Assembly (NCBI RefSeq): GCF_003967515.1
Contig: NZ_BIFQ01000002.1
Coordinates: forward strand, 868,001-932,000
Direction: 5' to 3'
Length of the DNA stretch: 64,000 nt
Source of the DNA: Dictyobacter aurantiacus
GTDB lineage: Bacteria; Chloroflexota; Ktedonobacteria; Ktedonobacterales; Ktedonobacteraceae
Shown: one piece after another, positions 1-64,000 of the stretch
How the letters are laid out: every line of letters starts with the position of its first letter
How positions within the stretch are numbered: the stretch's first letter is position 1
The notes under the pieces: generated by a model
Databases searched by the model: none
What the model saw: only the letters and a program-made list of their open reading frames with translations
What the model was told of the DNA's origin: nothing
Translations under genes and position numbers: made by a program

Positions 1-715
1 TATCACAATCATCTTCATGACATCGCTGTCTGACACAACCGTCCTATAGTATTCAACTCTGCCACGACACATCTGTCTACAAAACATCTTTCCCTGACAA
101 ACCTGTCCTCGCCATCCGGCAGGTACAAAATGGAATATGCAATTACCTGGAGGAGGGGAAGCACCGCATAAATGCTCCCGCTACAAGAGGCCAGTTATAC
201 TCCTGGAAGCCTTCGACATAATAAATATGCGTTTCCCTGGCTCTTCGAGCATACTATACAAGCAAACAGAACACTTCACAATACACATTTGTACGTATAA
301 ATTCGAGCACAAATACTTAGTTCGGGGCTTGTCGCATCAGTTGGAGTCCGCTATGATGAAAAGAAAATTTTCTATGCAGCATGCATAAAAGCATAGAAGA
401 GAAACGGCGATATCGCGCTGGTCGCCACCAAAGCTCGTGTATGGGTCTATAGTACAAAGGATAAAGCTGTCAGAAACGGCAGAAAGCCTGTTATGGCAAC
501 GCTGGCATGGATGTCAGAGATGACACAGAAATGTCGCGACCGACATGACGGATATGTCCAGAATATATGCCTGACATGACCAAAAATTACAATCTCATTA
601 CAGTATAGTTACAATAAATTCATGCGATAGCATCGCAGCAATACGGTTAAGCTCAGAAATGGCATTTGTGACATGAAAATGACATGAATGGCAATGAATA
701 TTTTTTTGCCTCGCG

Positions 716-792
716 ACTCGAATTTCGAATTCGAGTTATATATTTATTTTAAAATTTATCTTAAAGTAGATACTCGAACTCGAATTCGAGTT
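716..792. repeat. Pair of CGAATTCG palindromes flanking an AT-rich spacer
   Basis: Positions 716-736 and 772-792 carry near-identical self-complementary sequences built on ACTCGAATTCGAGT. The core at 777-792 is a perfect 16-bp palindrome. About 35 bp of nearly pure A/T lies between them. This could be a paired protein-binding site or a cruciform; function unknown. Confidence 0.5.
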
Positions 793-955
793 AACCTCCG
801 CCCAAAGAGACATGACATGGATGTCAAAAGTGTCACATCATCCCACTCCTTCCCTGGTCTGCCTTCCATCGTTCGTGTTTTTTAAACCATAACTCTGCTT
901 CACAAGATCATCACCACCACATGCCTGAGCTTTCGCACCCGCGGTGCTCAGAGTC

Positions 956-1015
956 TTTTTTCTGGTGGTGCAGCAGAGGCGCGGATCCGCGCCTCTGCTG
1001 CACCACCAGAAAAAA
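956..1015. repeat. 60-bp perfect loopless palindrome
   Basis: The arms 956-985 and 986-1015 are exact reverse complements with no loop, centred on GGATCC. A smaller CTGAGC/GCTCAG hairpin precedes it at 926-952 and GCGGCCGC-type sequence follows. The arm scheme (TGGTGGTGCAGCAG...GCGC) matches the interior hairpin of the interspersed elements found elsewhere in the window, so this is probably a diverged or truncated relative. I could not find its terminal repeats. Confidence 0.7.
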
Positions 1016-1242
1016 ACCAGTGCGGCCGCGCATGCGGACGCCTGAGAGCGGGTGTTCGCACGCGCCTTCGGGAATATATCATTGTCATAGACAAGATCGT
1101 AAAAATATCTACAGATGAACATGTGTAGCTTCTAGGTGGGGGTAGTCTAATAACAGAAGTTATCCAAATTTGTAGCATTACAAGTTTGGTGTATTTCGTA
1201 AGTTGTGTTCGTATCTTTACGAACGTTTTAAGGAGAAATTAC

Positions 1243-1473
1243 ATGGCTACAGCAGAATCACTCAATATTGAGAAGCATTTGAAGAATATGCATTGGCCGG
1301 CCAGGCGCGACGAAATCATCGCTCATGTCCGCCAGCAGGGCGCCGACGAGCAGGTTTGCAGTGCGCTGCGCCAGCTGAATGCACAGCAGCAGTACAATTC
1401 CTCCAGCGAGGTCTGCAAAGTTCTCAATTCTGGCTCAGCTGACAAAGCCCAGAGCGGCAAGCGCGACTTCTAA
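1243..1473 (+). CDS. DUF2795 small protein
   Basis: The 76-residue protein matches the DUF2795 pattern: a helix, the block PARRDEIIAHVRQQGADEQV, then a second helix ending in a Leu-Arg-Gln-Leu stretch and a short Ser/Val-rich region before the C-terminus. Such proteins are common in Actinobacteria and Chloroflexota and are often annotated only as DUF2795; the function is not established. I chose the ATG at 1243 because AAGGAG lies 1230-1235, about 7 bases upstream. An in-frame upstream start at 1186 has no ribosome site. A strong terminator follows, so it is monocistronic. Confidence 0.8.
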   Translation: MATAESLNIEKHLKNMHWPARRDEIIAHVRQQGADEQVCSALRQLNAQQQYNSSSEVCKVLNSGSADKAQSGKRDF

Positions 1474-1487
1474 TTTCAGGTATACGT

Positions 1488-1526
1488 CTCCCTCCTTCCT
1501 TTCACAGGAAGGAGGGAGATTTTTTG
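1488..1526 (+). terminator. Rho-independent terminator after the DUF2795 gene
   Basis: A GC-containing hairpin (CTCCCTCCTTCC paired with GGAAGGAGGGAG, 6-base loop) is followed directly by a run of T. It lies 14 bases after the stop codon. Confidence 0.9.
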
Positions 1527-1751
1527 CCCCAAAAATTTTCAAATATTCTCAATAATTTTATTTGCTTTAATACTGTATTTAAACATTTAAAGTATTGAAA
1601 AATTAGATTTTTTTATGTTATGATGGCGTGGTAAGAGGTGGAAGTACTTCGGATGTGTCTGATACTCGTGATCATCACCTGCGAGCAGCAATTGATCGAT
1701 GCATTATGACACACCTATCAAATGGCGGCCTGGAGCAGACTTGCTATTTAA

Positions 1752-3154
<1,403 letters not shown>

Positions 3155-3155
<1 letters not shown>

Positions 3156-3652
3156 TGGCCGGCAGCACAGCGTATTCAGCCACGCCCGACATGTACGAGC
3201 GATTAAAGCTACTCAAGCAGTATCGGCACGTCGCCATCGTGGGGCTCTCCGCCGATCCCTATCGACCCAGCCATTTTGTAGCCATCTACCTGCAGGCCGA
3301 AGGCTACGACATCATCCCCATCAACCCACGCTACGCCGGAAAGACCATTCTGGGCAAGCGTGTCTATGCCTCTCTCAAAGAGGCCAGAGCGGCTGGCGAG
3401 CAGATCGAGATCGTCGATATCTTCCGCAAGGCCGAGGATACGCCACAGTTTGTGGCGGAGGCCGTTGAGATCGGCGCGAAAGTGCTCTGGCTCCAGCTGG
3501 GCGTGCGCAACGACGAGACCAGCGGGCTGGCCCGCGAGGCGGGGCTGATCTTTGTTCAGGACCGCTGTGTCAAGATGGAGCATGCCCGTTTCTTTGGTGG
3601 TCTGCACACCATCGGACTGAACACCGGAGTGATTCTTTCGCGCAAGCTTTGA
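3155..3652 (+). CDS. CoA-binding (Rossmann) protein, YccU-like
   Basis: The 165-residue protein belongs to the CoA_binding_2 family. It has the N-terminal Rossmann start HVAIVGLSADPYRPSH, then YDIIPINPRYAG, EIVDIFR and VLWLQLGVRN, and ends with the family's DRCVKMEHARFFGG block. Members bind CoA or nucleotides in the cytosol; no enzymatic role is established. It overlaps metY by one base and is followed 39 bases later by a paralogue, so metY and both copies probably formed one operon. Its intact C-terminus is the template for reading the interrupted paralogue downstream. Confidence 0.85.
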
Positions 3653-3691
3653 AGATTATGCAAAGCTTGCAGATGTTAGTGAGGAGGGATT

Positions 3692-4081
3692 ATGTTTAAC
3701 GAGGGCAAAGATATGACGCCAGATGTGCTGATCAAGATTCTGGGAGACTATCGTCATATCGCGGTAGTCGGTCTATCGGCGAAGCCGCACCGGCCCAGCC
3801 GCGACGTGTCGGCATATATGCAGGAGGCGGGCTACGATATTATCCCGATCAATCCGCTCTACGCGGGGCAGCAGATTCTGGGTCAGCGCGTCTACGCGAC
3901 GCTGGCGGATGCGGCCGCCGCAGGAGAACAGATCGAGATTGTCAACGTCTTTCGCCGTCCCGAGCAGACCCCTCCTTTTGCCGATGAGGCCGCCGGTGTA
4001 GGAGCAAAGGCACTCTGGCTCCAGTTGGGCATCGCCAACGAGGAGACAAAGCGGCGCGCACAGGCCGCCGGGCTCCTTTAT
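3692..4081 (+). pseudogene. CoA-binding paralogue, 5' part, interrupted by IS605
   Basis: Residues 1-130 of a second YccU-like CoA-binding protein (HIAVVGLSAKPHRPSR, YDIIPINPLYAG, ALWLQLGIANEE) are intact. A ribosome site GGAGGG precedes the ATG. Translation runs past base 4081 into transposon sequence and stops at 4222, so the native C-terminus is lost. The missing end is found in frame at 5977-6039. Joining 4081 to 5977 gives LLY-VENRCIKVEHARLFGG, closely parallel to the intact copy (LIFVQDRCVKMEHARFFGG), for a 150-residue protein. The break is therefore clean and recent. Confidence 0.88.
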
Positions 4082-4260
4082 CATATCGAGCGTAAAACCC
4101 CTTGCTTTAGCTATGGGGATATAAGCGAGTCCTTATGGGGCGAGATGGGGAGCCAAAAGCAGCATAACTCCCCCATGCATGTATGGGCATATGAGTCGCA
4201 CATATCACCAAAGAGTAACTAGATAGTGGCATAATTACTCTTTTTTGCTATAATTTGAGC

Positions 4261-4659
4261 ATGGATACAGAAATTAAAAGGAACTCAAATGTGGTTTATA
4301 ATTGCCACTATCACGTGGTCTGGGTCCCGAAATATCGACGGAAAGTCCTGCTCAATCCAATTGATGTGCGTCTGAAAGAGCTCATCATCGAAACGATCCA
4401 GAAATGGAAACAGGAATGTGTCGAAGTGGAGGTCATGCCCGATCATGTGCATTTGCTGGTGGGATGTGATCCCCAATTTGGCATTCATAAGCTCATTCGG
4501 TTGATCAAAGGGTTCACCAGTCATCAATTAAGGCAGGAGTTTCCTGATCTCAAGAAAAAGCTCCCCTCGCTGTGGAATAACAGCTATTACGTGGGAACAA
4601 CCGGCGGTGTCACCTTGGAAGTCGTCAAACGCTATGTTGAGAGTCAGAAAGGGAAATAG
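4261..4659 (+). CDS. tnpA: IS200/IS605 transposase TnpA (Y1 HUH)
   Basis: The 132-residue protein is a single-domain Y1 transposase that cuts and rejoins single-stranded ends through a covalent tyrosine link. The HUH metal motif is MPDHVHLLV (H62, H64) and the likely nucleophile is Y125 in KRYVESQ, with Q129 as the usual metal-helping residue. YHVVWVPKYRRKVL near the N-terminus is typical. Length is near the family norm, so it looks active. The ATG at 4261 or an in-frame TTG at 4255 could start it. The stop lies 4 bases before the tnpB start. Confidence 0.92.
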   Translation: MDTEIKRNSNVVYNCHYHVVWVPKYRRKVLLNPIDVRLKELIIETIQKWKQECVEVEVMPDHVHLLVGCDPQFGIHKLIRLIKGFTSHQLRQEFPDLKKKLPSLWNNSYYVGTTGGVTLEVVKRYVESQKGK

Positions 4660-4663
4660 CAGG

Positions 4664-5959
4664 ATGCGTACCTACAAATACCGACTCTATCCGACTCGCA
4701 AACAGCAAGAGACGTTGCAATGGACGCTCGATCGGACCCGTGAACTGTACAACGCAGCGCTCCAAGAGCGCCGTGATACCTGGGCAATCATCAAGCACCA
4801 CCCGAACTTCTATGATGAGGAGTGGCGCAAACAAGCCATAAAGGATCATGGTAGGAGTTGCTACGGTCAAATCAACCAACTCCCGGAAGTGAAGGAGGTC
4901 AGGGACGAGTACAACGATATCTATTCTCAGGTGTTGCAGGAGACCTTGAAGCGGGTTGATAAAGCGTACAAAGCCTTCTTCCGACGTGTGCAGAATGGAG
5001 AGAAGGCAGGGTATCCCAGGTATCAGGGACGAGATCGGTATCATTCGTTCTGCTATCCACAATCTGGTTTCTCACTTGAAGGGAATCGGTTGGTTCTCTC
5101 GAAGATTGGGCATCTCAAGATCAAGGTGCACCGTCCAGTGCAAGGGACCATCAAAACGTGTACGATCAAGCGAGAAGGTGATTGTTGGTATGTGTGTTTC
5201 TCTGGTGAAATCGAAGCGAGCCAAGAAAAGCACACACCCTACACAGATGAAGCCGTTGGTATCGATCTGGGACTCTGTCACTTTGTAGCTCTCTCAACAG
5301 GTGACATCATAGAAAATCCGCGCTTCTTCCGTCAGGCTGAAAAGAAGATTACAGGCATGCAGCAGGAACTCGCACGCAAGAAACGCGGATCCAAACGTCG
5401 GAAGAAGACGGTCAAGCGATTGAGTAAAGCCTATCGCAAGGTGCGTAACCAGCGACAGGACTTTCTCCATCAGTGGTCACGTTGTTTGGTCAATACCTAT
5501 GAGACGATTGTGTTTGAAGATCTGGCACCATCAAAGATGAGCAAGGCACCCAAACCCAAACAAGAAAAAGAAACTGGGGCCTCTCTCCCGAATGGTGCCA
5601 GCAAAAAAGCTGGTTTGAATACGTCGATCTTGGATGCGGGTTGGTCTACGTTTATGAACCTGTGTGAATACAAGGCAGCATGTGCCGGTGTTGTCCAGGT
5701 GAAAAAAGTAGATCCCTATAAAACCAGTCAGGTATGCAGTGGATGTTTGCATGAAGGGCCGCACAAAGATCTCAGTGAGCGAGTCCATACCTGTGAGAAC
5801 TGTGGTTTGGTGTTGGATAGAGATATCAACGCCGCCATGAACATTCTTGCTGTGTGGAATGGCCTCAACCTACGTCCAACACCTAAAACAACAAAGAAGA
5901 AAACCCAGGCTCGGACGGAGCCATCAGAGGACGCGCCTCTGAGAAGCCCCCGGCTTTAG
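4664..5959 (+). CDS. tnpB: TnpB RNA-guided nuclease of the IS605 element
   Basis: The 431-residue protein has the TnpB layout: an N-terminal helix-turn-helix/OEB region starting MRTYKYRLYP, a split RuvC nuclease, and a zinc ribbon. RuvC residues are D201 (GIDLGLCHF), E285 (IVFEDL) and D387 (DRDINAAMNI). Zinc ligands are C358, C361, C377 and C380. All key residues are present, so it is probably active. TnpB proteins use an RNA from the element's right end to cut sites next to the target motif. Here that RNA would span the 3' end of tnpB and the right hairpin, with its guide read from the CoA-binding gene. Confidence 0.93.
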   Translation: MRTYKYRLYPTRKQQETLQWTLDRTRELYNAALQERRDTWAIIKHHPNFYDEEWRKQAIKDHGRSCYGQINQLPEVKEVRDEYNDIYSQVLQETLKRVDKAYKAFFRRVQNGEKAGYPRYQGRDRYHSFCYPQSGFSLEGNRLVLSKIGHLKIKVHRPVQGTIKTCTIKREGDCWYVCFSGEIEASQEKHTPYTDEAVGIDLGLCHFVALSTGDIIENPRFFRQAEKKITGMQQELARKKRGSKRRKKTVKRLSKAYRKVRNQRQDFLHQWSRCLVNTYETIVFEDLAPSKMSKAPKPKQEKETGASLPNGASKKAGLNTSILDAGWSTFMNLCEYKAACAGVVQVKKVDPYKTSQVCSGCLHEGPHKDLSERVHTCENCGLVLDRDINAAMNILAVWNGLNLRPTPKTTKKKTQARTEPSEDAPLRSPRL

Positions 5960-5976
5960 CCGTGGGGAGTCGTCAC

Positions 5977-6039
5977 GTAGAGAATAGATGTATCAAAGTC
6001 GAGCACGCCCGCCTCTTCGGCGGCCTGTCGCTGATTTGA
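5977..6039 (+). pseudogene. CoA-binding paralogue, 3' part
   Basis: Twenty codons plus TGA directly abut the right end of the IS605 element. They read VENRCIKVEHARLFGGLSLI, the C-terminus expected for the interrupted gene 3692-4081, in the matching frame. There is no start codon of its own. The stop is followed 8 bases later by the ATG of the kinase-like gene, showing the original operon spacing. Confidence 0.88.
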
Positions 6040-6047
6040 ACGAGATA

Positions 6048-6662
6048 ATGAACTGGAAGGTATTGTTGATCGGCGGCGCTTCTGGCTCGGGCAAGACCGA
6101 GGTGGCGCGCGCGGTGGGATTGCGCCTGGGCATGCCATGGCTGCAGGTCGATGATCTACGGCTGGCGTTCCAGCATAGTCAGGTGGCGCTGCCGGATCCA
6201 CAGGCGACGCGCGATCTGTACTTCTTCGCCGAGACCACCCACGTCTGGCGTCAGGGCGCGGAGGCGTTGCGCGCTGGATTGATCGCCAGCAGCCGGGCGC
6301 TGCTGCCCGCGCTTGAGATTATAATCGCCAACCACATCGATACTGACGCGCCACTGATTATAGAGGGCGATAACATCCTCCCCGAACTCATAGAGCGCTC
6401 GCGGCTGCGGCCCTATGTGGAGCGTGGGCAGTTGCGCACGGTCTTTCTGAGAGAAAGCGACGCGGACAGGCTGCGAACCAATATCGAGGCGCGCGCACGA
6501 GGAACGGCACACATTTCTCCTGAAGAACTTCAAACGGAGGCCGAAGCCAAATGGCTGTATAGTCAGTGGTTGATGACCGAAGCTGGTAGGCTGCACCAAC
6601 CCGTATTAGAAGCACGTCCCTGGGAAACATTGGGGGAAAGGATTATACTTACCAGTAGATAA
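6048..6662 (+). CDS. P-loop ATPase / 2-phosphoglycerate-kinase-like protein
   Basis: The 204-residue protein starts with a Walker A loop (LLIGGASGSGKTEVA, residues 6-20), followed by QVDDLRLAF and later LIIEGDNILPEL, an arrangement seen in AAA_33 and 2-phosphoglycerate-kinase-like proteins that phosphorylate small molecules. The substrate cannot be told from sequence. A conserved Arg cluster (FLRESDADRLRTNIEARARG) could be the lid. I start at ATG 6048; an in-frame upstream ATG at 5988 lies inside the C-terminal remnant of the CoA-binding gene. It is probably co-transcribed with metY and the CoA-binding genes and with nadK, 27 bases further on. Confidence 0.7.
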   Translation: MNWKVLLIGGASGSGKTEVARAVGLRLGMPWLQVDDLRLAFQHSQVALPDPQATRDLYFFAETTHVWRQGAEALRAGLIASSRALLPALEIIIANHIDTDAPLIIEGDNILPELIERSRLRPYVERGQLRTVFLRESDADRLRTNIEARARGTAHISPEELQTEAEAKWLYSQWLMTEAGRLHQPVLEARPWETLGERIILTSR

Positions 6663-6689
6663 AAACTTGAGAGTGCAAAGGAAATCCCG

Positions 6690-7559
6690 ATGAAGAAGAT
6701 TGCCCTGCTTTATGAAGAGTCCCAGCCCGAGACGCTGCAGTTTATACCCGAGTTGACAGCGATCCTGCAAAAGCATAACTATGAAACCGAGATCGTCAAT
6801 CTCAATCAGGAAGGGCTGGAATGTTCCGATCCCGCGTTGCAGAACTGCCAGATGCTGATCGTACTGGGTGGTGATGGCTCGATCCTGCACACCGCCCACC
6901 TCTGCTCCGCGCAGCATACGCCGATCCTGGGCGTCAACTTTGGTCGCGTCGGCTATCTGACCGAACTGGAACCCGATGAACTGGCGCACGAGCTGCCGTA
7001 TTATCTCAATGGCGACAAATCGATCTGGATAGACGAACGCACCATGCTGCAAGCTACCCTCCAGCAAGGAGAGGAACAGCAGGAGTTTATTGCGCTCAAC
7101 GACATGATGATTGCGCGTGGCACCTGGCCCCGTGGCGTCTATGTCAAGACCTGGATCGACGATCAATTCCTTGATACCTTCTATGGCGATGGAATTATCC
7201 TCTCAACGGCCACCGGCTCCACGGCCTACAATCTATCCGTCGGAGGCCCGATTATGTATCCCAAAATCGAGGCCTGCATCCTCAATCCCATCGCGCCCCA
7301 CCTCTCATCCAATCGCGCCCTGGTCATCCCGCTGCAGTCAACCATCCGCTTCCAGATCTCAACCAATAACCAGGACGGCGTCTTCTCCGCCGACGGCCAA
7401 TGGAACTGCGCCGTACAGGACGGCACCACCGTAACCATTCAAAAGAGCAACCAGATCACGCGCTTCATCCGGCGCAAGCCACCGGTCCACTTCTATCGCG
7501 TGATCCACAATCCACAACAAACAAGCGAGGAGCCCCACGCTGGCCAACCCGAAACGTAA
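6690..7559 (+). CDS. nadK: NAD kinase
   Basis: This 289-residue protein matches ATP-NAD kinase, which makes NADP from NAD in the cytosol. The signature LIVLGGDGSILHTA (GGDG at 60-63) binds ATP and contains the catalytic Asp. NFGRVGYLTEL, IALNDMMIARG and ATGSTAYNLSVGGPI are the usual NAD-site blocks; the normal NE of the NAD site is ND here. The C-terminal half is the expected beta-sandwich (FSADGQ). It follows the kinase-like gene by 27 bases. Its stop codon is directly followed by the interspersed 3'-end repeat. Confidence 0.93.
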   Translation: MKKIALLYEESQPETLQFIPELTAILQKHNYETEIVNLNQEGLECSDPALQNCQMLIVLGGDGSILHTAHLCSAQHTPILGVNFGRVGYLTELEPDELAHELPYYLNGDKSIWIDERTMLQATLQQGEEQQEFIALNDMMIARGTWPRGVYVKTWIDDQFLDTFYGDGIILSTATGSTAYNLSVGGPIMYPKIEACILNPIAPHLSSNRALVIPLQSTIRFQISTNNQDGVFSADGQWNCAVQDGTTVTIQKSNQITRFIRRKPPVHFYRVIHNPQQTSEEPHAGQPET

Positions 7560-7560
7560 T

Positions 7561-7737
7561 TTCGGCCCTCGCGGTCGATTTATCCTCGCTCACGAAAACG
7601 TACATTTCGTAGGTTCGACCCTTGCGGTCGATTTCCTCTTCACGCACGAAAACGTACATCCAAACCATCGCGTGATGTTGAATAGGGGGAACGGAATCGT
7701 GGGGCGAGGGAAATCGACCGCAAGGGTCGAACCTACG
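7561..7737. repeat. 3'-end repeat cluster (CGACC..GGTCG variant)
   Basis: Two direct copies (7561-7600 and 7610-7658) and one inverted copy (7711-7737) of a repeat lie just after the nadK stop. Each has a short hairpin, CGACC-CTTGC-GGTCG, followed by ATTT and then a CTCTTCACGCACGAAAACGTAC tail in the longer copies. Copy two and the inverted copy could also pair with each other. The same family recurs at 15054, 24271, 38905, 57632, 58164 and 61481. Confidence 0.8.
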
Positions 7738-7856
7738 TGGGGGGATAAATCATTATATCATGTATATAAATATTGATGACTTTGTAGACGGGTGCTATGA
7801 TCTATTTAGCGTCTTTGATGACGTCTCTGCTCTTGTATTCCAGGAGAGGCTAGACA

Positions 7857-8852
7857 ATGACAGATGATAGATATGCCAATGATCGATCAACACTTCCAGA
7901 AAACCTCGCCTTTTTATCCACATTGATCCAGCAGAAGCATTATGAAGAGGCCCTGGCGGCCTGTAAGCAAGCATTACAGCTAGAACCGGACAATGCTCAA
8001 CTCTATCAGATGAAAGGGGATCTGCTGGCCCGGCATTTTGATAATCCGGTCGGGGCATTAGCGGCATTTGAGATGGCGCTACAGCTGCAGCCGGACAGCG
8101 CCAATACATGGAGGGACAAGAGCCACGCGCTCTGGCAGCTCAAGCTGCATCCAGAGGCGCTGGCCGCCGCCGAGCAGGCCATTCAGCATGATTCAGAAGA
8201 TGCCAGGGCGCATTATTATAAAGGGCTCAGTCTGGCGGAACTGTATCGTGAGAGCGAGGCTCTGGAAGCATTTGAGCAGGCCATCCAACTCGATCCAGAC
8301 GAGCCAGATCCCTATTATATGCGCAACAATGTGCTGCGCGACCTGGATCGCTTTGAGGAGGCGCATGCCGCCTTTGAGGCGGGCGCCAACGCGGCCCAGC
8401 GCCGACGAACATTCGTGATAACACGCTTTCGCCAGCGGATCGAGGCGGTCCAGATGGATGGCATGCTCGAACTGGGCATCCAGCTCTTTCGTGGTGGCAA
8501 TCCAGAGAAATGGGTCGATGAAAAGTATGCGCTCTCCGGCGATGGTTACGCCAGGCTTGAGCGCGAGGATCGGCGTCAACAACTGGCGCGCCACGTCACA
8601 CTGCAGAAAATCGAGCCTGATATGTGCCATGTGCTCTTTACGCTGACCAGCGCGACCGTACCACAGCTCATCGAGCAGCCGCGCAAACAGGACTGGGATA
8701 CGGCCACCTTCGAATGCAGGATAACCCTGGGCGTAGCAGGACAGAGCACTACCTTGATGTTTGAACTACAGGAAGAAGAGATCGAGCAGGGCACGCCACC
8801 AATTGTAGAGGTGATCAAGCATTTCCGTACCCTGGATACGGGCACACGTTGA
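7857..8852 (+). CDS. TPR-repeat protein
   Basis: The 331-residue protein has about four to five tetratricopeptide units between residues 14 and 165, with recurring patterns such as ALAACKQALQLEPDNAQLY, ALAAFEMALQLQPDSAN and ALEAFEQAIQLDPDEPD. TPR units are usually protein-docking scaffolds. The C-terminal 130 residues are not TPR and show no family I recognise. No signal peptide or membrane segment is evident, so it is likely cytosolic. The gene stands alone with AGGAGAGG-like sequence before the ATG. Confidence 0.75.
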   Translation: MTDDRYANDRSTLPENLAFLSTLIQQKHYEEALAACKQALQLEPDNAQLYQMKGDLLARHFDNPVGALAAFEMALQLQPDSANTWRDKSHALWQLKLHPEALAAAEQAIQHDSEDARAHYYKGLSLAELYRESEALEAFEQAIQLDPDEPDPYYMRNNVLRDLDRFEEAHAAFEAGANAAQRRRTFVITRFRQRIEAVQMDGMLELGIQLFRGGNPEKWVDEKYALSGDGYARLEREDRRQQLARHVTLQKIEPDMCHVLFTLTSATVPQLIEQPRKQDWDTATFECRITLGVAGQSTTLMFELQEEEIEQGTPPIVEVIKHFRTLDTGTR

Positions 8853-8933
8853 GTTTTCCAGGGGTCTTGCTTTTTCCTTTGAAGAGCCTGTATAGTATAG
8901 CAACAGAATACATGCGCTTCAAAGGAAAACTCT

Positions 8934-9383
8934 ATGTATAACACTACAGGTCTGCTCATCCTATCAGCCGCTACCAGCCAGACGGCCCTCTGGGATGGAT
9001 CGGCGCGCCTGATCGTTTCCGCCGTCGCCTTGCTGGCTGGCTTCATCGGCGCCTGCTGGATCGCTTACAACAAAAGAGGGAGCGCGCCATGGCACAGCAA
9101 CGCCTGGAATCTTCTCCCATTGGCCGTCGTCTTCGTCAGCCCGGTAGTGCTCTTCCACATCCCCATTGTATTTCTGCTTCCACTCTACCTGGCCCTGCTG
9201 GTCGGACTCTATTTTATGACCAGGCGCGCCTCCCAGCTCTGGTACCGCAATCCCCTGCTGCTGATCCTGCTGGTCCTGCTCATCGCGGTCCTCTTTAAAG
9301 GCACCCTGTTCAAAGTCTTTGTCATCGGAGCCATCGTCCTAGGCAGCCTCAACTTCATCTTCAAAAAACTCTTTTCTCGCTAA
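8934..9383 (+). CDS. Small integral membrane protein, unknown
   Basis: The 149-residue protein is very hydrophobic, with about five predicted membrane segments (roughly 24-46, 60-78, 80-97, 106-122 and 125-145). It has no motif I recognise. The ATG has an AAAGGAAAAC ribosome site. It lies 81 bases after the TPR gene with a possible promoter between (TATAGTATAG near 8890), so it may be transcribed separately. Confidence 0.6.
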   Translation: MYNTTGLLILSAATSQTALWDGSARLIVSAVALLAGFIGACWIAYNKRGSAPWHSNAWNLLPLAVVFVSPVVLFHIPIVFLLPLYLALLVGLYFMTRRASQLWYRNPLLLILLVLLIAVLFKGTLFKVFVIGAIVLGSLNFIFKKLFSR

Positions 9384-9585
9384 AGGGGTCCCAGGCGTGC
9401 CTACACCCTCACCGAACCCTGGTACTACTCTCCAGGCGCGACCTCCGCTGCTTTCTCCTCTTCTGTCCATTGGGACAGGGGAATACTGGTCAATCGCTCC
9501 ATGACCACAGCACGCATTCCTGCGACAATGCGACCAGATAAACCATATACCGCAAATGAAACACAGAAGAGGAGAACATCACCAC

Positions 9586-10425
9586 ATGATCGCAGGAATG
9601 CCAACCAGCGCGGATATCCATCACCCCCTTAAGGGCCGCGTCGCCTTAGTAACCGGGGGAAGCCGGGGCATCGGGGCCGCCACCGCGCTGCTATTGGGAG
9701 AGTATGGAGCCAGCGTAGCCGTCAACTATCGCCAGAATGAGACGGCGGCCCAGAGGGTTATTTCCGCCATTGAGCAAGCCGGAGGAAAAGCCATCGCGGT
9801 CCAGGCCGACGTTGCCAACGAGGAGCAGGTCACAACTATGGTCGCTTCAATTGAAAAGGCACTTGGCCCCATTGATACCCTGATCCTCAATGCGCCAGCC
9901 TTTAGCAGTTCCTCCGCTAGCACCAGACTTTCGGCAAGCGAACAGCTTCAGGCTGTACTCGCTCCCTTCACAGGAAGCAAGTGGGAGGTTCTGGAATCCT
10001 TTGTGCAGGGACAATTGCGCTCCGCGTTCTATCCCAGCCACGCTGTCGTACCAGGCATGATCAAGCAGCAGAGAGGCAGCATCGTCTTCGTCAGCGCCAC
10101 GACAGCCCGGCGACCTGTACCCGGCGGAGGCGGCATGACAATCGCGATTGGCAAAGCCAGCGTCGAAAGCATGGTCAAGAGCATGGCGCAAGAGTTAGGC
10201 CCTTATGGCATTCGCGTCAATGCGGTGGGCGCAGGGCATATCGTCACCGATCTCAACGCGGGTACACCCCAGGAGGTACGCGAACAGATGGCGCAGGCAA
10301 CGCCCATGCGGCGAAACGGCAAACCTGAAGATGTTGCCGCCGCTATCGCATACCTTGCCTCCAACCAGGCTACCTTTGTTACTGGCGCCTACCTCACCGT
10401 CGATGGTGGAAACTTACTGATATAG
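9586..10425 (+). CDS. SDR-family protein with a replaced catalytic Tyr
   Basis: A 279-residue short-chain dehydrogenase/reductase close to FabG-type enzymes. The NAD(P)-binding TGGSRGIG is at residues 23-30, the NAG-like motif is LNAPA, and the C-terminal PxxxxR/FVTGAYLTVDGG block is normal. The active site is odd: S170 and K190 are present, but the YxxxK tyrosine is Ile (I186 in MTIAIGKAS). The protein therefore may not be a standard reductase. I start at ATG 9586, with AGAGGAGA upstream, rather than 9556. It converges with the GH4 gene and ends before a shared terminator. Confidence 0.8.
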   Translation: MIAGMPTSADIHHPLKGRVALVTGGSRGIGAATALLLGEYGASVAVNYRQNETAAQRVISAIEQAGGKAIAVQADVANEEQVTTMVASIEKALGPIDTLILNAPAFSSSSASTRLSASEQLQAVLAPFTGSKWEVLESFVQGQLRSAFYPSHAVVPGMIKQQRGSIVFVSATTARRPVPGGGGMTIAIGKASVESMVKSMAQELGPYGIRVNAVGAGHIVTDLNAGTPQEVREQMAQATPMRRNGKPEDVAAAIAYLASNQATFVTGAYLTVDGGNLLI

Positions 10426-10465
10426 AGGATGTGTGCAAGATAGAAGAAGTTTTTTTCTTTCTCTG

Positions 10466-10548
10466 CTGGTAGTAGGGGTCCACGTATCCAAACGTTGGCG
10501 TACAGTTTTCATCTTTGGATACGCTAACCCCACCTACTGCTTTTTCTT
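10466..10548. terminator. Bidirectional terminator between SDR and GH4 genes
   Basis: The segments AGTAGGGGT..CGTATCCAAA and TTTGGATACG..ACCCCACCTACT pair across a 25-30 base loop. T-rich sequence lies on each side (10450-10460 on the opposite strand sense and 10550-10557). The placement between two converging genes fits a two-way terminator. Confidence 0.6.
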
Positions 10549-10568
10549 TAGCAAGAGAATTGTTGAGG

Positions 10569-11870
10569 CTAGGCGAATGGCTGCAGGTATTCGCGCTGCG
10601 CCTCCCAGAGCTCATCGAAGAGGGAGCTGATCTCGGCGGGCGAACAAACGGCCGCCGTCAGGGGATCGATCATCAGGGCGTAACGAGCCGCCTCTTTGTC
10701 GTGGGTGAATAGGGCTTCGGTGACCAGCGAATGAACACTCATGTGGGCCTTATTCAGGGCTGCCAGTTGCTCGGGCAGCTTGCCAAAGTGGGTGGGCTGG
10801 ATGCCGTTGCGATCGACCAGGCAGGCAACTTCGACACAGCCATCGGGCAGGTTATCGATCAGGCCTTCGTTGCGCACGTTGCCATAAATGACCTTGGTAC
10901 GATGCTGGGTTACCGCCTCGATGATGTCCGATCCATATTCGTGGCTGCGCTTGAAAGGCAACTCCTTGGTGCCATCGAGCAGATCTTTGATGTACTGCTC
11001 GTTTTTGGCGCGCCAGGTGGGCCAGTTGTTGGCATAGAAGCCGGTCTCACCCAGGTAGCCAGGGCGGCAATACTTCTCGATCAGCTCGGGGCGCTTGCGG
11101 AAATAGGGCACATACTCCGAAAAGTGGCCGCTACTCTCGGTCACGAAGGCGCCCAGGTACTTCATAATCTCCAGGCGCACAGGATCTTTTTCGTAGACCT
11201 CGGGATCGTTCATGCGCTCGCGCAGGCGGGGATACATATCTTCGCCATTGTGGCGCAAAACGGTGAACCAGGCGTTGTGGTTGATGCCCGCGCAGCGCCA
11301 TTCCAGCTCCTCGTATGGCACATCCAGGTAGGTAGCCAGTTGCTTGGAGGTTCCCTGCACGCTATGACACAGGCCGACAGTCTTCATGGTGGTGCCGGTG
11401 AGGGCAGCATAGGTCAGGATCGACATGGGATTGGTGTAGTTCAGCACCAGGGCTTTGGGGCACAGCTCCTCGGCATCATGCAGGATCTCCAACCACGCGG
11501 GACCGGTGCGTAACGCCTTGAAGATACCACCTGGTCCAATGGTATCGCCGATACACTGGTCAACACCGTACTTCATGGGAATATCGAAGTCGTGGCGCAC
11601 ATTAGCCATGCCCGCGACCTCGATCGTGTTGATGAGGAAGTCTGTGCCGGGCAGTACCTCGCGCCGCTGCGTCGAAGATTCAACCTTCCAGTTGAGGCCG
11701 CTATGGGCAACCAGCTTCTCCGCGATCTTATGCGCCAGTTCCAGGCGTTCAGCATCGATATCTACCAGGGCAAACGTCCCTTCCTGCAGGCCGTCGATGC
11801 ATAAAATATCGGTCATCAACTGGCGTGCGAAGACTGTGCTGCCCGCCCCCATAAAAGTAATTTTTGTCAT
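10569..11870 (-). CDS. melA: GH4 alpha-galactosidase/alpha-glucosidase
   Basis: The 433-residue protein is a family 4 glycoside hydrolase, an NAD- and metal-dependent enzyme that cleaves sugars by a redox-assisted elimination route. The Rossmann start is KITFMGAGSTVFARQL; NYTNPMS, GLCHSVQ (metal Cys) and GINHNAWF (metal His) are the family landmarks. These features and the EVAGM/DIPMKYGV stretch resemble the MelA alpha-galactosidase branch, but alpha-glucuronidase or alpha-glucosidase activity cannot be excluded. The start is ATG 11870, with AAGGAG 7 bases upstream. A LacI regulator lies upstream on the same strand. Confidence 0.85.
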   Translation of the reverse strand: MTKITFMGAGSTVFARQLMTDILCIDGLQEGTFALVDIDAERLELAHKIAEKLVAHSGLNWKVESSTQRREVLPGTDFLINTIEVAGMANVRHDFDIPMKYGVDQCIGDTIGPGGIFKALRTGPAWLEILHDAEELCPKALVLNYTNPMSILTYAALTGTTMKTVGLCHSVQGTSKQLATYLDVPYEELEWRCAGINHNAWFTVLRHNGEDMYPRLRERMNDPEVYEKDPVRLEIMKYLGAFVTESSGHFSEYVPYFRKRPELIEKYCRPGYLGETGFYANNWPTWRAKNEQYIKDLLDGTKELPFKRSHEYGSDIIEAVTQHRTKVIYGNVRNEGLIDNLPDGCVEVACLVDRNGIQPTHFGKLPEQLAALNKAHMSVHSLVTEALFTHDKEAARYALMIDPLTAAVCSPAEISSLFDELWEAQREYLQPFA

Positions 11871-12086
11871 CGTTGAAAAACTCCTTGCTCCCCTCGGAGC
11901 TAAGATCACTAATTTCCCTTTTTGCCGCCCTACGGACGGCGAGGGGAGGGAGAGGCGTTGGGGGCACAGCCCCCAATCCCCCAGTCAAGGGGCTAGCCGC
12001 CCCTTGCATCCCTGCTTGCCTGGAAACAACTTATACCTGTAAGGGACTGCTGTCCTCCTGCACCCCCTGCCCTCCGGTGATCAGCG

Positions 12087-13145
12087 TTAGCTGGACTCTG
12101 GTACGGGTCCGGTGGACGCGCGCGTGATCAGCCGGGTAGGGATGATAATTGGTGCTAGCATGGATTCGTCGTACTCGCCATCGGATTCGATCATGCGAAT
12201 AAGCCGTTGAACGGCTCCCTGCACCATCGCGGAACGATCCTGGCGTATGGTTGTCAGGGGTGGCTCAGTGTAGCGGCACAGGTCCACATCGTCGAAGCCA
12301 ACCACAGACACGTCGCCGGGTACGTGTAATCCATGCTGGTGTAAAGCACGCAACACACCGATGGCCATCAAGTCGCTACCCACCACGATCGCGGTGAAGT
12401 CCCGTGGCCGCCGCTCTTGCAGCAGGAGCAACGTCGCCTGGTACGCCTCCTCGGTATTCCAACCCGAGGTATACATCAGGTCCTCATCAATCGGCAGGCC
12501 CACCCGCTGCAAAGCCTGGCGATAACCGGCCTGGCGTAAAGGTCCAATGCGGCCCGCTGTTCCAGACATCAACGTCACAATGCGCCGATGTCCAAGTTGT
12601 ATCAGGTGCTCGGTCGCCTGCCTTGCCCCGTCCTGGTTGTCAGAGGTCACATAGGTTGAGCTCTTCCCCTGGTTGAGGCTATCGATAAACACGGTCGGGA
12701 TCTCTGCCTCCAGCAGCGCTCTCACGCGCTCGTCGGCGGGATGCATGGCGATAGCCAGGGTACCAGCCACGTGGCGCATCTGCAAACTACGGATATAGTT
12801 TTTCTGGGCATAAGATATAGAAGGGAGCAGCAGATCATATTGAGCAGCGGCTATCTCCTGTTCGACATCACGCAGCAGATCCAGATAGAAATAGTGCTGC
12901 GTCTTGCTGATGCTGGAGAGCACCGTTGACTTCTGATCGCCATAAAACAAACCTAACGCGATCGTCCGCGAACGCTGTCGCACCAGGCTCTGAGCCACCA
13001 CATCGGGCTCATAGCCGAGCGAAACAATCGCCTCCTCAATACGCTTGCGCGCTTCCGCACTCACACGTGGCGACCCGTTGAGCGCCCGCGAAACCGTGGC
13101 CCGCGATACTCCAGCCAGCCGGGCAACCTGCTCACTTGTAACCAT
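12087..13145 (-). CDS. LacI-family transcription regulator
   Basis: The 352-residue protein has an N-terminal LacI helix-turn-helix (EQVARLAGVSRATVSRALNG, residues 5-24) and a periplasmic-binding-like sensor domain (TIALGLF, FIDSLNQGK, GFDDVDLCRYTEPPLTTI). It should bind DNA as a dimer and release it on binding a sugar. The start is ATG 13145; the longer frame to 13226 would run through the operator. The GH4 gene lies 216 bases downstream on the same strand and is the likely target. Confidence 0.88.
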   Translation of the reverse strand: MVTSEQVARLAGVSRATVSRALNGSPRVSAEARKRIEEAIVSLGYEPDVVAQSLVRQRSRTIALGLFYGDQKSTVLSSISKTQHYFYLDLLRDVEQEIAAAQYDLLLPSISYAQKNYIRSLQMRHVAGTLAIAMHPADERVRALLEAEIPTVFIDSLNQGKSSTYVTSDNQDGARQATEHLIQLGHRRIVTLMSGTAGRIGPLRQAGYRQALQRVGLPIDEDLMYTSGWNTEEAYQATLLLLQERRPRDFTAIVVGSDLMAIGVLRALHQHGLHVPGDVSVVGFDDVDLCRYTEPPLTTIRQDRSAMVQGAVQRLIRMIESDGEYDESMLAPIIIPTRLITRASTGPVPESS

Positions 13146-13164
13146 TTTCCCTACTCCCCAGACC

Positions 13165-13194
13165 GTGTACACGTGTACATGTACACGTGTACAC
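13165..13194. promoter_or_regulatory. 30-bp perfect palindrome, likely LacI operator
   Basis: Bases 13165-13179 and 13180-13194 are exact reverse complements, built from alternating GTGTACAC and TGTACA words. It lies 19 bases upstream of the LacI-family start codon, overlapping where the promoter should be. This is the position expected of an autoregulatory operator. The internal repetition means two dimers could bind in staggered registers. Confidence 0.75.
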
Positions 13195-13266
13195 ATAGAA
13201 TGACATAAAAAAAGCCCTTCTGTCAACCCCTCCGAGAAAAATCAAAAAAAGTGGAGAACAAAACCA

Positions 13267-13303
13267 GTTCTGCCAGTTTCTTCTTTGAACGGACTGGCAG
13301 AAC
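13267..13303. repeat. 11-bp inverted repeat upstream of the LacI gene
   Basis: GTTCTGCCAGT (13267-13277) and ACTGGCAGAAC (13293-13303) are perfect reverse complements separated by 15 bases. It could be a hairpin or a spaced operator; no T-run follows. Confidence 0.5.
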
Positions 13304-13429
13304 TTGAGGGAATGCAGCAACACGATACCTGGTTCAGCAGAGCAGCTAATGGATACGGTGTCGCCCCATGCAGATAACTATAAAGCAAATTCATAAACAG
13401 CGTATACCTATATTTACGTATTTTTTGAA

Positions 13430-14158
13430 CTATTTAACATTTTCCGGCATGGGCTGCAACAAGCTGTCGTCAGCTGGACGCAACGTCTCGGTGGTTGTAG
13501 GGATGGCTGCCAGTTTTTCCAACCAGGCGCTAATATGTAACCTCTTGAGCAACGTCTGGCTCATCTCAAAGGCGGGGCCGATGCCCAGAGCGAAGATCAA
13601 TGTTCCCAGACCCACGGTGCCGCCCAATAAAAAGCCGATCAGCAACACGGTACATTCGATGGCGGTACGCACAATAGAGACGCGTAGCTTCGTCAGGACC
13701 TGCAAGCGCAACATCAATCCATCGCGTGGACCGGCCCCCATGCGAGGAGCGATATAGAGCGCGGTCCCCATACCAATGATAGCCACCCCCAGCACATTCG
13801 CCGCAACCCGTACCATCCAGGACGCATGCCCCAGGTCCGGCAGCCAGCCAAGCCAGATATTCAAATCCACAAATGCACCGATCAAGAGCATATTAAGCAC
13901 TGTACCGACGCCAGGGATTACCTTCAGACACAGTCCCAGGATGATAATAGCGGCTCCAACCACAATACTGGCCGTCCCAAAGGAAATGGGCGCGTGAAAG
14001 CTAATGCCCTGGTGAAACACATCCCAGGGATCCAGGCCAAAGTCGGAGCGGTACAGAAACACAATACCGGTCGAATAAAAAAACAGGCCAACTACCAGCA
14101 CCACGAAGCGCACCAGATACTGCCAGCAAAAAACTGTCCGCCAGGAAAACCTATACAT
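13430..14158 (-). CDS. YczE/YyaS-type integral membrane protein
   Basis: A 242-residue membrane protein with about five to six segments. RSDFGLDPWDVFHQGIS near residue 35-50 and APRMGAGPRDGLM near the middle are typical of the YczE/YyaS/YitT-like family, which is of unknown function but sometimes linked to transport or secretion. I start at ATG 14158, with AGGATG-like sequence upstream. The gene reads away from the interspersed element at 14176-14379. Confidence 0.75.
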   Translation of the reverse strand: MYRFSWRTVFCWQYLVRFVVLVVGLFFYSTGIVFLYRSDFGLDPWDVFHQGISFHAPISFGTASIVVGAAIIILGLCLKVIPGVGTVLNMLLIGAFVDLNIWLGWLPDLGHASWMVRVAANVLGVAIIGMGTALYIAPRMGAGPRDGLMLRLQVLTKLRVSIVRTAIECTVLLIGFLLGGTVGLGTLIFALGIGPAFEMSQTLLKRLHISAWLEKLAAIPTTTETLRPADDSLLQPMPENVK

Positions 14159-14175
14159 GAACAAACATCCTTTTT

Positions 14176-14379
14176 GAATGTGTTTGATTCCCGCCATCAT
14201 GGGGGCACGTGCGCGCCCCCGCACGCGCGTCCGCTACGCGGCCACATTGTTTTTGTATGTTGGTGCAGTGCGTGCGCATCTGCGCACGCACTGCACCAAC
14301 ATACAGCGGACTCGTGAGCACCAGAGGTGCGAAAGCTCAGGCGTGCAGCAGCCGATGATCATGAGAATATGACACATTC
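14176..14379. repeat. MITE-like interspersed element, copy at 14.2 kb
   Basis: The ends GAATGTGT (14176) and ACACATTC (to 14379) are inverted repeats, and TTT flanks both sides as a possible 3-bp duplication. The interior has GCGTCCGCTACGCGGCC, then a hairpin (TTGGTGCAGTGCGTGCGC paired with GCGCACGCACTGCACCAA), then GAGCACC..GGTGCGAAAGCTC. No coding capacity. It belongs to the same family as the copies at 43409, 50821 and 51025. Confidence 0.75.
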
Positions 14380-14561
14380 TTTGATAGCGGGGTTGCATCA
14401 ATATAAAAAAAGCTTACACATCAACTATAGAGAACGCTACACCACGATACAACAGCCAAACCGTGATATCAACAACAGCCAATTCAAAACCTTCCATTTT
14501 TTCAATATATAGATAATAATTGATATAATTGAGCAAATACTAAAGGAAGGTCATTTTACAG

Positions 14562-15056
14562 ATGTCAACAAAAGTACGGGCCAACCTGAGCGGAGCACTC
14601 TATTCACTGATCCTGGTTATCCTGGCGATTGTCACAACCCTGATCGCGCTGTATGTTTCCAACCGCAGTTTCCACAGTCTTCTGATCAATGTCAGCACCT
14701 TTGCGGGAGCCATCATCGCCACCATGCTCCATACATTTCTCTGGTTATTCGCCATCCTGAGTCCACGTAAACCAACGCGCCCCAGAGGAATTCTGATCGG
14801 TCTCGGCACCGGTTTGTTGATCTATCCCATCATCACCAGCCTGCTGGCCGTGATCTTCGCGCGCCAGGGCAACATCGTCACCTGGGCCTGGGTAGCGCTG
14901 CTCATGCTTCTCTCCAGTGGCTGGCTGCTCGCCGTCATCTACGCCATTGTAGATTACATCATGGTCTCGCGACTCAAAAAAATCATGGAAAACGCGCAGC
15001 CCGCCACCATCATACCCGAAAACACCGAACAATCCGCATCCCCCATCGAACCATAG
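14562..15056 (+). CDS. Small four-helix membrane protein
   Basis: The 164-residue protein has four predicted membrane helices (about 12-30, 40-64, 80-100 and 108-132) and a polar C-terminus. No family was recognised. A ribosome site AAGGAAGG precedes ATG 14562. The stop TAG lies inside the 3'-end repeat (TAGGTTCGGACC). Confidence 0.6.
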   Translation: MSTKVRANLSGALYSLILVILAIVTTLIALYVSNRSFHSLLINVSTFAGAIIATMLHTFLWLFAILSPRKPTRPRGILIGLGTGLLIYPIITSLLAVIFARQGNIVTWAWVALLMLLSSGWLLAVIYAIVDYIMVSRLKKIMENAQPATIIPENTEQSASPIEP

Positions 15057-15096
15057 GTTCGGACCTCGCGTCCGATTTGGACCTCGCGTCCGATTT
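15054..15096 (+). repeat. 3'-end repeat (GGACC..GTCC variant), two units
   Basis: Two GGACCTCGCGTCCGATTT units stand in tandem at 15061-15094. The first T of the repeat is also the stop codon of the membrane protein gene. The other end touches the TGA of the converging SRPBCC gene, so the repeat fills the whole gap between the two genes. Confidence 0.8.
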
Positions 15097-15548
15097 CATG
15101 CCACGCGGGCATCCATATAATTTTTGAGGGCGGCCAGGATGCGCTCGTTCTCGGAACGAATCAGACGGAGCAGGATTGGTTGCAGCACAAAAAAGAGGCC
15201 GCGGGCACGCAGGATAAGCTCACGCGTGACGCGTGTCCCCTGCTCGACCGGCTGCAGGGTATAGCGAATGGTGATCTCCAGTCCGCCGCCACGCCGAGGA
15301 TTGGTAAGCTGGCGAAACACGAGGCTCCTGGCAGGTTCCAGTTCAAGCACTTCGCCCTGCATCACGCTGGAGCGGCCGCGATCAACGTAGGTGCTGCCCA
15401 TGCGGACAGGAATATCAGACGTCAGCGTGGTTTCCGCGTACAGATCCGAGGAAGGCAGCCAGGATCGATAGCCTGGCAGATCCAGCAACACCTGGTAAAT
15501 AGCATCAGGTTGGCGCTGGATGATGGTTTGAAAGCGTAATTTTGGCAT
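15096..15548 (-). CDS. SRPBCC-family (polyketide cyclase/START-like) protein
   Basis: The roughly 150-residue protein has the SRPBCC pattern: it begins with RFQTIIQRQPDAIYQVLLDLPGY and continues with YADFS-like WLPSSDLYAE, RGSSVMQGEVLELEPARSL and a long C-terminal helix. Such proteins bind hydrophobic ligands in a helix-grip pocket; the ligand is unknown here. I start at ATG 15548 (GAGAG upstream); ATG 15563 is also possible. It ends inside the 3'-end repeat shared with the converging gene. Confidence 0.72.
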   Translation of the reverse strand: MPKLRFQTIIQRQPDAIYQVLLDLPGYRSWLPSSDLYAETTLTSDIPVRMGSTYVDRGRSSVMQGEVLELEPARSLVFRQLTNPRRGGGLEITIRYTLQPVEQGTRVTRELILRARGLFFVLQPILLRLIRSENERILAALKNYMDARVA

Positions 15549-15619
15549 TGATACTCTCGTCATTGCAGTGATATGTGAGCGTCCCTGCACGGGCGGCCGC
15601 TGCGCGGCCGTACTGGTTT

Positions 15620-15667
15620 GCTGTGTGGTGGCGGGGTGTGCGAACGCGCACCCCGCCACCACACAGC
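15620..15667. repeat. Long hairpin, 23-bp arms
   Basis: Arms 15620-15642 and 15645-15667 (GCTGTGTGGTGGCGGGG and its complement) pair with one G-T-type mismatch around a 2-base loop. GCGGCCGCTGCGCGGCC precedes it. The arm design matches the interior hairpin of the MITE-like family, but the outer ends are missing. It may also end transcription of the DUF929 gene. Confidence 0.65.
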
Positions 15668-15682
15668 ACTAACGCCTTAAGA

Positions 15683-16666
15683 TTAGTTACGCCGCCGCAC
15701 ATCCCACTCAGGCATCTGCCAGGCCTGAGCTAGTTGGGTCGGACTGGCTGTCGACGCGGTGGGTTTGGGCAACGACGTCTGCAGCGACGGAATAGGGTCC
15801 GCGGTACATACATTGGCGGGCTGGTTATTGGTCGTCTTACAGACGGCCGCCGTGAGCATGTTGGCCGCGCCCACGATGCCACGCGAGATGTCGCTGTTGG
15901 GGTCGGTGACCGATCTGGCGATATCCTCGTATGATTTGCCGGTCAGAACATTGTTCGAATAGTATGGCCCGACTGAAACATATTGATTTCCAATCGACAT
16001 AAATGGAATACCCTGCTGCTGTGCATAGGGAGGCCTCTCATACTGGTTGACTATCTGCTGTTCGGCTGGTGTTAACGACTCCAACGGACCCGGATTAGGA
16101 GAGTTGTTATCCGCGGTCTCTTTTGAGACAAAATCGATGTAGTCACTATGGTAGGTTGACTTATAGAAAGAAAAGGTTGGAACCTGACCTTCCGCCGATA
16201 GGATCGGTGTCAGCGGGCTAAACGAGCCAAAGCGGCTGAGTGATGAAATAATCGCCCAGCGTTGAGCCGCGCAATAAGGACAATATTCGCCGCCCACATA
16301 AAAAACCTCGGGCTTGCCGCCGGGTCCCTTCAACACAGGTGTATTCTTGACCGCATTCATCTGACCATTAAAGGTTCCCTTATCCACACGCGCGAAAACA
16401 TCTGGCTTGATACTGGAAATAGTCTTCAAAGCCGTATCGCTACCCACTTTTGATTGCTGCGCCTCATAGTTGGCGATAAAGATAAAGGCACCCACGATCA
16501 CAACTACCATGGCGATGATGCCGCCAACCAGCCACCAGCTTGATCGATTCGATTTCTGCTGATTGCGGCCGCGCAACTGCTGGGCCGAGCGAGATTGCGA
16601 TGTCCGCTGCTGGCGCATCTGCTCACGACGTTTAGAGGCTGACGAGGACTGTTTCTGTTTAGCCAT
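15683..16666 (-). CDS. DUF929 thioredoxin-fold membrane-anchored protein
   Basis: A 327-residue protein with a basic, Gln/Ser/Arg-rich N-terminus, one membrane segment at about 44-66, and an extracellular domain. The motif [18 protein letters not shown] gives a CPYC pair (C129, C132), the hallmark of a thiol-redox site. The rest fits DUF929. Topology puts the CPYC outside the membrane, where it could act on disulfides. Two more Cys near the C-terminus (VCKTT, NVCTAD) could form a second disulfide. The ATG is followed by a strongly positive tail, which supports the N-in orientation. Confidence 0.8.
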
Positions 16667-16815
16667 ATATATTCCTTACATTAAAAAGACTTCTGCTGGT
16701 ACACATGCACATACCGATATACACATTACTGCATAATGCATATATTGCAATATACAGATTCTAGCACAGAGAAAGGGGGTCATTTCCAGGAATAGGAAAA
16801 AAGCCGGAAGCGGCG

Positions 16816-17349
16816 TCACGACTGGTGCTGAACAGCCTGCCATTCCTCGCGGGTAAGGCTCCACCGTAGCATATCACCGTCCTGGTACAGGCGCTTCATC
16901 CCCACTTTTTCCAGCACGCGAATCGAGCCCTGATTATAGTAAAGGCAATCAGCGATCACCTTCTGTACATCGCCGCGCTCAAAGGCCCAGGCCACCAGGG
17001 CGCGCGCCATCTCGCTCGCGTAGCCCTGATTCTGGTAAGCGGGCAGGATATTATAGCCGATATCTACCGTCCCCTCTTCATCGGGACCGCCCTTCAGCCC
17101 CATAGCGCCAATCACCACGCGCTCCTCACCTTCCAATATGATGACACCATCCCAGGAGTCATGATCGGGTTCGCGCTCAAAACCATCAAGCAACAATGGC
17201 AGCACCGCCTCAAAATCGGACTCCGGCCAATCGGCGGGAACTCTCGCATTCAGGGCCGCAGCCATCTCTCGACGATCACGAAAAAAACTCCTGATCAGCG
17301 ACGCGGTCAAAGGTTCCAGAGATAAGCGTGAGGATCGGACACGCATCAT
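16816..17349 (-). CDS. GNAT-family acetyltransferase (RimJ/RimL type)
   Basis: A 177-residue N-acetyltransferase. VDIGYNILPAYQNQGYASEMARAL contains the acetyl-CoA loop (Q-x-x-G-x-A), and the C-terminal LYYNQGSIRVLEKVGMKRL is the usual GNAT helix. This layout is common in RimJ/RimL-like enzymes that modify protein N-termini or small amines; the acceptor is unknown. The N-terminus reads LEPLTASLIRSFFRDR. The gene stands alone. Confidence 0.85.
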   Translation of the reverse strand: MMRVRSSRLSLEPLTASLIRSFFRDRREMAAALNARVPADWPESDFEAVLPLLLDGFEREPDHDSWDGVIILEGEERVVIGAMGLKGGPDEEGTVDIGYNILPAYQNQGYASEMARALVAWAFERGDVQKVIADCLYYNQGSIRVLEKVGMKRLYQDGDMLRWSLTREEWQAVQHQS

Positions 17350-17468
17350 ACAAATACATTCCTCTCAAATCTATCGATACAACCTGGCGGCCCAAAGCCC
17401 GCCCCCTACAACGCCTGAAGTATACTATATCTCCCCCCACTCTGCACACCCAGCAAAGAAGAAGAGTT

Positions 17469-17530
17469 AATCAGAGTTGGTGCAATCCGCTGGCGGCGAA
17501 TGCCGCCAGCGGATTGCACCAACTCTGATT
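17469..17530. repeat. Perfect hairpin, 29-bp arms, 4-base loop
   Basis: Arms 17469-17497 and 17502-17530 are exact reverse complements with loop GAAT. They contain AGAGTTGGTGCAATCCGC. The TTGGTGCA/TGCACCAA part matches the MITE-like family hairpin. Confidence 0.8.
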
Positions 17531-17659
17531 TTAAAGCAAGCCTCAACTCCTTCATCTTTTTAAGAGCCGGGGCAATGTCATGAGTGGGTGCGGATGTATC
17601 CACCCTTATGTTGAACCAATTCTTGATTAAAGCAAGCCTCAACTCCTTCATCTTTTTAA
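17531..17659 (+). repeat. 33-bp direct repeat, two copies 96 bp apart
   Basis: The sequence starting TTAAAGCAAGCCTCAACTCC occurs at 17531-17563 and again, exactly, at 17627-17659. The second copy ends at the boundary of the IS4-family element. The 63 bases between them show no gene. The repeat starts inside the preceding hairpin's edge. Confidence 0.75.
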
Positions 17660-17700
17660 CATGAGACATCCCAAATTTTAGGGATGAACTTGTGAAAGAA

Positions 17701-17737
17701 GCGAGCAGTTCTCCATTTTTGAAGGAGAACTGCTCGC
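17701..17737 (-). terminator. Hairpin downstream of the IS4 transposase
   Basis: GCGAGCAGTTCTCC and GGAGAACTGCTCGC pair around a 9-base loop inside the element, past the transposase stop. T-richness is modest on the exit side. It may end the transposase message or block read-in. Confidence 0.55.
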
Positions 17738-18017
17738 TTCTCTTCTCTTGCAGAACAACGTGCTTTCCCCGTTTGGCTCGCTGAAAAGCACCACTGTGCC
17801 AAAAAACGGAAAAAGAGAAAGGAGCTGGTCAATCGACTTTCCACTCCCAAAGCATCCCAGCGGCTTCCACAGGGCCTAGGGGTATGCTCTTTTCGCACGC
17901 ATTCGCATCCTCTGTTGGCAAGACGCGTTGTACCCGATGAACACCGGACACACGCCCACATGGTCAGCCGATGCCGACCAGAGCGTCTCTCGTCACGTGG
18001 GGAACCTCCACACCACC

Positions 18018-19424
18018 TCAGAGCATGATGATCTGGACGCGAGGCTGGGGCCGGGGCCGGCCAGCTACCTCCTCCCAGCGCGCAGGGATCCGTTGCCACA
18101 ACCGACTCAAGGCCAGGCGCAGCCGTGCAAACGGCTGGTGTGCTTGCCGGGCATGACGGCCTGTGCGATGACAGTAGTGCCGCAACAGCCAGCGGCGTAA
18201 GAGTTCGTAAAACGGCGCCAGCAGGCTCAGCAGAAAGGCGTAGGCCAGCGCCGCCAACAGCAGCAGTTTTTCTCGCGGCTCCCACTCCCAGAGCCGCGGG
18301 CTTTGGAAGCCCAATTCGCTCTTGTTTTCTTTCCAGGTCAGTTCGATCTGCCAGCGACGCGCATAGGCAAACATGATCCGCCAGGCATCTTCCGCGGTGG
18401 TGATGGACTCGGCGGTGAGCAGATACCAGGGCAAGCCACCTTTGCGCCGAGCTACGACCAACCACAAGGGCTGCTCAGGATGGTCGGGGTGCGTCACCGG
18501 AAAGGCAAGAATGCTGCCCATGACCCACTGGTGACGACGGCAATCCCACACCCAGCGTTCTTGCCATCCTCGTTTGCCGCGGGTGATTTTCCAGGCTGCA
18601 CGTCGCTGACCCTGGGCATCCACGAGCTGATAGTCTTTGTTCCAGCGCAGCACAAAGCGCAACGAGAACGCCAGCAACAGACCCAGCCAGAAACTGCTGG
18701 CGAAGCCTTGATCAAAGACATGCATCACCTCGCGTCCCCAGAGCAGAACGCCTTGCAGCAACAGTTTGGCTTGCTCATCGCGTTTGAAGGAGGCGCGCGC
18801 CCCACGGCTGGTCCACCACCGCATGCTGGCTAGTTCAGGCGGGTCGTCTTGCTGCTCGCTACCGACCAGGACCACGGCCAGCCAATGGAGGCCCGGCACA
18901 AAAATGGGGCCACGCGGTGGGGTGTAGTAGCCCTTTTTGATATGGGTGAGTCGCGCCGCTTTACTTGAGCGCACCGGGGCAAGATCATCGGAGGCGATAC
19001 TTTCTGGTTTCTCCCAGGCGCTCTCATCCCACAGCGCCAGCACATCCCTTCCCATCTGTTTCCACCTTGTGAGGCGCTGGCTGGCTCGATGCCACAGATA
19101 CGAGCGGATCAGCTCAGCGGACCATTTGCGACAATGCAGCAGCCGAGACAGGCGCTTGGTGCCTGCCGGGGCTTTGTCAGGCGTTTCGAGATAGCCGCCC
19201 ATTTCCGAGAGGAGCAAGCCATTGACGCGATCACGAAAGGTCAAGATCACTGCGACCGTGTGCAACATCGTGCGCACCAGTCGTTTGTCCATGCGGGTAT
19301 CAGCTTCCATGAGCAACGGAGCTAGAAACCGAGCGAGAGCGGTGTACAATCCCTGAGCCATCTCGGCAGGGGGATATGGTGGAACTTGTGGCTCCTCAAG
19401 CCGTGTGAGATACTGGGATGACAT
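18018..19424 (-). CDS. IS4-family DDE transposase
   Basis: The 468-residue protein has the three acidic sites of a DDE transposase: D in VLALWDESAWEKPES, D in HVFDQGFAS, and E in the YREK motif YARRWQIELTWKENK, which fits Y-x2-R-x3-E-x6-K exactly. The frame is uninterrupted, so it looks functional. I start at ATG 19424 because AGGAGG lies 8 bases upstream; a GTG at 19433 is in frame. The C-terminal region is Arg-rich. It leaves about 360 bases of non-coding sequence at the left end. Confidence 0.88.
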   Translation of the reverse strand: MSSQYLTRLEEPQVPPYPPAEMAQGLYTALARFLAPLLMEADTRMDKRLVRTMLHTVAVILTFRDRVNGLLLSEMGGYLETPDKAPAGTKRLSRLLHCRKWSAELIRSYLWHRASQRLTRWKQMGRDVLALWDESAWEKPESIASDDLAPVRSSKAARLTHIKKGYYTPPRGPIFVPGLHWLAVVLVGSEQQDDPPELASMRWWTSRGARASFKRDEQAKLLLQGVLLWGREVMHVFDQGFASSFWLGLLLAFSLRFVLRWNKDYQLVDAQGQRRAAWKITRGKRGWQERWVWDCRRHQWVMGSILAFPVTHPDHPEQPLWLVVARRKGGLPWYLLTAESITTAEDAWRIMFAYARRWQIELTWKENKSELGFQSPRLWEWEPREKLLLLAALAYAFLLSLLAPFYELLRRWLLRHYCHRTGRHARQAHQPFARLRLALSRLWQRIPARWEEVAGRPRPQPRVQIIML

Positions 19425-19607
19425 GAACAACACCTCCTGGATTGACTGAATGATGGTTGGTTGCTTTCTTCAGTCTCGCTCAGGAGGTGTCTTTTTACAA
19501 GCCCGACCTTAAAATTCGGGATGTCTCATGTTAAAAAAACCATCTGAGCGCCGTAGGCGCGTAGACTCAGGGGCCGAAGGCGCGAATCTCCCACAATTCA
19601 AACGCAA

Positions 19608-19662
19608 GTTAAAAAAGGAGAATAAAAACGCTCCCTATGCGTTTTTATTCTCCTTTTTTAAC
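19608..19662. terminator. Strong bidirectional terminator, 24-bp arms
   Basis: The arms 19608-19631 and 19639-19662 are exact reverse complements around a 7-base loop. Each arm holds an A6/T6 run next to GGAG/CTCC, so either direction has a T-run. It directly ends the AraC-family gene, whose stop TAA lies inside the right arm. Confidence 0.88.
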
Positions 19663-20467
19663 TCCCCAACAATCCTTTGCGGTAGGCGGCGGGGGAGACG
19701 CCGGTGTGGCGGGCGAAGATGCGGGAAAAATAATGCCGGCTCCCAAAGCCCTGGTGAGCCGCGATCTGCTCGATGCTATCATCGGTTAGCAGGAGCTGCT
19801 GCTCCGCCCGCTTGATGCGCTGCAACTGAATATAGGCATTTGGTGTCTGACCCACGCATTCGCGAAAGCGGCGACTGAAATAATCCACATTCATGTGGCA
19901 GAGCGAGGCCAGGTCTTTGCACAATAGCGGCTCAGATAGGTGCGCATCAACGTATTCAATGGCGGGCCGCACCGGCTCCAGGGCGCTGGTCAGCTGGAAA
20001 TAGCGCCGCAAGGTCGCCGGCTCTATCTGCTGCAGATATTGCGTCAGCCCGGTATAGAGGATCGCCTTCAAACGGAACTCCAGCACCAATTCTTCCGGCT
20101 GCCCCGTCCTCATCTCCTCGATACAGCTATGTACCATCTGCTTTAACGGCAGAGAAGCGGGCAGGCAGATCGGGGTGGCAAAAATTTCACGATAGATGAT
20201 CGGCGAGAGGCCCAGCACGTCGAAGTGGACAAAGAAATGCCTGAGCGTATGGGCCAGCTGGGTGCTAAAGCGCACCTCCGCCGGTATCACATACAACTGC
20301 TCACCCAACAGAGGATAGGGCGTCCCCTGAAAATCGAGCTGCGCACCATCGCGATCATTCATGTAAAAGCGCCAGAAGTGGCTCTGCACACGTGGCAACC
20401 GCCATCGGGCCGGTTTCAACATCAACACCTGGTAATTAAGTAAACGAATATGAATCGTATCAGCCAT
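19658..20467 (-). CDS. AraC-family transcription regulator
   Basis: The 269-residue protein has an N-terminal cupin-like sensor region (FWRFYMNDRDGAQLDF, ALTHTLRHFFVHFDV) and a C-terminal double helix-turn-helix of the AraC type: EPLLCKDLASLCHMNVDYFSRRFRE then RAEQQLLLTDDSIEQIAAHQGFGSRHYFSRIF. It is probably a sugar- or metabolite-sensing activator. The start is ATG 20467. It is divergent from the 20698 gene pair, with a 230-bp shared control region, which suggests regulation of that pair. Confidence 0.88.
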   Translation of the reverse strand: MADTIHIRLLNYQVLMLKPARWRLPRVQSHFWRFYMNDRDGAQLDFQGTPYPLLGEQLYVIPAEVRFSTQLAHTLRHFFVHFDVLGLSPIIYREIFATPICLPASLPLKQMVHSCIEEMRTGQPEELVLEFRLKAILYTGLTQYLQQIEPATLRRYFQLTSALEPVRPAIEYVDAHLSEPLLCKDLASLCHMNVDYFSRRFRECVGQTPNAYIQLQRIKRAEQQLLLTDDSIEQIAAHQGFGSRHYFSRIFARHTGVSPAAYRKGLLGS

Positions 20468-20697
20468 CTCGCGATCTACGCCCCCTCCTGAATAATTGAT
20501 AGGTATCATTAAAAGTATACAGGCAAATAGGGGGTCAAGCGGGCCGAAAACACAGAAAGTCGGGATGAGACACAAAAAGTTCGGATCTCAGGATAGGATT
20601 TCGCGGCAGGAACAGGTATCTTAAAAGCAGATGAAGCCGCGCGGTATTTGATACAGATTAGCAGAGTAAAAGTCAATATGATGAGGAGATCTCGAAG

Positions 20698-20988
20698 ATG
20701 AGTGAGTTGCGACAACAGATACTCATACTCCATCTGGCATCGTCCGACCTGGCATCCAGGACCGTTGCCTGGGCGCTCTATGACGGAGCCAGCGCGGAAG
20801 ACGCGCTACCCATGCAATCCGGTGATGAGAAGGAGCCGCCCTATAACTCGGTCGTGGCCGCGATGCGCGCGGGCTGGAACGTAATCCAGCTAGCCACGCT
20901 ACCACAGATCATCCCCGACCATGAACATGAAAGCAGCTATCTCCCGTACGAATACGTTCTGGAACGAAAGGTGGCCATCAATGGGTAA
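20698..20988 (+). CDS. Small unknown protein preceding the dioxygenase
   Basis: A 96-residue protein that I do not recognise. It has a good ribosome site (GAGGAG, 9-10 bases before the ATG) and a start that fits divergent transcription from the AraC gene. The sequence has Val/Ala-rich helices and the stretch PPYNSVVAAMRAGWNVIQLA, reminiscent of a small sensor or binding fold. It overlaps the start of the dioxygenase gene by 8 bases, so the two are likely translationally coupled and may act together. Confidence 0.7.
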   Translation: MSELRQQILILHLASSDLASRTVAWALYDGASAEDALPMQSGDEKEPPYNSVVAAMRAGWNVIQLATLPQIIPDHEHESSYLPYEYVLERKVAING

Positions 20989-21775
20989 CGTAGAACGACA
21001 TCATCTACTGACAGCGGAACAAATGGCCCGCTTTGTAACCGACGGCTTTCTCATCGTTGAGAATATCGTTCCCCAGGATCTGAACGCGGCAGTCCTGGAA
21101 GCCGAGCGAAGCTGGGATGGGCCAGGGTATAATTTCTGGCATCAGACCGAGGTGCTGCGCCAGGTCTTTGAGGAGCCGCAGGTCAAGGGAGCCATCCAGA
21201 GCTTTGTAGGCGTCAACCCGGTCTATGACCATTCATTCCTGCATATCGTGAAGGCGCACCACCTCAAGGCCCAGGGGTGGCACGCGGACTCAATCATCGA
21301 TGTGCGCCCATACGCGTTTGATGTGCAGGCCTTCTACTTCGCCCACGACGCGCCCGCCGAGATGGGGCCCACACTGGTCCTGCCGGGCTCGCACCTGCGC
21401 AAAACCAACACGGCCAGCATCGATCGCTACAAAAACATCATCGGGCAGCGCCAGCTCGAAGCGAAGGGCGGCACCATCGTCTTTATGCACCATGGCATCT
21501 GGCACTGCGCGCAGCCCAACCACACCGACCAGACCCGTTATGTCTTCAAGCTACGCCTACGGCCAGGACAGGTGCAGCGTGGACTGTTCAACACCGACAA
21601 CTATACCAGTCCCGATGTAGAGCAGATCATCAGAAAAGGCTCCCAGGCATGGCAGGGCAACGAGGCGCGGCTCGAACATATGCAGCGCGCCAAACTCTGG
21701 CGCTACGTCACCGGGGACGACAACATCGACGTCTCCTTCGAAAACGCCCTGACGCGCATGTCGATCCACGCCTAA
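20981..21775 (+). CDS. Phytanoyl-CoA dioxygenase (PhyH) family protein
   Basis: A 264-residue non-heme Fe(II)/2-oxoglutarate oxygenase. The iron ligands are visible as HAD in GWHADSIIDV and the distal His in IWHCAQPNHTDQTRYV; an Arg after it could bind 2-oxoglutarate. It should hydroxylate a small organic substrate in the cytosol, but the substrate is unknown. The start at 20981 sits inside the preceding gene's last codons; an in-frame ATG at 20921 is less likely. A terminator follows. Confidence 0.85.
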   Translation: MGNVERHHLLTAEQMARFVTDGFLIVENIVPQDLNAAVLEAERSWDGPGYNFWHQTEVLRQVFEEPQVKGAIQSFVGVNPVYDHSFLHIVKAHHLKAQGWHADSIIDVRPYAFDVQAFYFAHDAPAEMGPTLVLPGSHLRKTNTASIDRYKNIIGQRQLEAKGGTIVFMHHGIWHCAQPNHTDQTRYVFKLRLRPGQVQRGLFNTDNYTSPDVEQIIRKGSQAWQGNEARLEHMQRAKLWRYVTGDDNIDVSFENALTRMSIHA

Positions 21776-21791
21776 CCATAGCATCCAACGC

Positions 21792-21838
21792 AAAAAGGAT
21801 CGGCGGGTGCTGTGGCTCCTGCCGGTCCTTTTTTTATC
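21792..21838 (+). terminator. Terminator after the PhyH gene
   Basis: AAAAAGGATCGGCGGG pairs with CCTGCCGGTCCTTTTT (one bulge) around a short loop and is followed by a T7 run. It sits 16 bases past the stop. Confidence 0.85.
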
Positions 21839-21862
21839 AACTCTATATCTATCAACGCGGAG

Positions 21863-22804
21863 TTACAAGCCCAGATTCCACTTGGCTTCACCGGGATTGT
21901 CGGCAAACATGTTAAACGTGGGATCCCAGCTGAGGACCAGGTGATGATCATTGGTTGGTAACTCAAAAATCAGGTTGCCCTCCACAGATTTGCCAGCGGC
22001 GAGATCGCCAAAGCTCAACTGGTTATCGTAATCCGTTGGCACGATATATGAGTGGGTCAGCGACCGGCCATCCGAGGTCAATACCTTGAAGTCAAGGGGA
22101 TTATAGTGCTGCTTCGCATTGGTGTTATTGACAATTTTGACATGCAGCTGCACGAACTGGTTGCCAGCCTTGGGCTGCGCATAATCGTCGCCCGGAATGA
22201 TACGCACCTGCGACATCGTGCAATTCACGCCCTGTAAAGTAAGCGTCTTGCCGGAATCCCCACCACTTACAGAAGTAGAACCGCCATTATTGGAATCCGT
22301 GGTGGTAGGCGTGGCATCCGTAGTCGTCGTTGGCGTAGAGGCCGTGGAGGTCGTGGTAGCCGTCGATTGAGCGATATGGCTGATCGTATTCGAGAAGATC
22401 GCGCAGGATGCGATCAGAGCTACCAGCAGGACACCAACGATACCCAGGGTAACCCACAGCCAGGTGCGATTCTTCTTGGGAGCGGGCGAATAACCGGGAT
22501 ACTGCGGCGCACCTGGAGGAGGCGCGAAATTACCCGGTGCGGGATACCCTCCCTGATTTGGCTGTGCATTCGGCGTGGGATAGGGTGACTGGGGAGCATA
22601 CGGTGACTGCTGTAAATAATCAGGTGCGCTATTCCCCGCCGTCGAAGGAGTCGGATAAGACGGCGAAGAATATCCCTGATTTCCCTGATATGGCGGTGAG
22701 GCCAACTGAGTGGGATCATATGGGGGTGGCGCAGCTTGCGTTGGATCATATGGATACTGAGTATAGTTATTCTGCTGCTGCGGCTGCTCGGGATTCTGGT
22801 TCAT
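21863..22804 (-). CDS. DUF4352 membrane-anchored protein
   Basis: A 313-residue protein with three parts: a Pro/Gln/Tyr-rich N-terminus (about 1-105), one membrane helix (TWLWVTLGIVGVLLVALIAS), a Thr/Ser-rich linker, and a C-terminal DUF4352 domain with a conserved G..F..L.V.I.N.T pattern (AGNQFVQLHVKIVNNTNA). DUF4352 domains are beta-sandwich modules outside the cell and are often linked to lipoproteins or regulation. The topology is probably N-in, C-out. The start is ATG 22804, just after GAGAGGATTA on the reverse strand. Confidence 0.8.
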   Translation of the reverse strand: MNQNPEQPQQQNNYTQYPYDPTQAAPPPYDPTQLASPPYQGNQGYSSPSYPTPSTAGNSAPDYLQQSPYAPQSPYPTPNAQPNQGGYPAPGNFAPPPGAPQYPGYSPAPKKNRTWLWVTLGIVGVLLVALIASCAIFSNTISHIAQSTATTTSTASTPTTTTDATPTTTDSNNGGSTSVSGGDSGKTLTLQGVNCTMSQVRIIPGDDYAQPKAGNQFVQLHVKIVNNTNAKQHYNPLDFKVLTSDGRSLTHSYIVPTDYDNQLSFGDLAAGKSVEGNLIFELPTNDHHLVLSWDPTFNMFADNPGEAKWNLGL

Positions 22805-23060
22805 AAGAAGGTTATAATCCTCTCCAATAATAACAAAGCAACATGACCATTGAATGGCGCAACTATACATTGCCATGTTTCAATCAAATCGTAGTATAAC
22901 TGAATGTAGCAATGAATACAAGCACATTACGAGTCATAGTACACATAGTCATTGCATCTTATTACAATAGACTAAACGTTGTTAACGCTAATAATTCTCA
23001 CCTTTCTATTCCTGATGAGATGGGATAAAATGGTAGCCATTACATAGTGAGGTGAATGTT

Positions 23061-24362
23061 TTGGTATCTACTGAGACCTGGTGGGCAACCCTTTTTTCTA
23101 CACTCTCGACCCTGGAGGACATCGATGTCGACTATACACTGGTGGAATCTTCAGCCCTGTTCGCGCAGGGAGTTGTAGCGGGAACTGAGTCGGAACAGGC
23201 GCTAAACGAGGCCCCCGACCACCTGGAGCTTTCGATTCAATGGGACCTGGCGCAGCGGGTCGCCGACACATTCGGAGTGCGCGAGACGCCAGGACGGCAC
23301 CACAGCAATGAACGTCTCGATCTTTCCTATCAGGGACTCAAGCTCACATTCTATATTTATTTCAATACGGTAGTGGTAACCGATCCAGATCGCCTGCGGA
23401 TAGAACACATGGGCAGAGCAGTCTGGGTTAAAGCGCTGGATTATTATCTGCACGCCTATCCGCGGGAACATGCGGTGACCCGCGCCGTACAGAGCTATTT
23501 TCAGCGGCTGCAGCAGCACAACAGCGAGCTCAATCAGCGAGCATGGAATCAGGCGGCTTACGGTGCCTGGGTGCAGCGCCATGGAGAACCCGCGACGCAC
23601 GCGGCACGCATCCAACAAGATCCACGGGCGCGGCTGGCCTCGCTTAACAAATATCTACCGCCCGTCGAAGGCGCGAAAGTCATGAATCTACTCGGGTCGC
23701 ATGGCAGCAAAGCGATCGCGCTGGCCCTGCTGGGAGCGCGGGTCACTATCGTTGACATATCGCAGGAAAACGCGCACTACGCGCGTGAAGTCGCCGCCGC
23801 CGTGGGGGTCCCGCTACGCTACCTCGTCACAGACGTCCTCCAGCTATCTCCCCAGGAACTGGATGGCAGCTATGACCTCGTCTTTATGGAGATGGGTATC
23901 CTGCACTACTTTGTAGACCTCGCGCCCCTGGCTCGCATCGTGCGGCAGCTCCTGCGTCCCGGCGGTCTGCTGATCCTGCAGGACTTCCATCCCGTCTCGA
24001 CCAAGCTGATCAGCTCAAAAGGCAAGAAGCACCGGGTGAGCGGCAACTATTTCGATAAGAGCCTGCACGTCACCGACGTAGCCTTCAGCAAACACCTGGC
24101 CGAAAAAGACGCAACGACCGAAACCGGACGCGTCTACCAGCGCTACTGGAATTTAGGAGAGATCGTCACCGCCTTCGCGACCAGCGGCCTGGTCATTCAG
24201 CGCCTCGACGAAGAACCCAACACCAAAATCGACGACATCGGCATCCCCAAAACCTTCACCCTCACCGCCATACGTTCGGGCCTCGCATCCGATTTCCTCT
24301 TCACGCACGAAAATGATCGAAAAATCACGAACGCGCAAACAGATCCGGCCGCCGATGCGTAA
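23061..24362 (+). CDS. SAM-dependent class I methyltransferase
   Basis: A protein of about 430 residues. The SAM-binding block is VMNLLGSHGSKAIALALLGARVTIVDIS, followed by YDLVFMEMGILHYFVDLAPL and LLRPGGLLILQDFHP, typical of class I methyltransferases. The N-terminal 190 residues precede it and have no family I know. The start is probably TTG 23061, with GAGG 9 bases upstream; GTG 23052 is in frame. Its last 30 codons run through a 3'-end repeat (24271-24315) and overlap the converging amidohydrolase gene by 38 bases, so the repeat has been read as protein. Confidence 0.75.
   Translation: MVSTETWWATLFSTLSTLEDIDVDYTLVESSALFAQGVVAGTESEQALNEAPDHLELSIQWDLAQRVADTFGVRETPGRHHSNERLDLSYQGLKLTFYIYFNTVVVTDPDRLRIEHMGRAVWVKALDYYLHAYPREHAVTRAVQSYFQRLQQHNSELNQRAWNQAAYGAWVQRHGEPATHAARIQQDPRARLASLNKYLPPVEGAKVMNLLGSHGSKAIALALLGARVTIVDISQENAHYAREVAAAVGVPLRYLVTDVLQLSPQELDGSYDLVFMEMGILHYFVDLAPLARIVRQLLRPGGLLILQDFHPVSTKLISSKGKKHRVSGNYFDKSLHVTDVAFSKHLAEKDATTETGRVYQRYWNLGEIVTAFATSGLVIQRLDEEPNTKIDDIGIPKTFTLTAIRSGLASDFLFTHENDRKITNAQTDPAADA
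24271..24315 (+). repeat. 3'-end repeat inside the methyltransferase coding end
   Basis: CGTTCGGGCCTCGCATCCGATTTCCTCTTCACGCACGAAAATG is the same family as the nadK tail repeat (here quoted in two shorter parts: CGTTCGGGCCTCGCATCCG then CTCTTCACGCACGAAAATG). It is read in frame as SGLASDFLFTHEND. The stem pairing is weaker (GGGCC/ATCC) than elsewhere. Confidence 0.7.
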
Positions 24363-25140
24363 GCGCGGGCAACGTCTGACGAGCGATATCCAGGCGCCGT
24401 GGATCAAGATCGGCATAGAGCATGCATTCGTCCTCGGTGCCTTCCGCCAGCACCACGCCAAGAGGATCGATTAGCAGGGAGCGGCCCAGGTAGTTATGTC
24501 CAACCTGGTCGCAGGCGAACATATAGGCGGTATTTTCGATGGCCCGCGCCTTTACCAGGTGCTGCCAGTGCATCTCCTTCAAGGTGCCCACCACCCAGGC
24601 CGAGGGCATCACAAAAAAGTCCACCCCCTGCTCGGCCTGGTAGCGCGCGATCTCGGGGAAGCGCAGCTCATAGCACACAAACAGTCCCATACGTCCGAAT
24701 GGTGTTTCCAGCGGCGTAAAGAGCTGCTCACCGGCCGCGAACACCTCCGACTCGCGAAAGCCAAACGCATCGTAGAGATGCGTCTTGCGATAAAAAGCGA
24801 GCAGGCTACCAGAACTATCAATAACGACAGTGGTATTATAGGTGCGATTGGCGACCCTGTGCGCCGTTTCCAGCATCCCACTGACCACCCAGATGTTTGC
24901 CTGCGCGGCCGCCTGGCGCAGACCAGAGACATAGGAACCATCCAACGGCTGCGAGACGCCGCGCGCATAGACGGCATTGAAATTCTCTTTCGCCAGCAGG
25001 GCCATAAATATTTCTGGCAAAATGATCAGCTGCGCACCAGCATCAGCTGCCTGCCTGATGGCCACGCTGGCCCGGGCCAGATTCTGCTCGGGATCAGCCT
25101 GTGAAGCCAGCTGCGCAACGGCGATACGGGTAATCATCAT
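24325..25140 (-). CDS. Carbon-nitrogen hydrolase (nitrilase superfamily)
   Basis: The 271-residue protein has the Glu-Lys-Cys triad of the family: E in IILPEIFMA, K in YRKTHLYD and C in LFVCYELRFPE. The best fit is an omega-amidase/deaminated-glutathione or carbamoyl-type amidase branch (SGMLETAHRVANRTYNTTVV). It acts on small amides in the cytosol; the substrate is unassigned. The start is ATG 25140 after GAGGAG. Its 3' end overlaps the methyltransferase gene on the other strand by 38 bases. Confidence 0.85.
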   Translation of the reverse strand: MMITRIAVAQLASQADPEQNLARASVAIRQAADAGAQLIILPEIFMALLAKENFNAVYARGVSQPLDGSYVSGLRQAAAQANIWVVSGMLETAHRVANRTYNTTVVIDSSGSLLAFYRKTHLYDAFGFRESEVFAAGEQLFTPLETPFGRMGLFVCYELRFPEIARYQAEQGVDFFVMPSAWVVGTLKEMHWQHLVKARAIENTAYMFACDQVGHNYLGRSLLIDPLGVVLAEGTEDECMLYADLDPRRLDIARQTLPALTHRRPDLFARS

Positions 25141-25198
25141 CAACTCCTCATGCGGGCCGTCCCATAAAAACTGGCCGGCCCGCGCGTCGCTTGAATTA

Positions 25199-26212
25199 CT
25201 ACAAACGGGTCCAGTCAAAGATGACGCCCATCGCGGTCGCTCGTTCCTCGCGTAACATGCGATACGCCTCAACGGCATCGGTGGGAGCGTAGCGATGGGT
25301 CACTAAATCATTGACACGCATATCACCACGTTCGACATAGTCAAAAAATAACTCACCCATGCGCAGATGCGACCAGTAGGCATGATCGGTCGAAGTGGAA
25401 GGAGGATTGTTATCGTGAGCGCCCACGATGGTCAGCCCCTTCCTGATCACATCACCGGTAAGTTGCTGAGCCGCCGGCGTGCCGGTATCGCCCAGCAACA
25501 CCACTCGACCCAGGGGACGCGCCAGGCCCAGGGCCAGCGGAAATACAGGCGCCGCGCCCGTAACATCGTAGACCACGTTGACGCCCTGTCCCTCAGTCAG
25601 TCCCAGCACATGCTCACGCGCCTCGTCCGCCCCCATCTTCAAAATAGTGGTCGCGCCGTGGCTACGAGCCATCTCCAGCCGCATCTCGGCCACGTCGATG
25701 GCGAGCACCTGCTGCGCACCCAGCAGCCGCGTATACTGCACAACCAGTTGTCCCAACAGACCCAGACCAATCACCGCCACCGTGTCACCTAATTGATGCT
25801 GCGCCCGGCGCACACCATTCTGCACAATCGTCGCCAGGTGAAACCAGGTAGCATCCTCGTCGGACACGGCATCGGGAATACGATACACCGGTTCGCGCGC
25901 TGGCACCACCTTATACTGGCTATGGCTCTGTCTGATAGCGACGCGATCACCCTCACGCACCCGCCGCACATCCCTGCCCACCGCGGCCACCCGCCCCACC
26001 AGACTATAACCGGTATGAAATGGATACTTCACCCACTGATCCCAGTGCGTACCGGGATCGAACAGCCGTCCCAGACAGATACCCTCAGTCCCCGTACTGA
26101 TCAAAGACTTTGTAGCCTGCAGCAAAAATTCATCCGGCCCCAACTCAGGCACATCTTCATCATACACCTCAACCTGATTTTTTCCCGTGAAGACAATGTT
26201 CTGTGATTGCAC
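25199..26212 (-). CDS. Medium-chain alcohol dehydrogenase-like oxidoreductase
   Basis: A 337-residue MDR protein. TGYSLVGRVAAVGRDVRRVREGDRVA is the GroES-like catalytic fold and VAVIGLGLLGQLVVQYTRLLGA is the NAD(P) site. The STGTEG stretch resembles the SDH/bacteriochlorophyllide-dehydrogenase branch, and the usual structural zinc Cys cluster is not apparent. It starts at GTG 26212 with AGGAG 7 bases upstream, which decides the start. The gene lies 59 bases upstream of the amidohydrolase, in the same direction, so they may form an operon. Confidence 0.8.
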   Translation of the reverse strand: MQSQNIVFTGKNQVEVYDEDVPELGPDEFLLQATKSLISTGTEGICLGRLFDPGTHWDQWVKYPFHTGYSLVGRVAAVGRDVRRVREGDRVAIRQSHSQYKVVPAREPVYRIPDAVSDEDATWFHLATIVQNGVRRAQHQLGDTVAVIGLGLLGQLVVQYTRLLGAQQVLAIDVAEMRLEMARSHGATTILKMGADEAREHVLGLTEGQGVNVVYDVTGAAPVFPLALGLARPLGRVVLLGDTGTPAAQQLTGDVIRKGLTIVGAHDNNPPSTSTDHAYWSHLRMGELFFDYVERGDMRVNDLVTHRYAPTDAVEAYRMLREERATAMGVIFDWTRL

Positions 26213-26318
26213 GCGACAGCTCCTGACTAGCTCTATATGACAACGTTTTAGCCTTAGTATTTATCAATATAACATACCTATATTCTTATTCACGCAATTT
26301 TCTTCTTTTCAGAAGTGC

Positions 26319-26376
26319 GTTTTAGTTTTGTTGCAACAGATGAGCGAATACTCATCTGTTGCAACAAAACTAAAAC
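26319..26376. repeat. Perfect hairpin, 26-bp arms, 6-base loop
   Basis: Arms 26319-26344 and 26351-26376 are exact reverse complements (GTTTTAGTTTTGTTGCAACA and mate). It lies upstream of the dehydrogenase start. T- and A-runs on both sides could give two-way termination. Confidence 0.75.
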
Positions 26377-26546
26377 AAGAGGATGGGGACGCCTGCGTTC
26401 CCCACCCCTCGGGAATATTTATGAATATTTGCAATGTTTGGAGCAATCCAAAAATAAATACAACGTTGTATCGAAATTTTTAAATAATTATGTTACAATT
26501 AGCTCGACAGACGAAAGCGCTCCTGATGGATATAAACATAAAGAAA

Positions 26547-26639
26547 TGTTTACCTGTGGATAACTCCGCTCGGGAGCGGCGGTAAACACTCATGAATGCT
26601 GGGTGGCTTCTCTTTATCCCTGAGTGTGTAAAGAGAAGC
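26547..26639 (+). ncRNA. Candidate structured RNA upstream of the sugar importer
   Basis: TGTTTACC (26547-26554) pairs with GGTAAACA (26581-26588) around an inner CCGCT-CGGG-AGCGG hairpin (26566-26579). A second 11-bp stem, GCTTCTCTTTA/TAAAGAGAAGC (26606-26616 with 26629-26639), follows with a 12-base loop. Part of that loop, TGAGTGT (26621-26627), can pair with ACACTCA (26586-26592), a possible pseudoknot or alternative fold. I cannot assign it to a known riboswitch class. It lies about 370 bases before the binding-protein gene, so a leader role is possible but unproven. Confidence 0.4.
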
Positions 26640-27008
26640 AATGAAATTTCAGCCAATCATAGTGCCATTCTTGCAATGGTCACAGTCGTCTTAAGGGGTG
26701 TCATATGCAAAATTTGCAAACTTTGAGCCAGGTATCCTACACGTCGATGATGACATCTACCATATGGATACGCACCCAGGCCTCTCCTCCATATAGTTGT
26801 TCCTTATCCACTTCTTTTCTATTGCTGACAAGCTTTCGTGTTGCCTGCGATAAACGTTAATGCTTACCAGTTTGCACCTTTAAGCGATGCTATCTGTTAG
26901 GGGTGTAATGTTTATCGGACGAACAGTCAACATGATGAGGTTGTATATAAATCTGTGGTCTTAATCAACAATCGTAGACGCTCATTTACCTCAGGAAAGG
27001 AATCGACA

Positions 27009-28334
27009 ATGACGTATGAGCCAGGTACGGAGTCAGAGGGAAGATCCGGGGGGCGCCTAAATCGGCGCGCCTTCCTCGAAAAATCTCTGGCGCTCGGCGT
27101 TGGTGGTAGCGCCGCGCTCTCACTGTTGAGCGCCTGCGGCACCTCGGCCAGTGCCGCATCCGGTGTGACCTATTGGAACCTCTTTGGTGGCGGCGATGGC
27201 GCGCGCATGATTCAGATGCAAGATCTGTTCACCAAGAACCATCCCGACATCCCATTAAAGGCTGTAACCCTATCGTGGGGGCAACCCTACTACACCAAAG
27301 TCGCCATGTCGGCGGCCGGAGGTCGGGCACCGGATGTGGGCATCTGCCACCTCTCACGACTCTCTACATTCGCCGCCATGAAGTTTCTGGACCCATTCGA
27401 CCTTGATCTGCTATCGCAGGTAGGCATCACCCAGGACAACTTCCTGCCAGAGGTCTGGCAGCGCGCGACCTACAATGGCAAGCTCTACGCCCTGCCCCTG
27501 GATACGCATCCTTACGTGATGTACTACAATACCGACGTCTGCAAAAAAGCTGACCTGCTGGATGACAATGGCAACCTGAAACCACTACAGGGACCCGATC
27601 AGCTGATCAGCGCCTTTCAGGCGGCGCAGAAGGTCACCGGCTTTACCGGCATCGCCTTCCTGGATGCCTGGCGCCTCTTTGATTCACTGTATGGCCAGCT
27701 GGGAGGCAAGATCCTGTCGCCGGATGCCAAAGAGATCGTGCTGGACGACGCCAAGGCCGAGCAGGCACTGGACTTCATGGCCAACCTGACGCAGAAAGCG
27801 AAGGTGATGCCGGCCAACATCGACTCGGTGGCCGTCTTCGGCAGCGGCAAATCAGGCTTCCTGTGGAACGGTGAATGGGAGGTCACCACCTTTATCACCC
27901 AGAAGACACCCTTTAACATGATCCCCTTCCCCAATGTCTTCGGCAATACAAAAGTCTGGGGTGACTCGCACTCCTTTATCTTGCCCCACCAGGCTTATCC
28001 CGACAAAGGTCGCCAGCGCGCCACCTATGAATTTATGGCCAGCATGCTCAAAGAAGGTCAGATCTGGGCTGAAGGCGGGCATATCCCCGCTTATCTACCA
28101 GTCGCTACCAGCGAGGCATACAAGCAGCTCAAGCCACAATCGAACTATGCCAACGCAGCTGCTGATGTCGTGGCCGATCCGGCAGCCTGGTTTAGTGGCG
28201 CGGGCTCCGACTTTGAAACCCAGGCTGATGGAGCCTTCCAGACAGTGCTGCTGGGCCAACTGACACCACAGCAGGGCGTCCAGCAATTCAAGAAGGCCAT
28301 CCAAAAGCTCATTGATACACCATCGCCAATCTGA
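27009..28334 (+). CDS. Sugar ABC transporter substrate-binding lipoprotein
   Basis: The 441-residue protein is a family 1-type extracellular binding protein. The N-terminus has a twin-arginine-like signal (NRRAFLEKSLALGVGGSA) ending in a lipobox (LLSAC at about 40), so it may be Tat-exported and lipid-anchored. The SGVTYWNLFGGGDGARM start and YYNTDVCKKADL fit the sugar-binding cluster. The ATG at 27009 has AGGAAAGGA upstream. It is followed by two permease genes at 39 bases and then by a coupled pair. Confidence 0.88.
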   Translation: MTYEPGTESEGRSGGRLNRRAFLEKSLALGVGGSAALSLLSACGTSASAASGVTYWNLFGGGDGARMIQMQDLFTKNHPDIPLKAVTLSWGQPYYTKVAMSAAGGRAPDVGICHLSRLSTFAAMKFLDPFDLDLLSQVGITQDNFLPEVWQRATYNGKLYALPLDTHPYVMYYNTDVCKKADLLDDNGNLKPLQGPDQLISAFQAAQKVTGFTGIAFLDAWRLFDSLYGQLGGKILSPDAKEIVLDDAKAEQALDFMANLTQKAKVMPANIDSVAVFGSGKSGFLWNGEWEVTTFITQKTPFNMIPFPNVFGNTKVWGDSHSFILPHQAYPDKGRQRATYEFMASMLKEGQIWAEGGHIPAYLPVATSEAYKQLKPQSNYANAAADVVADPAAWFSGAGSDFETQADGAFQTVLLGQLTPQQGVQQFKKAIQKLIDTPSPI

Positions 28335-28373
28335 TGCGCAAGCAAGTTTCTTTACTCAAAGAAAGGCATATTT

Positions 28374-29315
28374 ATGTCTGAAATGCTTATTCAACAAGAG
28401 GCGGCTCAATCTGCCAGGCAAGTTCGTACCGTCCCGCAGGGGAACGTCAACTGGCGCACCCAGTTGACGGGCTGGAGCTTTGTGCTCCCCTTCCTGATTG
28501 GCTATGCTATCTTCACGCTCTGGCCGGTCATCCTCGGCTTCCGTATGAGCTTCTACAACTGGAGCCTCAACGGCGTGGCGCGTTTTCTGGGATTGGGCAA
28601 CTACCAGGAATTGATGGGCGATGCCGATTTCTGGAACTCGCTCTGGCACACCATCTATTTTACAGTTCTGAGCACGCCGATCCTGGTGATTCTGGCCTTC
28701 TTTCTGGCATTGCTGGCCAATCGGCAGATGCCGGGCCGCTGGATTTTCCGCACAGCATTCTTTATCCCGGTGGCCTTGCCGATCGCGGTAACCGCAATCA
28801 TCTGGAACTGGCTCTATCAGCCTGGCTTTGGCCTGATCAATAACATGCTGGCCGGCATTGGCCTGGGGCCGGTGGACTGGCTTAACGACGCCCATGTCGC
28901 CATGATCTCGATCGTCATTATGACCGTCTGGTGGACGGTGGGTAGCAATTTCCTGCTCTACCTGGCGGGTCTGCAACAGGTGCCGGCCGAGCTCTATGAA
29001 GCGGCCGCCATCGATGGCGCCGGCTCATGGGCTAAAACCATCTCGATTACCCTGCCACAGTTGAGCCGCATCACCATGCTGGTGGTGATTTTACAGGTCA
29101 TCGCCTCCCTGCAGGTCTTCGGTCAGATGTACCTGCTCACCGGTGGCGGACCCAACTTCGCCACACGCTCAGTGGTGGAGTACATGTATGAGACCGGATT
29201 CTCATCCTTCCGCATGGGCTTCGCCTCGGCGGCATCCTATATTCTCTTTTTCCTGATGCTGATCATCACCATCATGCAGTTCGTCTTTTTCCAGCGTCCA
29301 CAGAGGAGGGCATAA
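28374..29315 (+). CDS. Sugar ABC transporter permease (MalF/UgpA type)
   Basis: A 313-residue inner-membrane permease with about six helices. The first helix is WSFVLPFLIGYAIFTLWPV. The EAA loop that contacts the ATPase is ELYEAAAIDGAGSWAKTISITLP. It overlaps the next gene (TAATG), so the two subunits are translationally coupled. Confidence 0.9.
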   Translation: MSEMLIQQEAAQSARQVRTVPQGNVNWRTQLTGWSFVLPFLIGYAIFTLWPVILGFRMSFYNWSLNGVARFLGLGNYQELMGDADFWNSLWHTIYFTVLSTPILVILAFFLALLANRQMPGRWIFRTAFFIPVALPIAVTAIIWNWLYQPGFGLINNMLAGIGLGPVDWLNDAHVAMISIVIMTVWWTVGSNFLLYLAGLQQVPAELYEAAAIDGAGSWAKTISITLPQLSRITMLVVILQVIASLQVFGQMYLLTGGGPNFATRSVVEYMYETGFSSFRMGFASAASYILFFLMLIITIMQFVFFQRPQRRA

Positions 29316-30190
29316 TGGCCACACAGAGCATCCAAAACACCAACGTGACAACGACCAGGCGCCCGCTGAATCTGCCGCGCCAGGTCGGCAAATGGGGCGC
29401 CTTTGCCATCCTGCTCATCTTCGCGGTTATCTGGCTACTGCCGATCGCCTGGGTACTGGACACCTCGTTCAAGCCGGAGGGTGAGACAACAATTCTACCG
29501 CTGACATGGCTCTCGTCAGCCTTCAACATCCAGGCCTATATCAGCGTGCTCTCGTCCAGCGATCTGCCGCGCTGGTATTTCAATAGCGTCTTTACCTCGG
29601 TCATCATCTCGGCGGCCGTCGTGCTGCTGGCCAGCATGGCCTCCTTCTCCATCTCGCGCATCCCCTTCAAGGGACGCTCGGTTGTCTTCTGGCTCATCCT
29701 CTGCGGCCTGATGATTCCGGGACAGGTCCTGCTGGTCCCGCTGTTCTCGCTCATGCAGTCGTTCCAGATGATCGACACCTACTGGGGCATTATCCTGCCG
29801 CAGATCTTCTCACCGTTCGCGGTCTTTATCTTCAAACAATTCTTTGATGGTATCCCGCACGAATACGAGGAGGCGGCGCGCATGGACGGTGCCAGTCCCT
29901 GGCGCATCTACTGGCAGATCTGGATGCCGCTGGCGCGTCCGGCCATCGCCACCATCGCCATCTCAACCTTTGTGGCCGCCTGGAACAACTTCATCTGGCC
30001 CTTCCTGGTCGTCACCGGAACTGACATGATGACCGTGCCCGTTGGCCTGGCCACCGTCCAGACCTCCTATGGCATTCGCTACGCCCAGATCATGGCCTCC
30101 GCCATCCTGGGTGGCCTGCCCGCCGTCATCGTCTTCGTCATCTTCCAACGCCAGATCGTCGCCGGTCTTGCCGGTGGCCTGAAGGATTAA
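29315..30190 (+). CDS. Sugar ABC transporter permease (MalG/UgpE type)
   Basis: The 291-residue second permease has about six helices and the EAA loop EYEEAARMDGASPWRIYWQIWMPL. With the binding protein and first permease it makes a carbohydrate importer (CUT1 type). No ATP-binding gene is in the operon, so a shared ATPase (MsmK/UgpC type) elsewhere is inferred. A long palindrome ends the operon. Confidence 0.9.
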   Translation: MATQSIQNTNVTTTRRPLNLPRQVGKWGAFAILLIFAVIWLLPIAWVLDTSFKPEGETTILPLTWLSSAFNIQAYISVLSSSDLPRWYFNSVFTSVIISAAVVLLASMASFSISRIPFKGRSVVFWLILCGLMIPGQVLLVPLFSLMQSFQMIDTYWGIILPQIFSPFAVFIFKQFFDGIPHEYEEAARMDGASPWRIYWQIWMPLARPAIATIAISTFVAAWNNFIWPFLVVTGTDMMTVPVGLATVQTSYGIRYAQIMASAILGGLPAVIVFVIFQRQIVAGLAGGLKD

Positions 30191-30194
30191 AAAC

Positions 30195-30268
30195 ACAACG
30201 ACCAAAAGCAATGTGTGGCTCATGTGGCGCTAGCGCCACATGAGCCACACATTGCTTTTGGTCGTTGT
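30195..30268. repeat. 74-bp perfect palindrome without loop
   Basis: Arms 30195-30231 and 30232-30268 are exact reverse complements over 37 bases, with GGCGCTAGCGCC at the centre. It lies 5 bases after the stop codon of the second permease gene, so it may be a terminator, but there is no strong T-run. Perfect loopless palindromes of this size are normally unstable in bacteria. Confidence 0.85.
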
Positions 30269-30304
30269 CGTAAATAAAGAGGTCACGACACCAACGTGTT
30301 GTGA

Positions 30305-30562
30305 TTACACCAATTTTATGATGGTTGGCGTCATGTACGGGAACATCGGAAAGGTGGACAGGTATTGCCTCACCTGTTCTTCTGTGTCGCCGTTGACAAT
30401 TATCCAGACCTGGGGACGTGCGACATCGGGCGCGCTGATGTAGAGGCCATCTATCAGCCCCTGCGCTTTGCCTTCAGCTACATGCTGGCGCTCCTGCTGC
30501 ACTAGCTGTCCCAATTCAGCCTGCGAGCCCTCTTTAAAAGTGATATCAATCATCCATTTCAT
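30305..30562 (-). CDS. Muconolactone delta-isomerase-like small protein
   Basis: The 85-residue protein resembles the muconolactone isomerase / YciI-like ferredoxin-fold group: MKWMIDITFKEGSQAELGQLVQQER, then GLIDGLYISAPDVARPQVWIIVNGDTEEQVRQYL. Such small proteins form ring-like oligomers; an isomerase role here is not proven. The start is ATG 30562 after GAGAGG. It is 24 bases downstream of the heme peroxidase gene on the same strand and is probably co-transcribed with it. Confidence 0.7.
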   Translation of the reverse strand: MKWMIDITFKEGSQAELGQLVQQERQHVAEGKAQGLIDGLYISAPDVARPQVWIIVNGDTEEQVRQYLSTFPMFPYMTPTIIKLV

Positions 30563-30586
30563 GATATGGTTACCTCTCAAAAAGTG

Positions 30587-31981
30587 CTATGCGACACCAG
30601 CAAAAAGCAACAGGTCGGCCATAGTAAATTGTTGTGGTTCGGCGGACGGCAGGGTTGGGGTCCATTCGTCGGGAGCCTGCCAATACGATGTAGGATCGTA
30701 GAGCAGCAGGCCTAGCAGAACTTCGGCGATGATACGTCCTCCAACCGGGCCCATATACTGACCTTGACGATACACTTCTGCCTCTTTCAGCAGATAATAC
30801 CAGAGTGGGGTCTCGCCCTGCCAACCCAGTTCACTCAATCCTGCTTCCTTGGGTGTCAATGGGCGTACATTCATCAATCTGGCGACCGCCTCACCTGATG
30901 GCAGTTCCAGGGCCTCGCCACGTTCAAGGTCGCGATAAGCCAGCGACTTCTGCTCAGGGATATCCGTCTCGCCCACTACGCGCACCGGCAGATCCAGCAA
31001 AGGATGCGCCATCCAGCTATCGATACGCTTACTGGCCTGTGGAGCGGAGCAGCCAGGAATAGCAAAGTAGTAGGACCACTCAAGGGTGCGCGCAGCTTCA
31101 ACCGGGCAGGTACCGGCACAGTCAGGGAAGACCTGTCCGCTCGCTCCCCGGCTATTAAGCACGTAACGAGGACGAATCTGGCTATGCCCAAAACGATAGG
31201 CCGCATCCGCGAACTCGACAGGGATGTAAACCTGCTGCTGCTCTTCAGCAGCGAAGAAACGCGGCCCCTCCTGCAGTATCTCTTCAACCAGTTCTTCGCC
31301 AACCGTCAGGGGAAGAAATTCATGTACAATCAGCCACTGATAGTGCCAGCGCACCAGGCGCCTGGCCTCCTCAAACACAGAGGCCGCTGGCGTTCCCTGC
31401 TGACGCAGATGATCCACGACACGATTATGGAACTTGAGTAAAGCCAGGTGCAGTTGTGAAATAAACAGATGTACGTCATTGCGCGGATCCGCCACCAATG
31501 CGCGCCCCTGGTGGTTACGTGGGACATCATCGGGATTGCCAGCGTCGTTGATGCCCAACAAGAATTTATCGGGATCTTCCAGATCATAGAGAAAGGGATC
31601 ACCCGATGGACCAGCGCCATAGACACATTCCAGGTCCAATCTTGGTTGACGGAAATTGCGCAATTCATTCAAACGGGCATGATGCAGCAACAGGCTACGA
31701 TCAGCGGTAATATCGTGGGCAATAAATTGACCAAGAAACGTAAAACCGGCCGGGATGCGAGGATTATCGGTCAGTGTATCGCGATCGTCAGATGGGTGGG
31801 CAGCGAGATCCATGGTAGAACCAGCTCGTCCCAACTTCAGTAATAGGGCCTCATCTATAGTCAAAGGTGAAAGATGAGGGAACAAACGGCCATATTTACT
31901 CTGGGTACCTTCAACCGATTGAGCATGGGGTGACAATGCACTCTTAAGGCGCGGACTGATAACACAGCTATGAATATTCAT
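30587..31981 (-). CDS. Animal-type heme peroxidase
   Basis: The 464-residue protein carries landmarks of the peroxidase-cyclooxygenase (animal heme peroxidase) superfamily: distal-side GQFIAHDITAD and proximal-side DAAYRFGHSQIRP. Bacterial members use peroxide to oxidise halides, phenols or lipids. A signal peptide is not evident, so it may act in the cytosol. It precedes the isomerase-like gene in an apparent two-gene unit. ATG 31981 was chosen; a longer frame to 32047 has no ribosome site. Confidence 0.82.
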   Translation of the reverse strand: MNIHSCVISPRLKSALSPHAQSVEGTQSKYGRLFPHLSPLTIDEALLLKLGRAGSTMDLAAHPSDDRDTLTDNPRIPAGFTFLGQFIAHDITADRSLLLHHARLNELRNFRQPRLDLECVYGAGPSGDPFLYDLEDPDKFLLGINDAGNPDDVPRNHQGRALVADPRNDVHLFISQLHLALLKFHNRVVDHLRQQGTPAASVFEEARRLVRWHYQWLIVHEFLPLTVGEELVEEILQEGPRFFAAEEQQQVYIPVEFADAAYRFGHSQIRPRYVLNSRGASGQVFPDCAGTCPVEAARTLEWSYYFAIPGCSAPQASKRIDSWMAHPLLDLPVRVVGETDIPEQKSLAYRDLERGEALELPSGEAVARLMNVRPLTPKEAGLSELGWQGETPLWYYLLKEAEVYRQGQYMGPVGGRIIAEVLLGLLLYDPTSYWQAPDEWTPTLPSAEPQQFTMADLLLFAGVA

Positions 31982-32144
31982 ACTGGCTGATCTTCCTTTC
32001 GCGGCGCTTTCTCTCGAAATAGCCCGCATACACCATGTGGAACCCATAAATAAGACGTTCCACAGAGAAGTTTGGATACATTAGATGAGGTATCCCTGAA
32101 ATTCTCTCTAGAACGTCGATCTCCAGGCCGGCTATAACATATGT

Positions 32145-32350
32145 CAGTCCATGTGTTGGTGCTTCGGGTGCGCAGCGGACGCGCGTGTGGAATTTCGAGC
32201 CTGCGGTGCACACGAGTCCATGGTGTGTTGGTGCAACAGGGGCGCAAATGCGCCCCTGTTGCACCAACACACAAAAACAATGCGACCGCGTAGCGGACGC
32301 GAGTGCGGGGGCGCGCAAGGGCCACCACCATGACGAGAGTCAGACACAAT
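32145..32350. repeat. MITE-like interspersed element, diverged left end
   Basis: The interior hairpin is TGTGTTGGTGCAACAGGGGCGC/GCGCCCCTGTTGCACCAACACA (given in parts: arms near 32224-32245 and 32250-32271). It is followed by GCGTAGCGGACGCGAGTGCGG and the right terminal repeat GAGAGTCAGACACAATC (to about 32350). The left end is rearranged and repeats TGTGTTGGTGC, so only the right end is clear. It ends 7 bases before the stop of the aldo/keto reductase gene. Confidence 0.6.
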
Positions 32351-32356
32351 CTGGGG

Positions 32357-33364
32357 TTAGCGCCGGGCGATCTCTTTGTCGCGGATGCGCGGCAGGTTAT
32401 ACCAGACGTCGTCGCAGGCGCGCAGCTCATCTTCATCCAGGGTCAGACCAACTCCGCCCAGACTGTCTTTGAGCTGATCAGGACGACTGGCACCGAGGAT
32501 GGCGGAGGTGACGGCTGGCTGGGACAGTACCCAGGCCACGGCCACGTGGGTCAGCGGCTTGTTGCGTCCCTTCATGAATTCGGCGAGCTGCCGCACCTGG
32601 TCGTGCAGCGTCTCGTTCCAGTAGCGGCGGCGATACAGGTCGTTAGGATTCTGGGATTTGAAGCGTGTCCCCGACTCCGCCTCTGGTTTTTCCACATAGC
32701 GACCGGTCAGGACTCCGGCGGCCAGAGGATTGTAGACGATGACGCCCACGCCGTGCTCCTGACACAGCGGCAGCAGTTCATCCTCGATCATGCGGAAGGC
32801 TATATTGTAGCGCGGCTGCACGCAGACGATGCGCTCAAGTCCATTGACCTTGCTGGTCCATAGAGCGTCAGCCAGGCGCCAGGCGGGGAAATTGGAGCAG
32901 CCCACGTAACGCACCTTACCGGCGCGCACCAGGTCGTCCATGGCGCGCAGAGACTCCTCGATCGGCGTCTGCGCGTCGAACTGGTGCATCTGATAGAGAT
33001 CGATATAGTCGGTCTTCAGTCGCTTCAAGCTGGCCTCGCAGGCCGCGATAATATGGCGGCGGCTCAACCCCTGATCATTGGGATTCGACCCCATCTTACC
33101 AAAACACTTGGTCGCCAGCACGATGCGATCGCGCGCGTTGCGCTCACGCAGCCAGTTTCCCACGATCTCCTCGGTCACGCCCGTCAACGCCTTCTCGCCA
33201 CCGGGATAGACATCGGCCGTATCAAAGAAATTGATACCACCCTGCTCTGCCGTATCCATAATCTCAAACGCCGTCGCCTCGTCTGCCTGGTTGCCAAATG
33301 TCATCGTACCCAGGCAAACCTCGCTCACCTTCAGACCCGTACCACCAAGACGCTTAATCTGCAT
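32357..33364 (-). CDS. Aldo/keto reductase
   Basis: A 335-residue AKR of the YdhF/Kvbeta/YajO-like group. The catalytic Tyr is in FFDTADVYPGGEKALTG, Lys in IVLATKCFGKMG, and His in DLYQMHQFDAQ. It reduces carbonyls with NADPH in the cytosol. The ATG is at 33364 with AAGGAG 8 bases upstream. C-terminal GASRPDQLKDSL is the usual cofactor-phosphate contact region. The neighbours give no clue to substrate. Confidence 0.85.
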   Translation of the reverse strand: MQIKRLGGTGLKVSEVCLGTMTFGNQADEATAFEIMDTAEQGGINFFDTADVYPGGEKALTGVTEEIVGNWLRERNARDRIVLATKCFGKMGSNPNDQGLSRRHIIAACEASLKRLKTDYIDLYQMHQFDAQTPIEESLRAMDDLVRAGKVRYVGCSNFPAWRLADALWTSKVNGLERIVCVQPRYNIAFRMIEDELLPLCQEHGVGVIVYNPLAAGVLTGRYVEKPEAESGTRFKSQNPNDLYRRRYWNETLHDQVRQLAEFMKGRNKPLTHVAVAWVLSQPAVTSAILGASRPDQLKDSLGGVGLTLDEDELRACDDVWYNLPRIRDKEIARR

Positions 33365-33627
33365 AGCTCGCACTCCTTCGCTTGAAATACTATTTCTACA
33401 TAGAAGATAGTCATCCCATATTCATGGGGCGCTATGTTATCTTACACGAATCAGCCCGCATATATGTAGTAGCCCACTACCACAATCTCAACCATTACCT
33501 CTATGCTTTCTCAAGTATAAAAATCGAGTCTAGAGCATTTATAATAACTATGTGTAAAAATCATTACATATATTTTCAGCCAAAACAGCTTGCCTATAAG
33601 AGTGTGTCGTAAAGTGAGCCATGAGAG

Positions 33628-34194
33628 CTAGAAAGGAGCCAAACGCGTCAAAAAGAGACGGATCGAAGCAATCTGGATGAAGGCCTCACTGCTAGAAGGC
33701 AACCCTTCATAGTCGCGAGCCAAGCGACGGTATCGCGTCAACCACGCGAAGGTACGTTCAACGACCCAGCGTTTGCGTTGCACCTGAAAGCCTCCTTTTG
33801 GTTTGACGACTTTGACGGGAACGTCTTTTTCAAGCACCCAGGTGATATGCGAGGTGTTGTGCTCATGAGGCACAATTTCGGTGCTCCACCCCAGGTGTTC
33901 TTTGACCCAGTCCTTCAATGGTCCCGTGTAGCCATGGTCGGCAAACAGGTGACGGACTCGTGGAAGCCGGCCAGTCACCCGTTGCAGCAACAACGGTGCA
34001 GCTGTGCGATCAACCAGGCCAGCAGAATGAACGATGACGGCGATCAGAAAACCTTGGGTATCAACGAGCAGATGACGTTTGCGACCCCATATTTTTTTTT
34101 CCGCCATCGTAGCCACGCTCGATGCCTCGGACTGCACTGGTTTTGATGGATTGGCTGTCAATGATGACGGCACTGGGTTCCGGGTCACGGTCAA
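33628..34194 (-). CDS. IS5-family transposase, frame B (C-terminal part)
   Basis: It continues the transposase: KKIWGRKRHLLVDTQGFLIA, second acid in HLFADHGYTGPL and the Glu in RWVVERTFAWLTRYRRLARDYE. The annotated upstream start at 34194 is only the open frame; the real product is probably a fusion with frame A of about 280 residues. No start codon with a ribosome site is evident near the join. Confidence 0.8.
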   Translation of the reverse strand: MTVTRNPVPSSLTANPSKPVQSEASSVATMAEKKIWGRKRHLLVDTQGFLIAVIVHSAGLVDRTAAPLLLQRVTGRLPRVRHLFADHGYTGPLKDWVKEHLGWSTEIVPHEHNTSHITWVLEKDVPVKVVKPKGGFQVQRKRWVVERTFAWLTRYRRLARDYEGLPSSSEAFIQIASIRLFLTRLAPF

Positions 34195-34486
34195 TGGACG
34201 TTCGTACCTGCCGGCGTAAAGTCGTCATGGCTTGTTCCCAGACCCCATTGAGCTTCCATTGACGGAAATAATGGTACAGGGTTTTTCCGTTGGGCAAATC
34301 GTGGGGCACCAATCGCCAGGAACATCCGGTGCGCACGACGTAGAGAATCCCATTGACGATTTCGCGCCGGGGAATGACCTCGAACGTCGCCTTTGGCGAC
34401 ACTGCTGGGATCAAGGGGGCTAACAATTCCCATTGATCATCTGTCAGATCGGTTGCATAGCGTTTACGGTGCAATGAGCGAGACAT
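34061..34486 (-). CDS. IS5-family transposase, frame A (N-terminal part)
   Basis: This frame encodes the N-terminal DUF4096-type region (YATDLTDDQWELLAPLIP, VVRTGCSWRLVPHDLPNGKT) and the first catalytic acid (AVIIDSQSIK). At the A9 run (34092-34100) it departs from the transposase frame, ending after about 10 unrelated residues. The join to frame B needs a +1 shift (or loss of one A), so the protein may be expressed by slippage, or this copy may be broken. Confidence 0.8.
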   Translation of the reverse strand: MSRSLHRKRYATDLTDDQWELLAPLIPAVSPKATFEVIPRREIVNGILYVVRTGCSWRLVPHDLPNGKTLYHYFRQWKLNGVWEQAMTTLRRQVRTSIDRDPEPSAVIIDSQSIKTSAVRGIERGYDGGKKNMGSQTSSAR

Positions 34487-34728
34487 CGGCTTCGATCCTT
34501 TCTTGCTGCGTGTTGAGCTCCTTTCTTTTATTCTATCGACGAACCAATCAGTTTAAGACACACTCTAAATAAAATTTACCTTAACTAAATATTAATGCAT
34601 ACAAAACATTAATGACATAACATGACGCAACTAATATTATTGACAATTATAGTTATATTAATGTATTCTAAAAGAAGAGCTTTTTTATCCTTTTCAGTTT
34701 TTCAACAGGAAAACATTGGAGGTCTTCG

Positions 34729-35148
34729 ATGCAAGCACCATATGCACCCCAGGCTATCTCTCAGGAGCGCGTTGGCATTGGATTGCGCCTGGTCGCCGTC
34801 ATTATTGATGGGATCATTATCGGCATTATTACAGGCATTCTCAATTTTATTTTTAGAGGACAGCCCGTACTTAGTAGTAGCTTTGGAGGACTGATCTTCT
34901 TCCTCTACTACATCATTATGGAAGCCACCAGCGGCTCCACGCTTGGAAAGAAAGCGCTTGGTTTGAAGGTAGTGCGCGAAGATGGAGCGCCTATCAGCTG
35001 GACCGAGTCGATCATTCGCAACTTGCTGCGCATTATCGACGCGTTGCCTTTTGCCTATATCGTAGGCGCCATCATCATCGCGACCTCTTCACAGAAACAG
35101 CGCCTGGGTGACAAAGTTGCTCACACAGTGGTTGTCAAAACCCGTTAA
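34729..35148 (+). CDS. RDD-family membrane protein
   Basis: A 139-residue protein with three membrane helices. The RDD motif is visible as IGLRLVAVIIDGIIIG at the start and as the second aspartate/lysine cluster LGKKALGLKVVREDG. Function of the RDD domain is not settled; ion antiport has been shown for one relative. GGAGG lies upstream of ATG 34729. A terminator hairpin follows. Confidence 0.82.
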   Translation: MQAPYAPQAISQERVGIGLRLVAVIIDGIIIGIITGILNFIFRGQPVLSSSFGGLIFFLYYIIMEATSGSTLGKKALGLKVVREDGAPISWTESIIRNLLRIIDALPFAYIVGAIIIATSSQKQRLGDKVAHTVVVKTR

Positions 35149-35177
35149 AGAACGCGCGCTTCTCGAATCATAAACGG

Positions 35178-35213
35178 AAGAGTGTTAGAGCTTTTTCTAT
35201 CACTCTTTTTATA
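35178..35213 (+). terminator. Terminator after the RDD gene
   Basis: AAGAGTG and CACTCTT pair around a loop of about 18 bases and are followed by T-rich sequence. It lies 30 bases after the stop codon. Confidence 0.6.
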
Positions 35214-35379
35214 TTCATGCGTAATAGTGTAGTCATCTATGAAAAAGTAGCTTTTCCACCTCTAACCTTGCTCCTCTGGATTACACACCATTAAATTGAT
35301 ACATTCCAATTCTTGACTTCATATTCTCCGTGACCTACAATAATGCTGCAAATTCAGCATCATAGTCTTTGAGAGGAAA

Positions 35380-36477
35380 ATGCTTGTGGGCAACAATGAC
35401 ATTGTTAAAATACTCTTCCTGGCTGCCTCCCCAAAAGAAACAAAACGATTACAATTAGACCTTGAGAATCGAACCATCAAAGAATTTATTCACCGCTCTA
35501 CGTACCGCGAGAATTTTAAGATAGAGAACGAGTGGGCGGTCGAAGATGATAACCTGCTTTATTTTATGAATTATCATCATCCTAATATTGTGCATTTTAG
35601 TGGTCATGGCACCAGCACAGGAGAGTTCATACTGGAAGGGGAGAATCGCTCAATCAGGCCAGTGCCAGGTGAAGCATTACAATCTCTCATGCAAAGGTTC
35701 AAAGATGATGTCAGGCTCGTCATATTAAATGCCTGTAACTCATCTATACAGGCGGAAATGATCGCCAAAGAAATAGATTTCGTCATTGGTATGGACGCTC
35801 CGATTGGAGACAAAGCAGCTATAAGTTTTATTTCGGCCTTCTATCAAGCATTAGGCTTTGGCAATTCCATCCAAAATTCATTTGAACAGGGCCTTACCCA
35901 ACTCCAAATAAAGGACATCCCCGCTGAATATATTCCTCATCTTTTTACCCGCCCGGGAGTTAATGCCAGTACCACCACATGGAGAGAATTGCTTTTTTCA
36001 AACAGAAAAGATAGACCAATATCGATATTTATCTCTTATGCGCCAGAGGATGATAAGTTCAGGCAAGAATTAGAGAAGCAGTTCAGTGTGCTGAGAAGGA
36101 ATAAAACGATTACCATCACAACAGTAAAGAGCACGTTAAGAGGTGAGGTCAGCGAGGATAAACTGGTTGAATATCTCAATGCAGCTGATATCGTTTTACT
36201 TTTAATCAGTCCCGATTTTCTGGCTTCAGACAGCCTGTATAATAATGAGCTCACACCCGCTATACATAGACGCCAACAAGGGCTGACATGGGTCATCCCG
36301 GTCCTGGTCAGGGAAACGGCCGAATGGCAAAATGACGAGTTATTCGGAAAACTTGCGGAATTGCCCGCCAATCACAAGCCGGTCTCAGCCTGGAGAGATC
36401 AAGATAGCGCACTGGTATCGATTGTGCAGGGGGTGCGTGACGTGATTAAAGCAATTAAAGATCAACGCTCTTCATAG
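35380..36477 (+). CDS. CHAT-TIR fusion protein
   Basis: The 365-residue protein has two domains. Residues about 8-190 match a CHAT caspase-like peptidase: His in IVHFSGHGTST (H76) and Cys in LVILNACNSS (C119) form the expected dyad. Residues about 214-345 match a TIR domain (ISIFISYAPEDDKFRQELEK, DIVLLLISPDFLASDSLY), with a Glu after the helix (E290 in YNNELTP) at the position of the NAD-cleaving residue. Such fusions are typical of stress, defence or cell-death pathways. ATG 35380 follows GAGAGGAAA. It stands alone; no sensor protein is visible next to it. Confidence 0.82.
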   Translation: MLVGNNDIVKILFLAASPKETKRLQLDLENRTIKEFIHRSTYRENFKIENEWAVEDDNLLYFMNYHHPNIVHFSGHGTSTGEFILEGENRSIRPVPGEALQSLMQRFKDDVRLVILNACNSSIQAEMIAKEIDFVIGMDAPIGDKAAISFISAFYQALGFGNSIQNSFEQGLTQLQIKDIPAEYIPHLFTRPGVNASTTTWRELLFSNRKDRPISIFISYAPEDDKFRQELEKQFSVLRRNKTITITTVKSTLRGEVSEDKLVEYLNAADIVLLLISPDFLASDSLYNNELTPAIHRRQQGLTWVIPVLVRETAEWQNDELFGKLAELPANHKPVSAWRDQDSALVSIVQGVRDVIKAIKDQRSS

Positions 36478-36514
36478 GTATGCGACACGTTTCCCCCACA
36501 CGATCGCGTATCCC

Positions 36515-36761
36515 TGTAGGCGGCATAGGCCTGCGGCCCATTAAACATGCTTAATTAACGAACAAGCAGCAGGCCGGCCTTGTGCATGCCGCCCTGTTCA
36601 CGTACGAAATGCTCGGCATGGAGTATCGGTTTTCACCGATGTCGGCGTTTGACGTGATTAGCGAACGGATCGTACGCCGAGAGGGCGGCATGCACAAGGC
36701 TGGCCTGCTGCTTGCTCATAGGCGGGCGTATCATACAGGCCGCAGGCCTATGCCGCCTACA
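36515..36761. repeat. 247-bp nested inverted repeat
   Basis: Outer arms 36515-36538 and 36738-36761 (TGTAGGCGGCATAGGCCTGC...) are perfect over 24 bases. Inner arms 36564-36595 and 36682-36713 pair with one mismatch over 32. A third pair (CGTACGA/TCGTACG) and an apex ATCGG-TTTTC-ACCGAT complete a single large foldback. There is no coding sequence. A 25-bp direct repeat (36765-36789 and 36802-36826) follows. Confidence 0.8.
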
Positions 36762-36764
36762 GAG

Positions 36765-36826
36765 ACGAAATCGTGTCACGCCCACATTCCCGTATGGGCG
36801 AACGAAATCGTGTCACGCCCACATTC
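36765..36826 (+). repeat. 25-bp direct repeat, two copies
   Basis: ACGAAATCGTGTCACGCCCA-type sequence occurs at 36765-36789 and 36802-36826, period 37 bases. It adjoins the large foldback. It may be two binding sites or a trace of repeat expansion. Confidence 0.65.
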
Positions 36827-36938
36827 TTGTTTGCTCGGTGATGAGTTCGATTTGACCATATGATATCAGATGGATACAATAGATAGCTGTATGCTTACGA
36901 ACAGATAATATAAGCACGGATAGGATAGATACAATTTT

Positions 36939-37340
36939 ATGACAAATACCATTGATAAATTGGCCTGGATACAAATTACCGATAAGCGTCTGCTGGCGAC
37001 ACGTTCGAGGGGGAAGGACCTGTTCTATTTGCCAGGTGGCAAGCGCGAGCCAGGAGAAACCGATCGGGCAGCGCTGGTGCGTGAGGTACAGGAGGAATTG
37101 AGCGTGGCATTAGAGCCTGAGACCGTCAGCTACTTTGATACCTTCACAGCACAGGCCCATGGGAAAGCCGCCGGGACGGTCGTCATCTCTACCTGCTACC
37201 AGGCTGACTACACGGGTCAGTTACAGGCCGCTAACGAGATCGAGGAGGTAACCTGGCTAAGCTATCAGGAGCGGAATCGCTGCTCAAACGTGTTACAGAT
37301 AGTGATGGATTCCCTGAAAAACAAGGGAATGATCGCCTGA
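36939..37340 (+). CDS. NUDIX hydrolase
   Basis: A 133-residue Nudix enzyme. The box GGKREPGETDRAALVREVQEEL fits G-x5-E-x7-R-E-U-x-E-E-x-G-U except that Leu-Ser replaces the last Gly-U. It hydrolyses nucleoside diphosphates linked to another moiety; the substrate is unknown. AGGATAG upstream is a weak ribosome site. The transporter genes follow after 62 bases and may be co-transcribed. Confidence 0.8.
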   Translation: MTNTIDKLAWIQITDKRLLATRSRGKDLFYLPGGKREPGETDRAALVREVQEELSVALEPETVSYFDTFTAQAHGKAAGTVVISTCYQADYTGQLQAANEIEEVTWLSYQERNRCSNVLQIVMDSLKNKGMIA

Positions 37341-37402
37341 TTTGCGTAATAAGATAGCTGACCCGACATTCAAATTCACACAGAACAGGGATTGTCACTT
37401 GT

Positions 37403-38116
37403 ATGAATAAAGCTACATCCTTGGATCAAGCAGGAATTGTACTGGAGACCAGAAATTTAAGGCGCGTGGTGGATAAGGATAAGGTTATCGTCAACGATAT
37501 CTCACTGGCGGTACGCAAGGGTGAGACACTGGCGATCGTCGGACCATCCGGATCGGGCAAATCGTCGTTCCTGCGCCTGCTCAACAGGCTGGACGAACCG
37601 ACCAGCGGCACCGTTTTGCTGAATGGAGTTGACTACACCACCATCCCCCCTCGCACCCTGCGCCGCCAGGTCGGGATGGTCATGCAGTCGGCCTACCTAT
37701 TCCCGGGCACGGTGGCCGAAAATATCAGCTTCGGACCACGCTCGCGCGGGGAGCAGGTCTCCAGCGAACGGATCGAAGAGTTGCTTGAACATGTGCAGCT
37801 GGCGGGCTATCAGCAGCGCGACATCAGCGGACTCTCCGGCGGTGAGGCGCAGCGCGTCTCGCTGGCGCGCACGCTGGTCAACGATCCCCAGGTGCTGCTG
37901 CTGGACGAGCCGACCTCAGCCCTGGACGAGACCACGCGCGCGGGAGTCGAAGAGCTCATCAACACGATCATGCACAGCCAGGGCCTGACCAACATCATCG
38001 TAACCCATGATATGGCCCAGGCCACGCGCATGGCCGATCGCATCGCCGTCATCCAGGCGGCCCAACTCAAACGCATCGGGACGGTAGAAGAGGTGCTCAA
38101 TGAACCTATTGCATAA
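37403..38116 (+). CDS. fetA: ABC transporter ATP-binding protein, FetA/YbbL type
   Basis: The 237-residue ATPase has Walker A GPSGSGKSS, the signature LSGGEAQRVSLART and Walker B VLLLDEPTSALDE. Short length and the neighbouring UPF0014 membrane gene, which overlaps it by 17 bases, place it with FetAB, an exporter linked to iron homeostasis and peroxide tolerance. The substrate is inferred from that pairing only. Confidence 0.82.
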   Translation: MNKATSLDQAGIVLETRNLRRVVDKDKVIVNDISLAVRKGETLAIVGPSGSGKSSFLRLLNRLDEPTSGTVLLNGVDYTTIPPRTLRRQVGMVMQSAYLFPGTVAENISFGPRSRGEQVSSERIEELLEHVQLAGYQQRDISGLSGGEAQRVSLARTLVNDPQVLLLDEPTSALDETTRAGVEELINTIMHSQGLTNIIVTHDMAQATRMADRIAVIQAAQLKRIGTVEEVLNEPIA

Positions 38117-38906
38117 CATGCTCACATCGCTGACCACGCCCCAGGTCATCAACGGCTTGCTCCAGATAGCCGCCGCCACCGTGCTGGTCCTGGTGGTGGT
38201 AGTAATAGCCCAGTTTAATAAGGTCAAGCTCGCCACAGAGACCATCACCTCGATGGTGCGCGGTCTCATCCAGATTCTGATCGTCGGCATCATCCTGGTC
38301 CTGATCATTAACGCATCGATCATCTTCGGCTACCTGGTGCTGGCCATGATGATCGTCTTCGCTGCCGTCCTCTCACAGCGACGCGCCAAAGGTCTGCCGG
38401 GCGCGTTCAAGATCTCGCTGCTCTCCATCGGCATAGGCTCCGGCATTACCGTCGTGATCATGGCGCTGGTAGGGGTGATCGAACCCAGGATTGCCACCCT
38501 CATCCCCGTTGGCAGTATGATCATCTCCAGCTCGATGCGCACCAACTCGCTGGCCCTCAACCGCTTTCGCGCCGAGATCGAGGCGCACACCGGCCAGATC
38601 GAAGCGGGACTCTCCCTGGGCGCGCCGCCGAACATAGTCATCGAGAGCTACATGAACAACACCGTCTATGCTAGCATCATCCCGGCGGTCGACACCATGC
38701 GCTCGCTGGGCATCGTCTTCATCCCTGGACTGGCCAGCGGCATGCTCCTGGCGGGCGCCAACCCGATCTATGCCGCCGAATACCAGTTCGCCGCCATCGC
38801 CATGCTCTTTGCCGCCAGCACCCTCACAGGACTCCTCTGCGGGCTGCTGCTGCGCACAACCATCTTCTCCCCCGCCGAACAGCTCACCCTCCGCCCCCAG
38901 ATGTAA
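38100..38906 (+). CDS. fetB: ABC transporter permease, FetB/YbbM (UPF0014)
   Basis: The 268-residue membrane protein has about seven helices and the family blocks SLGAPPNIVIESYMNNTVYASIIPAVDTM and GIVFIPGLASGMLLAGANP. It pairs with the preceding ATPase (17-base overlap), giving a two-gene exporter. The stop codon overlaps the inverted 3'-end repeat that separates it from the S9 peptidase gene. Confidence 0.82.
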   Translation: MNLLHNMLTSLTTPQVINGLLQIAAATVLVLVVVVIAQFNKVKLATETITSMVRGLIQILIVGIILVLIINASIIFGYLVLAMMIVFAAVLSQRRAKGLPGAFKISLLSIGIGSGITVVIMALVGVIEPRIATLIPVGSMIISSSMRTNSLALNRFRAEIEAHTGQIEAGLSLGAPPNIVIESYMNNTVYASIIPAVDTMRSLGIVFIPGLASGMLLAGANPIYAAEYQFAAIAMLFAASTLTGLLCGLLLRTTIFSPAEQLTLRPQM

Positions 38907-38973
38907 ATCGGACGCGAGGTCCGAACCTATGGAAGGTCATGGCGCGCATAGGTTCGGACCTCGCGTCCGATTT
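38905..38973. repeat. 3'-end repeat pair forming a 27-bp inverted repeat
   Basis: Arms 38905-38931 and 38947-38973 are exact reverse complements (AAATCGGACGCGAGGTCCG... and mate) around a 15-base loop. Each arm is one copy of the GGACC..GTCC repeat. It lies between two converging genes, fetB and the S9 peptidase, touching the first stop codon and 10 bases from the second. It may be a two-way terminator or stability element. Confidence 0.85.
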
Positions 38974-38983
38974 CTCTCTCCCG

Positions 38984-40888
38984 TTATACGTACCGGTCGA
39001 GCCACGCCAGCAGGCGTTTATAGTAGTCGCGATTATGCTCGGGCTCGCTCAGGCCGTGGCCTTCGCGGGGATAGATGACGCACTCAACCGGGACCTCGAC
39101 CTCACGCAAGGCGCGATAGAACGCGTAGGCCTGGGCAACAGGTACGGCAGGATCGTTCTCACCATGCACAATCAGGGTGGGAGTCGTCACATTGCCAGCG
39201 TAGGTCAGGGGCGAGCAACGCCGATAAGCGTCAGGATTCTCCAGTGGATTGGCCTTGAGCAGGCGCACGTCGGCGTTGGCGATGTTGGTCTGCGCGTGCA
39301 TATTGTGCCAGTCGGTGATACCCGCTCCAACCATAGCGGCCTTAAAGCGTCCCGTCTGGGTGATGGCCCAGGCGGACAGGAAGCCGCCATTGCTCCATCC
39401 TCCAATGGCGATCCTGCCGGCATCCACCAGGCCCTGTTCGATCAGGAAATCGATACCATGGATAATATCCTGGAAATCTTTGCCCCCCATGTCCCCTAAC
39501 ACCGCGTCGGCAAAAGCGACGCCATGGCCCCAGCTACCACGCATATTCGGCCGCAGCACCGCGTAACCAGCTGAGGCAAGAATCTGGGCCGAAGGATACC
39601 AGCTATCCAGCGAGGCGCCCGAGGGTCCGCCATGCACATCGACATACAGAGGAGGCAGACCTTCACCCTGATAATTGAGAGGAGGTGTAAACAGGGCATC
39701 GATCAGCCAGGCATCCGCGCCGGGATAGCGCAGGCGCCGATTGGGTGAAAGCGCGAACGTCTCTTCCGCCAGCGTATTTAAGCGGGAGAGCCGCCGCCAG
39801 CGGATCTCCTTGTTATGGGCCTCGCCGTTTATCAGTTCACCATGCCACACATCTGGCGGCTGCTGAGAGGTCGAGTGCACCGTCACACACTGACGCAGAT
39901 CGTCCGAGACCGCGAGTCGGGCACTATAGACATCGACCGTAAAATCCTGATCCAGTATGTCAACTGTTCCGTCAAGTGTATGCACAATCCCTAGCTGACA
40001 GGTCACGCCATGGATGGCCAGGAAGAGCAGGCGCTCGCCATCGGGCAGCCAGCGACACCAGTTGGGGCTGGCATCGATGCCCGGCGTGAGGTTGCGCGGC
40101 TCACCACCCACGGCAGGCACCACATAGATATCGCCACCGCCCTGATCGGGATCGCTCCATTCGCCAGAGATATAGGCGATCTGCTGGCTATCGGGCGACC
40201 AGGCAAGCGAGCTCGCCTGCCGCGTCAACTGCGTAATCTGCCCGACCATGCCGCCCAGCGTCGACACAATACCGACCTGGCCATTATACCAATCGGTCTC
40301 ATCCGAGCCATACGAAAAATACAGCGCGAACGACTGGCCCGCGGGCGACCAGCGATATTCCCACACGCTAACACCATCGGGCGTGACCGGAGCGGGCTGG
40401 TCGCTCTCCACCTGAACCGTCCACAGGCGGCGCACAGGTCCAGGACCCAGTACGATCGGATCGCTGGTCTTCTCCTGCTGATCGGGAGAGATAAAGGCCA
40501 GCCGCTTCCCATCGGGCGACCACGAGATATCGCTCACGCCGCCAGGCAACGTACAGACGCGCCTGGAGTGTTCACTATCCAGCGAACGAACAAACAGCTG
40601 GAACTTCCCATTCTCCTCCCCCACAAAAGCCAGCTGCGTCCCATCAGGCGACCAGCGCGGCTCCCGCTCATTGCGCTCCTCACGCGTCCACTGACACGGC
40701 TCCCCATCTGACGTACTCGTCAGCCAGATACGGCGGCGCCATTTGGTGGAGTCGGGCTCGCGCATCATCACCACAAAAGCCGCCTGCTTCCCATCGGGAG
40801 AGATCACAGGATCGGAGGGATAGCGCAGATGGAGGTAATTTTCATACGTCACAGGCACGCGCGGAGTAGATTGATAGAATACGGACAT
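38984..40888 (-). CDS. S9-family peptidase (prolyl oligopeptidase-like)
   Basis: The 634-residue protein has an N-terminal beta-propeller with recurring WSPDGKRLAF-type blades (about residues 20-360) and a C-terminal alpha/beta-hydrolase. The triad is Ser in IAIGGWSNGGFLSAW, Asp in IVHGENDPAVPV and His in PREGHGLSEPEH. It should cleave short peptides or acyl-amino acids. No signal peptide is evident. It starts at ATG 40888 with AAAGGA upstream. A small Cys-rich gene lies 59 bases upstream on the same strand. Confidence 0.88.
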   Translation of the reverse strand: MSVFYQSTPRVPVTYENYLHLRYPSDPVISPDGKQAAFVVMMREPDSTKWRRRIWLTSTSDGEPCQWTREERNEREPRWSPDGTQLAFVGEENGKFQLFVRSLDSEHSRRVCTLPGGVSDISWSPDGKRLAFISPDQQEKTSDPIVLGPGPVRRLWTVQVESDQPAPVTPDGVSVWEYRWSPAGQSFALYFSYGSDETDWYNGQVGIVSTLGGMVGQITQLTRQASSLAWSPDSQQIAYISGEWSDPDQGGGDIYVVPAVGGEPRNLTPGIDASPNWCRWLPDGERLLFLAIHGVTCQLGIVHTLDGTVDILDQDFTVDVYSARLAVSDDLRQCVTVHSTSQQPPDVWHGELINGEAHNKEIRWRRLSRLNTLAEETFALSPNRRLRYPGADAWLIDALFTPPLNYQGEGLPPLYVDVHGGPSGASLDSWYPSAQILASAGYAVLRPNMRGSWGHGVAFADAVLGDMGGKDFQDIIHGIDFLIEQGLVDAGRIAIGGWSNGGFLSAWAITQTGRFKAAMVGAGITDWHNMHAQTNIANADVRLLKANPLENPDAYRRCSPLTYAGNVTTPTLIVHGENDPAVPVAQAYAFYRALREVEVPVECVIYPREGHGLSEPEHNRDYYKRLLAWLDRYV

Positions 40889-40947
40889 CACGGATAATCC
40901 TTTCCAGATATGCGGTCAGCTACGTGCGGCGATATAGGGGTATTCGT

Positions 40948-41187
40948 TTATTGGGCTGTGAACTCGAGCGCGGCGATATAGCCTTCGGACTCCTTAGCGA
41001 CGTGCAGGACCCAGAACAGCTCGCGTACCGTATGCGTACGCGCGAACGCATGCCATCCCTTTTCACCGCCCACGATAGTCGAACTGGGCAACCATTCAAA
41101 GGGAGCATACTCACGCTGACGTGCAAATTCCAGCAGGGCCGCGCGCACATGACATTCTTCACAATTTCCACAGGTACAGATTTTCAT
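40948..41187 (-). CDS. Small Cys-rich protein, unknown
   Basis: The 79-residue protein begins MKICTCGNCEECHVRAALLEFARQ. The C-x-C-x2-C-x2-C cluster could hold a metal, but its function is unknown. The remainder has a Trp-rich segment (GGEKGWHAFARTHTVRELFW). A possible ribosome site AAAGGTTACC precedes it. A second frame on the same strand overlaps almost fully, and this one has the better start and the Cys motif. Confidence 0.55.
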   Translation of the reverse strand: MKICTCGNCEECHVRAALLEFARQREYAPFEWLPSSTIVGGEKGWHAFARTHTVRELFWVLHVAKESEGYIAALEFTAQ

Positions 41188-41324
41188 AACTACAGGTAAC
41201 CTTTACATAATATTTTTGTTCACCATCAAGAGTCTATCATGCCAATAACGATAAAGAAAACCTCTCGGGACCGATGTACGCGCGCAAAACAAGCCAGGGC
41301 AAGTCCGGCACCTACGGATTTACG

Positions 41325-41370
41325 CGCACAAAACAAGCGGCATTGGAGGCAATGCCGCTTGTTTTGTGCG
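41325..41370 (-). terminator. Hairpin after the mannosyltransferase-like gene
   Basis: Arms 41325-41344 and 41351-41370 pair perfectly over 20 bases (CGCACAAAACAAGCGGCATT and mate) with a 6-base loop. It lies 14 bases past the stop codon of the minus-strand gene at 41384. T4 in the stem mate gives a weak U-run. Confidence 0.6.
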
Positions 41371-41383
41371 TGAATGTGGATAT

Positions 41384-43141
41384 TTATCTGGGCATGACGC
41401 TGGCGTCTTCAGATCCCGCGGGCGAGGAAAGCTCTTCCGCCTGAGGGGCCTGCTTCTGACGCGCCCGGACATAAAAGTAAACGATCAGCGCGGCGATAAT
41501 TGGCGGCGCCATCATCAACACATAGCGGATCGCCAGCTGGTAGCCAACGATGTGGAAGAAGGCCAGGTTCATATACGTGAAAACAGCACTGGCCGAGAAA
41601 ACCAGGCAGAAAGCCACCAGCGCGCGCGTAAAGCGGCCCGTTGAAAAGGCCAGCATGATGGGAGCTAGCGCGACCAACCAGACCACGTACCACGAATAGA
41701 ACCAGGGAGTAACCACCAGGATAACGGTCATAGTTGTCAGGCTACCGACCACCAGCGTGCGCATCGAGGGTGAACGCCAGGTATACCAGGCCCCCACCAG
41801 TACAGCCAGGCCCATCGCCAGGATATCAACTTTACTCCAGAAACCACGGTTAGCCAGCGCGTGAGCGACAAAGGTCACCACCGGAATCGAGGTATGCGGG
41901 TGGACATACAGCCAGTTCATCGCCACGCGCATTAAAGAGTTTTGCGCGCCACTGGAGGACGGTGGCGTACCAAAGCTACGCACGATCTCACCCGGTCCAT
42001 GACCGATCCAGAACGGTAAATATGCCACCAGCGTAATCGCCACGAAGAGTCCCCCCGCGATGGCGACATTTTTGAGGGCGGCCCCCCAGGGCAAATCCCG
42101 CGTTAGCTTGCGTGGCGCGCCCAATGTCTGCGCCGCCAGCACGAACAGGAAAAAGATGATCGCCGGGATTGAGGTAAACTTGACCAGCACCGCCAGCGTC
42201 AACATCACCAGTGCCGGCCAATAGTTCTTCAGGCGCGTAAAGCCGAGCTGATTGGCGCGAAAGCAAAGGGAGAAGCCATACAGCAGCAGCGTACTCATAA
42301 AAACATCGTTATGGGCCCCCAGCGGACCCTCGAACAGCATCAAAGGATTTAAAGCATAGAGGAACATGCCCAGCGTCACGGTACGCTCCGAACGGCCATT
42401 CATCCGCAGGATACGCCCGATCAGCAACACATTCAGCACATGGCAGACCAGTCCCAGGCCGCGATAAATATAAAAGTACGGCAGGGGATTATCACCAAAG
42501 ATAAGCGAGAGCAGGCCAGCAAGATAGACCCACACGGGCCCATAAGCCGATGGAGCATTACTCCAGCCGTCGATATGCGTCAGCAGATCGTTGTAGGCAA
42601 CCTGCCTGGGGGTAGAAAAATAAGGATTAGCTCCATGCGCCCCCACCAGATTGCCGTAGTCGGCATACACAAAAAGATCTTTAGAAGCCATACCCGGCGT
42701 CAGCACAAAAATCACGCCCGCGATAATCGTGCCGATCCACATCCAGCGGCGCACGGTCCGCATCTGCCCTTCACTGAAGCGTCGGGCAATAAAATAAGCA
42801 GCCAGCGTATAAATGGCAAAGGCCAGCCCCAGCAACACCAATACCTCAAGGTTGCCCGTCAGGTAGATCGCCACATTATCCGCGTGAGAAAAATGCATCG
42901 GCAGCCAACGGCCCCACCCGGTCAAAAACGGCATCGCGGGCGGCATAAAATTACGCGGAGTCGCGATATCCTCAGTTAAACCAGTATAACCGACATTCTT
43001 CAGGCGAGCGATAGGCGTGGTGGTTAACAAAATGCACACGACGAAAGCCAGAACACAAAAAATTATAAGCCATGGCCGAGCATTTTTTTGATCCGCGAAC
43101 TGATCAGGTGTTGATCGCCCTGTTTCTATTGTTTTACTCAT
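41384..43141 (-). CDS. GT-C family mannosyltransferase-like membrane protein
   Basis: The 585-residue protein has about 12 membrane helices. Typical GT-C landmarks are SKDLFVYADYGNLVGAHGANPY (acidic loop after the first helix), NAPSAYGPVWVYLAG and GPLGAHNDVFMSTLL. The best match is the polyprenyl-phosphate-mannose-dependent alpha-mannosyltransferase/GT87-like group. It would use a lipid-linked sugar donor on the outer membrane face and build cell-surface glycan. The substrate is not certain. Confidence 0.7.
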   Translation of the reverse strand: MSKTIETGRSTPDQFADQKNARPWLIIFCVLAFVVCILLTTTPIARLKNVGYTGLTEDIATPRNFMPPAMPFLTGWGRWLPMHFSHADNVAIYLTGNLEVLVLLGLAFAIYTLAAYFIARRFSEGQMRTVRRWMWIGTIIAGVIFVLTPGMASKDLFVYADYGNLVGAHGANPYFSTPRQVAYNDLLTHIDGWSNAPSAYGPVWVYLAGLLSLIFGDNPLPYFYIYRGLGLVCHVLNVLLIGRILRMNGRSERTVTLGMFLYALNPLMLFEGPLGAHNDVFMSTLLLYGFSLCFRANQLGFTRLKNYWPALVMLTLAVLVKFTSIPAIIFFLFVLAAQTLGAPRKLTRDLPWGAALKNVAIAGGLFVAITLVAYLPFWIGHGPGEIVRSFGTPPSSSGAQNSLMRVAMNWLYVHPHTSIPVVTFVAHALANRGFWSKVDILAMGLAVLVGAWYTWRSPSMRTLVVGSLTTMTVILVVTPWFYSWYVVWLVALAPIMLAFSTGRFTRALVAFCLVFSASAVFTYMNLAFFHIVGYQLAIRYVLMMAPPIIAALIVYFYVRARQKQAPQAEELSSPAGSEDASVMPR

Positions 43142-43325
43142 AAATTATTCTACACTCAATATGTCTGCATTTTCAGATGCTCGCAATTCAGGTTGCATAA
43201 ACGCTACACTTCTCTAATACGATAAAGTATTACAGAGGTAACCGCTTTATGCAAAAAAGGTACCGGACGTCACAACCATAACATAAATACTCTGCTATGT
43301 ACATAGAAGATGCCAATTTTATACC

Positions 43326-43390
43326 TATCAGGAGGTAGTACCACACAACGAAGCATACATGCCCCCGTTGTATTGCACTACCTCCTGATA
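43326..43390. repeat. Imperfect hairpin, 14-bp arms
   Basis: TATCAGGAGGTAGT (43326-43339) pairs with ACTACCTCCTGATA (43377-43390). A shorter inner pair ACAACG/CGTTGT lies within. It sits between the divergent membrane gene and the first receiver gene. Confidence 0.65.
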
Positions 43391-43408
43391 TTATAATAAG
43401 TTATCTTA

Positions 43409-43601
43409 GAATGTTTCTGACTCTCATGATGATGGCCTGCAGCCTGCATGGGTTTTCGCACTTTCGGTGCTCAGGAGTCCATTGTGTGTTGGTGCATCGG
43501 GTGCGCGGATGCGCACCCGATGTACCAACACACAAAACCGTTGCGGCCGCCCGTGCGGGGGCGCTCACATGCCCCCAGAGTGACAGGAGTCTGACACGCT
43601 C
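43409..43601. repeat. MITE-like interspersed element, copy at 43.4 kb
   Basis: The left end starts GAATGTTTCTGACTCTCATGAT at 43409 and the right end is GAGTCTGACACGCTC at 43601. TTA flanks both sides (43406-43408 and 43602-43604), a 3-bp TNA duplication. The interior hairpin is TTGGTGCATCGGGTGCGC with mate GCGCACCCGATGTACCAA (one mismatch), followed by GCGGCCGCC and GTGCGGGGGCG. Confidence 0.8.
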
Positions 43602-43673
43602 TTAGCCTTTTCACTGTGCACAATGAGCTTATTTATGATAACATTGTACGCATTCAAATAATGAGGTATAAAC

Positions 43674-44066
43674 GTGACCGCACGCATTCTTATCATCGAA
43701 GACGAACCAGATATTTTAGAGCTCTACCGCTTACTCCTTGAGGGCGAAGGGTATGAACTATATGCAACCGACACCATCTATAAAGATCTTACTGAAGTAG
43801 AACATATTCAACCGCACTTAATTATGCTAGATTTAATGATCGGGTTCAAGCAAGAAGGATGGGAATTCTTAGAATCACTGCAAAAAGACGCCCGGACCGC
43901 CTCCATTCCGCTCCTGCTATGCACGGCGGCGGAACATGAATTGAGAGATAAGATTGACGCGCTAAAAACGCCTACCATCGATATCGTTTTCAAACCATTC
44001 GATGTCGAGGATCTCTTAAGGGTGGTAAAAAAGTTGCTCACGATCTCCCCTATCAGGACGTCCTGA
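43674..44066 (+). CDS. Stand-alone response regulator receiver (1)
   Basis: A 130-residue CheY-like receiver with no output domain. Acidic pocket in ILIIEDEPDI, phospho-Asp in LIMLDLMIG, Thr/Ser switch position in LLCTAAEHE and Lys in IVFKPFDVEDL. It starts at GTG 43674 with GAGGTATAA upstream. It is the first of three receivers in tandem on the same strand with no histidine kinase beside them. Confidence 0.85.
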   Translation: MTARILIIEDEPDILELYRLLLEGEGYELYATDTIYKDLTEVEHIQPHLIMLDLMIGFKQEGWEFLESLQKDARTASIPLLLCTAAEHELRDKIDALKTPTIDIVFKPFDVEDLLRVVKKLLTISPIRTS

Positions 44067-44167
44067 GCCACAAACCCAGCAGACCCCTTTCCCGGTACCC
44101 TTATACATTGCCGGCGAAGCAGGAGCTTTTTTAATTTATGAACTGAAGCGCATCCGGGAGGAGATTT

Positions 44168-44569
44168 GTGCCTCATCTTGAGTTACAGAAAACCGAAGAC
44201 ACAAAACATACGCAAACAACGATAGTCATTGTCGAGGATGATAATTCGATTGGCTTATTCCTGACCCTGGCCTTTTCGGAGGAGACGCCTTATCGATCAA
44301 TTCTCGTCCCCACAGCCGAACGGGCGCTGAAGGTCATTGAATCCGTCAAGCCGGATCTGTTCATCCTGGACTATCAACTTCCTGAAATGGATGGCTTGCA
44401 GCTCTGTCATGAACTACGCATGCAACAGGATTTCTGCGAGACCCCCATTATACTGATGAGTGCGAATCTGCCGCACGGCGCGTTTGCACATCTCAAGGTG
44501 ACCGGGGTCGCCAAACCATTCGATCTCGACGAGTTATTGGATACTGTTGATCGACTTCTCGATCAGTAA
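44168..44569 (+). CDS. Stand-alone response regulator receiver (2)
   Basis: A 133-residue receiver: IVIVEDDNSIG, FILDYQLPEMDG (phospho-Asp), ILMSANLP and VAKPFDLDELLDT. The GTG start at 44168 follows GGAGGAGATTT. It is 102 bases after the first receiver and 80 bases before the third. It has no DNA-binding or enzyme domain. Confidence 0.85.
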   Translation: MPHLELQKTEDTKHTQTTIVIVEDDNSIGLFLTLAFSEETPYRSILVPTAERALKVIESVKPDLFILDYQLPEMDGLQLCHELRMQQDFCETPIILMSANLPHGAFAHLKVTGVAKPFDLDELLDTVDRLLDQ

Positions 44570-44649
44570 CAGCATAAAGCACACACCACGGTATCGGTGT
44601 GAAAATGAAAAGAGCTTTTCTTGCTTCAGTAGCCGGAAAGGAAACACAG

Positions 44650-45099
44650 ATGCACAGCGCAAACAAGGCTGCCGTCATGGTCATTGAAGATAATACATAC
44701 GACTTTGAAATTTTGCAGTGGGCATTCACTAAATCGGGCAATCAAACACCCCTGCAACACTTCAAGAATGGTACACAGGCTCTGGACTTTCTACATTCCA
44801 TTAGCAGCCAGCCAGAACAGTTTGAGACGCCAGCCGTTATCCTGCTTGATCTGACACTACAAGATATGGACGGACAGGAGATCCTGCACGCGGTCAAGTC
44901 TGATGAGCATTTGAAACATATCCCCGTCATTATCTGGACATCTTCTGGCAATGACGACAGGATCAGCGACTGCTTCCAGCAGGGTGCGAATAGCTATATG
45001 ATCAAGCCCACCAAGCGAGAGAACTTTTTACAGAATGCCCAGATTCTACAGGCTTACTGTGATCAAACTCAAAACAAGGCATCTACACCCCAATCCTGA
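44650..45099 (+). CDS. Stand-alone response regulator receiver (3), Rcp1-like
   Basis: A 149-residue receiver. VMVIEDNTYDFEILQWAF, VILLDLTLQDMDGQEIL, IIWTSSGNDD and YMIKPTKRENF match the Rcp1-like class that often works with bacteriophytochromes or hybrid kinases. The ATG at 44650 has GGAAAGGAAA upstream; a longer frame to 44599 is less likely. The partner kinase is not in the window. Confidence 0.82.
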   Translation: MHSANKAAVMVIEDNTYDFEILQWAFTKSGNQTPLQHFKNGTQALDFLHSISSQPEQFETPAVILLDLTLQDMDGQEILHAVKSDEHLKHIPVIIWTSSGNDDRISDCFQQGANSYMIKPTKRENFLQNAQILQAYCDQTQNKASTPQS

Positions 45100-45284
45100 G
45101 GAGAATTTATTTTTTCCTCATATACACGTTGTATTGCACTAAACTGGCTTTAGAACTGATAGTAGCCATCTCTGCCTTCTCGGGCTAAATTGTGAAGAAG
45201 TTCACATTATACGTCTGTCGTATTGACCAGCAGGCATTTTGCATGTAATATATTCATCAACAGCATAAAGTGCCTATCACTCGT

Positions 45285-45884
45285 ATGAGCAGCGGTAAAA
45301 AGCATATACGCGAGCCCCTGGCTCTACAGGCTGGCCTGATCTGGAGGTACAAGTTGGCTCAAGCGCCTTATCTGACAGAAGCAACCATTACGCTGGTATC
45401 AATCAGCCTTATCTATATCGCCCTGTTCCTGTGCGGGCTGGTAGTTTTTCTGCTCACGCTGATCATATTCCAATGGATCGGGAGCAAGCAGTGTTCTGTC
45501 TGTTTAAAACGCTTGCGTCGCAGCGATAATTACTGCCACTATTGCGGAACCGCGACCCACGCAACTTTGACGCCCGCTCCGCCGACCGCCTACAGTGGTC
45601 CACCAGCGACCAGCATGCGACAGGCGCTGCCTTCAACGTCCACCGCCTATCGACCACCCGCCACATGGCCTGCCGCCAGCCGGCCACCTATCAGCAGACC
45701 ACCAGTCGTTCACGTTCCCATGCTAGCATCGCCGCCGGTCAGATATAATACAGACAGCTACAACACCATCGATGATCCCGACTACCTCTGTCCCACCTGC
45801 CATGGTCCACTCCACTTAAGCGACACCTTCTGCGGCAGCTGCGGAGGCCGCCTGGTCCCCACAGCCTATCAGCTACGCTCGTAA
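45285..45884 (+). CDS. Membrane protein with two zinc ribbons
   Basis: A 199-residue protein with one or two membrane helices (ITLVSISLIYIALFLCGLVVFLLTLIIF) and two zinc-ribbon motifs: CSVCLKRLRRSDNYCHYCG in the middle and CPTCHGPLHLSDTFCGSCGG at the C-terminus. A Pro/Thr-rich linker joins them. Function unknown. ATG 45285 was chosen over GTG 45270. The zinc ribbons would lie on the cytosolic side if the helices form one hairpin. Confidence 0.65.
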   Translation: MSSGKKHIREPLALQAGLIWRYKLAQAPYLTEATITLVSISLIYIALFLCGLVVFLLTLIIFQWIGSKQCSVCLKRLRRSDNYCHYCGTATHATLTPAPPTAYSGPPATSMRQALPSTSTAYRPPATWPAASRPPISRPPVVHVPMLASPPVRYNTDSYNTIDDPDYLCPTCHGPLHLSDTFCGSCGGRLVPTAYQLRS

Positions 45885-46028
45885 AGTATTTTTGGTTCAT
45901 TCTTGCTGGCTTAGCGTTTATTCAGGCGTTCAAATCGTCTAAATAAATGAAGGCGGATGCGCATAAAACTATATGGAACGTACCGCTCTTCTCGCAATAA
46001 GGAAAGATGGTAAGGGAGAATGATACAG

Positions 46029-46325
46029 ATGAATCAAATACATACGACATTCAGGGAAGCCCGCTTGCGGCACAATATCACGCTCAGTCTGCTGATTAAA
46101 GATACTAACATCGATCCACGGGCTGTCATCCTGCTGGATCAGCAGAATCAGGGAACGCCCGAACATATCGACCAGTTACTGGCATCCCTTTCGCGCCTAT
46201 CGGGTACCGAATATTCCCGGCGCACAAAAAATATCCACGCGATCACGTTCAAGCTTCATCCAGATTACGAAAGCATCACACCAGACCAGCTTGCCGCGGT
46301 GCTCCGCTGCTCCGATGATGAGTAA
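46029..46325 (+). CDS. Small protein with HTH-like N-terminus
   Basis: A 98-residue protein. FREARLRHNITLSLLIKDTNIDPRAVILLDQQNQGTPEHIDQLLASLSRL has the spacing of a Cro/C1-type helix-turn-helix, but it is diverged, so DNA binding is only a suggestion. GGGAG lies about 12 bases before ATG 46029. A short hairpin (46332-46349) follows it, between converging genes. Confidence 0.5.
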   Translation: MNQIHTTFREARLRHNITLSLLIKDTNIDPRAVILLDQQNQGTPEHIDQLLASLSRLSGTEYSRRTKNIHAITFKLHPDYESITPDQLAAVLRCSDDE

Positions 46326-46331
46326 CTGATC

Positions 46332-46349
46332 GGGGCGCGAATGCGCCCC
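46332..46349. terminator. Short GGGGCGC hairpin between converging genes
   Basis: GGGGCGC and GCGCCCC pair around a GAAT loop. It has the same core as the interspersed hairpins (GGGGCGC..GCGCCCC) and may be their shortest remnant. T-runs are weak. Confidence 0.45.
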
Positions 46350-46369
46350 TGTTGCAGCAATAGAATCGC

Positions 46370-47395
46370 TTATGAATGTGACTGGGGGGGCGGCGTGGGT
46401 CTGGAAGTAGCCAGCAGCGGCGAGACCAAACGCCCGATCGTTACGCGATACCTCCTGATCAACCAGGCGATGATCACGACCGGAACCACATAGATGCTGA
46501 ACGCCAGCAACCAGATCAGGAACGTCAGCAGGGCGCGCCCGAAGTTGAGAGAAGCCGAGAATGCCGCGCCGAAAGCGCTGCTAAACGACCAGCCAGTATC
46601 GGTCTGTGGAGCCGGGACAGGCACATCGGGGATGATCGGCTGCAGGTAAAGGTTAACGGTATAGAAGGTCACCTGGCTGGAGAGCAATTTCAGGTGCGCC
46701 TCGGACGTCTCGATATTGCTCTCCACCTCGGTCAACTTTTGATCGATGGTCACAATATCGCCAACCGCCTGGGCGTGACTTAACAGGGTCAGCAGGCGCG
46801 TCTGTTCTCCCTTGTAGTTCTTGATGCGCGACTGCGTATCGACATAGTCATTTGATACATCCTGCACCGTCTCTTTAAAGCCAACCAGCTTCCCTCCGGT
46901 TGATCCCTGCACATTATAGTCGCGCAGATAGTTATAGATCTGTGGATACATGGTAGCCTGGACCGAAAAGGTGAGTGAGACATTATAGTATTTGTCGCTA
47001 ACCTGGGTATAATCGGCGCCAGCTGAGCTGGAACGCGGATCGGTAGCCGTGATCCAGGCCTGGATATCGCTGGCGACTTTGCGTGTATCCTTTACCTGCA
47101 TGGTCACGTTCAACGTCTTAATCAGATATTGAGGACCCGCATCCACACTAGAAGGCGTAGAGCTTCCCGCCGTGTTCTTTTGATTGGGAGCCGTCGCAGG
47201 AGAAGAGCCAGAATTGCTAGCACCATTGCCTCCGGTAGTATCGGGCGCCTGGTGAACAGAAGGATTTCGAGCTGGAGTCGACGCGGAAGTGCTATTACTT
47301 GCGACACCTGAGCTGCAAGCGACCAGCCAGATAGTCAGTAACAGTGCACAACCTGACAACCACAATTTTTGATGAGATACCCATATGCGCAGCAT
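46370..47395 (-). CDS. DUF4349 lipoprotein
   Basis: The 341-residue protein has a lipobox (LTIWLVACSSG, Cys about residue 27), a Ser/Thr/Asn-rich linker, and the DUF4349 core with DTRKVASDIQAWI, VGFKETVQDVSNDYVDTQSRIKNYKGEQTRLL and a long coiled-coil region. A C-terminal helix (ALLTFLIWLLAFSIYVVPVVIIAWLI) re-enters the membrane. The function of DUF4349 is not known. Confidence 0.82.
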   Translation of the reverse strand: MLRIWVSHQKLWLSGCALLLTIWLVACSSGVASNSTSASTPARNPSVHQAPDTTGGNGASNSGSSPATAPNQKNTAGSSTPSSVDAGPQYLIKTLNVTMQVKDTRKVASDIQAWITATDPRSSSAGADYTQVSDKYYNVSLTFSVQATMYPQIYNYLRDYNVQGSTGGKLVGFKETVQDVSNDYVDTQSRIKNYKGEQTRLLTLLSHAQAVGDIVTIDQKLTEVESNIETSEAHLKLLSSQVTFYTVNLYLQPIIPDVPVPAPQTDTGWSFSSAFGAAFSASLNFGRALLTFLIWLLAFSIYVVPVVIIAWLIRRYRVTIGRLVSPLLATSRPTPPPQSHS

Positions 47396-47556
47396 AGACC
47401 TGCTCCTTATAGAGGATATGTATTGTTCGGGGTAAGCAAAACAATCATCAAGTATCTTTAATAGTACTGTTCGCTATTACATGTGCTGAACATACACCAC
47501 ACTTACTCTACAGGAGTAGACGTCACAGGGTTGTTACAAGTTCCCGGCACAGGAAT

Positions 47557-48600
47557 TTAAAAAGATTCGGGACAGGGACCGGTGGAGTGGCGTACGACGA
47601 GGCGGGTGGAGAGGGAGGTGTGGATCGCATCCAGGCGCGCTTCGGCGCGGTTGCGGAAGAGAACATCGACGCCGGTATAGCCAAGCTCGTAGCGCGGCTG
47701 ATGGACGGTGGTGAGAGCGGGGGTGACAAATGAGGCAAAGCGCGCATCGTCGAAACCAACCACCGAGAGATCACGTGGAACCGACAGGCCCAGTTCAAGC
47801 GCGGCGTGCAGCACGCCCACAGCCATATCATCGCTAAAGGCAAAGATGGCGGTCGGCCGCTCGGGCAGGCTGAGCAGTTCCATTGCGGCCTGGTAACCAC
47901 CTTCCAGGGTAAAATCGCTCTCGCGGATCAACGCTGGATCATGGGGTAGTCCGGTGGCAAACATGACGGCCTGATAACCGGCCAGCCGATCGATGCTCAT
48001 GCACCAGCGCGCATCTCCGACCAGCAGACCGATACGGCGGTGTCCCAGTGACAGCAGGTGTTTGGTGGCCGCGCGGGCCCCCCCAATATTGGCCGCCGTA
48101 ACCGTAGGAATATCATCGCTCAAAGGGGTGCGAGGATCAATGACGACAAAAGGGAATCCGGCATGGCATAGTTCCAGCAACTCTTCATCCGATTCTTTTG
48201 GCAAGACCAGCAAGGCGGCATCCGCACCATCGGCCTGCAACCGCTCCAGCAAGGTCCGCTCGGGCCCGCAAGATGAGCGTGAGCAAAACGACAACTGAGC
48301 TTTTTGCTTGTTGAGGGCATCGGTAATGCCGTGGAGCATGCCCATAAAATGCTCTTCGTTAGGAATACTGACCCCGACCCGTTGCAGAGGGGCGCGCACA
48401 ATGGTATGGGTATGGCGATGAGAGTTATATCCCAGGTCCCGGACATGCGCCAGCACCTTATCGCGAGTCGCCACCGATACATCCGGGCGACCATTCAATA
48501 CCCTTGATACCGTTGAGATAGAAACACCCGATTTGCGGGCTACGTCCCATATGAGTGCACGAGATTCGCGTACACGAGAATTTTCTTGTCGATCCTCCAA
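47557..48600 (-). CDS. LacI-family transcription regulator (second)
   Basis: A 347-residue LacI regulator. IWDVARKSGVSISTVSRVLNG (about 18-38) is the helix-turn-helix; VGVSIPNEEHF, GFPFVVIDPRT and SVVGFDDARFASFVTPALTTV form the sensor domain. No in-frame ATG precedes the HTH, so the start must be TTG 48600 (or a later non-ATG). A weak AGGGGTG lies upstream. It is 149 bases downstream of the WecA-like gene on the same strand. Its target is not apparent. Confidence 0.85.
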   Translation of the reverse strand: MEDRQENSRVRESRALIWDVARKSGVSISTVSRVLNGRPDVSVATRDKVLAHVRDLGYNSHRHTHTIVRAPLQRVGVSIPNEEHFMGMLHGITDALNKQKAQLSFCSRSSCGPERTLLERLQADGADAALLVLPKESDEELLELCHAGFPFVVIDPRTPLSDDIPTVTAANIGGARAATKHLLSLGHRRIGLLVGDARWCMSIDRLAGYQAVMFATGLPHDPALIRESDFTLEGGYQAAMELLSLPERPTAIFAFSDDMAVGVLHAALELGLSVPRDLSVVGFDDARFASFVTPALTTVHQPRYELGYTGVDVLFRNRAEARLDAIHTSLSTRLVVRHSTGPCPESF

Positions 48601-48749
48601 CGAGCACCCCTATTAAAATCAATAATCAGACTGTCTAATTACCGGTTAAATAATTTCTAGTTAGTTCAAAGTGTAGTAAGCATTCATTTGTTTGTCAAGC
48701 TATATCATTTTGCGCACACAAAAGTCATATCAACCAGGAGCACCAATAA

Positions 48750-49976
48750 TCAGGCCTGATGCTGCCTGGCGCGCGCCGTCTTGTATTGCAGGTAGATGCT
48801 AATCCAGAACAGCACACATACGATCATGCCAACCAGTCCGAAGCCAAGGAGTTTAAAGATGCCGGTCAAAAAGAGCGCGCTTAGACCAAAGAGGGCGGTA
48901 ATCCCATAAAAAACGTAGCAGATCTGGCGGGCACTGAGCCCCCCAAATGCCAAGCGGTAGTGGAGGTGGGTCTTATGGGCATACTGCGGCAACAGATCGC
49001 GCTGCATCGGATTCTGTCCACGACGCAGGCGATTCACCGCGACCCAGGCAATATCCAGGATGGGGATGCCCAGGATCATCAGAATCAGGGCAAACTTGGC
49101 GCCACCCATAATCGATAACATAGCCAGCGTGATCCCTAAAAACTGGGAGCCGCTATCACCCATAATGATGCGCGAGGGATGCCAGTTATGCGGCAGAAAG
49201 CCGGCGACAGCACCGGTAAAGATAGCGGCCAGGGTGGCGATGGTATATTGGGAGAGCTGCAGGCTGATAACTGTAATAAACAGGCCCGCGATAGCAACAA
49301 TGCCGGCCGCCAGCCCATCCAGACCATCCATAAAGTTGACGGCATTCATCATCCCAACGAACCAGAACCAGGTGAATAGAATCGCCGGTATGGCCAGCCA
49401 GGATACAACGGGCTCGTGAATAAATAACGTCAGCTCGTTCTGCTGGTACCAGGGGGCAGCCGCGCCCGCCACGGGCGGCTGGTGGACAAAGGGATTGTGG
49501 AAGCCAAAGAAGAGGACACCATGGAAGCTATGCAGACCAGGACCCATCAAGATCAATACGGCCACCGTCTGCGCCAGCATCTTCGGCAACGGCTTCATAC
49601 CTTTGACATCGTCATAGGCATGTACCAGCACGATCAACAGCGATGACACCAGGAACAGACTATAGATGACCAGTTCTTTTGAGACCAGGTGACCAAAGAT
49701 CGTTTCGGATGCACCCGGTTGCACCGCCAGCGTAGGCAGATAGAAAAGCCAGGAAGCCAGCAGAAAAGCCGCGAAAATAGCCAGTCCCCCCAGGCGCGGA
49801 AGTGCCTTCTTATGTATCTTATGGGCTACCACCGGCTCAAACCAGTTCATCTTACGGCACAGTGCCAGCACAGCATACGTCGCTACATAGGTTAATATAA
49901 ATGCCGCAACGCCACCAGGTAGCAAGGTCAAATGGTTCGCTACCAGAAACTCTATTACCGCCCACGCAGAATTCAT
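48750..49976 (-). CDS. WecA/TagO-like undecaprenyl-P sugar-1-P transferase
   Basis: A 408-residue membrane enzyme with about 11 helices. Family motifs: PRLGGLAIFAAF, LVHAYDDVKGMKPLP (Asp pair), NAVNFMDGLDGLAAGIVAI and IMGDSGSQFLGITLA. It joins a sugar phosphate (often GlcNAc-P) to undecaprenyl phosphate to start cell-envelope glycans. MraY is excluded less surely than WecA/TagO, as the residue pattern is closer to the latter. Confidence 0.85.
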   Translation of the reverse strand: MNSAWAVIEFLVANHLTLLPGGVAAFILTYVATYAVLALCRKMNWFEPVVAHKIHKKALPRLGGLAIFAAFLLASWLFYLPTLAVQPGASETIFGHLVSKELVIYSLFLVSSLLIVLVHAYDDVKGMKPLPKMLAQTVAVLILMGPGLHSFHGVLFFGFHNPFVHQPPVAGAAAPWYQQNELTLFIHEPVVSWLAIPAILFTWFWFVGMMNAVNFMDGLDGLAAGIVAIAGLFITVISLQLSQYTIATLAAIFTGAVAGFLPHNWHPSRIIMGDSGSQFLGITLAMLSIMGGAKFALILMILGIPILDIAWVAVNRLRRGQNPMQRDLLPQYAHKTHLHYRLAFGGLSARQICYVFYGITALFGLSALFLTGIFKLLGFGLVGMIVCVLFWISIYLQYKTARARQHQA

Positions 49977-50161
49977 AGCTCAGCTCACCCTATCACACAA
50001 AATTGAGAACATACCGCCCTTTAGTATAAAACTTGCGCAGCCATTGTCGGTCATTTCGGGCTCGAACCAGTACTTACGTCGGCAAAAACGTATCGCTTAG
50101 CCAGAAGGCGCAAAAATGCCTGCCACCTCAAACATGCGATCAAGTATGTGGGACAGGCGAA

Positions 50162-50545
50162 CTACTCCTCGTTCAGATAACCTAATTTGCGCGCCCGTTC
50201 TCCGGCCTCCAACGCCTCCTCCGCCCGGTCCAGGCGGGTCAGGGCATAGGATTTCTGCTTGTAGAGCCAGCCATCGTTGCCATAGCCCAGGTGGCGCGCC
50301 CGGTCAAAAGCCTCCAACGCTTCGCGGTAGCGCTGGAGCTGATTAAACATCCAGCCCTGCTGCTCATACAACCAGCCTTCATCAATGGCTTCCAATTGCA
50401 GAGCATACTTAATAAATGTCAACGTCTTCTCATGCTTGTCCGCCCCCACAAAAATATCATCATCCTCAACCTGATATTGAGAGGTCAAATCAGAAGGCAA
50501 GGCGTTAGTATGGGAAAAAGAAGTTTGTTCCGAAGGTTGCATCAT
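50162..50545 (-). CDS. TPR-like small protein
   Basis: A 127-residue protein. Two tetratricopeptide-like units (EGWLYEQQGWMFNQLQRYREALEAFDRAR and DGWLYKQKSYALTRLDRAEEALEAGERAR, spaced 37) fill the C-terminal two thirds. The LxY/LxK pattern with a conserved GW is unusual for TPR. The ATG at 50545 has GAGG 8 bases upstream. Confidence 0.65.
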   Translation of the reverse strand: MMQPSEQTSFSHTNALPSDLTSQYQVEDDDIFVGADKHEKTLTFIKYALQLEAIDEGWLYEQQGWMFNQLQRYREALEAFDRARHLGYGNDGWLYKQKSYALTRLDRAEEALEAGERARKLGYLNEE

Positions 50546-50820
50546 ATATTATTCCTCAAGCATAAACGTATTTATGATGAACAGGTTTTGTATGCAATCA
50601 GGTATGTATAGCATTCTCGTTTCAGCTCCCGGTTTCAGCTCCCGAGCATAGAAAAACCAGCGAGACAGAAAGCAGGGAGATATTTATTCATACGCTAGAA
50701 CACCATTTTAAGTAACATCTAAACTACTAACTGCTAACAAGCGCCAAAAAAGGAAACGTTTTATCCCTTCTCTATTATTGACGCTCTATCTTCCCAAAAG
50801 ATGACTGAAACTACTGAAAA

Positions 50821-51022
50821 GAGTGTCTGACTTCCGTCACCCGGGGGGCGCGTGGCCGCCCCCGCACGCGCGTCCGCTACGCAGACGCATTGTTTTTGTG
50901 TGTTGGTGCAGCAGGGGCGCGGATGCGCCCCTGCTGCACCAACACACCATGGACTTGTGAGCCCCGTAGGTGCGAAAGCTCAGACGTGCTGCAAGCGATG
51001 ATCATGGGAATCAGGCACGCTC
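50821..51022. repeat. MITE-like interspersed element, copy A at 50.8 kb
   Basis: Ends GAGTGTCTGACTTCCGTCA (50821) and GGCACGCTC (51022). Interior: GGGGGGCGCGTGGCC, CGCACGCGCGTCCGCTACGC, then a hairpin TTGGTGCAGCAGGGGCGC/GCGCCCCTGCTGCACCAA and GGTGCGAAAGCTC. It abuts copy B after two bases, so the pair lies head to tail. No open frame. Confidence 0.8.
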
Positions 51023-51024
51023 GA

Positions 51025-51206
51025 GAGCGTGTCTGACTTCCGTCATGTTGGGGGCGTCCGCTACGCGGCCACACTGTTTTTGTGTGTTCGTGCATGGGGT
51101 GCGCATTAGCGCACCCCATGCACGAACACACAATGGAATTCTGAGCGCCGCAGGTGCGAAACCCCATGCAGGCCGCAGGCCATCATCATGAGAGTCAGAC
51201 ACGCTC
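51025..51206. repeat. MITE-like interspersed element, copy B at 51 kb
   Basis: Left GAGCGTGTCTGACT and right AGTCAGACACGCTC are perfect 14-bp inverted repeats. The 182-bp unit has the interior hairpin GTTCGTGCATGGGGTGCGC/GCGCACCCCATGCACGAAC, different in sequence from copy A but equally paired. TTA follows the right end; the left flank is copy A's edge. Confidence 0.82.
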
Positions 51207-51316
51207 TTACTGTTGGTGTTCGCGGCAAGATAAGGCATATATAAGCATCTCAAAATAGCATTTAAGGCTACAGATATAATGGAAATAGAAGATCGGGATC
51301 AGTCAGGGAGGGTTTT

Positions 51317-51682
51317 ATGCAAACTTTACCCAAAACGGGTGTTACTATCAAGCAATATGGGAAATTCCATGTGCGTGAGGTGAAGATGCCAGCGGAGCAG
51401 CCGCCTCTAGAAATGCTGCAGATCTCGCTTGAACACAATGCTGCAGATGAACTATTTATCGGCTATATCCCGACCCACAATAGCGATCTCCCCTTTGTCT
51501 TACAGCGCATCCGTTTCTGGATTCTTGAGCAGCAGAGCCAGCTTAACCAGGTAGAACAGTGGATCAGCGACACATTTGATAGCCACACCCTGGAAAAATT
51601 GCAGGAACTCAACAGTATTTTGAAAGATAGGTATGATTTCGTTCAGCAAGCTCTGCAAGAGATAGATCATACCGACCTGTAG
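51317..51682 (+). CDS. Conserved-looking small protein, unknown
   Basis: A 121-residue protein that I do not recognise. It has a good ribosome site (GGGAGGGTTTT before the ATG). The C-terminal half is helical and charged (QLNQVEQWISDTFDSHTLEKL), possibly a coiled-coil. The N-terminus GVTIKQYGKFHVREVKMP is beta-like. It stands between two repeat clusters. Confidence 0.6.
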   Translation: MQTLPKTGVTIKQYGKFHVREVKMPAEQPPLEMLQISLEHNAADELFIGYIPTHNSDLPFVLQRIRFWILEQQSQLNQVEQWISDTFDSHTLEKLQELNSILKDRYDFVQQALQEIDHTDL

Positions 51683-51689
51683 TTGTCTA

Positions 51690-52060
51690 TGGTGCATGCG
51701 TCCATCACCCCTGGGGGACGGGGGCGCCCCCGCACGCGTTTTTTGTGTTGGCGCATGAGCATCTGCAATGCCCAATCTCCCATAGCCTGGTGGTACAACC
51801 GGGGCGCATTCGCGCACCGATGCGCCAACACAAAACTGGCACATGAGCACCTGCAGTGCCCAATCTCCCATAGCCTGGTGGTGCAACCGGGGCGCATTCG
51901 CGCACCGATGTGCCAACACAAAACTGGCACATGAGCACCTGCAGTGCCCAATCTCCCATAGCCTGGTGGTACAACCGGGGCGCAAATGCGCCCCGGTTGT
52001 ACCACCAGACAAAATCAGTGCGGACGCGCTCACGTGTCACCACAATGACGGATGCCCACA
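51690..52060. repeat. Repeat cluster with 88-bp tandem units
   Basis: Three tandem units begin at 51757, 51845 and 51933 (period 88), starting GAGCAYCTGCARTGCCCAAT. The third unit diverges at about 51983 into a hairpin (CTGGTGGTACAACCGGGGCGC/GCGCCCCGGTTGTACCACCAG). Outer sequence resembles the MITE-like family (GGACGCGCTCACGTG..., GCACGCG) but the ends are degraded. It seems to be one element expanded by tandem duplication. Confidence 0.75.
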
Positions 52061-52064
52061 CTCT

Positions 52065-53132
52065 CTAAGAGATGCGGCGCAGAGGCGCGCCTATCTGATG
52101 CAGGTGCTGAAGAATCTCTTTAAGGGACTGCAAGACATGGGTTTCGTGATAGGGGATCTCGCGCTCTTCACAGAAGAGCTTCACCACACTACGCGCCTCT
52201 TTTAACTTGTTGCGGGGCATACTGGGGAAGAGATGATGCTCGATCTGGTAATTTAAGCCGCCATAAATAAAATCGATCACGGGATTGCCATAGATGTTGC
52301 GCGAGGTCAACACCTGGCGATGCAGAAAACCCATCTGGCTCTCTTTATCCAAAACTGGCATGCCCTTATGATTGGGCGCGAAGATGGAACCAAGATAAAA
52401 ACCAGCAACTGCCTGGTTCAAAACAATAAAGATGATTGCCTGCCAGACATTCATGCTATAAAAGACAGCTGCGAAATATAAAATAAAATGAGCAAGCATC
52501 GTGGCCCATTCAAAAGTATAAAACCTGGTCTTGTTGCGCAGCAGAAAGACGACACTGCTACGTTGCAAGCCCACCGACACTGTCATTAATGCTGGCAAAA
52601 ATATAAAAGCCTGGTGCTTCACCAGAAATTGCCTGAATTTGCCAACCTGTGCCAGATCCTCTTTCCCGGTAAATTCAAGAAAAGGAATTTCGATATCCGG
52701 GTCCATATCAACCTGATTAGGATGGCTATGGTGACTGTTGTGCTTATCAAGCCACCAGGCATAACTCATGCCGATACATAAATTTCCGCCGATCAGCCCG
52801 ATCAGATCATGCTTCCAGGAGCGCTGAAACATCTGACGATGACCAGCCTCGTGGCTGAGTAAACCGATTTGAGCGAAGACAAAGGCCATAAAAATGGCGT
52901 TGACGAGTTGTAGCCAGAAAGAATGAACAACAAGGAGAAAGACAATACTGAGTGCCAGTAAGCCGATCAGCAACAATACGCGATACGTATAGTAAACTGG
53001 CTGCTTAGCTAACAGACCGCGTCTTTTCACGATGCGCTTTAACTCAGCAAAGTCACGGTTAGAGGTTTCAGAGGTATACTGTTCTAGAGCGGTGTCATTG
53101 CCAGGTAAGGTGAGCAATGCAGTCTTCTTCAT
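52065..53132 (-). CDS. Membrane fatty acid desaturase
   Basis: A 355-residue desaturase with the three histidine boxes: HEAGH (LLSHEAGHRQMF), HNSHH (DKHNSHHSHP) and QIEHH (LNYQIEHHLFP). The Q of QIEHH puts it with the front-end/acyl-lipid type found in bacteria, rather than stearoyl-CoA desaturases. It should introduce a double bond into membrane lipid acyl chains and has about four helices. It is divergent from the TetR gene. Confidence 0.86.
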   Translation of the reverse strand: MKKTALLTLPGNDTALEQYTSETSNRDFAELKRIVKRRGLLAKQPVYYTYRVLLLIGLLALSIVFLLVVHSFWLQLVNAIFMAFVFAQIGLLSHEAGHRQMFQRSWKHDLIGLIGGNLCIGMSYAWWLDKHNSHHSHPNQVDMDPDIEIPFLEFTGKEDLAQVGKFRQFLVKHQAFIFLPALMTVSVGLQRSSVVFLLRNKTRFYTFEWATMLAHFILYFAAVFYSMNVWQAIIFIVLNQAVAGFYLGSIFAPNHKGMPVLDKESQMGFLHRQVLTSRNIYGNPVIDFIYGGLNYQIEHHLFPSMPRNKLKEARSVVKLFCEEREIPYHETHVLQSLKEILQHLHQIGAPLRRIS

Positions 53133-53374
53133 TCACGGCTTCCTTAATACACAAAATGCATAATAAACTTGTGATATTGAAATCAATATCATGTGTCGAA
53201 TCAACTGATGTTTTTTTATAACATCTGATTTAGTAACTGCTATTTCTTACAACAGCATATCTAAACACTCAGATGTATATTCGTAAAAAGACATCACTCT
53301 TGAGATAAAGAAGCTGGCGGTTTTGTTTCAAAATAGATACGGAATAGGAAATTTAGAACCTATCATTATCCCCC

Positions 53375-53404
53375 TTGACATTTTTTCTCTGCCGCAGGTA
53401 TATT
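53375..53404 (+). promoter_or_regulatory. Sigma70-like promoter of the TetR gene
   Basis: TTGACA at 53375-53380 and TATATT at 53399-53404 with an 18-base spacer. The operator-like site begins 9 bases after the -10, so a repressor there would block transcription. Confidence 0.7.
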
Positions 53405-53412
53405 CTGTGTAG

Positions 53413-53436
53413 CACTTATTTAATGTTCATTAAGTG
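53413..53436. promoter_or_regulatory. TetR operator-like site 1
   Basis: CACTTATTTAATGTTCATTAAGTG is an imperfect inverted repeat (quoted here as CACTTATTTAAT and GTTCATTAAGTG). It lies between the promoter and the ATG of the TetR gene. Site 2 upstream of the RND gene matches 17 of 24 bases. Confidence 0.65.
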
Positions 53437-53458
53437 ACTCAGCTATTGGTAAATACGC

Positions 53459-54106
53459 ATGATTTTTGATCGAAGAAGCGCCAATGGGGACAAACGCCAT
53501 ACGGAGCGAGACCCGGAAACGCAGCGCCGCATTCTGGCAGTCGCCGAACGACTCTTCCTCGCCAAGGGCTTTAAGGGCGTATCGATGAAAGACATCGCCG
53601 ATGAAGTCCAGGTCACGGCCGCCGCGCTCTACTATTACTTTCCCGGCGGCAAACAGGAACTATTCATCAGTATGGTTCAGCAATGGATCAATAACTGGAC
53701 CCGGCAGACCTTTGAGGCTGTTTCTCATGTTGAAGGCACGCGCGCCAAACTTACCAGGGTAGCGGAAGCCTTTTTCTCGCGTCAATTCAGCAACTTTTTC
53801 GCGCTCATCAGAGATGTTGAAGAGTTTTGTGGGGATAACCCAGGGAAAAGAGAGCTATTCAGAAAAAATCGTCAGGACCGCCAGTACCTCCAGGATATCT
53901 TCCAGCAGGGAATCGATAGTGGAGAACTGAGAGCCGATGTGCCAGCCAAGACATATATCTCTATGTTCGAAGGCATTATGATGGGTATACAATTCAAACG
54001 GCACTTTAACGTCGATCATGAGGATGAGTCACCAGTTGATGTTCCCTTCATGGCGGAAATGGTGGTCAACTGTCTCCTGGATGGTATCAGCAAAAAATCA
54101 GATTGA
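53459..54106 (+). CDS. TetR-family transcription regulator
   Basis: A 215-residue TetR protein. The N-terminal HTH is RRILAVAERLFLAKGFKGVSMKDIADEVQVTAAALYYYFPGGKQELF. It is probably a drug- or lipid-sensing repressor. The RND transporter gene follows on the same strand after 126 bases, with a similar operator-like site in front, so the two probably form a self-regulated module. The desaturase gene is divergent and may be co-controlled. Confidence 0.88.
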   Translation: MIFDRRSANGDKRHTERDPETQRRILAVAERLFLAKGFKGVSMKDIADEVQVTAAALYYYFPGGKQELFISMVQQWINNWTRQTFEAVSHVEGTRAKLTRVAEAFFSRQFSNFFALIRDVEEFCGDNPGKRELFRKNRQDRQYLQDIFQQGIDSGELRADVPAKTYISMFEGIMMGIQFKRHFNVDHEDESPVDVPFMAEMVVNCLLDGISKKSD

Positions 54107-54164
54107 TAAACTGATCGTTAGCTATATACCCTGCTAACCCGATAAACCCGTCTATTATAATGCG

Positions 54165-54188
54165 AACTTAATAAACGTTTAATAAGCA
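54165..54188. promoter_or_regulatory. TetR operator-like site 2, before the RND gene
   Basis: AACTTAATAAACGTTTAATAAGCA (in parts AACTTAATAAAC and GTTTAATAAGCA) is centred on AACGTT, with imperfect symmetric arms. It lies 45 bases upstream of the RND start and just after a TATAAT-like -10 at 54156-54161. Confidence 0.65.
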
Positions 54189-54232
54189 CAGCTATTCAGC
54201 GATAACCAGATCATCCGAAAGGAGCAACGGTA

Positions 54233-57200
54233 ATGTCCTTTTTATCAAGGATTAGCCTTGCCAATAAAAGTATAGTCGCGCTGGTCACCATTGCGATCTT
54301 GATCTTTGGTGGCTTAACCATCCCTTCAATTAAGCAAGAGCTATTCCCGTCCATTTCATTTCCCACGGTCTCGGTGGTCACCGTCTACCAAGGTGCCACG
54401 CCGTCGATCGTTGAGCACGATGTCACCAATCCGCTTGAACAGAACTTTCAAGGGATCGCGGGCGTGCAGACGATAACCTCGTACTCAAACGAGGGGACAT
54501 CGATTATCTCCGTTTCATTCGATTATGGAACCGATATCGATAAGGCGCGCCAGACGCTCTCACAGCGTATCTCGCAGGCGCAGTCGAGTCTACCCAGCAA
54601 CACAACGCCCCAGGTGCAGTCGTTTAGCATCGCCGACCTGCCCATTATGCAGCTGGCCGTGACCTCCGATGCTGACGCCCAGACCCTGGCGACGCAGTTA
54701 AAGCAGAACGTGGTGCCCGGCCTGGAGCGCATCGATGGTGTTGGAACCGTCAATGTAACCGGTGTGCGCAACCAGATCGTCAGCATTACGCTTGATCCCG
54801 CCAAAATGAAGGCAAATGGCATCAGTTCCACCCAGGTTTCGGGGGCGCTGCAGGCCAACAACCTGAGCATCCCGGCCGGTGATGTGACCGCCAATGACAA
54901 AACGGTCCCCATCAAAGTCGGCAATACGCTCAATTCGCTGGATGATCTGAAAAATCTGGTCGTGGGCACGCATACCACAGGTGTCACTGGTACCCCTGGC
55001 GCCGGTGGAATCAGCGGCTATCCCGGTGCTGGCGGTAGTTTTCCTGGCGCCGGTGGCGCCGGTGGCGCTGGCGGTGCCAGTGGGAGCTTTCCTGGTGCTG
55101 GTGGCGCCGGCGGTGCCGGTGGGAGCAGCAGCTATCAGGGTGCTGGCAGCACGGGCTTTGGCGCTGCTACGCCAACCGCAGGGGCGGCCGTTCCCCGGGT
55201 TACGCTGGTCAAGTTGAAAGATGTCGCGACCGTCGAAGAGGTGCTTGCTCCTTCGACCTCATTGACGCGCACCAATGGCAAACCCAGCCTGGGACTCTCC
55301 ATCGTCAAATCACCCAATGGCAATACCGTCTCCATCTCCAACGCGGTCCGCGACCAGATCAAGACGCTGCAGAACAATCTGGGGCACAATGCCAGCATCT
55401 CGATCGTCTCTGATCAGGCGCCGTCGATCAGCAAATCCATCCAGGATCTGACGCGCGAGGGTCTGATCGGCGCCGTCTTCGCCATCATTGTTATCCTGAT
55501 CTTCCTGCTGTCGGTCCGCTCGACCCTGGTAACGGCGATCTCTATCCCGCTGTCAATCGTGATCGCATTGATCGGTATCTACGTTGGCAACTATACGCTG
55601 AACATCTTAACGCTGGGCGGCCTGACCATCGCCATCGGTCGCGTGGTCGATGACTCGATTGTGGTCCTTGAAAACATCTATCGCCACCTGCAACAGGGGG
55701 AGAAGAAAGACGTGGCCATTCCCGCGGCGGTTCGCGAGGTGGCTGGTGCCGTAACCGCTTCAACGCTGACCACGGTGGCTGTCTTCCTACCCATCGCCTT
55801 TACCGGCGGCATCGTGGGAGAGTTGTTCCGCTCATTCTCGGTCGCGGTCACCATCGCCCTGCTGGCCTCGCTGTTCGTGGCCCTGACCATTATCCCGGTG
55901 CTGGCCTACTGGTTCCTCAAATCACCCAAACCGGGCAAGGAGCACAAAGCAGAAAAGGTTTCGTGGCTGGAGCGGGGCTATACCGCCCTGGTACGCTGGG
56001 TCACGGGTCGCGCCTGGCAGCGTGCGCTCACACTGATCCTGGCCCTGGCCATTCTGGTCGGCACCTTTAGCCTGATCGGTCGCCTGCAGACCAACCTGTT
56101 CGGCTCGTCCGGGCAGAACACCTATTCGGTTACCCTGACCATGCCTCCAGCTACCAGCCTGCAGAAGACCGATGAAGCGGCGAAGCAGGTGGAGCAGACC
56201 CTGCAGGGACTGCCACACGTCGTGACCCGGCAGACCGTGGTTGGCTCGAATGGTGGTCTCTCCAGCTTCTTTGGTGGCGGTGGCACCAACACAGCGACCT
56301 TCGCGCTGTCCACCGACGAGAACGCGGACCAGGCGGCGTTTGAGAAGGATCTGCGCAATCGCATCAATGGCATCAAAAATGTTGGCGCCCTGACGGTCTC
56401 GTCGGGGGGTGGTGGCGGCTTCAACGGCTCCAATCTGGAGGTCGATGTCAAGGCATCCGACGACGCTACCCTGCGCGCGGCTTCACAGCAGGTTAAAGAT
56501 GAGGTAGCAAAGGTCTCGGGTCTCACCGATGTCTCCAGCAATCTGTCCGACGCCGTACCGCAGATCGAAATTAACGTTGATCCGCAGAAGGCGCTGAAAT
56601 ACGGCATGACGGCCGCCCAGGTGGCCCAGAATCTGCGCGCGATCTATAGTGGTACTCCTGGCGTGACCAAACTGGCGATCAATGGTACCCAACTCGACGT
56701 CAACCTCTACTACGGTACCCCGGTCAACACGGTCGATCAGATCCGCAATCTGACCATCCCGACCACGCTGGGCAGCGCCAAAGTCGGCGACCTGGCAACC
56801 GTGCAGAGCGCCAATGGTCCCACGCAGATCACCCATATCGACGGCAATCGTACCGCTTCGGTTACCGCCACCATCACCGATCCCAACGTGGGCGCCGTCA
56901 GTAGCACGGTGCAGCAGCACCTGTCCAAACTGAGCCTGCCGAACGGTGCCACCTACTCGCTGGGCGGCGTCACCTCGCAGCAGTCCGACACCTTCAGAAA
57001 CCTGTTGCTGGCTATGGCCGTCGCCATCATGCTGGTCTACTGTATCATGGTGGCCACCTTCCGCAGCCTGCTGCAGCCGGTCATCCTGCTGATCTCGATC
57101 CCGTTCGCGGCGACCGGATCGTTCATCCTGCTGCTGCTCACCAGGACCCCACTGGGCGCGGCCGCCCTGATCGGCTTCCTGATGCTGGTTGGTATTGTCG

Positions 57201-57562
57201 TCACCAACGCCATCGTCCTGCTTGACCTGGTGCGGCAGTACCGCACGCAAGGCATGGACGCGCAATCGGCGGTCGTCGAGGGTGGACGTCATCGCCTGCG
57301 CCCCATCCTAATGACAGCCATCGCCACCATCCTGGCCCTGCTGCCGATGGCGCTCGGCTTTGGTGGTTCCGGCGGCTTCATCTCGCAGCCACTGGCCATC
57401 GTCGTCATCGGAGGACTGACCACCTCCACCATCCTCACCCTGCTACTGGTCCCAACGCTGTACGTCATCGTCGAGAGCATTCGTGGCCGCTCCGGAGGAG
57501 CCACACCCACGCAAACGATCGAAGAACAAGCCACAGCCGAAGAACCCGTACCCGCGGTTTAA
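54233..57562 (+). CDS. RND efflux transporter with Gly/Ala-rich insert
   Basis: A 1109-residue RND permease. MSFLSRISLANKSIVALVTIAILIFGGLTIP is the first helix; RVVDDSIVVLENIYRHL holds the proton-relay Asp, and VTNAIVLLDLVRQYRTQG matches the second half. It lacks a neighbouring membrane-fusion protein or TolC, as in monoderm-like RND pumps (SwrC/YerP type). Residues 250-320 (54980-55193) are a low-complexity insert of GAGGAGG repeats in a periplasmic-side domain, at the position where related pumps have a short loop. AAAGGAG precedes ATG 54233. Confidence 0.87.
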   Translation: MSFLSRISLANKSIVALVTIAILIFGGLTIPSIKQELFPSISFPTVSVVTVYQGATPSIVEHDVTNPLEQNFQGIAGVQTITSYSNEGTSIISVSFDYGTDIDKARQTLSQRISQAQSSLPSNTTPQVQSFSIADLPIMQLAVTSDADAQTLATQLKQNVVPGLERIDGVGTVNVTGVRNQIVSITLDPAKMKANGISSTQVSGALQANNLSIPAGDVTANDKTVPIKVGNTLNSLDDLKNLVVGTHTTGVTGTPGAGGISGYPGAGGSFPGAGGAGGAGGASGSFPGAGGAGGAGGSSSYQGAGSTGFGAATPTAGAAVPRVTLVKLKDVATVEEVLAPSTSLTRTNGKPSLGLSIVKSPNGNTVSISNAVRDQIKTLQNNLGHNASISIVSDQAPSISKSIQDLTREGLIGAVFAIIVILIFLLSVRSTLVTAISIPLSIVIALIGIYVGNYTLNILTLGGLTIAIGRVVDDSIVVLENIYRHLQQGEKKDVAIPAAVREVAGAVTASTLTTVAVFLPIAFTGGIVGELFRSFSVAVTIALLASLFVALTIIPVLAYWFLKSPKPGKEHKAEKVSWLERGYTALVRWVTGRAWQRALTLILALAILVGTFSLIGRLQTNLFGSSGQNTYSVTLTMPPATSLQKTDEAAKQVEQTLQGLPHVVTRQTVVGSNGGLSSFFGGGGTNTATFALSTDENADQAAFEKDLRNRINGIKNVGALTVSSGGGGGFNGSNLEVDVKASDDATLRAASQQVKDEVAKVSGLTDVSSNLSDAVPQIEINVDPQKALKYGMTAAQVAQNLRAIYSGTPGVTKLAINGTQLDVNLYYGTPVNTVDQIRNLTIPTTLGSAKVGDLATVQSANGPTQITHIDGNRTASVTATITDPNVGAVSSTVQQHLSKLSLPNGATYSLGGVTSQQSDTFRNLLLAMAVAIMLVYCIMVATFRSLLQPVILLISIPFAATGSFILLLLTRTPLGAAALIGFLMLVGIVVTNAIVLLDLVRQYRTQGMDAQSAVVEGGRHRLRPILMTAIATILALLPMALGFGGSGGFISQPLAIVVIGGLTTSTILTLLLVPTLYVIVESIRGRSGGATPTQTIEEQATAEEPVPAV

Positions 57563-57573
57563 ACGTAACAACA

Positions 57574-57626
57574 ATAAGGCAGGCCACATTGGTCATTTCA
57601 ACCAATGTGGTCTTCCTTATTTTCAC
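57574..57626 (+). terminator. Terminator after the RND gene
   Basis: AATAAGGCAGGCCACATTGGT pairs with ACCAATGTGGTCTTCCTTATT (small bulges) around a 7-base loop, ending in TTTT. The hairpin is 12 bases past the stop. It lies before the 3'-end repeats of the converging NADAR gene. Confidence 0.75.
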
Positions 57627-57631
57627 GAGGT

Positions 57632-57699
57632 AAATCGAACCTACGGATTGTGCCGTTTCGTGCGTGATGAGGTAATCGACCGCGAGGGTCGAACCTACG
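57632..57699 (-). repeat. 3'-end repeat after the NADAR gene
   Basis: On the minus strand the stop codon TAA of the NADAR gene is followed by CGTAGGTTCGACCCTCGCGG-type sequence, then the CTCATCACGCACGAAAC tail, and a second partial copy. The hairpin arms are CGACC/GGTCG, as in the nadK repeats. Confidence 0.8.
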
Positions 57700-58143
57700 T
57701 TATTGGGCGCGCTCCCGTAATATCGAGCGTACCTCCATCAAGATCTGGCCGAGCATGTTGCGGCCACTGCCATCGCGCCCGATACCCCAGTAGTAGTCGC
57801 CGGGGGCATTCTCAACGATCTCTTCATTGCCGGTAGACAATAGCAGGTCCCGCAGTTCAGCATGGGCCTCAAACTTATGCAGCACGGCACGCCGCATGAT
57901 GTCATCCTTCACGCTCTCCCAATCGGAACGCAGGGGACGCTTGCGATCGCGTCCCATTTCGGCCGCCAGCTTGGGACTATGGGCCCGGCGCACCGCCTCT
58001 TCATGCGGGGTGCCCGCGAACTTCTGGGCCTGAAAGTAGTGTTCGCTGGTCGACCACCAGACACCATCAATCTTGAAGCCATGCCCGGAAAAATTGGAGA
58101 AGCAGCCATATGGCTCCTCTCGCACGCTATAAAAGGAGATCAT
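57700..58143 (-). CDS. NADAR-family (DUF1768/YbiA-like) protein
   Basis: The 147-residue protein matches YbiA/NADAR: MISFYSVREEPYGCFSNFSGHGF, WWSTSEHYFQAQKF and GRNMLGQILMEVR. Family members cleave N-glycosidic bonds in riboflavin intermediates or ADP-ribose conjugates. ATG 58143 was chosen because the upstream frame runs through a repeat. It is set between repeat clusters, with no partner gene. Confidence 0.85.
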   Translation of the reverse strand: MISFYSVREEPYGCFSNFSGHGFKIDGVWWSTSEHYFQAQKFAGTPHEEAVRRAHSPKLAAEMGRDRKRPLRSDWESVKDDIMRRAVLHKFEAHAELRDLLLSTGNEEIVENAPGDYYWGIGRDGSGRNMLGQILMEVRSILRERAQ

Positions 58144-58163
58144 CCTTGTCCCTTTCCTGATAT

Positions 58164-58247
58164 AATCGGACGCCAGGTCCGACTTTGTTATCATCGGGAG
58201 ATGGTTCTCGCCGATGCATTTTAATCGGACGCGAGGTCCGAACTTAT
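58164..58247 (-). repeat. 3'-end repeat, two copies after the ABC exporter gene
   Basis: Copies at 58164-58183 (AATCGGACGCCAGGTCCGAC) and 58223-58247 (AATCGGACGCGAGGTCCG...) in the direction that follows the ABC exporter gene on the minus strand. The second is 60 bases past that gene's stop codon. The stems are GGACC/GTCC type. Confidence 0.75.
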
Positions 58248-58308
58248 GGGGTTTTGTAGTAGATTGTACCATGCGCTGTACAGGCTGGCGCGTGGTGTCA
58301 GGGCGGGC

Positions 58309-60603
58309 TTAGAAGGACAACTCTTCTTCGATCTGGTTGTGTACCAGATGGGCGTAGTAGCCGTTCAGTTTGAGCAGGTCCTCGTGGGTGCCGCGCTCTA
58401 CGATATGTCCGGCGTCGAGTACGATGATGATGTCCGCGTTACGGATCGTGCTCAGGCGGTGGGCGATGATGATCTGGGTGCAGGCAAGTTCAGACAGATT
58501 TTTTTCGACCTCGCGCTCGGTGACCACGTCCAGCGAACTGGTGGCTTCGTCCAGCAGCAGGATACGCGGTTGATGCACCAGGGCACGCGCCAGGGCCAGG
58601 CGTTGCCGTTGTCCACCCGACAGGGCGTTGCCGCCTTCGGCCACATAGGTCTCGTAGCGCATCGGCATCATCGAGATCTCTTCGTGCAGGCAGGCCTTCT
58701 TTGAGGCATCAATGATCTGCTCCATATCGACATCCGGATGGGCGAAGGAGATGTTCTGACGAATTGAGCCGCTGAAGACGCCCGACTCCTGAATAACAAC
58801 GCCAAGCTGTTCACGCACGGCCTGATAATTCATCGTCTGCAACGAGATACCATCGTAGAGGATGTCACCACTGGTCGGAGGATACAGGCCGAGCATCAGC
58901 TTGCCCAGCGTACTCTTGCCCGAACCTGTCTGACCCACCAGGGCAATCCTCTGCCCCGGCTCGATGGTGAGGGAGATGTCTGTGAGCACATCTGGTAGCT
59001 GGGGATCATAGCGGAAGCTCACGTTGTCCACCACAATATGTCCCGTCAGGACCGGTGGGGGCTCAACCTCGTAGACATTTTGCTCAACGCCCGCGCTATA
59101 GACGTCGCTGATACGGTTAATATGCGAGCGCACCACCTGCAATTGCATGGCGCTGCTCACCAGCGAGGTCAGGGGGGACAGGAAGGTGGCGGCCAGCGAA
59201 TTCAGGGCCAGCATGGTGCCCAGCTCCAGCTGTCCGTTCAGCACCTGCACGGTACCTAACCAGAGTAAGAAGAGAGGCGCCGCGATCTCCAGTAGAGATA
59301 CGAAGCTACTGATGATGGACGTATAGATGTTGTGCCGATTGGAGATATTCAACTGATTATAGAAGTAGTTGAGCCATTGGTGGAAAGCCTGCATTTCGTA
59401 GCCAGCCGATTTAACGGTCTCCATACTGGTCAGCAGTTCTGTAACGTAGCCCTGAGACTTAGCGGTTGCCTCCAGTTCCTGGGTGGTGAACTGCATATTG
59501 GTCTTGTTAGAGGCCAGCATAATGAGTATCTCCAGGCCACCAATGACCAGCACCAGCACGCCAAAGGCCCAGGAGAGTCCGAAGAGGATGAACATATAGA
59601 CGATGACCAGGCCGCCATCCAGCAAGCTAGAGACCAGTTGCGAGCTAACGGTCTGACGCACCACAGCGTTACTTGAGATACGCGTCATAATATCGCCGCT
59701 GGAACGCTGCTGGAAAAAGCTCAATGGCAGGTGTAGCATATGCTCGAAGAAATCGGGAAAGACCTTGGTGTCGATGCGGTTCTGCAGATAGACCAGCAGA
59801 AAAGAGCGCAGCAACGTGATCAGGCTTTCAGTGAGAATTAACACCAGCATACCGATGCCGATGATGGGCATGACGCTGGTCAGGCGCAGGGGCAGGATCT
59901 GGTCGATAATGACTTTGGTGAGCAACGGAACAATCAGTCCAAAGACCTGCAGCACGATTGAGGCCAGCAGGATCTGAAAGAAGACCATCGGCGCGCGCTT
60001 CAGGTACTGGCGTGCATAGCTTCTCAGCGTCAGCACGCGCGGCTCGGATGCGCGCGAGAACGTGGGGCTGGGCTCCATCATCAGCACGATGCCGGTAAAG
60101 CCGTCGTTGAACTGGGCGGCGGTGAGGCGTTTGCGGCCAATCGACGGATCAACCACGTCGACATGCTGCGGCGTCCAGCGCTCAACCACGATAAAGTGGT
60201 TAAATTCCCAGTGTACGATGGCGGGCAAGCTCACAAAGCGAAAATCGGTGCTCTGCATCGAGATCGCACGCACGCGCAGCCCATAGTTGCGTGCCGCCTG
60301 CACGATGCTGCGCGCCGAGAGACCGTCGCGTCCGATATTATAAAGATTCCGGATGTCGGCCACATTCGTTTTGCGTCCGTAGTACGTCAGGAGCATGGCA
60401 AGGCAGGCGGCGCCACACTCTACAGCGTTCATCTGGAGGATAACGGGCACCTTTTTCCGCCGCATACCATACAGAAAAAGCAGGACATGCTGCAGCCAGA
60501 GCGGTAGAAAGGTTGGCGGCGCCCACGGGGCTGGAGGAGGTATGAAAGGGCGTTCGGGTTGTGATTGAGGATCTGGCTGAACATCATTTTGTGTCCGTTG
60601 CAT
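58309..60603 (-). CDS. Peptidase-containing ABC exporter (C39, PCAT type)
   Basis: The 764-residue protein joins three parts: a C39 cysteine peptidase (C63 in LQMNAVECGAACLAM, H136 in HWEFNHFIVV, D152 in DVVDPSIG), a transmembrane region (about 190-480), and an ATPase (GQTGSGKSTLG, NALSGGQRQRLALARAL, LLLDEATSSLD). Such proteins cut the double-glycine leader from peptide precursors and export them. The HlyD-like gene abuts it directly upstream. No precursor peptide gene is evident in the window. Confidence 0.88.
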   Translation of the reverse strand: MQRTQNDVQPDPQSQPERPFIPPPAPWAPPTFLPLWLQHVLLFLYGMRRKKVPVILQMNAVECGAACLAMLLTYYGRKTNVADIRNLYNIGRDGLSARSIVQAARNYGLRVRAISMQSTDFRFVSLPAIVHWEFNHFIVVERWTPQHVDVVDPSIGRKRLTAAQFNDGFTGIVLMMEPSPTFSRASEPRVLTLRSYARQYLKRAPMVFFQILLASIVLQVFGLIVPLLTKVIIDQILPLRLTSVMPIIGIGMLVLILTESLITLLRSFLLVYLQNRIDTKVFPDFFEHMLHLPLSFFQQRSSGDIMTRISSNAVVRQTVSSQLVSSLLDGGLVIVYMFILFGLSWAFGVLVLVIGGLEILIMLASNKTNMQFTTQELEATAKSQGYVTELLTSMETVKSAGYEMQAFHQWLNYFYNQLNISNRHNIYTSIISSFVSLLEIAAPLFLLWLGTVQVLNGQLELGTMLALNSLAATFLSPLTSLVSSAMQLQVVRSHINRISDVYSAGVEQNVYEVEPPPVLTGHIVVDNVSFRYDPQLPDVLTDISLTIEPGQRIALVGQTGSGKSTLGKLMLGLYPPTSGDILYDGISLQTMNYQAVREQLGVVIQESGVFSGSIRQNISFAHPDVDMEQIIDASKKACLHEEISMMPMRYETYVAEGGNALSGGQRQRLALARALVHQPRILLLDEATSSLDVVTEREVEKNLSELACTQIIIAHRLSTIRNADIIIVLDAGHIVERGTHEDLLKLNGYYAHLVHNQIEEELSF

Positions 60604-61188
60604 TTAGGAACCTCCCATCAGCCTATCAAAACCAGGCATGAGCGACAGTACCCGTTGCGTACCGGTCTGGATACGCGCCTGCAACAGTGTGCCACTAAAG
60701 ACGTGGTACTGCGCCGGCACTATTACCTTCATATGTACCGCCACCGAAGGGGCCGTGACGATCTGCGCGGCACTACAACTGAGTTGATAGTGCGTCTGGA
60801 TCGCCTCTGGAGTAAGCACCAGGGGCTCCAGGCTGGTTACCCGGCTATCATAATAGCGCGCCCCCGAGGCGAACTGTGCCTGCCCGTTAATACCAGGACG
60901 AACATGGTCGCTGGAATAGACGGGCACAAAGACCAGGACATCAACCTCGCTTTGCTGCGCATTGATGCTATGCGAGTTTTGCTGGACAATGCCCGCGCCA
61001 TTGACATAGACAGGGATACGTTCCATCCAGGCAATAATCCCACTTCCCAGTACTAGCAGAAACAACACCCAGACAAAGAGGAAGATCGGTGGTGAGACGA
61101 TGCGCGGTAAAATATCTTCTTCGCGCCTGCGCATATAATGCTGTAACGCATGCTCCCGGAAAAGAGGTCGTTTTTTCTGTTGCATCAT
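60604..61188 (-). CDS. Short HlyD-like membrane-fusion protein
   Basis: A 194-residue protein with one membrane helix (SPPIFLFVWVLFLLVLGSGIIAW) and a beta-rich extracytoplasmic part resembling HlyD-type adaptors (GIVQQNSHSINAQQSEVDVLVFVP, GINGQAQFAS). It is about half the length of typical HlyD-family adaptors and lacks the long coiled-coil, as expected where there is no outer membrane to span. The stop abuts the exporter's ATG, with GGAGG inside its end. The start is ATG 61188. Confidence 0.7.
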   Translation of the reverse strand: MMQQKKRPLFREHALQHYMRRREEDILPRIVSPPIFLFVWVLFLLVLGSGIIAWMERIPVYVNGAGIVQQNSHSINAQQSEVDVLVFVPVYSSDHVRPGINGQAQFASGARYYDSRVTSLEPLVLTPEAIQTHYQLSCSAAQIVTAPSVAVHMKVIVPAQYHVFSGTLLQARIQTGTQRVLSLMPGFDRLMGGS

Positions 61189-61502
61189 AGGTTTGTTGAT
61201 TACCCCGCCACATTGAGAGCAGTCATATGACAAAAACACAGAAGCCAGATTATCTATGCACCGTGCCAGATCCACCCCGCTCAACATGCGCACATAGAAA
61301 TTGCTCCCGTGCCCTTATTCAACTTGCTGCAGGATTACACCCATACAAAAACGCTATCCCTCTAAAGCTCTTGCACTAAAGATTTATGATTACAGCTTAA
61401 TTAGTACCCTATAAGCGATTTCCAGTCAAGCTGATCGTTGATTTATAGTCGTGCTACCGGCCTGGAAGATGGGCCAGGCAAAATCGGTCGCGAGGGCCAA
61501 AC
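61189..61502. other. Gap between histidine kinase and exporter genes
   Basis: No gene or precursor-peptide frame was found in this 314-base gap. A 3'-end repeat lies at 61481-61507. A promoter for the exporter pair may lie here, but I cannot pick one with confidence. Confidence 0.5.
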
Positions 61503-61507
61503 CTACG
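61481..61507 (-). repeat. 3'-end repeat overlapping the histidine kinase stop
   Basis: AAATCGGTCGCGAGGGCCAA-type sequence ends in ACCTACG at 61507, and the histidine-kinase stop TAG (61503-61505) lies inside it. The stem is weaker (GGCC/GGTC) than in other copies. Confidence 0.7.
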
Positions 61508-63728
61508 CCATATGTATATCATCGACAAGGGGCAATGATATATAAAATGTGGTGCCGACATTTTCGATGGACTCGAACCAGATGCGACCATTGTGGCGCT
61601 CAACCAGCTCTCGGCAGAGATAGAGGCCAAGTCCAGTGCCACTGATGCCGCGCACGTTATCGGCGCGCATAAAGCGGCCAAAGATGCGGGCCTGCTGCTG
61701 AACGGGAATACCTATGCCCAAATCTTTGACGGCAAGCAAACAGTGTTGCTGATCGGGGGATTTTGCCAGGGTGATTTCAATGGCACCACCGGCGGGAGAA
61801 TATTTGATGGCGTTATTGAGTACATTGGTCAGGACCTGCTCCAGGCGCCGGCTATCGGCATTCACGACGAGGTATTCGGCTCCGTACGTTGCCTTCAACT
61901 GATGCTGCTCCGTCGTCAGTTGCGTGCGTTTGATGACGCGCCGTGCCAGGGCGACCATGTCGATGGCCTCAATCTGTAGTTCCAGGTGACCGGCATGCAG
62001 GCGCGACACATCCAGCAGGTCTTCCGTCAGTTCTACCAGGCGCCTGGTGGCCTGATCGATATCCTGGATAGATTCCATCTGCCAATCCGCAAGGGTCGAG
62101 CCATTGCCGCGCGCGGTCTGCACAATTAACGTCTGCGCGCAGCCATGTAGAACGGCCAGGGGGGTGCGCAGTTCATGAGCCGCGATCCCGATAAACTCAT
62201 CCTTTAGATATTCCGCCTCTTTGAGCGCGGTCACATCCTGGTGAACCACGATCGCGGATAGCTCTGGCTCCTGTACTCCTGAGGCGACCAGCGACGGAAC
62301 CCGAAACTTATTCGGTGGGAGCGCGATCGCGTTGACCAGCACGGGCAGCGTGGTGCCATCAGCGTGGCGGATAACCTCCTGGTGCTGGTAAACCGTCTCG
62401 CCCTTCTGAACGGCGCGCAGGGTGGCCAGTTGCTCATTGGGTAGGATGCGGCCATCGTTCATAAAGATGCGGATCTGGTGCTCACCCAGAAATTCGAGCA
62501 TCGACTGCCCCGGCTTCCATTCCGCACCAAAGACTGTGCGCGAGGCATAATTAGACATCACAAGCCGGGCATCTTTGCCGCGTACCAGGTAGACGCTGGT
62601 GGGCAGTTCATCCAGAATCATCTGCAGCAGGGAACGCCTGGCCTCGGTATCGGCATGGACCTGGCGCTCACGCAGTAATCGCTGCGCCTCGGTCGCATCA
62701 TGCCAGACCACGACCGCCTCGGAATGGGCATCCTGTTTCGCGCCATGATTGGCATCGCCCAGCGGGGCGGAATTTTTATACAGCTCACTCAAGGAGAGAG
62801 GTGCCGCATTGATCACGTAATCGTGCTGCTCATGGAACCCATCGATCATGGTAACCGTAGTCTGTTCCTTAACCTGTCTGCTCAGGACAGTGGCCGCCGG
62901 CTGATAGAGCATCTGCTCCATGATCCGTTTTCCATCGGGCAATTGCAGCAACTGCTGGCGCAGATCGCGGGCACGCTCATTCTCACGTATAATGTTGCCT
63001 TGCTGATCAAGCAGGATCACCCCATCGGCGATGCTCTGAAAGAGCGCGTCCATCTCACGGGCGCGCATCTGCATGGCCTGGTAGAGGCGCGCATTCTCCA
63101 GGGCGACCGCCGCCTGGGCGGCCAGACCCTGCAGGAGCCGCTCGTCGTCCGCGCTAAAGCGATCGGGCTCTGGATGTCCCAGCAGCAGGCCACCGCGTAC
63201 CTCGTTATTGCTATCGAGTAGAGGCACGCCAAGGAAGCTGCAGATCACAGGATGCATCGATGGCACACCTACCTGGCGCAGTTCATCGACGGGCATATTG
63301 CCATGAGCGAAGCGTAAAGCCGCCTCGCGCGCCTCTTCATGCGAGTAGGTAGGACGATCAGTATGCGCGGACGCCATCTTCATCGCATCGCCTACGCGCA
63401 CGGGCACCCCATAGCGAAAAATGGGGGCCAGCAATCCTTCACCACCCAGATGAATCTTGCGAAAAAACTCTTCTTGCTCTTTGCTCACCCCGATTACGGC
63501 CGCCAGGTAGAAAAGATTCCCCTCAGAAGGTACCAACGCCACACCCTGCTCATTCACAGGACGCAGCGTAAAGGCCGCATAGGCTGCCCCGGTCAGATCA
63601 GTCGCCGTCTGGGCAATAAGGTGAAGAAGGCGTGACTCGTTCTTTTCACTCATCAGGGCTACACTTACCCGACTGAGAGCATCAAAACGCTCTACTTCAG
63701 AGAGGACCTTCTTCTGAAATTGTTCCAT
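61503..63728 (-). CDS. GAF/PAS sensor histidine kinase
   Basis: The 741-residue protein has an N-terminal GAF region (residues about 15-215), two PAS-like regions (about 220-330 and 375-500), a HisKA domain with the phospho-His in GIAAHELRTPLAVLHG, and a HATPase domain (NVLNNAIKYS, VKDLGIGIP, GTGLGLYL). It has no membrane helix, so it senses a cytosolic signal. No response regulator is next to it; the orphan receivers near 44 kb are possible but unproven partners. ATG 63728 follows GGGCGATGTC on the reverse strand. Confidence 0.87.
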   Translation of the reverse strand: MEQFQKKVLSEVERFDALSRVSVALMSEKNESRLLHLIAQTATDLTGAAYAAFTLRPVNEQGVALVPSEGNLFYLAAVIGVSKEQEEFFRKIHLGGEGLLAPIFRYGVPVRVGDAMKMASAHTDRPTYSHEEAREAALRFAHGNMPVDELRQVGVPSMHPVICSFLGVPLLDSNNEVRGGLLLGHPEPDRFSADDERLLQGLAAQAAVALENARLYQAMQMRAREMDALFQSIADGVILLDQQGNIIRENERARDLRQQLLQLPDGKRIMEQMLYQPAATVLSRQVKEQTTVTMIDGFHEQHDYVINAAPLSLSELYKNSAPLGDANHGAKQDAHSEAVVVWHDATEAQRLLRERQVHADTEARRSLLQMILDELPTSVYLVRGKDARLVMSNYASRTVFGAEWKPGQSMLEFLGEHQIRIFMNDGRILPNEQLATLRAVQKGETVYQHQEVIRHADGTTLPVLVNAIALPPNKFRVPSLVASGVQEPELSAIVVHQDVTALKEAEYLKDEFIGIAAHELRTPLAVLHGCAQTLIVQTARGNGSTLADWQMESIQDIDQATRRLVELTEDLLDVSRLHAGHLELQIEAIDMVALARRVIKRTQLTTEQHQLKATYGAEYLVVNADSRRLEQVLTNVLNNAIKYSPAGGAIEITLAKSPDQQHCLLAVKDLGIGIPVQQQARIFGRFMRADNVRGISGTGLGLYLCRELVERHNGRIWFESIENVGTTFYISLPLVDDIHMA

Positions 63729-63891
63729 GACATCGCCCTTTTCCACATGAACATATATATTATCACGCACCGGCCACGTACATTGTGACTTCATTGTGAT
63801 GCCAGTGGGCATCCTACTCTTTCGCTTTAGAGCATTCCAATCTATAATCTATAGTAAAGCACAGGCTTACTACTGACAAGGGTTTTGGGGG

Positions 63892-64000
63892 GAATGTGGG
63901 TGACTCTCGTCGCCGTGGGGCACATGATAGCCTCCACACGGGCGTCCGCTACGCGGCCGCACTGGGTTTTAAGTTGGTGTGAATGGGGGGCGCATCCGCG
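63892..64000. repeat. MITE-like interspersed element, cut by the window edge
   Basis: The left end GAATGTGGGTGACTCTCGTC (63892), GGGCGTCCGCTACGCGGCCGC and the start of the interior hairpin (TTGGTGTGAATGGGGGGCGC) match the other copies. The rest lies beyond the window. Confidence 0.65.

Follow-up and report, generated by a model that had tools for sequence, protein, structure and literature searches.

Predicted folded leader of a probably LacI-controlled ABC sugar importer in a lineage-specific segment of a Ktedonobacteraceae genome

ABC sugar importer operons under the control of LacI-family repressors are the described systems closest to the locus analysed here, which resembles them in its gene order, with a gene for an extracellular solute-binding protein (SBP) and two permease genes, and in a perfect palindrome with a central CG in the promoter region, the core of which recurs at or near SBP genes of relatives and beside a LacI gene of the host. 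The locus lies in a 64-kb window, the whole stretch of DNA analysed, corresponding to positions 868001-932000 of contig 2 of the 8.9 Mb Ktedonobacteraceae genome G000. An earlier note had drawn four pairings between 26547 and 26639 and read them as a structured RNA serving as a leader or small RNA for sugar uptake. To our knowledge, few such RNA elements have been described in this bacterial branch. Among the literature listed, 'Ktedonobacter' and 'riboswitch' occurred together in one paper, the title of which points to another subject. Based on the analysis below, we propose that the region comprises an ordinary promoter and a partly folded 5' untranslated leader, both belonging to an ABC sugar importer under LacI control and located in a lineage-specific segment (probability about 0.72).

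Table 1 Features of the importer locus and its leader (positions in the window).
Feature	Coordinates	Strand	Basis or remark
Zinc-binding dehydrogenase gene	25199-26212	opposite to importer	
Leader and importer segment, absent at the syntenic place in congener G004	26234-30314		synteny comparison
Perfect palindrome ATACAACGTTGTAT, putative LacI-type operator	26458-26471		promoter region, central CG
TACAAT, extended -10-like element, TG 5' of it	26494-26499	+	weak promoter score
Predicted three-way junction	26518-26578	+	MFE and centroid
Junction outer helix	26518-26526/26570-26578	+	predicted fold
Junction arm A	26528-26529/26553-26554 and 26533-26539/26546-26552	+	predicted fold
Junction arm B	26556-26560/26565-26569	+	predicted fold
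First-drawn outer stem, 8 bp	26547-26554/26581-26588	+	read from sequence
First-drawn inner hairpin, 5 bp	26566-26570/26575-26579	+	read from sequence
Possible pseudoknot, 7 bp	26586-26592 with loop bases 26621-26627	+	complement read from sequence
Perfect hairpin, 11 bp, 12-nt loop	26606-26616/26629-26639	+	pairing probability 0.97-1.0 in all stretches folded
SBP gene, importer gene 1	27009-28334	+	SBP_bac_8 3.7e-22, SBP_bac_1 8.8e-19 (computed on frame 26955-28331)
Importer permease 1	28374-29315	+	BPD_transp_1 3.2e-12
Importer permease 2	29315-30190	+	BPD_transp_1 1.5e-21

The three importer genes follow one another 3' of the folded element and on its strand. Four of the six loci with SBP relatives are named Ktedonobacteraceae or kin in public records, and the remaining two, from an actinobacterium and a spirochaete MAG, are weaker matches. 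The closest SBP relative (69%, in G009) is encoded directly 3' of the end of an alpha-L-arabinofuranosidase gene and has no comparable leader. In the congener G004, synteny extends up to window position 26233 and resumes at 30315, with an HD-domain frame in between. Immediately 3' of the importer stands a 35-bp perfect palindrome (30195-30268), close to where the segment lacking in this congener ends on the right.

The palindrome ATACAACGTTGTAT has a single perfect copy in the genome and three further places with one mismatch, one of which is in front of a GH43 glycosidase. A scan of the whole loci of the SBP relatives (n=15) recovered its core, TACAACGTTGTA, in five of them (L037 and L040-L043), in the last four as a tandem pair. 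L043 also carries a divergent LacI gene, and the best match of its product in the host genome (58%, C1:4793564-4794445) is flanked by the TACAACGTTGTA core, about 180 bases past the end where the gene starts, and on its opposite side by a distant SBP relative (25.6%). Since this core recurs in SBP loci of relatives and beside the host LacI gene, we infer that the importer is under LacI control, and the LacI-type operator in the promoter region would already account for control by sugar. Most likely, a LacI-family repressor would bind the observed palindrome and block the promoter, and sugar would release the repressor and leave the promoter free. Transcription would then begin near 26506 and produce a leader of about 500 nt, the first 135 nt of which are predicted to be able to form a three-way junction with a hairpin after it. 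The folded 5' end would most likely only shape the end of the mRNA, influencing stability or access.

A transcript start is predicted near 26506, and the number of promoter-like sites (2 found, 2.3 expected in shuffles) and their score are no better than in shuffled sequence. The operator is 5' of the predicted -10, spanning roughly positions -48 to -35 relative to the predicted start, unlike in relatives such as L043, where it seems to overlie the start. The distance from operator to start codon is 537 nt here versus 273-283 in four relatives with the same operator, whose leaders show no excess of folding over shuffles (z +1.82, +1.3, +1.04 and +0.13), and the leader of a fifth relative is likewise unfolded by this measure (z +0.31). 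A folded leader therefore does not belong to this type of operon. A hairpin in the L037 leader that opens with similar letters was considered and set aside, as the L037 leader folds no better than shuffles.

All four of the pairings drawn earlier are present in the sequence, but they cannot form together, because the 7-bp pairing takes bases 26586-26588 of the outer stem: its arm overlaps the 3' strand of that stem by 3 nt. The outer stem is mostly formed in the isolated 93 nt (pairing probability 0.12 to 0.96 per pair), falls to about 0.5 in 26530-26660 and is close to 0 in all three transcripts tried with the predicted start at 26506; it is thus not favoured from that start. The bases of the inner hairpin (26566-26579) are paired otherwise in the MFE structures of the longer transcript. 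An interrupted 8-bp stem around a 5-bp hairpin occurs three times in the 64 kb versus a total of four in 10 shuffles, and the other two occurrences are within coding frames. The earlier note considered chance pairing of all four unlikely. The 7-nt loop complement has a chance of 0.0081 given the hairpin. The fold of the 93 nt is only moderately better than shuffles (z -2.73), with 148 of 3196 93-nt windows on both strands of the 64 kb as low or lower, and perfect hairpins of at least 11 bp are common in the window.

The fold preferred by modelling is instead the three-way junction followed by the 11-bp hairpin. The stretch 26506-26639 is predicted to fold at -44.5 kcal/mol (z -3.83; 1 of 1000 shuffles as low), the MFE and centroid structures coincide for 26506-26645 (z -4.15; 0 of 200 shuffles as low), and the junction region 26516-26581 by itself has a z of -4.16. 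Across the 64 kb, 76 of 2130 windows fold as low as 26506-26639, a figure that becomes 25 of 2030 once 100 windows touching any of the other 18 perfect hairpins have been removed. From operator to SBP start, the whole 537 nt has a z of -2.68. The lower leader holds an inverted 12-base pair, CGATAAACGTTA/TAATGTTTATCG (26848-26859 and 26906-26917), within 134 nt that rank second among the parts of the leader in folding (z -4.15). The reading as a structured RNA before the importer survives in part: the 5' end of the leader folds somewhat better than chance and so has a modest claim to being an RNA element specific to this lineage, but not in the form drawn and with none of the relatives searched carrying it.

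The 64-kb window contains 19 perfect hairpins of at least 11 bp versus two in 20 shuffled windows combined. The shortest of them is the one in the leader, and no other has a 7-nt complement between loop and flank. The leader hairpin has no T-run on either side or strand and so lacks the form of an intrinsic terminator; the sole terminator-like structure listed is a 6-pair hairpin at 26587-26605, whose T-rich tail coincides with the 5' arm of that 11-bp hairpin. The loop pairing is compatible with the three-way junction and competes with the hairpin 26587-26605 and with the first-drawn outer stem. Leaving both of its arms open costs 4.6 kcal/mol (-44.5 to -39.9), and because the 7-bp duplex alone contributes -8.0, loop penalty excluded, the modelled pseudoknot is possible. 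Several sequence matches were rejected. Two viral contigs carry the 11-bp stem unchanged, and these copies resemble one AT-rich phage terminator with a different loop and a T-run. A 17-base match (26624-26640) recurring in several relatives belongs to a coding-looking stretch that is alike between those genomes, the peptide of which we take to be typA, and is unrelated to the hairpin. Around an 18-base match in G002, no similar structure is visible.

Rfam covariance models gave no match at curated thresholds in the 64 kb, and at permissive thresholds all matches in 26500-26660 scored far below the curated values. Other permissive matches were discarded as microRNA-like, falling on the 26-bp palindrome described below, or as chance. 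The earlier note had been unable to assign a riboswitch class with confidence, and the Rfam check agrees in that no family fits. With 26490-26700 as query, blastn returned matches at E <= 1 in 35 of 61 genomes, which outside the query's own place reached at most 29 bases and at best E 0.079; a search with 26500-26660 at E <= 0.01 matched only one of 47 genomes, the host itself. A single-sequence covariance model of the first-drawn structure, applied with strict filters, likewise found only itself in 47 genomes, and one built on the three-way form recovered no sequence but its own in 54 sources (0.61 Mb), with weaker matches at E 0.85 or more. Plasmid and phage records gave no match. A 20-base match of G007 to the lower leader (E 0.009) was set aside; inspection of that locus did not locate it. 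Comparison with the upstream regions of related importers, which had been proposed as a check, yielded no homologous leader, as the complete intergenic region, compared by blastn with 18 SBP-relative loci, gave nothing better than E 0.61. Conserved pairing is lacking because homologous leaders are absent from the relatives searched, with importer and leader missing at the congener's syntenic place, rather than because pairing fails in relatives, and the absence of relatives of the leader fits the absence of the entire segment there.

Other repeats occur nearby and elsewhere in the window. Between the divergent genes stands a perfect palindrome of 26 bp (26319-26376), its loop 6 nt long and without a T-run; of all stretches scanned in the window it folds best (z -14.1, minus strand). 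The stretch 26374-26413 is part of a dispersed repeat: 26300-26420 gave 23 blastn matches in the host genome, most of them to 26374-26413, and had no match at E <= 0.01 in four congeners. Further perfect hairpins occur at 956-1015, 14254-14305, 32223-32272, 50898-50947 and 51963-52008, some of which share the core TTGGTGCA(N)CAGGGGCGC. When one mismatch is allowed, the genome has this core 114 times in forward and 109 times in reverse orientation, and its hairpins form a large REP-like family, some copies of which stand in regular arrays 95 bases apart (G000 C1:2370978-2371375).

A purely passive leader leaves unexplained a fold that beats 999 of 1000 shuffles and a pseudoknot complement that is a 0.8% event, though 25 of 2030 windows fold as well. 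An alternative is a lineage-specific cis-regulatory RNA, in which the junction and the pseudoknotted hairpin (26586-26639) form a compact domain controlling importer translation or transcript fate, and the first-drawn stems, using the same strands, represent an alternative switch state. The z scores of -3.83 to -4.15, a pseudoknot with a chance of 0.008 that is compatible with the junction, and the mutual exclusivity of the two folds argue for such an element. We nevertheless consider it unlikely given that the relatives searched hold no homologue, and hence offer no covariation, that Rfam has no match, that about 370 nt separate the element from the start codon with no terminator 3' of it, and that relatives' leaders with the same operator are unfolded. 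It is correspondingly improbable that a species-restricted RNA in the leader adds a second, RNA-level control to the LacI-controlled sugar importer.

The position of the element, on the importer's strand, 5' of its genes and 3' of a plausible promoter, fits the leader half of the earlier proposal of a leader or small RNA for sugar uptake. An independent small RNA ending near 26640 could draw on the same promoter-like element as its own and on the stable hairpin at its 3' side, but the T-run is absent after that hairpin and no copy exists in any relative searched, making this reading very improbable. Slightly less improbable, and still very doubtful, is that the inverted repeats work at the DNA level, providing regulators with half-sites whose arms are GGTAAAC-like. 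The arms TGTTTACC/GGTAAACA presumably resemble half a LacI-type site and a looser pair, CGATAAACGTTA/TAATGTTTATCG, is present at 26848 and 26906; such half-sites are, however, weak when alone, and GRTAAACGTTTAYC occurs only once in the genome even when one mismatch is allowed, so that no regulon is visible. The least credible alternative is a short coding frame of 44 codons, from an ATG at 26592 to 26726, that overlaps the hairpin. The frame is open and preceded by a G-rich stretch, yet this length is unremarkable among the 18 frames of at least 20 aa over this stretch, there is no Pfam match, and the relatives searched hold no homologous DNA. If the region is only the leader of the importer, as we favour, its interest is largely limited to the annotation of a LacI-controlled importer in a class that has been little studied; a functional fold would represent lineage-specific RNA control absent from Rfam.

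Compared with LacI-controlled importer operons, the window importer differs in having no directly adjoining LacI gene, in its single operator placed 5' of the -10, and, set against four relatives, in its longer and more folded leader. Unlike riboswitch leaders, it matches no Rfam class, has no conserved core and shows no expression platform, being without a terminator and with the start codon about 370 nt away. As a type, it is nonetheless like them in that its 5' leader is predicted to form a three-way junction and may form a loop pseudoknot.

Follow-up and report, generated by a model that had tools for sequence, protein, structure and literature searches.

Given a small bacterial protein that joins a caspase-like CHAT domain to a TIR domain, which of the two domains acts, and what would switch it on? 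Caspase-like proteases and NAD-cleaving TIR domains are two main executioners of NLR-type immunity and normally reside in separate proteins. We considered these questions for a CHAT-TIR protein encoded in a 64,000-nucleotide stretch of Dictyobacter aurantiacus DNA, referred to below as the window. The host genome consists of two contigs of 6,133,338 and 2,748,323 bases, and the window lies on the smaller one. The smaller replicon of D. aurantiacus S27 is described as linear and chromid-like (PMC13289182).

Two predicted catalytic domains in one conserved chain

A sequence-only reading of this locus had proposed that CHAT and TIR domains are fused in one 365-residue chain. The open reading frame, Pfam matches, predicted folds, and orthologs all bear this out (Table 1), and residues 76, 119, and 290 are histidine, cysteine, and glutamate, as had been claimed. 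The ATG has a purine-rich GAGAGGA directly 5' of it; a promoter-like match, 38 bases 5' of this codon, suggests that the gene may have a transcript of its own.

Table 1. Positions of the CHAT-TIR gene and its predicted features within the window.
Feature	Position	Strand	Basis
Promoter-like TTGACT-17-TACAAT	35313..35341	+	10/12 in consensus scan; match to consensus alone
Free-standing CHAT-TIR coding sequence	35380..36477	+	365-aa open reading frame, ATG start; Pfam CHAT and TIR_2 over cut-offs; Dictyobacter orthologs
CHAT domain, residues ~9-196	35404..35967	+	PF12770; 8tl0 profile match; Foldseek
His76, predicted catalytic, HFSGHG	35605..35607	+	Aligns with HFIGHG of 8tl0
Cys119, predicted catalytic, LNAC	35734..35736	+	Aligns with LNAC of 8tl0
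TIR domain, residues ~213-360	36016..36459	+	PF13676; TIR-only model; Foldseek; profile matches
Eroded BB-loop region, residues 249-259	36124..36156	+	Alignment; lowest-confidence stretch of TIR model
Glu290, predicted catalytic TIR glutamate	36247..36249	+	Conservation; aligned with Cat1 glutamate region

The CHAT domain matches PF12770 over residues 42-168 (E 6.7e-11; 42.6 bits against a cut-off of 24). When the family profile was compared with the SAVED-CHAT protein 8tl0 (E 3.8e-31), the HxGHG and NAC motifs aligned. Structure prediction, which the sequence-only reading had called for in both domains, recovered a caspase-like fold: Foldseek matched the CHAT half of an AlphaFold model (built from 31 sequences; pLDDT 87) to 8tl0, which represents SAVED-CHAT as an activated filament (E 1.8e-14, rmsd 2.4 over 201 columns), with caspases next. 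The H76/C119 dyad is invariant across the 31 aligned sequences. At the level of sequence comparison and modeling, the domain is confirmed as a caspase-like cysteine protease fold with a predicted H76/C119 dyad.

The TIR domain matches PF13676 (TIR_2) over residues 216-321 (E 2e-10; 41.7 bits against a cut-off of 28). A TIR fold was recovered when this domain was modeled separately (pLDDT 90.5), and Foldseek matched the model to TIR domains of plant NLRs (RPS4/RRS1), animal receptors, SARM1, and SPARTA; profile matches included the Cat1 TIR and the NAD hydrolase AbTIR. The predicted catalytic glutamate, E290, is glutamate in 17 of 19 CHAT-TIR proteins – including all four from Dictyobacter – and is replaced by aspartate in an NB-ARC-fused relative and by alanine in the protein of the cyanobacterium Iningainema. 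At the BB loop, the W-[HQY]-D-R...GxEW of relatives aligns with TTVKSTLRGEVSED in the window protein, which retains the glycine alone. The motif is mostly gone from all four Dictyobacter proteins; it is kept in full by most cyanobacterial CHAT-TIR members, and TIR paralogs in the host genome retain the BB-loop tryptophan. Because this loop is eroded in Dictyobacter, the TIR there may be partly a scaffold.

Free-standing orthologs are present in four of five Dictyobacter genomes, the host included, with identities of 68% (D. kobayashii), 59% (D. arantiisoli), and 59% (a third species). The fourth other species (genome G025) yielded no ortholog, and a search of its genome for the corresponding locus returned no clear empty site. 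By the matches listed, full-length free-standing homologs are confined to Dictyobacter among the 47 genomes of the class that were searched. Relative to D. kobayashii, dN/dS is ~0.08 for CHAT and ~0.16 for TIR (with dS near saturation), which indicates that the gene is under purifying selection. The TIR evolves faster (dN 0.35 vs 0.15 for CHAT), and conservation is 76% for CHAT versus 61% for TIR.

The Dictyobacter sites have overlapping sets of chromosomal neighbors (RDD, NUDIX, FetAB, methyltransferase, CN-hydrolase), so the gene has descended together with its chromosomal surroundings, outside any defense island. No STAND, defense, or effector-associated gene is adjacent at any of the four loci. 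In the window, RDD and NUDIX genes adjoin the CHAT-TIR gene, and genes for ABC_tran and UPF0014 proteins lie further away. The latter two had been read as a FetAB exporter, a label that is right in kind, and as a relevant neighbor, which they appear not to be: the arrangement is only synteny common to one other Dictyobacter species. We rejected FetAB as a partner, since neither the D. kobayashii nor the D. arantiisoli copy has it as a neighbor. The RDD membrane protein is unsupported as a partner or substrate, as it adjoins CHAT-TIR in just two species, D. aurantiacus and D. kobayashii. A NUDIX protein acting as an NAD/ADP-ribose partner was likewise set aside: this neighbor is shared with D. 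kobayashii alone, although the search that came back empty had no positive control.

An inverted repeat next to the gene (arms at 36511-36538/36738-36765 and 36560-36607/36670-36717) had also been singled out. It belongs to a dispersed repeat family, of which the genome has tens of copies, and we rejected it as a system component. The repeat is a nested, imperfect, MITE-like palindrome with 28- and 48-nt arms, followed at 36765-36833 by a pair of 32-nt direct repeats with 37-nt spacing; the whole segment spans 36511-36833. Elsewhere in the window, an IS4/5-type transposase is split into two overlapping frames (33628-34486, minus strand; 141 and 188 aa), the first with DUF4096, upstream of the RDD gene. 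A perfect 27-nt inverted repeat at 38905-38973, where the UPF0014 and S9 peptidase genes converge, is probably a two-way terminator, and an OrfB_IS605/TnpB gene with a Cas12f1-like TNB domain lies at 4607-5956 (plus strand).

NTPase switches and the origin of the fusion

The sequence-only reading had suggested looking for a shared neighborhood in other genomes. Within Dictyobacter, none with defense genes was found, but the wider CHAT-TIR family does have NTPase neighbors. These were identified with an alignment-based scan covering the best 80 of 548 loci and one CHAT peptide pattern, which makes prevalence a lower bound. A single-sequence scan of genome contigs returned no relative, and no phage record matched.

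In a Ktedonobacteraceae MAG (L045/L088), a single 1228-aa chain combines NB-ARC, TPR, CHAT, and TIR domains. At L088, a bDLD1-TIR gene (9213-10094, minus strand) is convergent with the gene for this chain (5469-9155, plus strand). Among the best 80 of 548 loci, cyanobacteria encode many free-standing CHAT-TIR proteins of ~365 aa, some of them plasmid-borne. Genes adjoining them in Acaryochloris and Leptothoe encode NB-ARC-WD40 (L079, L080, L093) or NB-ARC-TPR (L092) proteins, and at other loci the CHAT-TIR gene adjoins one for nSTAND1 or AAA_16 (L086, L098), iSTAND (L087), EAD9-iSTAND with MoxR and vWA (L099), VMAP-C with MoxR and FGE/GUN4 (L112), or TIR-TPR or TIR-IMS (L096, L094). CHAT-only and CHAT-NB-ARC-WD40 genes adjoin CHAT-TIR in Acaryochloris, and the neighbors are unrelated at L095, L104, L078, and L102. 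In Nostocales, CHAT-TIR-AAA_35 fusions are common and are followed by AAA_35-WD40 genes. We observed one such pair at L143 (4295-6433 and 6378-10586), and at L114, L130, L131, L137, and L147 the fusion precedes, often with overlap, an AAA_35-WD40 or WD40 protein.

A STAND or ternary-system domain was present in 9 of 23 adjacent co-directional genes versus 3 of 132 other genes at the same loci (Fisher p = 1.2e-6); including TIR/CHAT partners, the counts were 13 of 23 versus 5 of 132 (p = 2.4e-9). The test used locally built profiles and a neighborhood sample of 22 loci, a small and partly redundant set (Acaryochloris plasmids, a Leptolyngbya pair). It is conservative in leaving the L099 iSTAND uncounted, but lenient in treating related strains as independent. 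Together with the predicted folds and conservation, fusion or adjacency to STAND/ternary NTPases in other genomes supports the earlier idea of an immune or death effector. The accompanying suggestion of a TIR that acts as sensor is unsupported, since the switching role in relatives belongs to a separate NTPase.

Phylogenies bear on how often the two domains were joined. In the CHAT tree, Dictyobacter groups with the NB-ARC-fused protein (support 92), and a branch with 99% support separates Ktedonobacteria from cyanobacterial CHAT-TIR proteins. Placing all CHAT-TIR proteins in one clade was rejected (p 0.0002); with the cyanobacterial CHAT-only rows left out, one origin was not rejected (AU test p 0.42). 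The trees favor separate CHAT-TIR fusions in Ktedonobacteria and cyanobacteria. In the TIR tree, Dictyobacter is nested, with moderate support, among Ktedonobacterial TIRs, favoring a Ktedonobacterial source. Among outside sequences, the one closest to the Dictyobacter CHAT-TIR TIRs is the TIR of a protein from Ktedonobacteraceae MAG G030, encoded near a gene for an adenylate/guanylate cyclase-NB-ARC-TPR protein (L180:4234-7173, minus strand).

Proposed activation in trans and division of labor between domains

No core NTPase (STAND, iSTAND, VMAP, MoxR) is in the same chain as, or adjacent to, the window CHAT-TIR. The earlier statement that no receptor is adjacent therefore holds, and the nearest of the 33 NB-ARC matches over cut-off in the host genome is ~80 kb away. 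If the family's association with an NTPase switch is a valid rule, activation must be in trans. VMAP-C and iSTAND gave no match in the host genome, with control genomes silent too, and EACC1 (PF19953) matched neither host nor control genomes. The host does encode TIR-NB-ARC-TPR (C2:2231949), TIR-NB-ARC (C1:4171974), and TIR-NACHT-HEAT (C1:5257149) proteins. The switch is most likely located elsewhere in the genome, and the probable trans-activator of the CHAT-TIR protein is one of the 33 NB-ARC proteins; the simplest route would be TIR-TIR contact with a TIR-STAND protein. Because the CHAT-TIR protein lacks an effector-associated adaptor domain, recruitment in trans would depend entirely on possible contacts of its TIR or CHAT.

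Three further host loci combine related domains. A 1219-aa protein encoded on contig C1 (~2,472,650-2,476,310; L175:3654-7313, plus strand) has an N-terminal TIR in the place where one would look for a nuclease; behind it come the domains of a type ISP restriction enzyme (coupler, N6-methylase, and specificity). A second gene on C1 (~5,298,700-5,300,700; L174:4248-6209, minus strand) encodes protein kinase, TIR, and TPR domains in one chain. On contig C2 (~377,650-391,900; L047:1656-15903), a divergent DO-GTPase/GAP1-like conflict cluster includes a CHAT protein, an nSTAND3-like ATPase, and FGE-like genes, with a TIR-NTPase-TPR protein nearby.

We consider it reasonably probable that CHAT-TIR serves as a two-domain effector in conflict systems triggered by NTPases, both STAND/NLR-like and MoxR-vWA ternary, and is found here without its switch. 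Infection would be sensed by a STAND receptor encoded elsewhere, which would oligomerize and gather CHAT-TIR copies, most likely via TIR-TIR contacts. Clustering would activate the H76/C119 dyad, leading to cleavage of one or more cellular proteins; the TIR, via E290, may also deplete NAD+, and the outcome would be growth arrest or cell death. Activation in trans, the identity of the killing enzyme, the substrates, and phage as the trigger are all inferred parts of this scheme. We regard CHAT as the putative main executioner on two grounds, the invariance of its dyad and the decay of the TIR BB loop in Dictyobacter, and the TIR as a recruiter with possible residual NADase activity.

How much catalysis the TIR retains separates this two-domain effector from a possible alternative that we regard as tentative, in which CHAT is the sole enzyme and the Ktedonobacterial TIR is purely an assembly adaptor – a MyD88-type scaffold that consumes no NAD+. 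Loss of the BB-loop motif, including the W of GxEW, from Dictyobacter fits an adaptor, as do the faster evolution of the TIR and the aspartate and alanine found at position 290 in the NB-ARC-fused and Iningainema proteins. Yet E290 persists in every Dictyobacter protein and in 17 of the 19 CHAT-TIR proteins overall, the cyanobacterial members mostly have an intact BB motif, and the TIR profile resembles those of the NADase TIRs Cat1 and AbTIR.

The same conserved glutamate could instead mark the TIR as the executioner, a NADase, with CHAT as a regulator that cleaves the chain or an inhibitor, or as the domain that contacts the receptor. We think this unlikely: the TIR active site varies more than the CHAT dyad (17/19 vs 31/31 conserved), and it is the TIR that has an eroded loop in Dictyobacter, even though TIR-STAND proteins are abundant in the host genome and the CHAT-only and CHAT-NB-ARC-WD40 neighbors in Acaryochloris would fit CHAT-CHAT contacts.

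It is quite unlikely that the Dictyobacter gene is a leftover of a STAND receptor that lost its NTPase half, with the CHAT-TIR remnant now serving as a regulator or an immune decoy. Four species retain it with neither predicted catalytic site lost and with dN/dS far below 1, which argues against such a history, despite the fused NB-ARC-TPR-CHAT-TIR chain in a relative, the orphan state and degenerate BB loop of the gene, and its absence from one Dictyobacter genome. Moreover, cyanobacteria commonly have a free-standing CHAT-TIR gene with a separate STAND gene as its neighbor, so being free-standing need not mean being a remnant. A nucleotide-sensing role in a second-messenger system (CBASS, type III CRISPR SAVED-CHAT, or Thoeris) is highly improbable, as CHAT and TIR fill residues 1-365, leaving no sensor domain such as SAVED or CARF, and the adjacent genes scanned include no ThsA, CD-NTase, or Cas10, notwithstanding domain matches to the PADLOC models ThsB1 (7.6e-32) and SAVED_CHAT (2.2e-9) and a SAVED-CHAT protein, 8tl0, as best solved relative.

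Comparison with known systems

A small protein with both executioner types, which can be joined to an NTPase switch, adjoin one, or stand alone, gives a direct means of testing how effectors are shared in trans among bacterial NLR-like receptors. It also lets one ask which of the two enzymes kills, and the cyanobacterial operons represent testable receptor-effector pairs. The most far-reaching version – an orphan dual-enzyme executioner (protease plus NAD+ hydrolase) shared in trans by many NLR-like receptors within one genome, as a bacterial equivalent of a common executioner protein, and arising from at least two independent fusions, in Ktedonobacteria and cyanobacteria – is doubtful enough that we offer it as speculation. 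No description of free-standing CHAT-TIR effectors was found in the literature searched, mostly papers outside subscription, which is weak evidence of novelty. A single protein with caspase-like CHAT and TIR domains, read as conflict effector domains, has been described as the DGR 2 target of Thiohalocapsa PB-PSB1 (PMC10907252). That protein is a diversity-generating retroelement target, and nothing similar was seen at the window gene.

Several characterized systems share one domain with the window protein. Bacterial gasdermin systems pair proteases with a gasdermin gene, which is not among the genes adjoining CHAT-TIR. No ThsA-type partner of Thoeris adjoins the gene either, and the PADLOC ThsB1 match spans the TIR alone. 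The CRISPR-associated TIR protein Cat1 and AbTIR have the same TIR fold, with the catalytic glutamate region aligned, but the window protein lacks a CARF domain and its BB loop is eroded. SAVED-CHAT, a cA3-activated protease of a proteolytic cascade (PMC11229360), is the closest solved relative (8tl0) and has the same CHAT fold and His/Cys positions; the window protein lacks the cA3-binding SAVED domain and has its TIR on the other side of CHAT.

The closer parallels are with NTPase-dependent systems. In relatives, CHAT-TIR is fused to or beside bacterial STAND/NB-ARC receptors, whereas the Dictyobacter protein has neither NTPase nor repeats. In VMAP, iSTAND, and related systems, caspase-like and TIR domains are alternative effectors (Kaur et al. 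2020, PMC7159879). The NTP-dependent conflict systems of Kaur et al. (VMAP/iSTAND MoxR-vWA ternary, EACC1-caspase, and DO-GTPase-GAP1) use the same effector classes, a caspase-like peptidase and a TIR, and their core genes adjoin CHAT-TIR at L099, L087, and L112. The window protein differs from these systems in having neither an adjacent core NTPase nor an adaptor, and in carrying both effectors in one chain.
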